Origin: Fragilaria crotonensis
Taxonomy: Eukaryota > Bacillariophyta > Fragilariophyceae > Fragilariales > Fragilariaceae
Length of the DNA stretch: 42,814 bases
Direction of reading: 5' to 3'
NCBI GenBank assembly: GCA_022925895.1
Contig: JAKSYS010000543.1
Span: 1 to 42,814 of the forward strand
Position 1 is the first letter of the stretch. Every line of letters starts with the position of its first letter. The notes beneath the pieces were generated by a model. The model was given only the letters and a program-made list of their open reading frames with translations, was not told the origin of the DNA and searched no databases. The translations under genes were made by a program, and so were the position numbers. Shown piece by piece: positions 1-42,814 of this stretch.

Positions 1-8
1 ACAGGCGC

Positions 9-2807
9 ATGGCCTTCTTCGAGTTGATGGCACTTGCTCGTTTGCGCAATCGACAGCGATTCATTTGGTGGTCTGTGATCAACACCGCCATCTTCTACCA
101 AGCGGACGCCCAATCGTTGGTGAGCAATGTTACAAAGCTCTTCGGTCTCACCTGCACCTTTGGTACCTTGATGGACAAGACACTTCCAATGACTGAAGAA
201 GCCTCGTTCCGCCTGCGTGTTCTGGAGGCCTTAAACGATGAGGTTGTTGAGGTTTGTTTTGCCCCTGCTGAGCTCGACAATCGAACTCCTGTTCCGCAAC
301 GATTCAAATTCGTGATTATGGTGTTTGACAACACTCAGAAGAATTATCCTCTTAAATGGCAGCGTGGGGGACACACCTCGTACTTCCTCAAACTCACATC
401 TCGGATGTTCTGGAAACTGAACCAAGGTTTTTGGAAGACACAGGTTGTACCACAGCAGCATGTACCCCTGTCATATGTTGAGCAAGTAATCCCGTCGGCT
501 TTTGGGATGCCACCGTGGGAAGTGTTTGACATTTCGACTTACTTGACGGATCTCTTGGTCAGTCCCCACCAGCTGGAGCTTCCCCCAAACTTGTTGTCGC
601 CACCCGCCACCATCGACTTTACTGGTAAACGTGTTTGTGCCCACGAACGGCTCGTGTTCTATGCTGCTTCTTGTCGTTCTCTGTACCGTCACCTCAGTTT
701 GGCAAACGCAAACGCCTACGAATTCAGGCCATCTGTCATGTCCTCTTCACCAACGGTGGCTTCGGTTTCTGAACGTTTGTCAACGTGTCGTGGAGTGGGT
801 GGCCTCCTACGAACATCACCCTCCTTCCAGCAACGTATGGTTTCTGTTTATCGACCATCTACGCCGAAGCTAGCGCTGCTTGTATTACCAGTGCTCAAGT
901 TTGACGAGACCACACGCCTTGGGATGGCTAACGTTGTTGTGCAGTTGCTGAAGGATGCCTGTTTGTTGGTAGCGTCGGGGAACCCCGATCCCGCCATGCC
1001 CGATTGGGTGGTGCCTGCTGACATTGACAAGCGATATCTACTTGTTGCCGGTGATGGATTATCGCACGAGCGATGGCGGTCCTACAAGAAAGAACTCCTT
1101 GATCTACAGGAGAAGGGTATGAAATATGCTCAGCACTACCTTGTTTGTTCTGAAGTCATCAAGGCACTGGAGCGTTGTATTTTAGTTCCAGGGGATTTGC
1201 ATGCTTCCCTGTTCCACACCCTGGGACCGATCTACACTGTATTTTATGGTGCCTTCATTCAACCATTCCAGGTTGCGCTTGGTTGGAAGCACATTGACTG
1301 GCAGAAGGTAGAGCGCACGTACCAACAATCCTCAATCTTGGCACTGTCAATACTGGTTCGGGTCGAAGTTCGACTGATGGAGAGCTTTGTTCACAGTTTG
1401 AATGAAACTGAAGTTACCGGATATGTCACTCAACGTGACGATGGCGCTTCCCTGATAGCCTTTCTGGTCACTGGGTTTGAAAAATGGATAGTGTCAAAGT
1501 TGGAGAACACCACCGACAAATGGTTTCGCCTGGTCTTAAACTTCTTTGTGCAAAGTCGCGATTATCGCACTGTCCGTGAATCTATTCGGAATGGGGATAC
1601 CGTTATGTTGGAGGTTCTACACCAACGGTTCATATATATTTGGTGTGCTGTGAAGAAGCCTAAATGCTTTGAGAATGGGCTGACAACAACCGAAGAGTTG
1701 TATGCTAATGTGCCATTCTGGGTGCTGCAGATCATTCGTGACAATCGCACAGCTCGACTGTACGATGGTAAGGATCTATACAGTGGTCGTCCCACAGCTC
1801 ACCGTGCAATGGACGAATGCATGGAGATTGTGCAACATAAATATAAGTGCATGAACTTTCCTGGCAACGAAGATTCCTTCTATCGACACTCCTTCAACAT
1901 GTCGTTTGCACACAAGGCCGGGACGTTTGGGTACCACCAGTACTCATACCGGTACGATGTCGAGAGTATGGACGACTACAATAGTGGCGAATCGAAAGGG
2001 GATTGTGACAAGGCAGACCAAGGGCGGAAGAAGAAAGCAACTGTTGTCCCCAAGCGAACCCAGGAGAAGAAGCTCATTGATGAGATTCTCACGCTATCGG
2101 AAGTTATGATAGAAGACGGCGGGGCACGTGAATTGGATCCAAATCGCATCTGGAAGGTGCTTTCGCAAACGACCACTGTGTTGGACAAACGAGGGTCAAC
2201 ACCAGACAGAATGGAGAATGACGATGAGAATGAAGAAGGACTTGCCAATTCTGGAATTGCATCAGACCTTGAGGAATTGAGAACACGCGTACGAGCAACC
2301 AGACCTGACAACCAAGGTAGGGTTGAGGTGTCAGAGAGTCTGGACCACGTCGATAACGTGGCATTATCAACAGGGATGATTGACGATGAGGCCGATGTGG
2401 TGGATGTGGAGGTGGATGAACAAGGACTGGCGGACAACAGTGGACCTGGCAGCGATGAAACAGAAACTGTTGAGACAGGCGTAGAGCAGGACACCTCGAC
2501 AGAGGAAGAGGTGATGGTTGGAAAGAACGCTCGGAAAGTGAAGAAGGTAGCTCTCAGTCCACTGGCGACTGTGGATCTACATGAAGTGGGCAGAGCAAAG
2601 ATGATATCGATGGATTTACCAGCTCGACGGTATCGTCGAAAGATGCGAGAGGAACGGGAAAGAAAAGCATTGCACCAAAACCTATATGAATTCATGAATG
2701 GACTTACAAGTGAGACAGGTACATTGATGAACGAGTTGGAAGATGGGTCAAAGAGTAGAGAGTTGCGAGGTCGGTTCGACATTGCCAAACAGTTACGCAA
2801 CACCTAG
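9..2807 (+). CDS. DUF6589-like putative transposase (5' end cut by window edge)
   Basis: An uninterrupted frame of 932 codons that is still open at base 1, so the true start probably lies outside the window. Seen in the sequence: an FDN motif at residues 106-108 followed by a Gly/His stretch (RGGHTSYFLKLT), a VAGDGLSHERW block at 346-356 and VPGDLHASLF at 393-402. The tail after about residue 650 is long, low-complexity and Asp/Glu/Lys-rich. The order of an early DN, a GDxL block and a PGD-H block resembles the DUF6589 family, which is common in fungi and suspected to be a DDE-type transposase; D107 and D349 or D396 would be candidate catalytic acids. It faces a RecQ-like helicase gene tail to tail with only 60 bp between the stops, suggesting both belong to one transposon. 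Family assignment is from memory of motifs, not from a search; another retro/transposon protein is possible. Confidence 0.6.
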   Translation: MAFFELMALARLRNRQRFIWWSVINTAIFYQADAQSLVSNVTKLFGLTCTFGTLMDKTLPMTEEASFRLRVLEALNDEVVEVCFAPAELDNRTPVPQRFKFVIMVFDNTQKNYPLKWQRGGHTSYFLKLTSRMFWKLNQGFWKTQVVPQQHVPLSYVEQVIPSAFGMPPWEVFDISTYLTDLLVSPHQLELPPNLLSPPATIDFTGKRVCAHERLVFYAASCRSLYRHLSLANANAYEFRPSVMSSSPTVASVSERLSTCRGVGGLLRTSPSFQQRMVSVYRPSTPKLALLVLPVLKFDETTRLGMANVVVQLLKDACLLVASGNPDPAMPDWVVPADIDKRYLLVAGDGLSHERWRSYKKELLDLQEKGMKYAQHYLVCSEVIKALERCILVPGDLHASLFHTLGPIYTVFYGAFIQPFQVALGWKHIDWQKVERTYQQSSILALSILVRVEVRLMESFVHSLNETEVTGYVTQRDDGASLIAFLVTGFEKWIVSKLENTTDKWFRLVLNFFVQSRDYRTVRESIRNGDTVMLEVLHQRFIYIWCAVKKPKCFENGLTTTEELYANVPFWVLQIIRDNRTARLYDGKDLYSGRPTAHRAMDECMEIVQHKYKCMNFPGNEDSFYRHSFNMSFAHKAGTFGYHQYSYRYDVESMDDYNSGESKGDCDKADQGRKKKATVVPKRTQEKKLIDEILTLSEVMIEDGGARELDPNRIWKVLSQTTTVLDKRGSTPDRMENDDENEEGLANSGIASDLEELRTRVRATRPDNQGRVEVSESLDHVDNVALSTGMIDDEADVVDVEVDEQGLADNSGPGSDETETVETGVEQDTSTEEEVMVGKNARKVKKVALSPLATVDLHEVGRAKMISMDLPARRYRRKMREERERKALHQNLYEFMNGLTSETGTLMNELEDGSKSRELRGRFDIAKQLRNT

Positions 2808-2867
2808 TAACAATATCTAGAAGAGTTTATCAAAAACACGTGTTCAAGGTACATCGTCGATTGGTGG

Positions 2868-4842
2868 TTACAAGGGTTGTGTTGTTGGAAGGCGATCCCA
2901 CATGGAGTCGTCAGTGAACAATGGTGAACAATCAGGGGGAGGGGAAAGAGGAATCCAAGCCACAAGTTTGGAAATTTGCTTGGTTGCATTGGCTTGATCC
3001 TCAGAAGTGTCGTCGGGAATGCATTGAACAATATGACAAATCCGAATCATTCGGACAGCCAAGAGGAGCATGAGAAGTCGTTTCACAACAGCCTTAGTTG
3101 GTTTTGCAGTAGCGTTGGAAGCAAACATAATCTTTTGGCAATCTGGATAATTGCATATCGCAGTAATCAATGTTTCGTTGCCATCTAAAGTAGGTTCAAG
3201 AAGCCGGTTCTCTCCAAAGAACAGATCAAGAAGTACAGCCTCCACTCCTGATCGAACCATGGGTTTGAAAGAGGCATGAACGGCCCCACCATCTAGACAG
3301 TACTGACAATGTGTTTGGCATGGGGTGAGCGTTAACGAAGATGGGTCTGTGAATGGGTTGGAGAGGCGACGCTCAAGAATACAATGCTGACAATCACGAG
3401 GGAGAACAAAGAACTCCAGCACTTCCAAGAACTCGTCAAGCTGTTGATTGGTGTATTCAATGAGCGTAATACGAAGTGATGCGAAGTCATGGATGTCAAT
3501 ACCCGCACCGCTCTGACCTTTGTATGCCCGAGTTACCAAATAGAGATAATCGTCTAAGTCAAAGCAAACCCAGTAGAAGTCTTCGGATCCGTCGGCACCT
3601 GGACGCCGCCCAGCACGACCTTTCTCTTGGAGAATGCAAAGAATGTTAGTTGGCATGTCGGACGAGAAGACCAAGTGAATGGAATCAGAGTCCCAACCAG
3701 CTGCGCCAAGAGAACGAGTGACGCTACAACCAACAGGCTTGAAGTTATGTAGAGAACTAGCAGGAAGGCTAGTAGGATTCAGAAATAACTCGGTTCTATG
3801 GAACTTCTGTTCCTTAGAGTAGGGACCGACAATGGTGATAATGTCACCGGAGAGATTGTGGGCGTCGAGATATGCAGTGATACCATCGCGAGCTCGCTCT
3901 ACATTGACACAGCGATTGCTGTAGTAGATGAACTTTTGTTGGTTGATTGTCAGAGCATCGATCATGGGCTTGAAGAGACGAATCGGCTGTGCATGAGGTT
4001 GGAAGTGAATGGTCTGCCGACGACACTGCATACCAAGAGCATCAGGCCAGAAGATATCCGCCGCATCGAAACGCAAGCCTGTAATGGACTCGAATTGGTG
4101 GAGAAGAGACTTGGTTGCACTTGCAGTCATGACTAGAACAGGACAGATGGTTTCGTTGCCATAAGCCTGATTGCTAGGTTGTCCAAGAAGCAACTTCGAG
4201 AACAAGACAGACTTCAAGGCGAGGAACTCCTTTCGGAAGTAGAGACCGAACTCGCAGAACAGATGCGCCTCGTCGACGCAAACTAGGCGAAGGAGATTCA
4301 AACTCAAGAGCCTATCAATAAAAACAATTGATGCTGGTCTATCGGTCAACATCTGAGGAGAGCAGAATATAACAACGCTAACGCTAGACGCATTATGTAT
4401 TATTCTGTCTTCGATGTCGGCGATGTTGTCGGCATGCTTGTACTGGTCATAATGGACAACAACAGTACCAGAGGAAACCTTGCGACTCTTGAGCTTGTAG
4501 GCTTGATCGGAATTGAGAGCCAGCAGCGGAGCGATAGACAAGGTGATGCCTGGCTCGCCCGATGCAAAGGCGTCACGAACAGCACTCTTACCGCCACCAG
4601 TGGGTTGGCAGAGAAACACAGGACGACACTTGACGTTGGAAGAGAGTTGCTGGAAGAGGTGAGTCAACACCTCTTTTTGGAAAGGAAATGGCTTGTAGCC
4701 AAAGAGCTCGTCGAACGCGGTATCGGCAAGCTGACCTGCAAGTTCGGAGATACGAGCGCTGCGAAAGAAGGAAGAGAGAAGGCAACGGTGAGTCGAAGCG
4801 TCGAAAACGATAAGGGAGAAGGCGAGAAACGACGTACCTCAT
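2868..4842 (-). CDS. RecQ-like SF2 DNA helicase, two exons with a 5-nt first coding exon
   Basis: The conceptual protein has 631 residues. The start is ATGAG at 4842-4838, followed by a 79-nt intron (donor GTACGT at 4837, acceptor CAG ending at 4759). Exon 2 begins at 4758 and restores the RecQ motif 0 region FGYKPFPFQKEVL, which is why I chose this start over any internal codon. Helicase motifs seen: Walker A QPTGGGKS (K59), DEAH (164-167), TASAT (213-217), a weakened motif V around GAAGWDSD, and QEKGRAGR (379-386). A CxxC...CxxxCxxC cluster follows, placed like the RecQ zinc-binding subdomain. Expected activity is ATP-driven 3'-5' DNA unwinding. The gene is convergent with the putative transposase at 9-2807 and is intact, so it is probably an active part of a mobile element rather than a host RecQ. 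A duplicated 5' region lies just upstream (4961-5070). Confidence 0.85.
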
Positions 4843-4880
4843 GAAGCGTAATTAGTGATGGGCGAAAAACACGGTATCTT
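4771..4880. repeat. 5' region repeat, copy 1 (helicase intron and start)
   Basis: This stretch, which covers the helicase intron and start codon, is repeated imperfectly at 4961-5070 in the same orientation. Shared blocks include GGTGAGTCGAAGCGTCGAAA and a GAACGACGTACCT-like block that carries the splice donor. Confidence 0.75.
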
Positions 4881-4960
4881 TTGGTGTTCACTAAATTGGC
4901 GATTGTGTGCTACCCTACAACAAGATATTCTATCCCGCAAGCCAGGCGGTATCAAGTGGG

Positions 4961-5070
4961 GAAAGAGAAGGTGATGGTGAGTCGAAGCGTCGAAAACGAA
5001 CGAGTAGAAGTCGAGAACGACGTACCTGACGATCAGGGATGAGCGATGACTACGGTATTTGCGTGAGTTG
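4961..5070. repeat. 5' region repeat, copy 2
   Basis: Imperfect direct copy of 4771-4880, about 190 bp further upstream of the helicase. It keeps the GTACGT donor-like hexamer on the minus strand but has no ATG beside it. It could be a 5' UTR intron or a subterminal repeat of the transposon. The remaining bases of 4843-5091 hold nothing else I recognise. Confidence 0.7.
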
Positions 5071-5091
5071 AGACATTCGGCGATTTGAGGC

Positions 5092-5096
5092 TTAGC
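5092..5096. repeat. Target-site duplication TTAGC (left)
   Basis: The pentamer TTAGC directly precedes the left LTR and is repeated directly after the right LTR at 11175-11179. This is the 5-bp duplication expected from a copia integrase. Confidence 0.93.
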
Positions 5097-5439
5097 TGTT
5101 GTTAATCCGATTCGACCACAATACTATGAGGCCCTGAACCTTGTATTTGTCTTGTAGTGATTCTAACGGAGATACTAATGACAAGTAATGAAGTCAATCA
5201 AACTCACTCTTTACTCACTGGATTGTTTCGAAAGAATGATCTTTCGAAACACTTTATTATTCTTGCTATTCTTGCTGACCACACGTTCGTTAGGATCATT
5301 CCTGACCCTACCTTTTACGACGTCAGCCCACGAGACAGATGATGTCTCTCCGGTATCTATAGTTCCTCGTGTATGGTTACTGGCACTGTCACTCATGTAC
5401 TCGTTCATACCTAGGTCCGGTCGTTCTTTATTTCCAACA
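5097..5439 (-). repeat. 3' LTR of the copia element
   Basis: 343 bp, TGTTG...CAACA on the plus strand. It contains an 11-bp perfect inverted repeat (stem GTTTCGAAAGA, 4-nt loop) starting at 5225. The pol frame runs into this LTR and stops at 5211. The polypurine tract just upstream in element orientation (around 5440-5453) is weak: GAGGAGCG. Confidence 0.95.
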
Positions 5440-8400
5440 CGCTCCTCGGTCGGCATAGGTTGGGTGATGGCGAGAGTGTTCATGTGTTTGTAGCCCATGA
5501 TAACGTCCCGGAATTTCTTGAACAAAGCGCCTTGTAAAGGTTTAGTAAAAAAATCACCAACCATCTGTAGCGTTGGACAATGGCGGATAGTCATACCCTC
5601 GGTCTTGATCCGATCTTTCATCCAGAAGTATCGGATGTCAATGTGCCTGGACTTGGGACCGGCAGACATGCGTCCATTCGTCTCCAGCTTAATGGCACTT
5701 TCGTTATCCTGTTCGAGGATGTTCTCCTCAACCTTATAGCCCTGCGCCTCAAGGAAATTCTTCACCCAGATCGTATTCGGCAGGTAGTCACTCGCTCCTA
5801 CAAATTCAGCCTCGGTTGAGCTCTTTGTGTTGAGTTTCTGTTTCGTGGACTTACACAATATCCCACCCCGTCCGAGTGACAAAGTTCCCCAGTGTGGCTT
5901 CGCATATCTGGATGCACAGCATAGGAAGCATCTACCCATGTGCGGAGTCGATTCAAATCATCGGCGCCGATGGTGTACTCGATGTCCATGGATCCGCTGA
6001 TGTATTCCAGAACGCGTTTAAGTTTCAATTGGTCTTGCACCGTGCTTTTGGAAACTCGGGTACAGAGGAATGCGATGGCCAACAACAGATCAACTCTTGC
6101 ACGTAGGATACGTACAGAAGCTTAGCGGACACACTGTGAAATGCCTCGCTTTCTTTCTTGCCCAGTCGCTTCGACTTCTCGTCTACTTCAAACAGGTTGC
6201 CATTCGCTGGCGTGGAAGCGGGTCTGGAAATAACTAGGCCTGACTCTGCAATAGCCTCGCTCAGGTAATCCTTCATCGTAATGATCGCGGTCTTCTCGTC
6301 GGTATATCGGATCTTCATTCCCAAGAAAACGTGTTCGCGACCTCTGGTGACCGTCATTTTATCAAACCGCCCCTCGATCTTGTGGATAATGTCGGTGACG
6401 ACATCGGGATCAACATGTGAGATTTTCATGTCGTCGACGTACCAGGCCACGGTGCACTGTTTTCCGTCAATCAAGCAGTTTGCGACGCATGGGTCATATG
6501 GATTCAGTTCGAAACCCATGTCTTTCAGGTTTTCAACAAATAACTTATACCATAATAGGGCCGATTTCACGCACCCGTAAAGTGCTTTGATAAGTCGGAC
6601 GTACAGTACTTCAACCCCGTTTTCCATTGTCACGAATTTCTCATGTTCGGGGTTCAATTGGCAGAGGATTCTGACCGACGCTCCTACGAACTTCATAATC
6701 ACAAAATCATCCATGAGGGCCTTCAGGTACGCACCGACCACGTCTGCGGTGGCCACGTCTCGAGCCTCGAAAGCTTCGATGATGATAGTCAGCATCAACG
6801 CATCGGTTGAAACGGTAGGGGAGGCGGTTTCGGACTTGTCGTAAAGGTTGCGTTGTGACCGTCCATCGGCGCATGTGCGACTTTTGAGCACTCCGTTTCG
6901 CTTCTCTTTGAATGTGTTTAGTGCCCGGATTGCTGCTTTCATCTGTTCCCTCGTGAGTTTTGAAGGGTCAAGCACTTCGTAGGCATCTAGGTCCTCCAGT
7001 TGCGAGAGTTCGGTCATGAGTGCAGCCTCGGCTGCCTTTCCGTGTTTGCGTAGACCAGCGCGTTCCGACATTTGTGTGCACGTAGTGGCCATGTGCATGA
7101 GCACGAAGTTGAATGCGAAACGTTGTCTGTCGTCCATGTTGATCAGTGATGCCTTCGTTAGCGCTTTCTGTAGCAGTTGTGTAGGAGGGTAGTAGGATTG
7201 TCCACCATGTGGGGCATCAATCGCGTCTTTGAAGGTGCCGCGGGTCACGGTCCTTGGTCGTAAGTAGTACGGTGGCACGCGTTCATCCGCGTGGTCCGCT
7301 CCTGTGTCGTGATCCGCTCCTTCATCTTGACCGTCTTCAGCGGGTTCGGGTGCGTTTGCGTTTGCGAGGTGTTCGGCCTCGTCTTCTGCAAATAGTTCGG
7401 CTTCGGCCGTTGGGTTCTCGTCAAGACTCCCAGCAGGGTGTTCTGAGTCGTCATCGAAAGGGTCGATGTCATCCTCATCATCAAAAGGGACAACGTCATC
7501 CTCATCGTCCTCGTTATCGGTACTGTCGGCGGCATCATTCGCTCCTTGGTCCGGGACAGCGGGGCCATCAAACAGGGGGGCGTCGACAGGGGCATAGAGA
7601 TCGTCAAGCTCGTGGAGGTCGATCGGGTCGTAATCGAGCGCGTCGAACGGGTCGTCAGCAGGGACGACGGTGGGGAGGGCGTAATCGACGTCATATTCTG
7701 TGTCATCGATGGGGTGATCGACGCCATTCGATGACGAAGCCACGCTCCTGGATCAGGGACGGCCTTCGTGGAGGGCCAGGGCCTCGACACGTGCGATGGC
7801 GGTGTCAGGCGTGGGCAGGACGGTCCATTGGTGGCGGGAGATGAGCGCCGGAGGCGAGAGAGGAAGTAGTAATCTCCTTGCGCATTTCCGGTGGGGCTGA
7901 GGGCGATAGCACCCAAAGAGCGACTGCGGGAGTGTTGGATGGAGCGTTTTCTTCAAAGACTTGCACATACGTCCCAAATTCCAAACGCATTGCGTGATAA
8001 TCGGGGCTAGCAGACCCGGTGACGATGGTCGCGGGACTCATCGTGGACGAGATGCCGTTGGCACGAGGGAATTGGTTGAGACAGCGGACGGAGTCGGAGA
8101 CCATGTGGGTGATCATGATACGGGGAAGTCGCTTGAAAGGGAGGCCATGTACGCTAGAACGGAGACGCTCCTTAATCGTTCGGATAGAACGTTCGATTTC
8201 ACCGACGTGACTGTCGGTGGTCACGATATTCATTTCTGTGGGACGTAGTTCCTCCCGGATACATTCGAATTCGCTATCTGCATGGACGTCACAGACGGTC
8301 AGGCCCCGGGACTGGTAGAGACTGATGACGGTCGAGACTTCTTGGAGGATCGTCTTGTGGGTACGGTCGGCGACCTGGCTGACGGTCCGGAAACCGATAC

Positions 8401-9085
8401 CACGCGAGATCGTGTGTAGGAAAGCTATTCCTTGCACAAAAAAGAAGTCGACGCAGAGCGTGACGTTGCAGTGATGTTCTGCGATTGGTGGAGGAAGTGG
8501 TACGGCCTCGAAGGTGGGCGCCCTCGGTGCCGCTGCTCCTCGGGTTGTCTTACCCTTGAGGGTGGCTACGTCGGGGCCATAGATGAGCAAAGCGCGATGT
8601 GCGTCATCAGGAGTCACGGGGCAGTTTCGGATCTGTTGCTTGATCAGAATAGAACGGAATTCGGCTTCGTCAGGGCGCCCGATCTTTCGGTATAGGTCGC
8701 GAGCGACGTCGGCAGCAGAGATCTGTCGACGTGAGAACAGCTTCTTCTGGTTTGCTACAGTCGATACCATGGTGTAGGCTGCAACATTATCGCTAATAGT
8801 GGGGCTGTTACGGACTGCCGTATCATAAACGTAGAGGCCAGAGCCGTGTTCGACAAATTTCATGATACTGCCGTCGAGGCGATGCACACACAACGCGGGT
8901 TCGGTAGAGGTGTCTAGGGTCACGCGACAAACCTTTCTGACGTCGGCTAGTGACAGGATGTTTGCAATCGATTGTGGATTATACCACACAATACCCAGGT
9001 TGTGGAAATCGCCGACCATATTTGAGTCCTGGTGCCCTCCATTCGTTAGGCGCGCAATGTGTGAGTGCTCTTACGTATGTTGGTA
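5211..9085 (-). pseudogene. Copia Pol (protease end, integrase, reverse transcriptase, RNase H), frame-broken as sequenced
   Basis: Long pieces in successive frames: 9019-7805 (end of protease and integrase, with candidate D in LCVDFFF, D in VCDVHADSEF and E in GEIERSIRTIKER), 7743-6025 (an acidic linker, then reverse transcriptase with catalytic YVDD in AWYVDDMKIS), 6085-5798 and 5939-5211 (RNase H, with WVDASYA, KSSTEAEF and HIDIRYFW). The junctions need small indels near 7900, 7860, 7750, 6105 and 5890. Several fall in homopolymers, for example GGGG at about 5889 and a CC doublet at about 6110. Pol would copy and integrate the element. The last 76 codons lie inside the 3' LTR. Whether the breaks are real or sequence error is open. 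Confidence 0.85.
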
Positions 9086-10407
9086 AGCATGGAGGCATTG
9101 TTGAACACGGAGATGGTCGATTGGGAATCAAGTAGAATCCACTCTGGGTTGATTCGGAAGCATCGGCCTGCGCCATCATGTACGCATACTGCGTCAGGGT
9201 AGTGCCGCCGACGGATGTGGTTGCAGTCCCCTCGGGGCAGTTCGACGCATAGTGTCCAACGCTGTGACATTGATAGCATTCGATGCCATCGTGTGAGGCC
9301 GTTGTTGCCTGCCACCGATCCTTGTTGAGCGAAAGTCATTCCGCTCCCCGTGTCGGACCTGGTAGTGCCCGTCGCATTGGGGGCAGCCTGTTGTTGTCTG
9401 GGTCTCGTCGTGTTCTCCGGCGTGCGATAATTGACGAGCAGATTATATGCTGCAGTCACGTTGGATGGATACTCATCACGCCCCATCGCGTATTGATTGG
9501 AGAGGTGAGCTACGAGGGTTCCGTATCTGGAAGGATCGGATCCAGTGATCAATGCGATCGCCAACGTCTTTTCATAGGCTCTGGAGCGTCGATCGTCATT
9601 GGTGACTGCTGTCCCGTCTTCATTCACAGCAGGGATTAGTTTGTAGTTCACGGCGATGGTGCCGCCGTGATGATCAATCGTCACAGCCCATGCGCGGAGG
9701 TCTTCCAAGTATGAGGCTGGCGATTGTCCTACCTGTTGCTTGCAGTTCAGGAAACTGCGTTGGGCGTTCATGATGGAGATGAAACCATTTTTCTTCTCGT
9801 CGAATTGCAAGGTGATGGAACGAATCTGTTGGAGGAGCCAGAAGCAGTTGTTGATCTTCGTCTCGGATTTGAACTCCGTGAGGGACTTGAGTTTGTCCTT
9901 CATGGCTTCGCTACACTGGCCGAGTACAACGGCTTGTATAGTGGCAAGGTTTCCCTTGAATGCGCTCTTCCTCTTGACGAACTCACGTAGCTCCTGGTCC
10001 CAGATGGCCTTTTCCACGATGCTGGCTTCAGGGTCAAGTTCCACGGGCATTTCGAGCTGTGGGTTTTCCATCTCTTCCGAGAAGAGCGGAGTCAGATCCT
10101 CGGCGAACTTCAGGTTCTTCTTAACGTAGGCCTCGAGTGCTTCGCGCGTCTTTGCGAACTGACGTCGATCAGTTTGCTCCTCGAAGCATTCGAACACATT
10201 GGCGTTCATGCCCTCTGTGTCACCTTTGAAACCAGTTCGTGCTGGGCGGTTGTTTCCCCTTCCGCCTTGGGTGCGGTTATTGATGCGGTTTCCTCTTCCT
10301 CGATTGTTTCCTCGACCCGCCTGCCCGTTCCCGTTACTGGGTCCGGTCGCTCTGCTTGCGGCTTCCGTGACCCCGCTGATGGTCGAGTTGGCGACGGAGC
10401 TACTCAT
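9046..10407 (-). CDS. Copia Gag with start of protease, frameshifted near the zinc knuckle
   Basis: The 453-codon frame starts MSSSVANS and has a Gly/Arg/Asn-rich N-terminus, then a helical capsid-like region. A CCHC zinc knuckle (CYQCHSVGHYASNC, fitting CX2CX4HX4C) is present at about 9285-9230 but in the +1 frame, so one small indel lies just before it and another just after. The original frame returns for the aspartic protease signature ILLDSQST at about 9140. It ends at a stop (9046) caused by a further one-base loss in an A/G run near 9085; beyond it the pol frame continues. Gag packages element RNA in virus-like particles. Confidence 0.85.
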   Translation of the reverse strand: MSSSVANSTISGVTEAASRATGPSNGNGQAGRGNNRGRGNRINNRTQGGRGNNRPARTGFKGDTEGMNANVFECFEEQTDRRQFAKTREALEAYVKKNLKFAEDLTPLFSEEMENPQLEMPVELDPEASIVEKAIWDQELREFVKRKSAFKGNLATIQAVVLGQCSEAMKDKLKSLTEFKSETKINNCFWLLQQIRSITLQFDEKKNGFISIMNAQRSFLNCKQQVGQSPASYLEDLRAWAVTIDHHGGTIAVNYKLIPAVNEDGTAVTNDDRRSRAYEKTLAIALITGSDPSRYGTLVAHLSNQYAMGRDEYPSNVTAAYNLLVNYRTPENTTRPRQQQAAPNATGTTRSDTGSGMTFAQQGSVAGNNGLTRWHRMLSMSQRWTLCVELPRGDCNHIRRRHYPDAVCVHDGAGRCFRINPEWILLDSQSTISVFNNASMLTNIRKSTHTLRA

Positions 10408-10787
10408 CGAGTCTGAAGGCGGCGCACGTTATTCGGGGCTCGCCAGGTTCGCACTCCGTTGTCGGTCACGAAGTGTACTTGCTTGTTCGGTCCCTTGATC
10501 AGCACTTCTGTTACCGTGGCCGTTTTGCCTTCACTTTCGTTCCACTCCAAGCCGTTGTCCCAATTGGCCGGTTTATGGAGTTTGTTGACTATCCAAATTC
10601 TGTCTCCACGGGAAAATTCTCTCTTCGTTTCTCTCTCTTCGCTTGCAACGGCAACAGCTTCGTATGTAGCTTCCTCGCAGTCCTTCTCTGCGATTGCGTG
10701 TTCGAGCTGTTCCGTTAGTTCTGCCTTCTGTAGACTCAACACCTTCAATGCGTTTGTCAATTCTTGGATAGTTTTCTTCCTCTCCAT
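10404..10787 (-). CDS. Small pre-gag ORF of the copia element (127 aa)
   Basis: Starts at ATG 10787 in the leader between the 5' LTR and gag, and ends in TGA at 10406-10404. The gag ATG (10407-10405) overlaps this stop as ATGA, an arrangement that permits termination-reinitiation. Residues about 2-55 look like a coiled coil (KKTIQELTNALKVLSLQKAE onward). The second half has the pattern GDRIWIVNKLHKPANWD, then TATVTEV, then HFVTDNGVRTWRAPNN, which suggests a small beta-barrel, possibly nucleic-acid binding. The function is not known to me. The frame is intact, unlike much of pol. Confidence 0.65.
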   Translation of the reverse strand: MERKKTIQELTNALKVLSLQKAELTEQLEHAIAEKDCEEATYEAVAVASEERETKREFSRGDRIWIVNKLHKPANWDNGLEWNESEGKTATVTEVLIKGPNKQVHFVTDNGVRTWRAPNNVRRLQTR

Positions 10788-10817
10788 GTAATCAGAACGT
10801 TTTTCAAGTTTCACACT

Positions 10818-10831
10818 TTCTTTCGAAACAA
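10818..10831 (-). other. Presumed primer-binding site, self-complementary to the LTR
   Basis: The 14 nt directly abutting the 5' LTR read TTGTTTCGAAAGAA on the coding strand. They do not begin with TGG as a tRNA-primed site would. They are the exact reverse complement of TTCTTTCGAAACAA inside the LTR (10971-10958), allowing a fold-back primer as in Tf1/sushi elements. Confidence 0.6.
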
Positions 10832-11174
10832 TGTTGTAAATCCGATTCGACCACAATACTATGAGGCCCTGAACCTTGTATTTGTCTTGTAGTGATTCTA
10901 ACGGAGATACTAATGACAAGTAATGAAGTCAATCAAACTCACTCTTTACTCACTGGATTGTTTCGAAAGAATGATCTTTCGAAACACTTTATTATTCTTG
11001 CTATTCTTGCTGACCACACGTTCGTTAGGATCATTCCTGACCCTACCTTTTACGACGTCAGCCCATGAGACAGATGATGTCTCTCCGGTATCTATAGTTC
11101 CTCGTGTATGGTTACTGGCACTGTCACTCATGTACTCGTTCATACCTAGGTCCGGTCGTTCTTTATTTCCAACA
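10832..11174 (-). repeat. 5' LTR of the copia element
   Basis: 343 bp and nearly identical to 5097-5439. On the coding (minus) strand a TATA-like AATAATAAAG at 10996-10987 lies about 25 nt upstream of TTCTTTCGAAACAA (10971-10958), which would place a plausible transcription start at or near the latter. This is inference from spacing only. Confidence 0.93.
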
Positions 11175-11179
11175 TTAGC
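11175..11179. repeat. Target-site duplication TTAGC (right)
   Basis: Matches the pentamer at 5092-5096 and marks the right boundary of the copia insertion. Confidence 0.93.
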
Positions 11180-11218
11180 CCCGGGGTGAAGAAAAAGAGG
11201 CTCGAAATCGAGGGCCAA

Positions 11219-11376
11219 GAGACACTCTATATGTGCATCCGAATGTTTTGTTTCTGTCCGTGTATACTATATTCAATTCTCAACGCACAGACTCCGTGAC
11301 AATTTTTGTGGTAGTCATTTCTGTGTAGCCACGGTGGAAACAAAACGTTCGGGTGTACATATAGAGAGTGTATCTC
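11219..11376. repeat. Hairpin-forming inverted repeat, MITE or terminal foldback
   Basis: Left arm about 11219-11263 (begins GAGACACTCTATATGTGCAT) and right arm about 11327-11376 are imperfect reverse complements over some 45 bp, with a loop of about 65 bp. No coding sequence. It lies 14 bp before the Harbinger TIR. It could be a small MITE or part of a neighbouring transposon end. No clear target duplication is visible. Confidence 0.65.
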
Positions 11377-11390
11377 TTTGCCGTAACTAA

Positions 11391-11408
11391 GGCCCTCCCT
11401 TATCGAGG
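11391..11408 (+). repeat. Harbinger left TIR
   Basis: GGCCCTCCCTTATCGAGG, identical to the reverse complement of the right TIR. It is followed by subterminal copies of GTCAAAACT and AACTTTG-type motifs up to about 11580, possible transposase-binding sites. Confidence 0.9.
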
Positions 11409-11725
11409 TCAAAACTCGAAGGTCAAAACTGACCCCCCAGTTTTGTTTTGAAAAAATTACCGGCCTTATCGGGAGCAAAGTTCGTGTCAAAACTAATTTC
11501 GTAGATTTTCAACTTTGTCCGTCAAAACTGGTTGACGAAGTTGGGGGTCAACTTTGACAACCAACTTTGCCGAACAAAGTTGACCTTTCTGAGTCGAGTC
11601 AATCGGAAAGCGTATCTTTCACATCGGAATCTTTTGCAATCGTCGCACAAAACGAGAACAAGAACAACAGCTGCCACCAACTACTTCATGCACATGTGAT
11701 CGTCAGCACAGTCCTGCTGAAGTTC

Positions 11726-13487
11726 ATGGGACAACTAATCAGTGTACCGGTGAGTTCAGATGCCGCATTCGCTTTGGATCGTCGACCAAAAACAATTTCA
11801 GAATGCATGGTGGGCGGGAAGATCAATGAAAGAATGTATCACGAGTTCAAGAAGAGATCATACGAGGAACTTGACCAGCATCTTGCTGATATGCTGTTCA
11901 CGAACTCCCTCCTACATGGGGAAGAAGAGCATGAAGGCAACGAAAATGAGCAGCAGCGTGTAACAACAACAAGGAAGGCAAAGAGAAGGAGAAAAGAAAA
12001 ACAAGTTGTGATGTATACAGACCCTTCTACTGGATTGCGGTGTCGATTGCACCCTAGGATGTCGTTGTGGTAAGTTTAACAAGTTATTCCTTTCCATTTC
12101 CGGAACAACACCCGTCTTTCCAGTATGTTCTAACACTTTTGCTGTTATTCCATTCCGCGACAGGTATAATATGTACGTAGAATCACCTTTCCTTGAAAGT
12201 CCTAGGTTCCATCGCATCTTTCGGAAACGTTTTAGGATGCCCTACAGATGCTTTCAAGAACTGGCTGCCATGCTTGCCGAGTCCCCACTTTTTGAACGGT
12301 GGAGAGACGGAAAAGCGGACGCCTTTGACCGACCAACAACACCTTTGCCGCTGCTTGTCCTATGTTGTCTTCGCTACATCGGACGAGGGTGGACGTTTGA
12401 TGACTTGTCAGAGAACACTGGGATCTCTGATGAAATCATACGAGTCTTTTTTCACCGATTCATCGAATTTGGTAGTACAGTCCTGTACAAGAAGCATGTC
12501 GTTGCTCCGGAATCTGCCGATGACGCTGCTGTTCACACAAAGGAATACGAAAAAGCTGGACTACCGGGTTGTGTTGGCTCGATGGATGCGACGCACATAC
12601 TCCTTGAAAAGGTTGAGTATCGGCTTCGTCAGAGTCACCTCGGATTCAAGAGCAGTCACACTTGTCGTACTTACAACATCACTGTGAACAACAGACGTCA
12701 AATTCTGGCAACGACAATGGGTCACCCAGCAAGGTGGAACGATAAAACCGTTGTGCTTTTTGATGATTTTGCGGTGGCATTGCATGAAGGGGAAAAACTT
12801 CAAGACGTCAGGTTTCACTTGTATGATCATGATGCATCTGGCAATGTTATAAAACAGACGTATGCCGGAGTTTGGCAGATTGTTGACAATGGTTATCTGA
12901 ACTGGTCAACGACTGTGCCGCCATTGAAAACATCGTGCAATCGCTCCGACATTCGCTTCTCAAAGTGGCTCGAGTCCATTCGGAAGGACGTCGAGTGTAC
13001 GTTTGGGATACTCAAAGGCCGCTTCCGAATATTAAAAACAGGTATTCGTTTGCTTGGACAAAAATCTGCTGATAAAATTTTTCTAACATGCTGCGCTCTT
13101 CACAATTGGCTGCTCAATGAGGACGGCCTCAGTGAAGGATGGGAAGATGGCGTGCCAAGTATCTGGGAAGGAAGCATTGGTTATCACGACGTTTGCGATG
13201 CTCAAGAACACCTTCCTGCCGCGGTACAGCGACTCATGTCTCCGACGCAATTGAGAACGTTCGATCTGTCTCGAGTTGGTTTGATGGGTGCTACTGACAA
13301 CGTTGTTTACCGTCACCGACAAGGGGACAATGACAACGATGACGCACAAATGTCTTGCAAGGTTGTCAAGAAGCTCAGCTTGAATTACTTCAGATCAAAG
13401 CTGATCAAACATTTCAGCATTGCGTTTCAAAGAAACGAAATCCAATGGCCAGGCAAACGGAATCAGCTGAACGAGTTGCCCTTCTAG
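11726..13487 (+). CDS. PIF/Harbinger DDE transposase, two exons
   Basis: Exon 1 ends at 12069 (TTGTG before GTAAGT) and exon 2 starts at 12164, removing a 94-nt intron and giving the join SLWYNMYVESPF. The first in-frame ATG is at 11726; the frame stays open to about 11567 without an ATG, so an extra upstream exon is possible. Counting from the methionine at 12171, the catalytic triad is D139 (GSMDATH), D239 (IVDNGYL) and E275 (DVECTFGILKGRF), with 35 residues between the last two as in Harbinger (HARBI1-like) nucleases. The N-terminal part of exon 2 has the usual FRxxFRM helix. It would cut and rejoin the transposon at its TIRs. The reading frame is intact. Confidence 0.9.
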
Positions 13488-13603
13488 TAGCTACTAAGAA
13501 TAGGATGCTTCTTTGTTGTCGCACATTACTACTAATTGAATCGTTTTTAGGTTCTACTATTACTTCGCTCTGCTTTTGTCATCGTTGTTTTTGTCTGCCG
13601 TTG

Positions 13604-15209
13604 TCAATCAGAGTCGTCATCATTCAGATGACTCTGATTAGCGACAACGAAGGGAGGAGGACGAGGCTGAAAGCACTCGCGGATATCAACAGTGCAGTCG
13701 TAATATTCCTCGGTGCCTAATTCCTTCTCGGGCTCTGGCTCGTTTCGTCCGCCTTCTTCTTCATGACAAACAGCAGGGGAGCGATTGCGCTGTGAACTCG
13801 AAGTATCATACAACACTGATGTGGGAGTTGGGATCGAGACTCCTCTGGAACTTGCAGGCGTAGTAGAGCCTACGGTAGTACTGATAGATGAAGCACTGCT
13901 CTTCAAACGTTTGTTGTTGCTATCGTGAGATCCAAGGAGCGCATTGTTGATGAGTTCGTCACTAGTTCGGCGACGGTCTTCTATGAGACTCTGTTGCTCG
14001 GCAAACTCCGCCATCAATTTCTTTTTTGTCAGCCATAAGTTGTTTGATCTCCTTGAAGATATCGTCGTTCCGATCCGTTACTCCCCACTGCTTGGCGAGA
14101 TCCATATTAGTGTCAATTTGCGTTTGAATATGAAGAATCGCCGTAGAAAATGAATTATCAAGGCTTCTTCGGTCTTCCATTGAACGAGCTGACAGCAGCT
14201 TTGCAATCTCAATCTGTTGGTTGAGAGATTGTCCACCACGACGGAAAGGCGATGCTGGTAAAGCACCATCAGTGGTGGCTCGGCGACTAGAGCCTGCACT
14301 CGCTGCCTCTTTCTTTACTTGTCGCCTACTGTTTGCTCCCTTTTCTTCCTTCACGCTGTCACCGATCTGAAATTGTTTAGATTGGTAGACAGCACACTGC
14401 TGGGGATCCTCAATTATAAAGCCCCAAAGAAAAAATGCAATCATGCCAGAGAAACAATAATCCTCTGGCATTTCTTCGGGATTCACCACATCCAATTGTG
14501 AAGAAGGATCATGCTGGTGGTCATCTTTGTCGCCGGCTGTTGTCGACATAACATCGTCGTCGTCTTCGTTTTCACCACCACTCGAACCTCGAAGTTTTAC
14601 ATACATACATTCGCGAATGTAACGATGGTAATCTGCAATTGTTTTCCCTGATGGAAGATTTCCATCCTTGTACTCGCTATCGACACCTTTAGCACATGCA
14701 AGTGCCTTCCTCCCATTCCTCAACACTTCCTTGGCGCCTCGCATTATGGTTTTGTCGGAAACATGGACCGGGTTACTAAAATTCTTGGCAACCAACATTG
14801 ATGTGGTTATACCATCGGACTTATTTGCATAGACTGTGAGTTTGCCACCAGAGCTTTTCTGCGGGAAATAGCAATCCTTGAGTACCTTGTCGTACTCGTT
14901 CCGAGATGACCCGGCAACTGTCCCAAAACCAGACAATGTTGAGGCATTCCGGTCATCATTTGTGGCGACAGGGACATTGTCATACAAATGAGAAAACTGG
15001 TTGAGTCCCAAAACCATCTGCTCTGGGAGCGTCATGATGTCACTTGCACCGGTAACACCGATAATGCTTTCACGAAGCATTTGCCTCTGATCTTTCTCTG
15101 TCATGCTCCTAGCAGAAGAAAATACAACAGATTCATAGGCAGCAAAGAACATGGTTCTTTGTAACTCTTTCATTAGCTTGGACCCGCCAACAAACTTAAG
15201 GGACTCCAT
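13604..15209 (-). CDS. Second gene of the Harbinger element, unknown, one frameshift
   Basis: Begins at ATG 15209 (MESLKFVGGSKLM) and runs to about 14015, where an A-run in the codons for DKKE shifts the frame; the remainder (MAEFAEQQSLIEDRRRT onward) continues to the stop at 13604. Removing one A joins both parts smoothly. Autonomous Harbinger elements usually carry a second, Myb/SANT-type protein that escorts the transposase to the nucleus and binds the ends. This protein sits in that position but I see no Trp-based SANT repeat. Its C-terminal third is Ser/Asp-rich with a helical segment (NQQIEIAKLLSARSMEDRR). An in-frame TTG at 15245 and an out-of-frame ATG in good context at 15249 leave the exact start uncertain. 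Confidence 0.6.
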
Positions 15210-15407
15210 CTTCTTCCTAGCATTCCTGTTTGATGATGTTGGCAACCATGGTGAAGAACAGCGACGGTGGAATTATACTACCTCCACTAAACATTTAGTG
15301 GATAAGTACCCGGAAAACCTCTGTTTTGTTTTGGTACCGGTAAGGGCGTTGAACAAGATTTTTTCCAAAACCAAACTGGGGGGTCAGTTTTGACATGAAA
15401 AAATGGT

Positions 15408-15425
15408 CCTCGATAAGGGAGGGCC
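15408..15425 (-). repeat. Harbinger right TIR
   Basis: Perfect 18-bp inverted copy of the left TIR, next to the 24-bp subterminal inverted block at 15371-15394. Confidence 0.9.
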
Positions 15426-15907
15426 TGAATGGGAGAATTCCATACCGGTATGTAGTCGTACAGTACGTCGTAGTTCAGTTTTCAGTAGACAGTAGATATT
15501 GTTCCCTCTGCGTGTACCGACTGAGCGATCTTAAAAAACATTGTATATATCTTTGAATATATTTATTATAGAATGTTCGAATTACACGTATTAAAATACT
15601 CGGAGTACAAATCAACTTTTCCTACGAAATTCAGGTTGCTCCTTTGGAGACAGAAATACCCGACGCCGTATCAGTAGTCAGTAGAAGACAGTACTACCAT
15701 ACACTACTTCAGCTGATCCGGCGTGATCCGTGGAGCACATACTTCAGACGACTCCGGACGCGTTTTGGGGGGTGAGAGCAAGCGTTCAAGTTGTCTTCGA
15801 CACCACGCCGACCCAAGAGGGACCTGCGCGCGACTGAAGTTTGGTTTTATGGAACAACAAATCAACAGATCGTTCTCAGTCGTCATCACATCGTTTTCCA
15901 CGATATC
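15426..15907. other. Intergenic, upstream of the ERD2-like gene
   Basis: No gene seen. It contains an AT-rich patch with TATATATC-like sequence around 15543-15570 and short CAGTAGACAGTAGA-type repeats. An open frame at 15791-15907 continues into the ERD2-like exon but does not resemble an ERD2 N-terminus. Confidence 0.5.
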
Positions 15908-17124
15908 ATGTCACTGAACCTATTTCGAGCATCCGGGGATCTCCTTCACATTATTGCAGTATGCATGATTCTTTATAGGTTATTCGTAAAGAAGAATGCG
16001 CAAGGTGAGGAACAAGTCGTTGTGTGTATACTATACTAGTCTCAAGTCACATGTCTCCAGCTTTCGCAGCTTTCACTCGGTCATTCTAACAATCTTTTGC
16101 TCAAAATAAAATCTGACACTATAGGAATTTCGCTCAAGACTCAAGTGGCGCTTCTATTCGTCAGCGTCACACGGTATCTGGACTTGTTCACAACATTTTA
16201 TAGTACCTACAACAGCATGCTGAAGATATTTTACATTACTTCATCGCTCTTCATTTGCTGCTCGATTTCATGCCTACACCAACTCAAATCGACGTACAGA
16301 CCTGATCAAGACATGGCTGCGGTTAAATCCTGGCATTATGTCATTGCAACGATTCTAACGTTCAGCTTCTCATGCCTTCTTATTTCGGATGCAACATTTG
16401 GCATTGATCCTTTAGAAATTTGTTGGACGGCTTCCATTATCTGGGAGCCGCTTGCTTTGATTCCTCAAGCCATTCTTTACCGACGTTATCGACAGGTCGA
16501 GGGACTGACCGGAGCATCATTTCTGTTCCTCATGGGGCTGTACCGGTTCCTTTACATTATCAACTGGATTGTCAGAGCCAACACAGAAAAACGGTATAAG
16601 CATCATCTCGTCGTCTATTTCGGTGGCGGAGCTCAAGTATTGATAGCGTCGTGTGCACTCTTTTGGCCAGACGGAACAAACGAAGGAGACCTGTCGGCAG
16701 CCCCTATTGTAACTCAAATATTTCAGTTTTGCCGAGAAGTACACTGTGGTATGCTTGGACTTCTGCTTTTATTCGGCATGATCTGTTATGCTTCGACCGC
16801 TGTACCGACGAAGAGTCTGCTGTGTTCGTGATCCTTGTTACGTTTGTGGGTCTTGCGCTGCTCCTTCTTACTCCTCCTGCCTGCTTCTTTTACATGTATT
16901 GTGACAATTCACGTACATCTACCGACGTTGGGAGAGACGATCATGATGAAGTCCTTGATGAACTGACCCTGCCCTTGGTGGAACCAACAAGTGCAGAAGG
17001 CACGGCAAGCGACGACGCAACGATTGTCGAGCTAACGTCCCAACCAACTGAATTGCAATCAGACACTGAATATGAATCTCCAACAACACCGCCGCATGTC
17101 GCAGTCAGGATTCAAGTAGTCTAA
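15908..17124 (+). CDS. ERD2/KDEL-receptor-like membrane protein with C-terminal extension
   Basis: Exon 1 (15908-16004) reads MSLNLFRASGDLLHIIAV, the typical ERD2 start. A 120-nt intron follows and exon 2 starts at 16125, giving NAQGISLKTQ. The hallmarks GISLKTQ, TRYLDLF, LIPQAILYRR and LYRFLYIINWI are clear. ERD2 proteins retrieve HDEL/KDEL-tagged proteins from the Golgi to the ER through seven membrane segments in about 210 residues. Here the protein would reach about 360 residues, with two further hydrophobic segments (CGMLGLLLLFGMICY and AVFVILVTFVGLALLLL) and an acidic Ser/Thr-rich tail. A one-base frameshift near 16810 separates the last part, which ends at TAA 17124. The start was chosen by family N-terminus; an upstream frame is open but unlike ERD2. 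Confidence 0.85.
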
Positions 17125-17839
17125 TGGTGTGCTCTGCGCCTACCAGGAAAGGAAGCAAATCGAAAATTGCAGGGGTTAAGCAATGCTGTCACTGCTCATC
17201 CAAAAATGATCGATTTTTACGTCCACCCATGAAGAGCGTGCGCACGTATGGTTTGGTGCCGAGTGTTGGCTGTCTTCGTCCGAACAATTATTCTCTCCCC
17301 ATTGTCTCTTCTGCGATGCGTACTTCAACAGTGTATAACTGAGTTACCACTCGACCCGTTATTGTCATCTACATCATCGTGTATCGTTTAGCATCAACAT
17401 ACTTAATCCTCGTTGCAATGACCACAATCAAAACCATCGTTAGTCCTACTAACGCAACAAAGCACATATGAGTGAACATGTTCATACGGTATCGTCTTCC
17501 AGGGGAATAATACAGTCTCTTTCGTTGCAAGCGTGAAAGGCAGTCTGCTTTTTACTACAGTACAGTGTCATACCGGTCGAGCGTCCTCCCATTTCACAGT
17601 TGTGCACCAGCACTTCAAGTTCCGCAATGATAGTGGTCCTCCAACCTTTGGTGATGTTGTCTTGACAGTATCTGTGCAAAGCGGTGGTGCAATATATCTG
17701 CTGCGCAGGGCTCTTTCTCATGTGTGAAACGACCATTGACACTTTGGTCGTTCAACAATGTTTACTTCAGTAGATATACATCACATTGACCCTTTGCTAG
17801 GCTGCGTTGACTACGTTACACAGTACAGAACGTTAATGC
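17125..17839. other. Intergenic between convergent genes
   Basis: Holds the 3' ends of the ERD2-like gene and tweety-like gene A. The small open frames here have no recognisable domain. I see nothing else. Confidence 0.5.
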
Positions 17840-19949
17840 TCAACTCAGGAGGAACTGCGATGGAATCAATTTACATATGATTAAAGGACAACCAAGACTT
17901 ATATGAACAATAAAACGCGCACGCATGTTAAAACGAGGTGTCTGGGGTGCTGTTGCCCTGCTCTGGTTGCGGGCGTATTCCTGTTCGAATCTGTACCGAT
18001 CCTCATCGTCGTCGTAGCCAGTACTTGTGTAAACGTCATCATCGTCCGACCGGAAACCCGACGCGAACGACCCATCATCAGGATCAGTGTCACGAATGTG
18101 GCCTGTGTAAGAACGTTCCACGCCTTCATCGTAATCGTCATCGTCCATCACGATCATCCTTGTAATTGCTTTCGTCGTCCTCAAGCTCGTCAACGGCCAA
18201 AGGAAGAGCGTAACATGATCATCAATGTTCCCATGAAGCCAACCACCAGGAATGCTATGTCGAATAGACAGACATAATGTTAGAATAGAGTACGAAAAGA
18301 AACCATGACAGTAATACAAATTGCAATTCAACGTACCTGCAAACGTCAGGTGACGCCTTTTATGGAATAATTGCATGTTCCATCGTAGACTGTGGATGTA
18401 TAGATAGGCACCAGATTATCGCAACTCAAAAGCTGTATCGTTTCTTCGGAACTGTTCTTCAAAATCCCCAGGTTGGTGGACATTTGTCCAGTCAGAGCAG
18501 CGATTTCTCAATGTTACCACCACACACTAGTTCCAAGCGATCCAATCAATGGTATTAATTGATGCATCGAGGGTGGCAACTTGAATATCGGCGTTGGCAA
18601 TTTGTTCAGCGTAGCCCTCAATGAAATAAAAGGGGTTGCCGGATGCGTCTGTGCACTGATTCGTGTAGTACTTAATGGCCTGGTATAGCACATCCGATGT
18701 ACTGTATCCTTGATTGATCAAAATGGCATCGACGGATTCGTTGGGTGTCATAGTGGTACCACCCGAGCAGAAGTCTGCAAGCAAACAATGTAAGAATTCT
18801 TGATCGAGAATGGCAAAATAATGTGTGCACTGCATGTCGGGAATGGTACGAAAGCCGCCGCCACGTACCTGCGTTGCCAACGGCCGCCAAGGAAACGGCA
18901 GAAGCAAGGCCGATCGAGAAGATTGTCATAACGATAAGTAGTGGTGTGAGGAACCAGCTGAGAATGCATTCGAAAACCTCATTGGATACATAGCATGTTG
19001 CCATAAGGACTCCGACAAGCATGAACGAAGGGACCAGTATCAAGGAATGAGAATGAGCAACGATTGCCAATCGTAGATAGCAATGTTGTTTGTAGCGGTG
19101 TCAATATCTTCCGTTAGCGCCTTGGCAGTGGCGATACCTTTTTGAAGACTCTGCAAGTCCCCACTGACGAAATCATTAAGTTGCTGTAGCAAATCAATGG
19201 CTGTTTGTGCCTGCGCTTCGAGGTCAATGTCAAACAGCTCTTGCAGACTATTCGAATTAGGGCACAAATTTCCCAGGTTTTCAATTAGAGTGGTACGAAT
19301 AGTTTTGGAACTGTCACCCACTACTTGTAAAGAGGATGCAATACGTTCCGCGCTGGATACGATTCCAGAAATTTCCTGGGGGAAGGTGAAAAAGAAGTTA
19401 GATGTAAAGGTTGGGTCCAGTATTTTGAGCAAGGCATGTTAGAATGGCCATGTGCCATGTATGTACTCAGTAGCACTAAACTCCAGTCGTAAGTACTCCA
19501 GTACAAACGTCAACAGTACACAAACTGTCACCGGTCCATGATTCAAAATGCCGCGATTGGTACAGGACAGTCCAATACACAAACATGCACCACCACCAGA
19601 AACAACTTACTTGGTTGCTATTGTCGACAGTTGTGAGAGTGTCTTGCAAGTTTGTAATCCCTTCCGTCACCAACAAGATTGTAAATAGCATGGATAAGAC
19701 CGCCGCCAGCGAAAAGACAATGCGGACGTGCGACGCTCGGGTGCGATTGGTGAATCGATGGCCGGCTAGAAATCCAGCACCTGGGGTGCATTTCAGAACC
19801 AGTAGAATAATGAACCAAATAACAAATACCGTCAATAGAAAACAACCAATAAAGAGCAAACCTTGTGCATAATCCGATACTTCTTGTTGATTGGAACTAA
19901 AGAGATCAGAGAAATCCGAAGAGTGACTGAAGCGTGGAACGGAACGCAT
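17840..19949 (-). CDS. Tweety-like membrane protein A, four exons
   Basis: Exon 1 is 19949-19611 (start MRSVPRFSHSSDF; TM1 GLLFIGCFLLTVFVIWF; TM2 IVFSLAAVLSMLFTILLV). Exon 2 is 19375-18869 (helical loop with NLCPNSNSLQEL; TM3 and TM4). Exon 3 is 18774-18337 (starts ADFCSGGTTMTPNE; Cys-bearing loop with YYTNQC and later LLSCDNLVP). Exon 4 starts at 18254 (TM5 AFLVVGFMGTLMIML, then an acidic tail with VMDDDDYDEGVERSYTG). Five membrane segments with a DFC motif after TM4 resemble the tweety (TTYH) family. Frameshifts occur near 19030 (a CC doublet), around 18500-18530, near 18345, 18215 and 18145. The C-terminal end at 17840 is uncertain. It has the same intron positions as genes B and C. Function in diatoms is unknown to me; TTYH proteins are membrane proteins of debated channel or lipid role. 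Confidence 0.65.
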
Positions 19950-22142
19950 ATATGTAGTTTCTGGTACCTGTCGTTTACATGTGAGATGTGAGATAACGGA
20001 TTAGCGACATTGCAATAGACAAAGCAAGGACGCAGCTTGAAGGAGTGAAGGTACAGAGTAATGCCGCAGTGCATTATGTGCAATGCCTTGTCTAATGAGC
20101 TTGGACACGGACATGGACATGCGAATCATCATGGAAGCATACACTGTACATGTTCTTCAATCCTGCCAGTGACTCACATCTTGATACGGCACAAACTTTA
20201 CTGTGCTACCGAAGCCTCCCCCTGTAGTATTCGTTGTCGACATGATTTTGTTGCAGCAATGACCTTTCAGTAATCAGCAATCAGCAATCTCAAATGGTAG
20301 ATCGGGAGACGGCGGCAGGGCGAAACAGCAAGATTGATGAAGTATTATAAAATGTCAGCAAAGAGGTGAACAAGCGCGTTCCAACCAATCACGAAACTTG
20401 AGTCCAAACTTCAAACCTTGTTCGTGGAAGGTTGAACTGTGTGTGGACTTGAAGGCAGTCGTCGTTCCGACAAAGGGAATGCGCAACAACGCAAGGTGAG
20501 CTGCCCATGCGTTTTAGTATACCTACCGTGTCACTCGTACTGGTCTACTACCGGTAGAGTAATGGAGTACTACTGTACCAGATTATTACTGTTGCAATGA
20601 ATGCTCTGCTGCAAGCCATATGTCATACACGACTTGTCGCTCATTTCTGACGACTCCACGAATGACAACGAGGCCGCCAACCACCAAACCGTTAAAGAAA
20701 AACATATTGTCCCATCAATTCCATACATTTCAGTTTTTGTTCATCAACGTCACCATTTCGTTGGTATTCAGCATAACAATCCAATTTACAAACCTTAATT
20801 CGTACGACAAGAGGACCTTGCAAAAGTCATTCCCGCGCATTGTTAGATGGGACTCGTCAGAATATGTCTTTCAAAGTTTGAAGTGGTGGTTCATGCATGT
20901 ATTACAATTCCCAATGCTAGTCAGACGCCCCTTCAATAATCGGAGTATTACGTATGGAAACTAGAAACACATACTCCAAATTCCAAATACTTCCGATGGG
21001 TGGACTGAACGTGATACACAGTGTTACTAACAGAGTGCCATTTTCGTCTGTACTCAACTTCAGTACATGTCGACTGTTTGTTCTTGGCGCCATTTCTCTA
21101 AAGTGAAACAGGGTTTTGAAATTGCAGCCAAGCGGAGCACATATTAACACACAAAGAAATGGATTGAAAGGACACAAAAAAATGTTTAAAAATATAGCTT
21201 TTTTATAGGAAGACATGCCAAGCTTGTTTCCCACATAATGAGTCAGATCGTATTCCCGCCCCAATTATGTTTGCCCTCAACGGCAGATGCTCCCATACCC
21301 GAGTACTTTTGGAGTTTGCAGTTTGCACTACGCGGTACTAATACACCTCTACTGTACTACTTGTACTACATGTGCAACAACGCCAATTTAGTCGTGACGA
21401 AAGCCACCATTCCGTCACATTGGCACAGCGAAGTGTTGGCAGGTCGCAGGGTCGAAGTCCAAATCCTTGGACCATCGTTATTGAGCGTCAGACATCACAC
21501 TACGGGTACCGGTATAGTACCTGGTAGTACGACTCATTCATCCACGTTTGACAAGGGAACACGAGCGCGATTTTTCTCTCCAGTCGTGCGTCCCTCCTCG
21601 TTCCGCCATGTTTCGAGCACACACCCGATCCGATGTAGATCCTACTGATCACCAACATGATCTTATGTTGGATACTATGCATCACATCAAAGGAATGAAG
21701 TGTCTACAGTCTACAGTACGAATTTGACATGGTGATGAGTGGCAAGAAACTACTCAGCACTACGGGTATTCGTCATTTTTGAAGACTATTGAACTCGGAG
21801 TAGGACCAACAACCAATACATACCAAGGGCTGAGAGTCCCGTCCTCGAAATGATAAACTGGCGAAGGTCAACGTATTGGACGGCTGATTATACTGTCTAA
21901 TACACAGCTGCAAAGTCTTGACACGTGCGGCTGTCTATTCTGCTGTTCAATGTAGGACTAGACGCCAAGGGCACCCCCGTTCATCAATTATTCAAAGTAA
22001 TCGGCAGAGCATTTGAGAGTCGATTAGGAAATCGTCACCAAACGAATGAATGAACATGATGTTCCTCATAATATTGATACTTCAAACTATGATAATCAGC
22101 TCGTTTTAAGACTCAATAGGAACTTGAGCAGCACGCCTGCAA
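19950..22142. other. Intergenic, no gene recognised
   Basis: Open frames at 20620-20964 (+) and 21238-21648 (+) lack domains, splice context and balanced composition, so I leave them out. The region is rich in GTAC/CCGG-centred short palindromes (for example around 20520-20580 and 21500-21530). Confidence 0.5.
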
Positions 22143-24724
22143 TCAATTAACCTGTGCAGGACGCTTTCTTTTCCAATTAAAGAAAAACTTGAATGGATTT
22201 CGACGCTTCTTTCGAACCGCCACTGGCTCTTCGGCCGATGTACAGTTTCGTTTGCATTCTTCTTCGAGGGCTGCAACCTTGGCCTGAAGCTCTTCTACAG
22301 ATATTGTCGATGCGTGCAACTTATCGCCGCACGCCTTCTTTTTGAAGATTTCATCCTTCACGTCCGACTTGCAATGCTTCCAAACTGCAGTCGTGTCAGC
22401 GTGCGCAAGTTGGGTCTCGCGCAAGACCTGCTTCAACGAGTTCATTTCCGACTCCTTGCTCGCAACAACATCCTGTAACGGAACCAGGACACTGGCGCAT
22501 GCCTGTGCTAGATCTCGATTGCACTCGCCTTCGAGGGCTGCAACCTTGGCCTGTAGCTCTTCCACAATTATTGTCGATGCGTGCAATTTATCGCCACAAG
22601 CCTTCTTTTTGAAGATTTCATCCTTCACGTCCGACTTGCAATGCTTCCAAACTGCAGTCGTGTCAGCGTGCGCAAGTTGGGTCTTGTGCAAGAGCTGCTT
22701 CAACGAATTGATTTCCTGTTTATCCCTGGCCGAATTCTTCATCAACGCATCGATTTCCGACTCCTTGTTCGCAACAACATCCTGCAACGGCTCCAGAACC
22801 CCAGCGCATGTTTGTGATTGGTCTCGATTGCACTCGCCTTCGAGGGCTGCAACCTTGGCCTGGAGCTCTTCCACAATTATTGTCGATGCGTGCAATTTAT
22901 GCACCACAAGCCTTCTTTGAAGATTTCATCCTTCACGTCCGACTTGCAATGCTTCCAAACCGCAGTAGTGTCAGCGTGCGCAAGTTGGGTCTTGTGCAAG
23001 AGCTGCTTCAACGAATTGATTTCCTGTTTATCCCTGGCCGAATTCTTCATCAACGCATCGATTTCCGACTCCTTGTTCGCAACAACATCCTGCAACGGCT
23101 CCAGAACCCCAGCGCATGTTTGTGATTGGTCTCGAGTGCACTCGCCTTCGAGGGCTGCAACCTTGGCCTGGAGCTCTTCTACAATTATTGTCGACGCGTG
23201 CAACTTATCACCGCATGCCTTCTTTTTGAAGATTTCGTCCTTCACGTCCGACTTGCAATGCTTCCAAACCGCAGTAGTGTCAGCATGCGCAAGTTGGGTC
23301 TTGTGCAAGAGATGCTTCAACGAATTGATTTCCTGATTATCCTTGGCCGAATTCTGCATCAACGCATCGATTTCCGCCTCCTTGCTTGCAACAACATCCT
23401 GCAAAGGCACCAGAACCCCAGCGCATGATTGTTCTAGATCTCGATTGCACTCGCCTTCAAGGGCTGCAACCTTCGCCTGTAGCTCTTCCACAATTATTGT
23501 CGACGCGTGCAACTTATTGCCACACGCCTTCTTCTTGAAGATTTCGTCCTTCACGTCCGACTTGCAATGCTTCCAAACCGCAGTAGTGTCAGCATGTGCA
23601 AGTTGGGTCTTGTGCCAGAGCTGCTTCAGCGCATTGATTTCCTGTCTATCCTTGGCCGAATTCTGCATCAACGCATTGATTTCCGACTCCTTACTTTCAA
23701 TATTGACCTGCAGCCTTACCAATTCGCTTGATCCTGCGGGCTCGTCACGTTGGCACTCAGCTTGCAGTGCTGTAAGATTTCCTTGAAGCTGCTCGACTAT
23801 TCGTTCTAGGGGATACAGCTTACTGCCACACGCCTTCTTTTTGAAGATTTCATCCTTGACATCCGACTTGCAGTGTTTCCAATCGGCAGTGGTGACTTCA
23901 AGTTTGGAGGTAGTGTCTGCAAGCAATCGCTTCATGGTCATAATATCGCGTTGGTACTGGATGGAATCCTTTTCAAGGTTGGATATTTGTGATTGGTACT
24001 CCTGCGCACCCTTTTGCAGATCAATAACATGAAGTCTGTATTTTTCACTTTCGTCCTTGGATAATTGTAATTCGTTCACTAGTTGCTTGTTTTCGTCAAG
24101 CAGTCCTTTCATTTTGTTTTGCAAGTCGGTAATTTGTCGATGTAGCTCCTCCATGTCCTTGGTTGGCACACCAGTACTAGCGCCGTTTGTGCCATTTGCC
24201 GCGCGGCAGGCATCTTCGGTTAAAAAGGCTACTGTCGACCATGTCGCCTTGCAGAGTGTCAAGTCCTGAATCAAATAACACTCGGTGCCAGAACAGGGTG
24301 ACATGCCGCAGATGCTGTAGCTCAACCCAATCACCCAAAACATTGCCAAAGTGGAAAAGATGTAAATGGAGAGACACCACTTTTCTCGGATATTCAAGTT
24401 CCCAACGTTGCTCAGAGCGTTCCAAGTCTTGCGACGACGGGAGACCTCTGTTTTGACAATGAGCGTATTCTTCGAGGAACTACTTGTAATTATTGAGTCA
24501 TCTCGAGCTTCCGAAACTTTAGTCATGACTTGAAGAGGAGTATTTGTCGTTTTTTGCTTCTTTTCCGCATAGCCTTCCGCTCCAGAAGGTCTCTTATTCT
24601 TCATGAATTCATCCATCTTCGTGCCTTTCCCTGGAAGTATCAACGAATTCTTCTGGCGATGTTGATGTTGTTGCTGCTGCTGCTGTAATGGAGTTCGTCT
24701 CTTGGTTCTCGTATCCACAACCAT
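22143..24724 (-). CDS. Single-pass membrane protein with six Cys-containing coiled-coil repeats
   Basis: Starts MVVDTRTKRRTPLQQQQQQH with a polyQ and basic N-terminus, and has one membrane segment at about residues 116-138 (CLSIYIFSTLAMFWVIGLSY). A long coiled coil follows, then six copies of a unit of about 103 residues, each carrying WKHCKSDVKDEIFKKKACG and an LQAKVAALEGEC-type block, so several cysteines recur at fixed positions. It ends in a very basic tail (KKRRNPFKFFFNWKRKRP). This looks like a type II protein with a lumenal or extracellular rod, possibly disulphide-linked. Around 22905-22918 the frame breaks because a run of five T in the other repeats is three T here; the frame then resumes to the stop at 22143. 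No family recognised. Confidence 0.75.
22230..23900 (-). repeat. Tandem 309-bp coding repeats
   Basis: The marker GAAGATTTC recurs at 22343, 22611, 22919, 23228, 23537 and 23843, giving spacings of 268, 308, 309, 309 and 306 bp. The two units around 22611-22918 and 22919-23227 differ by only a handful of bases, indicating recent unit duplication. The 268-bp unit lacks about 14 codons. Confidence 0.9.
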
Positions 24725-27677
24725 TACGAATCAGGTATTGCTGAACTTGTATAGCTGCAAACAGATCGCGTCTGGTGGCTGGTTGTATCTTCGTTGTCGT
24801 ATGTTAAACGACAGGTGTAACGAAATAGTTGTGAATGTGTTGCCAAGGCAAACGGTCATCATTCCCAGTGTCGCACTCAGAGTGTATAATATATAACTGT
24901 AACGGTCACTTTTTGGTTCGACCAATTGGAGTCGAGTACAGGTTCGAATCACTCGAATCACGTGTCGAACAATGGTCGAATCGGGATTTATCTGCGCACG
25001 ACGTTCAAGTACTACATCTTCAGAGCGAGGCGATGCTATCGAGTCGACAGTACCTCTGACGTATCTTGAGTGCTGTCTCCTCGCATGATATGTTCTGTAG
25101 ACCTAAGTGCAACCAGTACGATTATCCATCAAAGGTCAACATGCATGATCACAATATGATGATTTGTTGTCAGGAATCCTCTTCTGACAGCACATCTAAA
25201 TTCTACCACCAAGCATGCGATGACAATGTTTCTTGGATTAAGCAGCAGATGACAAATTAGGCGGATCTCTGCAGGATACAAAGGCTGCCATCATTCGGTA
25301 GTTAACTTGTTTTTCCATATGTTTGGGCCTGCTGGCACCAGTTTACAAGCTATATCGAGCTATTTAACCTCCTCCAGCAAGCAATTGCTGCTTGCTTTTG
25401 GTTCTCTTCAAGAAAGCGTGTGTAGTCGTCACACAAGAAGGTTGTTTTGGTAGTGGTAGGTACCCCTGTTAGCTGCTGGTGTCTTGTTCATGAAACATGA
25501 TGATGACAAGTTCAGGATGGGACAATCATCTACACATCTTTATGCAACAAAGTAGCTACTTCTCCGGTGGCCATCACTGTTAATGTGCTCTTCTATCACT
25601 ATGAAGAAGCAGATTGACAACACCAATTAAAGAAAAAGACGAGGATTCTAGCAGGCTCCCTGATTCCATTGGCAGAATAGACTGCACGTATTGCTAATGG
25701 AAAAGTTGCATTGTTTCCGGGGCATGTTCCAAGTCAGGAGGTACTAGTACTAAGTCTGGGTGTGCTATTGTACAGAGCTAGCTACTCATCTCTTTCCACA
25801 TGGTTATCCTTGAACTACTTAAACCCGCAATAGGAAGGCAGATGTGTTCTGTGACAGAGCACTTGAGCATGTGGTTCATCCTGAAGGAAAGGATTATTAT
25901 ATCTTCAATAGCAGAAGAAGGCGATGCTGCAGAGCAGCTGTAAGAAGACAGCTATAGTATGTGGACACGTGATTATTGTAATGTTTGACTCATGGTAACG
26001 GATGCTAGGGAATTAGTTAGGAAAACTGGAGCAGCCAGAGTGCACAGTAGGTGCTGACGTATACTAGACATTACTGTGGACAAAAGGGATTGATAGAACG
26101 GCGGCGGTATTGGGGGTTTAGGGGAATATAGCCTGAGGTGTACTGGGTAGCATACAGAAACTATGCAGTGACAAGTTGTTGCTTTAATCCTTGAGAGGAC
26201 GCGTAGAAGCAATTTCAGTCACTTAAAGCCAGCATGGCTTGTTGGTGACAGCAGGATTATTTGATTTGATCATCCAGCATGGCAGCACAAAGTAATTCTG
26301 AAAACAGGCAACAAGAATGACAGATGGATGTCATAAAAAAGTCTCAAGATATCTTGTTGAATGATAAGAGTTGCCTCCAAAATACTAGCCTGTTGACTTG
26401 AACCAGAGTTGGAAGTGAGGAGTTAGTTCCAGCGCTTTCATAATTCCAGTGCTGAGTACTAGGCCTGAAGCACCCTTGTGACTCGGCCCACGTAAGCAGT
26501 AGTAGCTCACCGGATCCGATTATCGGCAGGCGAAATGGAATCATCCAGTGACGAGGTGTTGGTGTAGCCCCCCTTGCTGGAGTCTGGGTATCACGGTGTC
26601 GTTGTATTGAAGGAAAGCACAGACCGTACGTGCCGTTAGTGGAACTTCAACTTTGGATACCCGGTTTCAATAAGCAATTCCTATGTCGACCAATACAGGG
26701 CTCTAGCTAGAATGACTTGAAGTCGGAGTTGGCCTACTAGACTGCAAGTTGAACATCAAAGAAAGATGGACATTGAACTCTGTTTTTTTTTGGCACTACT
26801 ACTCTATGGTCTACAAAGACCTCCCTCTCTCTTAGTTCTGCAGTACTCCAGTAGACCACAATGCGCTCCAGTTGTGGTATAGCGTGTGTAATAGATAGGG
26901 CAGCCCTTATGGCAAACTCGTTCACTTCTGATCAGAACACTGGAATTTCAATTCGAGTATGACCCCAAACAATGACTTCGCTGTTGCAAGCTTTGTTACG
27001 TTGTGGAAGTGTGAATGAAACCTTGCCCAGGACATCCAGAAACGTCATGATGCTCAGAAGACAATAAACGTTTCAAATACTATCCGCAATTGGATGCCGT
27101 ACTATAAGAAGGGTAAACTAAGTTCTATTGTCAGACATGTCAGTTCCAGCGCGATCCTCTGAAACGTTTTCAATCGGAAGTATTCCCCTTCACGAAAACA
27201 CATGTAGCTTTGACGTTTTGGCGACATAAGTCTGGCATGTCATTCCTTGTTTGTGATAGTGAAAAGTCCTCTGCGTGCTCGAAATTAGCTCCTGCGTTCG
27301 TCGTGGTACAATATACAAAATGGGCAATACTGATTTTCGCGGAGACATTTGCGTCAGTACTCGTGAGTTCAGTAGGATTTTGTCCATTTTTCTGCCGGAC
27401 GCACTGTACTTACAAGATTCCTTGTCCTGGACTTCTCCAGTTCTGTGGACTTCGTCTGCTGATTCCTACAGTCTGCCATAGTGCCGCATGTTTGCAACAT
27501 GAGTTTAGGCTACGCGTCATCTACGCGCGATCAATCTGCCACATAGACGTCTCGGACAGCGGAGTGTGGGCACAATAGTAATGAAAAGCACCTTTGCATT
27601 TTCGGTTTTTCAATCCAACCACGGTAGAGTATACGTTTCATCAAGCGTTCATTAACACCTTGTTGTCAAAAGTCATC
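24725..27677. other. Long intergenic stretch, no gene recognised
   Basis: Nearly 3 kb without a supportable gene. All open frames are short, lack domains and are interrupted. Possible old element remains around 25300-26700 could not be identified. The last few hundred bases should hold the kinase promoter. Confidence 0.5.
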
Positions 27678-29130
27678 ATGTCTCGTCGATCTGAAACGGG
27701 AAGAAATGGTAGCATAAGCGACTCTCTCCCGCAGACTCTGTCCGAACGCGGAACAGACATCCTAAAGGACGTCTTGAATTCTCCAATCTTCTCGTCAGGC
27801 CTTGTCAACGAGCAGGTTCCGTCATTCGCTCGCGATGGTAAGTTCGAAACAATCAACATCGGCTCATTCATTTCATGGAGGTCTCATTGATTCTTAACAC
27901 CATCATTACTCACAGACATCAAGCTCGGCGAGGTGCTTGGATTCGGAACCTTCGGGGTCGTACGAGAAGTCACTGAGATTCGATGCAGTCACGCGGTCAT
28001 CGGTAATGGCATGCCAAACACAGAGGCACTAGTTGATTCTTCATCCTTTCTTTACCTCAATGACACTCTTTCTGGCGATGCCCCTGCTGGAGCATCAGTA
28101 TCGCCGACTGGGGTGTCGCAGCATTTGAACCAAAATGATAGATTCGCCGTGACACGACTGCAAATGTCGACTCGATGCTTTCGAGGTGGTGATGCACGAT
28201 ACGCCCTGAAACACTTATTGCTCGAGGATGCCAACGAGAAGGAGAGTGATAACGCCCGAATTGATCTCGCAATTGAAGTCAAATATCTTCAAGTTCTATC
28301 CCATCCTCACATCATTAAGTTGCGAGGACTTTTCCAGACTGATGATCCATTTCATCTAGCATATTTCTTCATTATGGATCGGCTTTATGATACACTAGAA
28401 GACAAAATGAAAGAATGGACAGGTTGCCAGCGAAGCTTATGGAAAGAAACGTTCTCTTCTTGTTATGGAGATCCGATGGATCATGAGTATATTCCGGAGA
28501 AAGATTTGATGACGCAACGACTTCTAGTTGCCCACGACATCGCTTCAGCCTTTGATTACATGCATACCAACAAAGTGTTGCACCGGTGAGTCAAAATATC
28601 GTAAATTCAGGATCATCATGTCGCATACATCGACATGCATTCTCACTCTTTTGCTATGCAGTGACATCAAACCTCAAAATATGGGATTTGATGTTCGTGG
28701 CAACATTAAGGTGTTCGACTTTGGTCTCGCAAAGTCACTCGTCCCGGAACTCAAGCGCAATGTGGACTGCTATATAATTTGACAGCCAAGTCCGGCTCGC
28801 TACCGTACATGGCACCAGAGGTGGCCATGTCAAAACCATACAACGAGAAATGTGACGTGTATTCGTTCGGCATTCTCTTCTACGAAATCGTCGCATTGAA
28901 GCCTCCATTTTCGCAACATGTACTGAAGAATTATACTGCCAAAGTCTTGAAGGGTGGAGCGCGTCCTCCTATCAAACGCACTTTCCTCGTGCACCAAGAA
29001 AATTCTCAAGAGTTCATGGTCCGTGTCGCACACTAACCGACCAGACATGGCAACGATTGTCAAGCTAATTCAAAGCGACGTTGAGCTCTTGGAACAGGAG
29101 CCCTCGTCCACGCCCGGTCAAACCATATGA
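27678..29130 (+). CDS. Protein kinase, three exons
   Basis: Exon 1 is 27678-27837 (MSRRSETGRNGSISD), exon 2 is 27916-28585 and exon 3 starts at 28662; introns are 78 and 76 nt. Kinase motifs in order: glycine loop LGFGTFGVV, lysine in YALKHLLLED, HRDIKPQN (created by the second splice), DFG in KVFDFGLAK, APE in LPYMAPEVA, and CDVYSFGILFYE. An insertion of about 60 residues (with SVSPTGVSQHLNQND) separates the glycine loop from the lysine, and another precedes the HRD motif. Exon 3 contains two small frameshifts, near 28775 (a TATATA stretch) and near 28980, after which KILKSSWSVSHTNRPDMATI supplies subdomain XI; stop TGA at 29128-29130. A serine/threonine kinase is likely. Substrate and pathway cannot be read from the sequence. 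Confidence 0.85.
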
Positions 29131-31156
29131 TGAATCTTTCCAAGCACAGTTTAAATGGTGGTCGTGATGACAAGTCGTCGTCACAAGGATTCGATGACGA
29201 TAAACACCCGGTGAAGGTACTTTCCGTGTTCTAAACGGAGACCCTTGACATCGTTGCAATTAACCGCGCAAACCCAAGTCTTCATACCCAACACGAATAA
29301 ATAGATTGCATTGTGAGCCTTTCTCCCAGTCAGTTTATGTACTTCATTTGGTTTTGTGCTTACGTAGGAAGGCATGAGTACACTTTTGTACCTCCGAGAC
29401 AGATGCAACACAACTCCTATCGTTGGAGAGTAGTCACTCTGCTGTATATGTGATGAATCCCTGAAAAAGACAATTCGCTCGATTTCTTGTCGTGTCGACA
29501 TTTTCTTATGCTGGCCGCATTATTCCGAGCGGATTAAATCCAAAAAGTACGTTGTGCTTTACATATGCGTCTCTGTTTGTGCGGGTATGCACTGATACTC
29601 TGATGCCATGGTTGTTCGTCTGATCTTCCATGATCGTGGGAGACCAAGCATTGTGGGCAGGGCATGAATCAATGCCTGCATACATCTATAGCTCGTATAG
29701 TCGGTCAACTACTCGCAACAGTACTGGAATATGTCAGGTGCTTCAAATCTCATAGTTTAGGTATTTACTTTCATCGAAGCTCTGAAAGGTGAAATGAAAC
29801 CCTTTGCCTCGTCTGGGGTCAGTTGAACACACGTATCCCTTCGTTGTCGCCGTCGCTGTTGTATCGATAATGGATGGTGATAATATGAGGTCCATGAGCT
29901 CAGAAAATGATACATCTTGGAGGCGCAAGGACGGCCTTTTCGACAAAGGAATGGAGACATGCGCACTGCTGCTAGTCAACGGAATGGCAGGTTCATGGCG
30001 TCGACTGGCGAACTTTCGCCGTTTGCATGGTCGACACTGACAGTCGTTAGTGGCAGTGCACACTGTCAACGATACGCGACACTTTGATTTGTTTTCTTAA
30101 TCTCCTGTTGCCTTTGGCCGTGACAGTTGTTTGATGGAGAATGATGAAGTCCAGATTGTCAAGTTCCATTATCATGTTGGTGGTTGCTGAAGGTCAGATT
30201 TGCGATTTTGATTCGTTTTGACCCGATTACATTGGATAGAAATTGTGATTCGAAAATTTTCAATACCAGGTGTGTCTTGTTACGATTTTTGGTATGATGA
30301 GACATGGGGTAGGAGTGTTTTATGATCACGTAGTTTTCGTGTGTTCGACGTTTCTCCAGAATTCCAATCATGTCCATGAGCCCATGTCTCGCAGAAGTCG
30401 TACGTTTCATCAAAACAGGGTCGATTCAGGCGCGATGTGCAATATGCAGCACTACCAACGCCGCACAACGAGAAGTCGGAAGTTTTGAGTGATGGTTCAC
30501 GGCATTTAATTGCTGATGCTGAACAGAACGATGTGCAAGTTGCGCGGAGTACTTGTACTCTAATGGCCATGGTGTGTTTGCACCATGAAGTGGCGGGTTT
30601 CATTGTTTCAATGTGGAGATCAGAGTCTGCGGAACACGAATCGCGTCACACTGTGACGTCACGGTATAGTCTCCTCGTGGTTGTTACATATCATATGTAT
30701 ATCATATATCATTGACATATGACCAGTGACATGTGACATGTGACCATGACGACGGTGCTTTGTGCTTTACCCTGCCACAGTGTGGCTTGTACAATACGGG
30801 ATACGGGGAACTGTGGTACTCCAGTACATCGGAGATCTTGGTAATAGTACATGTATATGAATGTATACTGCACAGTACACCGAATCTACCGGTAGGCATG
30901 GTATGGTAGTTCTTGCCGAGTATTCGGCGTACAGTACCACTTAACCACTGTACGCCAGTATGTCGTATGTTGCGTTACTGTATGCATATGCGTCTTGCTT
31001 TGAGCAGTTTTCCACAAGTAATGGAAGGGGCGAATTGCGTGACTTCCGTATCTTCAAGCAATCTCGACACTAAGGCGAGGTCAGTCGACACTCTCAACTT
31101 GTTGACATTGCCACATTCCTGGGAACTAACCTCGTCTCAACCAGGAGAAGACTATA
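29131..31156. other. Intergenic, mostly empty
   Basis: Apart from a weak candidate ORF at 29743-30169 (-) nothing coding is supported. The part from 30650 to 31000 is rich in short palindromes such as TACCGGTA and GTACAGTAC and in CATATG-type alternations. Confidence 0.5.
29743..30169 (-). CDS. Small hypothetical protein, weak candidate
   Basis: A minus-strand frame from ATG 30169 (MELDNLDFIILHQTTV) reaches a stop near 30045, but a neighbouring frame continues with NDCQCRPCKRRKFASRRHEP and ends FDESKYLNYEI at 29743. Joining them needs one single-base shift, of the kind common in this window. A basic cluster and a Ser/Pro-rich middle are visible; no domain is recognised. It may be spurious. 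Confidence 0.3.
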
Positions 31157-34100
31157 ATGGATAATTTTACCATGGATAATTCTACCATGGATAGCTTGAC
31201 AATACCATCACAGGTGTACTCACCGGTACGTCGTGAGCTTGCCGGATCTGTGTAAGCTGCGTCTCATTCTCATGTATGGGAGTACGCATTCTGTCCTGCG
31301 TCTCCTTTCCCATAATTCTGTGCCCTTCCTCTAACTCGTCCTTGCCGTCTGCTATCAGAATCCTGCCATCGAAATCTTGCGAAGTGCTCCAAGTATGGGT
31401 AGGAATGAAGAGTTTGCGCTCTTGGCCTCTGAGGATCAAGAAATAGATCGAATATACATCGGGACTGATGTTTCTCGGGTACTTCTATCTTGCCTTCTTT
31501 TTCGTATGGACTGGAGTCGTTTTGATGTTCAAATGCATGGGACCAGAAAAGGTTGGGTTCTGGTCAGGACACGCCATGCAGCCGATCGAAGTGCAACCCA
31601 AGTCATTCATCCGACGATATAGGATTATATTGGTTCGATCCGTCGTTGGTAAGGCAGCTTTGGTGTGGATAGCCTTCGTCATTGTCTTTTTGACTGTGGG
31701 ACTGAATGGTCTAAACGAAGCCAAGACGTTGTTCAAGGAGAGCTTCATTGTAAGTCAACCTCGAAATGCATTTGCAATCTCATTGCTCTAGTGACTATAC
31801 CGTACTGAAAATCCTGCGACATAGGAACTGAATACCGTGATTGATGCAGCCGCTGCGGCCAAGCAGAACTTCAATTCCAGACTGACGAAGCTATCGTGAT
31901 GAGGACAACGTGGTGTTGGACATGACAAGCTTTGCCGCTTACAGGACATCAGAAGGGCAGCAACGAAAGCAGCAGCATTCCACTCAGCATAGGGCTCGAC
32001 GCACAGCTCGCATCACATCTTCTGTGCGTCGGGCGAACACTGACGAGGAAACGGCGAGTAAGCTAGATGCTCTGTTTGCAAAGTTAGCATCTGAGTCCGC
32101 TGCAACCGATGCTCAAACTCCCACCCCAAGTCCAGTCAGAACAGCATCGAATCGTCCTGAAGGCAACGTGCACGGCAGAAATACGAATCGACCTATAAGT
32201 TTGAATCTCGGTTTCCTTGCTAACGCTCCTGTCGCCAATGTGGATGGCGCGAATACGAATCAACCTACAATTGTCTTGAATCTCGGTGATCTTGCAGACA
32301 TTCCCATTGCCAATGTGGATGACGCGAAAACGGATCAACCATTACTGGATCTAAGTTTTCTTTCAGTTACAGATGCACCCGTTGCCAATGTGGATGGAAC
32401 GAATACAGATCAACCATCAGATTTACGTTTGGCTTCCCCGACTGATCCTCCCGTGGCAAACTTGGGTGGAGCGGATACTGATCAACCTGTGTTTGATACT
32501 TCCTTCAATATCCCTTCTGAATCAGATCAGGCCTCGCCCGTTTCGACTGTTACCGTTTCTACCGAATTGAATCAGACGTTGGATCTCAGCGTCTTCGGCG
32601 ACTCTACAGGACTATTCGTCAACTCGACTGAGGATTTCGCTAATTTGATTGGTTTGAGTAGCTTTGCGGGAGATGACGCGTTCAAGGCCTTAATTCTGAA
32701 TGCTCTATTCTCCTTGATGATGCTCGATGACTTCATGGCAGCCGAACTTGAGGAGGATGAATGGCATCAATGCTACAACGGAAGTCGCCGAGATGTTGAA
32801 CGCAACAGCTTTGACTGTGAATCCTCCCAACGCTCTCGCGTATGTACTTGCCATTCCATGGTTGTTGGTGCCCTTCGTTTTGTTCATTGTTGTGGTGATG
32901 GCTGGGAGATCGAGGGCCAACGCGAAGATTTTGCCGCGTATTGCACGATATACGATGCCATTGCTTTGTCTCTTGACCATGGCGTCAACCGCTCTGGCAA
33001 TTATCATGTTAGCCTATGCGACCGCCAATGCTGGTAAGTCGTGTTTGTCATTGATCTATGGATATCCATTGTCATTGCTGTCGCGGCTCACTGAATGACT
33101 ACACGCATGTTCTTAGACTTTTGTTCGGGTGGTCAGAGCAACACTCCTGACGAAACAATTTTGGAAATGGTCTTAGCAAGGGGCTTCGAAGCAGACAGCT
33201 TGGTCTTCTTGGCAACAGAATACTATGTGTCACAATGTGATGCAGAATACCCATATGACTTTGTAGACACGTTCATGAAGGAACTTGAAACTGCCAGTTT
33301 AGCAATTTCGGCTGTGGAATCCGCCATTGCGACGAAAACTATGGAATCTATAGTTGCCGAATGCGGCTCTGACGCCGAGGGGATCGATTCTCTCCTGTCG
33401 GCTATGAACTCTCGCCTACTGGAGGTAGGGAGCGCTTTGGATGATGCTCTATCAAGTTTGTCGTGTGATTCGGTGGTACCGACGTTTACTAACACAGCCT
33501 ACGATGATGCATGTGATGTCAGTGTAAGCGGTCTTTACTACTGTTATGTGTGTAAGTTTCATCATGAATGGGTGGTTTCTTTCTCTATATTGACGCAACC
33601 TTTTGTTTTCGCTCTCACAAATGTTCTGCCTCTCCTTTCGGACGTTAGCATTCATCGTGATGGCGTTCACAGGCATGATAATGATAACCCTGCGCACGGC
33701 GTTTGTCCCCGTCACAGGTACACAACAAACGAAGGACGCTAAAGGTAATCTCAAGGGAAGGGCAATAGACGATATGGAGACTGGCAATCTTGACCAATCA
33801 GATGAGGATGTTGACTTTTCTGAGAGTGAATCAGATAGTGACGAAGACAAGGCCATTGATTCCGATTCAAGAGGGAAACAGAAAAGCGATTCTGATGAAG
33901 ATGACGGTTCAGAAAAGGATGAGAACTCAGATGACGATAATGGCAATTCGGAAGATGGTAATGACTCCGACAATGATCAAGATTCTGAAGAAGACGCAGA
34001 TTCGGAGAATGATGCCGGGTCGGAGAAAGATGGAACTTCTGACAATAAGGAGTCCTCGGATCAAGACGAAAGCTCTGACGATGATGAAGATTCAGGCGAG

Positions 34101-36118
34101 GAGGACTCCAAAACACATCAAGATTTGGACAAGGAAAGGTCTCATCGAAGGATGATTCGGACAACGAGGAAGACTCAGACAAAGAAGAAACGTCAAGTGA
34201 GGAAGAGGATTCTGACAAGGACTCTGACAAAGATGACGATGATGAGGACTCTGACAAAGATGACGATGATGATGAGGACTCTGACAAAGATGACGATGAT
34301 GAGGAGGACTCTGACAAAGATGACGATAAGGACGAGGACTCTGACAAAGATGACGACGATGAGGAGGACTCTGACAAAGATGACGATAAGGACGAGGACT
34401 CTGACAAAGATGACGATGATGAGGACTCTGACAAAGATGACGACCATGATGAGGTCTTTGACAAAGAGGACCATGATGAGGTCTCTGACAAAGATGACGA
34501 CGATGATGAGGACTCTGACAAAGATGACGATAAGGATGAGGACTCTGACAAAGATGACGATGATGAGGACTCTGACAAAGATGACGACGATGATGAGGTC
34601 TCTGACAAAGAGGACGATGATGAGGACTCTGACAAAGATGACGATGATGAGGTCTCTGACAAAGATGACGATGATGAGGACTCTGACAAAGATGACGATT
34701 CTGAAGATTCGGAGGATGACGGGTCAGAGGAGGATGGTGATTCTGACAACAGTAAGTCCTCGGACCAAGACGAAAGATCTGACGACAATAAAGTTTCAGA
34801 CGAGGATTCAAAGAAGAAAAAGACTTCCGATGATGACTCGGACCATGATAAAGATGACGATTCTTCGGAAGACTCTGACAACCATCAAGATTCCGACGAC
34901 GATGAGGCTTCTAAGAAAGTTGACGGGTCGGAGAAGATGGAGATTCTAAGAACAATAAGTCCTCGGACCAAGACGAAAGTTCCGATGATGATGACGATTC
35001 AGAGGATGAAGAGGAATCGAAAAGGCTCAAGATTCGGACAATGACGACAGGACGTCAAAGAAAATGATGCCGACCACCAGGAAGACTCTGACGAAAAAGT
35101 TTCAGCTGATGAAGGGGTTCCGATGGTGACAAGGACTTAGTCAAAGATGATGACGGGTCAGAAGAAGATAGAGATGCTGACAAGTCCTCGGATCAAGGCG
35201 GAAGATCAGATGAAGATTCGGACGATGAAGAAAACTCCAAAAAGGCTAAAGATTCGGAAAATGACGAGGGCTCGTCAAGAGGTAATGATTCGGATGACGA
35301 GGAAGACTCTAGCAAAGAAGAAGTTTCAAAGGGGAAAACGGATGCCGATGCTGACACGGACTCAGACAAAGATGATGATGCTGATCAGAACTCCGACGAA
35401 GATTCGGAGAAGGATGCTAGGTCGGAGGAAGATGAAAATCTTGACAAGAATAAGTCGTCAGACCGTGACGAAACCTCTGACGATGATGAAGATTCGGCCG
35501 ACGAGGACGGCTCCAGAAGGCTGAAGATTCGGACGAAGATGAGAGCTCATCTGAAGATGATGGTTCGGACGACGACGAAAGTTCAAAAGAAACGGAGGAT
35601 GCCAAGGACTCAGACGAAAGTGACGATGATGATGAAACGAACTCTAACAAAGATGACGAGTCGATGACTCTGCAAAGAATTAGCCCTCGGACCAAAACGA
35701 AAGCTCTGACTATGGTGTAGATTCGAAGGACGAGGAAGACTCCAAGAAGGCAAAAGATTCGGACGAGGAAAGGGGATTATCAAGCGACAACGATTCGGAT
35801 AACGAAGAAGACTCATATGAAGACGAAGATTCTAAGAAGAAATAGAATTCTGATGATGGTATGGACTCATACAAAGATGACAATTCTGAGGGTCCTTCCT
35901 ACACGAGGATTGGGGAAAGGATGAGGGGTCAGAGATTAAGGACGTTGCAAAAATTCAGATTCTGATGATTCCAAGGATTATTGGAATGCTTCGAAAGGAC
36001 ATCAAATCCGACTCAGAACGGAGGAGAGGTTCGATTCTGACAAATTTCGCAGTCTCACGAATATGCTGCGTCGGTGATGAAAGGCGAAGATTCAGACAAA
36101 GAGACAGACTACAATTGA
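31157..36118 (+). CDS. Tweety-like membrane protein B with very long Asp/Ser-rich cytosolic tail, five exons
   Basis: Exons: 31157-31213 ([19 protein letters not shown]), 31359-31749 (TM1 around MFLGYFYLAFFFVWTGVVLM, TM2 around ALVWIAFVIVFLTVGL), 31825-33033 (loop with five degenerate ANVDGxNTDQP repeats; TM3 and TM4), 33117-33551 (starts ADFCSGGQSNTPDE) and 33649 onward (TM5 [14 protein letters not shown], then the acidic tail). Short loops between TM1-TM2 and TM3-TM4 are basic while the long loops carry N-glycosylation sequons, so by the positive-inside rule the tail is cytosolic, as in TTYH proteins. The tail holds roughly 750 residues built on DSDKDDDDE-like units. Frameshifts occur near 31460, 31885, 32752 and 34135 and several after 34900; a TAG at 35843 interrupts acidic sequence. 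The end at 36118 is a best guess. Confidence 0.65.
32155..32520 (+). repeat. Coding repeats in the lumenal loop of gene B
   Basis: Five degenerate units of about 23-25 codons, each with a version of ANVDGANTDQP followed by a hydrophobic LxLxxL stretch. Gene C has only about one such unit at 40500-40560. Confidence 0.7.
33780..35845 (+). repeat. Acidic coding repeats, tail of gene B
   Basis: Low-complexity GA-rich sequence. The most regular part (34200-34720) repeats a 27-nt theme encoding DSDKDDDDE with 3-nt expansions of the Asp run and occasional K, H or V substitutions. Antisense Ser/Glu frames here are by-products. Confidence 0.9.
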
Positions 36119-36323
36119 TATCTTGGAAAGGCGATGCGGACGGCAACCGGACGTCAAGGGCTCCTCTGGATGTGATACACCCTGAGATGAGATAGACGCT
36201 GCGATTGGTGAAGCTTCTTTTGAAATTAGGATAGTCATTTCATTGCATGCGTAACGTGACGCACCAGTTGCTTTGAAGAATGACCACTTGTGGGGTTCTA
36301 AGCCGCCGAGACTTCCCTACCAA

Positions 36324-37791
36324 CTACTTCAGCATAGTAAGAAGCTGTGGCAACTTCTGGTTGAGCTGCCCATCTGTGTGCCACCACCGACCAAAGTCAG
36401 GGTAGCTATGAGGATTGTCATCTTCGTGTAACTTCGCGCAAAGGTCACAGAAACTCAAATTGTAAACGTCTCTGCCACCCACAACATGGTAATGGTCTTT
36501 CCACCAAAGGTAGGAGAGATATTCAGTAGCATTCTTGTCGAGTCTGTGGAGGAAATCAGCAAGCGCTTTCGGACTGCTATAATCGAGAACATTAATGAAT
36601 GAATGGGGAGGAGCTTGGAGCTGTAATGGCTTGTCCCAAAACGATAGGTACCAAGGTATCATTCATTCGCGAAAAGAACTTCTCCGTCACGTAGTCCTGC
36701 GCAAAGTTGTTCTCAAATGCCAAATAGAACTTGTAATCACGCATAACTTTCGAGTTGCAATTTTCCTCACCATCAACATTATCGCATGGAAAACTTCCAC
36801 ACTTTCCATAGACATCGACATCAATGTATTTCTTCAACTCTTGGACGAAATCTTCTCGATGAGAGTTGCTTACACAGCGCGATACCACCCATGCCACCTT
36901 CTTTGGTCGACGTGCTAGCCTACGAAAGCTCTCATCTTTGTTTGGCAAAACATTTCGTACGAAATGCGTCTCATTGTAATCGATAGGCCACGCAGATTGT
37001 TGAATTTGGATACCTTTCGGATTCCCTTCTTCCACTGGATCTACATTGGGGGCAATGAATGCATACGGTATTGGAACATCACTATCGATTCGATACGTCA
37101 TGGTATAGTTCCAGAAGGAATTGTAGCTCGCAGATGTCAATAGTGGGCCGTTTGGCGGCGGTTCCAGCATGAAGAATACAAATCTTTGATGTGGTTGTCT
37201 CCAAGTTTGAATGTAATCCATGTCCCCGGGGCTGAGATTGGCTTCGACTCCATGCATGACAATTGCATCAAACTTAGGCATTTCTTCAACCGAAGGAGAA
37301 TGCACCGGCCTGCTTGATGCAACACAAGATGTAATTCGGCATTTTGCAAATGAATCTTGTTCAAAGCCGACATGGAAATCTGTCCAATGCCAAAAGCTGT
37401 TGTAAAACAGGATTTTCTTGATTGGAGGGACCAGGGCCTCGTCCTGTGTGACCACATTCGGAGGAGCCGAGCTCCTATTCAAGGCATCTTCTTGACTTGC
37501 AATGACAGGTAGAGGTCTTGCATTTCCAGATGCTGCAGATGCTCCTGATGTTGATTCATTATATTGCAGTTTGAGAGGAGAGGGATCCTCGGCTGGCACG
37601 CCCTTGGGAACAACATCCAGGGTGGCAATATCTAGAAGGACCCAGCTCCTATTGGTGGCATTTTTTCCACTCGTTACAACAGGTTGCGCCTCGTTGAATT
37701 TGCCAAGGCGTTTACTATTACGAAGGGTGAGACAAAGGAGCAATCCCACGCAAACAACTGTCGCTGATCGGGTTCTTCCATTGCCTTTCAT
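36324..37791 (-). CDS. GT10 alpha-1,3-fucosyltransferase-like protein
   Basis: A type II Golgi enzyme layout: short basic N-terminus, one signal-anchor at about residues 10-22 (ATVVCVGLLLCLTL), a stem with several N-glycosylation sequons, and a C-terminal catalytic domain. Recognisable GT10 blocks are VAWVVSRCVSNSHREDFVQE, VDVYGKCG, the donor-binding motif FYLAFENNFAQDYVTEKFF, VPIVLG, and after a frame break PPHSFINVLDYSSPKALADF. The frame shifts at least once between 36600 and 36650, so the last 90 or so residues (ending at 36324) are in another frame. It would transfer fucose from GDP-fucose to N-glycans or other glycans in the Golgi. It lies on the opposite strand between tweety-like genes B and C. 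Confidence 0.85.
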
Positions 37792-39445
37792 GTCGTATTA
37801 TTCGCAGGGACCAGTGGAAATGAGCACGAATCACTTCCCGCTCTCAGTGTAATGATACATGTACTTCAAGCGAACCCTATGACATAATGCTAATCGTACA
37901 GTAGTAGTACCAGTAGTCTAAATTAGTAACGAAGAACAGATTAGCATTCGCGAGTATGGGCGTGGGCGGATTCTGCGCTTTTTTTCCCCCCTTTCGTACT
38001 GGAGTTTGGAGTACTCGGATTCTGTTTTTAACATTTGACAATCCGCCAGTAACGAAAACAAGTAATGATGCGACTAGGTAGGAATAGACTAGTCACGAGC
38101 AATATCAAGCTACCTGCATGGTAGCTGAACTTGCTTTCTGAATGATATCTCATAGGCCGAGCCATATCAGGTAGTATAGTTCGGCCAGTGTATTGGGAAC
38201 AGTAGCACAATCCAACAGTAGCGCAGCACTGTATCAATACCTCCTCAGGTCATGCATCGTTGCATGGGTTCACGAAGGTTCTTCCCAAGACCTGAAAGGG
38301 TTGTTCTCCTTCAAACCCGCTTCCATCTCAGTTGGACCTAAGTCAACGGCGAGTGGGATTGAAGTCGGGAAATATACCTGCTCGAGCGAGATGTCTCCTA
38401 CTAGTAGGAGGCTCCGTCCGATCAGCCCAAGATGGAACCTTCAAGTTCGAGTTATAGCAATCGAACATATAACTCGGACCTTGAACTCGACCCCCGCTGG
38501 GGCAGTACCACAAGCCATAGCAGGAAAAGAAAAATAAAGGGATGGTGGGTGGGAAATAAAAAGCTGCTTGATGGCCTAGCACGCGATAGGCCTTGGATGT
38601 ACGGTCCGGAGATAAAGGCTGCTAGAACCAAAAAGAGTGAGCGATGAATCGCTCTGATGTCTTCCTGCTGGGACTTGATACCAAGCATTCGAAGTAACTA
38701 GTAATCAGCTTTTGGCAAAGCTGGTGGGTAGATTCTTCATAGGACTCGGTTTCCGACTTGGAAGACATCCTTTACGTAACCTGATGGCTGGTCGGTAGCT
38801 TTGGATGAAAGCCACGAATTCCTTGTCGGTAAACTCAATTCCTCAACGCGTTCGTAGTACACCAGTGGCAAGTACATCCCAGTGTGACCTTCGAAACGAT
38901 TATGAATGAGTTAGACCATACTGACACTTTGATTAAGTCGAATCGTACTTGTATGTAGTTACCGGTGTACCGTCTCCTGTGCAACAGTATCCAACTTGAC
39001 CTGCAGGTACGCGTACATGTACTCGAGCAACCGATTGCCACTCACTAAAATAAATCGAGTCTTTCGGAGAGACACAACATCGATGTATCAATTGCTGTCA
39101 GGCGAAGGGCGAAGTATCCGTATCGAAGGAGATGCGTCGAGGATACGTTCAGTACTGGTACACCAATTCCGTGAGTACTGTCAATGTAGTATCGTTGGTC
39201 TTGTTTTGTCGGTCGGCGGCCAGAACACGTCGGACTCCTTCCTCGTTGAGCAGTTTTCACATGTATGCTCACATGAGCACATTGCGTGACGGTGTATCTA
39301 TGAATGGTCGATCATCTCATGCAACACTGTGAAAGCCGACACATCATCATGCTTCGCTTATACTATATGGCGTTGACATCATATATCAGACCAAGCGCAT
39401 TCACAACATAGAGCATAGAGAGAAAAATTCACAAGAGTGATTATC
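37792..39445. other. Intergenic, no gene recognised
   Basis: About 1.65 kb without a supportable gene. Short open frames at 38193-38690 on both strands overlap each other and lack domains. Contains GTAC-centred palindromes near 37895-37915 and 39140-39180. The end should hold the promoter of gene C. Confidence 0.5.
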
Positions 39446-42403
39446 ATGGATAATTTTACCATGGATAATTCAAGTAATACGGATGGTTTTACCACGATAA
39501 CTCCACCATGGAGGGTTAACCATACCGATGCAACTTTTCACACCCGTAAGTCATGATCATACTTCATGCGTGTATGTCACGAGGTCCAAGTTCTTCTACG
39601 CAACTCACTTCTCATGTTTCTGCATCCTTCGTATTCAATCCCACCCTCTATAAGAACTTTGCAATCAAAATCATGCGACTTGCCCCTAGCATGGGGAACT
39701 CAAAAAGTTTGCACTCTTGGTCTCGGAGGATCCTAGTGACAAATTCGAATACACTTCGGGGTTGGTGTTTCTCGGGTCGTTCTATCTGGTCTTCTTTTTC
39801 ATGGACCCTCGTCCTTATTCTTTGCAAATGGATGGGACCATGTCGGCCTCTGGTCAGGACACGAAATGCAACCAGTGGAAGCAGGGACAAAGTCATACCT
39901 TCAAAGATACAAGGTAAAAATTGTACGAGCCATCTTTGGCTTGGCAGCTTTCTTGTGGATGGTGTTTGTCATAGTATTTTTGGCCAAGGGACTGAATGGT
40001 CTAGAAGAAGCCAAGGTTGCATACAACGCTCGACAGTAGTAACAATGTCGCAACCAAGTATTTGCAAACGGATCAACACTCAACATACCGCTGCACAGGA
40101 AATGTTCTTGGTGATTGATGCCGTCGCTACCGCTCATGCAGAACTTCTTAATCAAACTGACTCGGCTACTGCAATGAGGGATGATTTTGTGTTAATATGA
40201 CCACCTTTTGCGGCGGACAGGGCAGCATAAGCAACGGTGGCAACGGTAGCAGCGGTATCAACAGCACAAGCAGCAGCAGCAGCAGCAGCAGCAACATCAA
40301 CAACACAAGCAGCATCCCATTCAGTTTAGGGGCGCGACGACGCATTGCTCAGAACGCCACTTCTGCGCCGCAGGTGAACGCTGATGAGGCAACGGCGAAT
40401 CAGTTCGCGTCTCTCTTTTCAGATCTCGCAGCTGAGAACATTACAACCGATGCCAAAACACCCGCCCCGAGCCCTATCGGTTCCGGCTCGCGAAGTGGAG
40501 TCAATACGGATCAGCCTGTTTTTGTCTTGAATCTTCCTGTCGACAACGTCAATGACGCCAGTACGATCTTCCAGTATTAGATCTTAACTTCAATCTCCCA
40601 CCGAATCAGATGAGACGTCAGCTATTTCGAATGTCAGTGATTCTACAGACTTTAATCAGACGTTGGATCTCAGTTCCTTTGGCGACTCGATGGGACTGTT
40701 CGTCAACTCGACAGAGGCATTTGCTGATGCAATTGGATTGAGTCCATTTACTGGTGACGAAACACTCAAGGCCTTAATTCTGGATGCTCTGTTTTCAGTG
40801 ATGATGCTCGATGATTTTGTCGCAGCCGAACTCGACGAGGGGATGAAGGGCATCAATGCTACAATGGACGTCGCCGAGATGTTGAATGCAACGGCCGTGA
40901 GTATTAATCCTCCAAACACAGTAGCCTACGTTCTTGCCCTCCCCTGGATGGTGGTACCCTTGGTGTTTTTCATCCTTGTGGTGATGGCTTGGAGATTGAG
41001 ACCGAATTTAAATCTTTTGCAGCGTATTTCGCGGTATGTGCTGCCACTGCTTTGTCTGCAAACCATGGCGTCAACAATACTGGCAATCATCATGGTAACC
41101 TATGCGATCGCCAATGCTGGTAAGTAGTGTTCGTCATTGATCCGTGGCTCCATTGTCGTTGCTGTTGTGGTTAACTGAATCGACACGTCCTTAGACTTTT
41201 GCTCAGGTGGCCAGACAACACTCCTGACGAAACAATTTTGGAAATGGTGTTAGCAAGGGGCTTCGAAGCAGACAGCTTGGTCTTTTGGCAACAGAATACT
41301 ATGTGTCACAATGTGATGCAGAATACCCATATGACTTTGTAGACACGTTCATGAAAGAACTTGAAACTGCCAGTTTGACAATTGCGGCTGTCGAATCCGC
41401 CATTGCGACAAAAACTATGGGATCCGTCGTCGCCGAATGCGGTACGGACGCCGTGGGGATCGATTCTCTCCTGTCGGCGATGAACTCTCGCCTTCTGGAG
41501 GTGGGAATGCATTCGATGATGCACTATCAAGTTTGTCGTGTGATACGGTAGTGCCGACATTTACCAGCGCTGCCTATGATGCTGCATGTGATGTCAGTGT
41601 GAATGCTGTTTACTATTCGTATGTGTGTAAGTTTCGATCATGAAATGGGTTGGGTTTGTATGTCAATAACGACGCAAATCTTTGTTTTTCTCGCTCACAA
41701 TATCTTCCTGCTATTTTGGACGTTTCGTAGCATTCATCATGATGGCGTTCACGGGCATGATCATGATATCCCTCCGTACAGCGTATCGTCCTGTTGAGGA
41801 GAGGAAGAGAGAGCTAAAGGAGTTGTTGGCCAAACGGGCTGCAGCGTTGAAGGAACAAAGGGCGAGACAAAAGCTGCGGCAAAGAGAGAAAGAAGGCGGC
41901 CAAGGCGAAAGCCAAGAAGAAGGCCAGAAGCCTTGAAGATGTTGAGTCTGCCACTGTTGACGATTCTGATGAAGATTCGGACTCCGATAAAGATTCTGAC
42001 TCGGATGAAGACTCTGACTCTGATGACGACTCGGACTCTAACAAATCATCGGACTCTGATAAAGATTCGGACTCTGACAAATCATCGGACTCCGATAAGG
42101 ACTCGGACTCTGACAAATCATCGGACTCCGATAAGGACCCGGACTCTGACAAATCATCGGACTCCGATAAGGACTCGGACTCTGACAAATCATCGGACTC
42201 CGATAAAGATTCGGACTCCTGACAAATCATCGAACTCCGATAAGGATTCGGACTCTGATAAAGATTCGGACTCTGATAAAGACTCGGATTCCGACAAGGA
42301 CTCAGACTCCGATAAGGACTCGGATTCCGATAAAGATTCAGACTCTGATAAAGACTCGGATTCGGACGACGACTCTTCAGTGACGATTCTTCCGAGTTCA
42401 TGA
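39446..42403 (+). CDS. Tweety-like membrane protein C with Asp/Ser/Lys repeat tail, five exons
   Basis: Exon 1 (39446-39545) starts [15 protein letters not shown], closely like gene B. Exon 2 (39655-40035) holds TM1 ([15 protein letters not shown]) and TM2 ([17 protein letters not shown]). Exon 3 (40099-41119) holds a poly-Ser/Asn stretch, one NTDQP repeat unit, TM3 ([19 protein letters not shown]) and TM4. Exon 4 (41195-41626) starts with the DFCSGG block. Exon 5 (41731-42403) has TM5 ([14 protein letters not shown]), a basic linker ([12 protein letters not shown]) and then an acidic repeat tail ending VTILPSS. Frameshifts are visible near 39702 (A-run), 39805, 39855, 40570, 41220, 41285, 41505, 41895 and 42218 (TCCT where neighbouring repeats have TCT). 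Paralogue of genes A and B. TTYH-like topology predicts a cytosolic tail. Function unknown. Confidence 0.65.
40270..40296 (+). repeat. AGC microsatellite in exon 3 of gene C
   Basis: Eight or so AGC triplets, reading as poly-Ser in the longest local frame, within a wider Ser/Asn/Gly-rich coding stretch. Confidence 0.85.
41965..42370 (+). repeat. Acidic coding repeats, tail of gene C
   Basis: A 36-nt theme (AAATCATCGGACTCCGATAA followed by GGACTCGGACTCTGAC) encodes [12 protein letters not shown] and recurs about four times between 42045 and 42235; the remainder is built on 18-nt SDSDKD units. Spacer-like regularity is coding, not CRISPR. Confidence 0.9.
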
Positions 42404-42814
42404 CGAATTTGCTTACCATCCTTTAGAGTTCCAGGTTTCGTACTCACACTGAGTGTTTCGCTATAGACGCCGGAACGCAATGGCTCGTTCCCAGTTTTTA
42501 CCAAAAGTCATCTCCAACTGATACTTTGAAGCGTTGAAGGTCTGAGTACTCTTGCATTCTCAATTAGGAAGTTCAGACTGCACGACAAAGGACCATGTGC
42601 GACTAGCTAGCATAGCAACGTACTCTGTAGGAAATCTTCTTGAATGCACCAATGTCGACTTCTTGAAAACCCATGCAGCTTCGAGGTACCTATCGACGAT
42701 GAAATCCGTTACCAAGAAGGAGATTTCCCCGTAGCTATATTGGGTGATTGTCAAGTCGCAACGTGAACAATTAGTGGAAGAAGCCGATTGGATACATCTA
42801 GCTAGTAGAATGTA
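42404..42814. other. 3' flank of gene C, nothing recognised
   Basis: No coding sequence or RNA gene is supported in the last 411 bases. Confidence 0.5.

Follow-up and report, generated by a model that had tools for sequence, protein, structure and literature searches.

The Copia element in the window

The window, that is, the whole stretch of 42 814 nt that was analysed, is contig C496 in our numbering of the 62.1 Mb genome searched. The host is probably a diatom: the plastid Rubisco large subunit of this genome gives a full-length alignment to known large chains (1067 bits to 7yk5_A), the nearest of which are diatom enzymes. Its minus strand is the coding strand of an LTR retrotransposon, recognisable by near-identical LTRs (341 of 343 aligned positions agree), TG..CA ends and a target-site duplication (Table 1). 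One ORF matches the RVT_2 reverse transcriptase (RT) family PF07727 with an E value of 6.3e-17 and 62.4 bits against a cut-off of 31.6, which assigns the element to Ty1/copia (Pseudoviridae). Pfam searches gave no match either for the ORF at 7805–9019, upstream of the RT, where Ty1/copia elements encode their integrase, or for the longer frame that holds the first ORF. Judged by its LTRs the copy is young, and it is perhaps not intact, since the coding region is broken into several ORFs.

The element has a transposase-like ORF of 438 aa as a neighbour (12171–13487, plus strand; DDE_Tnp_4, E 5e-17; Plant_tran, E 2e-15). The window also contains, on the minus strand, a DEAD-box helicase-like ORF (2868–4670; E 2e-6), a family 10 fucosyltransferase ORF (36592–37791; E 3e-31) and, at 22143–24724, ORFs in whose translation blocks of near-identical repeated residues can be seen by eye.

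Table 1. Features of the window element, arm versions of its relatives (group A) and pairing in two distant groups
Feature	Position	Strand	Basis or remark
5' LTR, 343 bp, TGTTG...CAACA ends	10832..11174	-	LTR–LTR alignment
3' LTR	5097..5439	-	LTR–LTR alignment
Target-site duplication GCTAA (coding strand), 5 bp	11175..11179, second copy 5092-5096	.	both flanks
Primer-binding site (PBS) TTGTTTCGAAAGAA, 0 nt from LTR	10818..10831	-	complementarity and covariation
Candidate self-primer segment TTCTTTCGAAACAA within LTR	10958..10971	-	complementarity and covariation
CA immediately 5' of primer segment	10972..10973	-	A 10972 is the inferred transcription start
U3 arm of 12-bp hairpin (3' arm is the primer segment)	10975..10986	-	predicted fold
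A-rich, TATA-like AATAATAAAG	10987..10996	-	sequence; function putative
First ORF, starting with an ATG 30 nt past PBS; gag-like in position only	10404..10787	-	ORF list
ORF with Copia-type reverse transcriptase RVT_2	6025..7743	-	PF07727
Group A arm versions (junction counts)			TTCTTTCGAAACAAT (2), TTCTCTCGAAACAAT (10), TTCTCTCAAAACAAT (4)
Group A arm versions (junction counts)			TTATCTCGAAACAAT (4, including C548), CTTTCTCGAAACAAT (5), CTTTCTCGCAACAAT (3)
Group A arm versions (junction counts)			TTCTCTTGAAATAAT (3), TTCTCGCGAAACAAT (1), TTCTCTCGAAGTAAT (1)
Group B	C733:45 kb, C20		pairs AAAATTAAATTAAAG with LTR segment 113 nt from LTR end
Group C	C218, C120, C55:135 kb		pairs AGTTTTAGTAAAGTAT with LTR segment 129-130 nt from LTR end

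The primer-binding site is complementary to the LTR

The first-pass annotation of this DNA had pointed out that the 14 nt immediately next to the 5' LTR (10831–10818) lack a TGG and are the perfect reverse complement of a segment inside that LTR (10971–10958), and both statements hold. Counting the last A of the LTR, which can pair with the T at 10957, the complementarity reaches 15 nt. The annotation had also judged such a match at the LTR edge very unlikely to be accidental. Indeed, when the LTR was subjected to dinucleotide shuffling and the match was anchored within 0–2 nt of the LTR edge, none of 2000 shuffles reached 14 nt and the best reached 12, which rules out chance complementarity as an explanation.

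The pairing covaries among related elements

Relatives of the window element (group A) were gathered from the same genome by DNA, pattern and RT searches. This gave 39 junctions of 5' LTR and leader, 31 found by sequence and 8 by RT position. In the 26 loci found by pattern, arm positions 9–15 are fixed by the pattern itself, so that only positions 1–8 are free there; in the 8 RT-guided junctions all arm positions are free, nothing having been assumed about the arm. The first-pass annotation had proposed comparing LTR segment and leader for covariation among copies, and over the 39 junctions the outcome is strongly positive. Pairing is perfect over 15 nt in 33/39, in nine sequence versions (Table 1), and the versions CTTTCTCGCAACAAT, TTCTCTTGAAATAAT, TTCTCGCGAAACAAT and TTCTCTCGAAGTAAT come from the RT-guided set only. 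A junction was obtained for 8 of the 14 RT-guided elements, and all 8 are perfectly paired. For the other six (C30, C44:252 kb, C874, C95, C55:275 kb and C273) no 5' LTR was found in the fetched DNA; in two of them, C874 and C95, the 3' LTR has a primer segment. The count omits a locus at C603:122 kb with a PBS and no 5' LTR segment, one at C603:85 kb (L019) where no segment was found, and loci that are 3' LTRs.

The six imperfect junctions are those of C242, C23, C327, C445, C512 and C560. G–U pairs are retained in C242 (one), C327 (two) and C445 (two), C23 has one mismatch, C560 has one mismatch and one G–U pair, and the PBS of C512 is disrupted by deletions. As the 3' LTR of C242 still matches the PBS, its 5' LTR seems to have been altered after insertion. 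The imperfections in C242, C327, C445 and C560 (loci L016, L033, L035 and L038) are mostly changes of CG to TG or CA, and could reflect post-insertion decay at CpG sites that were methylated.

Covariation was quantified on an alignment, A1, of 37 distinct rows over the 15-pair helix, using shuffles that ignore kinship among the rows. By this measure 98.9% of cells are paired (91.9% in shuffles), 9 of the 15 pairs show changes on both sides (3.7 in shuffles), 37 cells are doubly changed (6.5 in shuffles) and the covariation score is 0.248 (shuffle mean 0.106), values that none of 500 shuffles reached; the number of further pair types, 16 against 13.2, was reached by 8/500. When the partner was slid along the alignment, pairing fell to 45–55% and the covariation score to at most 0.094, compared with 0.248 in register. 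RNAalifold recovers the PBS–primer helix unaided, and in single-sequence folds the primer is paired with the PBS in 15/15 representatives. Mapped onto a 20-member RT tree, some forks of which are weak, the arm requires at least 12 changes, every one of them matched in the PBS. The window version, with T at position 5, is itself a double change relative to its sister C37 (support 100/100). All of this covariation evidence comes from a single genome.

Two distant groups pair other sequences

Similar pairing was found in two further groups of Copia elements, whose RTs are 45–46% (group B) and 35–37% (group C) identical to that of the window element and whose primer and PBS sequences are unrelated to those of group A. 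All five elements with resolved LTRs pair perfectly over 15–16 nt, a further group B element (C398) being cut by a contig end; 0/2000 shuffles match this in the two elements tested. In groups A, B and C alike, the T that follows the primer segment pairs with the terminal A of the LTR, and in group C the pairing is one base longer at the other end, extending into the A of a CA. An RT tree splits A, B and C together from seven other Copia elements with support 100/99, on long branches that drew a tool warning and with an arbitrary root. What the sequences show is that LTR and PBS remain paired through compensatory changes within the family, and that two distant Copia groups of this genome maintain the pairing with sequences of their own.

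Comparison with tRNA primers

If a host tRNA or half-tRNA primed these elements, as in Drosophila copia, the match between PBS and LTR would be incidental. We compared the PBS sequences with 21 tRNA genes representing 10 amino acids, 20 of them chosen from the 63 matches listed, together with the initiator tRNA-Met. The first-pass annotation had seen no complement of a tRNA 3' end in the leader. For the eleven self-complementary PBS versions of groups A, B and C, no clear fit was found among the 21 genes when compared with shuffled PBS sequences. The lowest counts, which rank fairly high, were for group B, where shuffled sequences did as well in 18/300 cases, and for the window version (41/300); for the commonest version they did so in 138/300. 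Complementarity to an internal stretch of a tRNA, the feature of half-tRNA-primed copia, was likewise absent among the 21 genes. Judged by coordinates, the window segment's 11 exact copies all lie clear of the 63 tRNA matches listed, a list drawn from a search in which the best candidates were scored.

As controls, ten Copia elements were chosen from 150 listed RVT_2 matches, and LTR pairs were resolved in seven (the exceptions being C350, C209 and C592). The PBS is CGCTTCCTCTGCGC in five of these and GGTTATGAGCCCAA in one, each complementary at 14/14 positions to the initiator tRNA-Met gene at C37:64748 (0/300 shuffles). Thus 6/7 match the initiator tRNA-Met; the seventh, with a palindrome at this place, lies outside the tRNA test. 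The longest LTR complement at the edge of the seven controls is 0–8 nt; of 2000 shuffles, 37 did as well as the 8-nt case and 47 as well as the 7-nt case.

The controls vary in what they match. In the five elements with CGCTTCCTCTGCGC (L111, L113, L115, L119 and L123, on C420, C175, C74, C348 and C293) the PBS is the complement of part of the D-arm, and priming there would need an unusually short 5' fragment of the tRNA. The PBS of L121 (C295) is complementary to the anticodon stem-loop of the same tRNA; we liken it to Drosophila copia, which uses a half-tRNA primer. The seventh, L127 (1319–1860; C733, near 119 kb), has a Copia LTR followed by the palindrome CGTTTATAAACG and no LTR complement, which recalls the conserved hairpin site described for GalEa elements in PMC5445492.

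The initiator tRNA-Met matches of other Copia elements in the same genome speak for tRNA priming, as does the pairing of tRNA-Arg(UCG) with the window PBS at 9 Watson–Crick and 3 G–U positions of 14. Against this, shuffled PBS sequences fit as well in the numbers of cases given above, no single tRNA can suit nine versions together with groups B and C, and priming by a tRNA would not couple the PBS to the LTR. With no fit clearly above chance among the 21 genes, tRNA priming is largely refuted, and we regard it as very improbable.

It must also be considered whether the pairing is a real RNA structure that serves another step, such as packaging, dimerisation, translation control or strand transfer, with some unknown RNA as the primer. 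Covariation alone proves pairing, not priming, and in the window version the TTTCGAAA core is itself palindromic. However, the LTR edge, where the 3' end of a primer is required, is also where the helix stops in all three groups, no alternative primer appeared among the tRNAs tested, and the pairing is absent from the elements with a tRNA-type PBS. Such a role in place of priming seems very unlikely to us.

The RNA start and the U3 hairpin

The arm is adjoined on its 5' side by CA in 37/39 group A copies (TA in C433 and C23), and CA is found there in groups B and C as well. In the window it stands directly before TTCTTTCG (10972/10971), within a TCATTC around 10972 that we take to be an Inr-like motif. 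Transcription would start at this CA; with an Inr here, the arm would be the 5' end of the RNA. The TATA-like sequence noted in the first-pass annotation is indeed present, 16–25 nt upstream of the LTR segment, although its place is not sharply marked because the families are broadly A-rich between -40 and -16 (41–55% A).

The same annotation had described an 11-bp hairpin formed by the LTR segment in both LTRs. The hairpin does occur in both, but its stem is 12 bp long, positions 10986–10975 pairing with 10970–10959 around a TCAT loop. In predicted folds of the region from -30 to +18, U3 sequence covers at least 8 nt of the primer in 39/39 group A copies; in several families the hairpin is interrupted by bulges and internal loops. 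The fold in group B is another one and only partial, over 8 primer nt, and in group C 0 nt of the primer are folded. The group A hairpin tends to covary with the primer segment: over ten versions, pairing with the own U3 arm gives -12.2 kcal/mol compared with -9.0 for permuted arms, and only 1 of 20 000 permutations, which ignore kinship, was as low. In 3/10 versions no other U3 arm pairs as well as the own one, and in 2 the own arm ties with another.

The universal presence of this fold in group A and its tendency to covary raise the question of whether the hairpin, as a palindromic promoter or RNA element, is what has been conserved, the PBS resembling it by shared descent. We find this hard to credit. 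Group C pairs its PBS without any fold over the primer and the fold of group B is different and partial, so that the hairpin is not a general requirement, and it is disfavoured as the primary feature. Moreover, 33/39 junctions have all 15 nt of the PBS perfectly paired whereas several families have a bulged or looped hairpin, and in only 3 of the ten versions does the own U3 arm outdo all others.

Because the putative start falls within the loop or beside it, the RNA would lack the U3 arm at its 5' end, and the 3' LTR copy would have it. In our model the hairpin would lock the wrong copy of the primer, the one in the 3' LTR.

Discussion

By far the best-supported reading of these sequences is self-priming by the RNA 5' end. 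As in Tf1-like self-primed elements, the PBS that adjoins the LTR complements a segment of the 5' LTR and not a tRNA, among the 21 genes compared. We put at close to nine in ten the probability that the window element, an LTR retrotransposon of the Ty1/copia type, uses its own RNA 5' end to prime the synthesis of minus-strand DNA.

The RNA would begin at the CA just 5' of the primer segment, and its 5' end would fold back onto the PBS. A nuclease, in Tf1 the RNase H activity of the RT that the element itself encodes, would then cut behind the paired stretch and free a 3' end at the LTR edge, from which reverse transcription would copy U5 and R. If each new copy obtains its PBS through copying of the primer, any mutation in the LTR segment is carried over into the PBS one cycle later, and this would account for covariation that is nearly perfect. 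In group A, the hairpin with the U3 arm would sequester the primer segment of the 3' LTR, and only the 5' copy, which lacks U3, would be free to pair.

The Tf1/sushi elements (Tf1, Tf2, Tj1) belong to Ty3/gypsy, whereas the polymerase of the window element is of the Copia type RVT_2, so that it would work like Tf1 without being a member of that lineage. The pairing here, of 14–16 nt, is longer than the 11 nt of Tf1, and group A, unlike Tf1/sushi, has a U3 hairpin over the primer. Extra duplexes of the kind found in the Tf1 'pretzel' were not detected: the RNAalifold alignment contains no further long helix, and duplexes with the 40 nt after the PBS were no better than in shuffles for 15 representatives (z from -1.4 to +2.3). 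Self-priming has been demonstrated for Tf1 and proposed for Tj1 (PMC10085805, PMC4600332).

The first-pass annotation knew of no copia case, a statement that is outdated, since elements of the plant TAR lineage of Copia, among them Houba and Osr-1, are predicted self-primers, with a PBS whose match lies in the 5' LTR and not in a tRNA (PMC6317226). They were detected by blastn complementarity of at least 10 bp, and covariation is not mentioned in the parts of that paper dealing with them. By description, the TAR lineage and the window family are both Copia with a match between PBS and 5' LTR, and differ in host group. Fungal GalEa elements resemble the window family in being Copia without a tRNA PBS; they differ in that their conserved hairpin is located after the LTR, and no U5-inverted repeat complementary to it is reported in the relevant sections of PMC5445492. 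The main text of the diatom CoDi paper contains neither 'tRNA' nor 'self-priming', and its sole 'PBS' is the buffer. In the portions of the open-access literature covered we found no description of self-priming in diatom Copia elements, and two scans of IMG/VR viral contigs found no related elements. What is new here is the covariation evidence, the host group, and the group A U3 hairpin over the primer segment with its tendency to covary.

A broader reading, which we offer tentatively and hold to be possible rather than probable, is that the whole deep Copia clade of groups A, B and C, probably a diatom one, self-primes instead of using a tRNA. With every new PBS made as a copy of the primer that the element itself supplies, the primer would be free to drift, to the point of being wholly replaced between groups, and in group A the U3 arm, as a third covarying and PBS-like sequence, would lock the primer copy of the 3' LTR, leaving priming to the RNA 5' end, which lacks U3.

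In contrast to the demonstration for Tf1, self-priming among Copia elements has, in the accounts cited above, so far only been predicted from short complementarity. With at least 12 compensated changes in one genome and Copia controls that match a tRNA, the case made here is one of evolution, not of resemblance. With such a covarying family it can be asked by what route elements abandon tRNA priming, and what keeps a primer from pairing at the RNA end where it should not. It also follows that PBS finders seeking only tRNA matches would miss self-primed elements.
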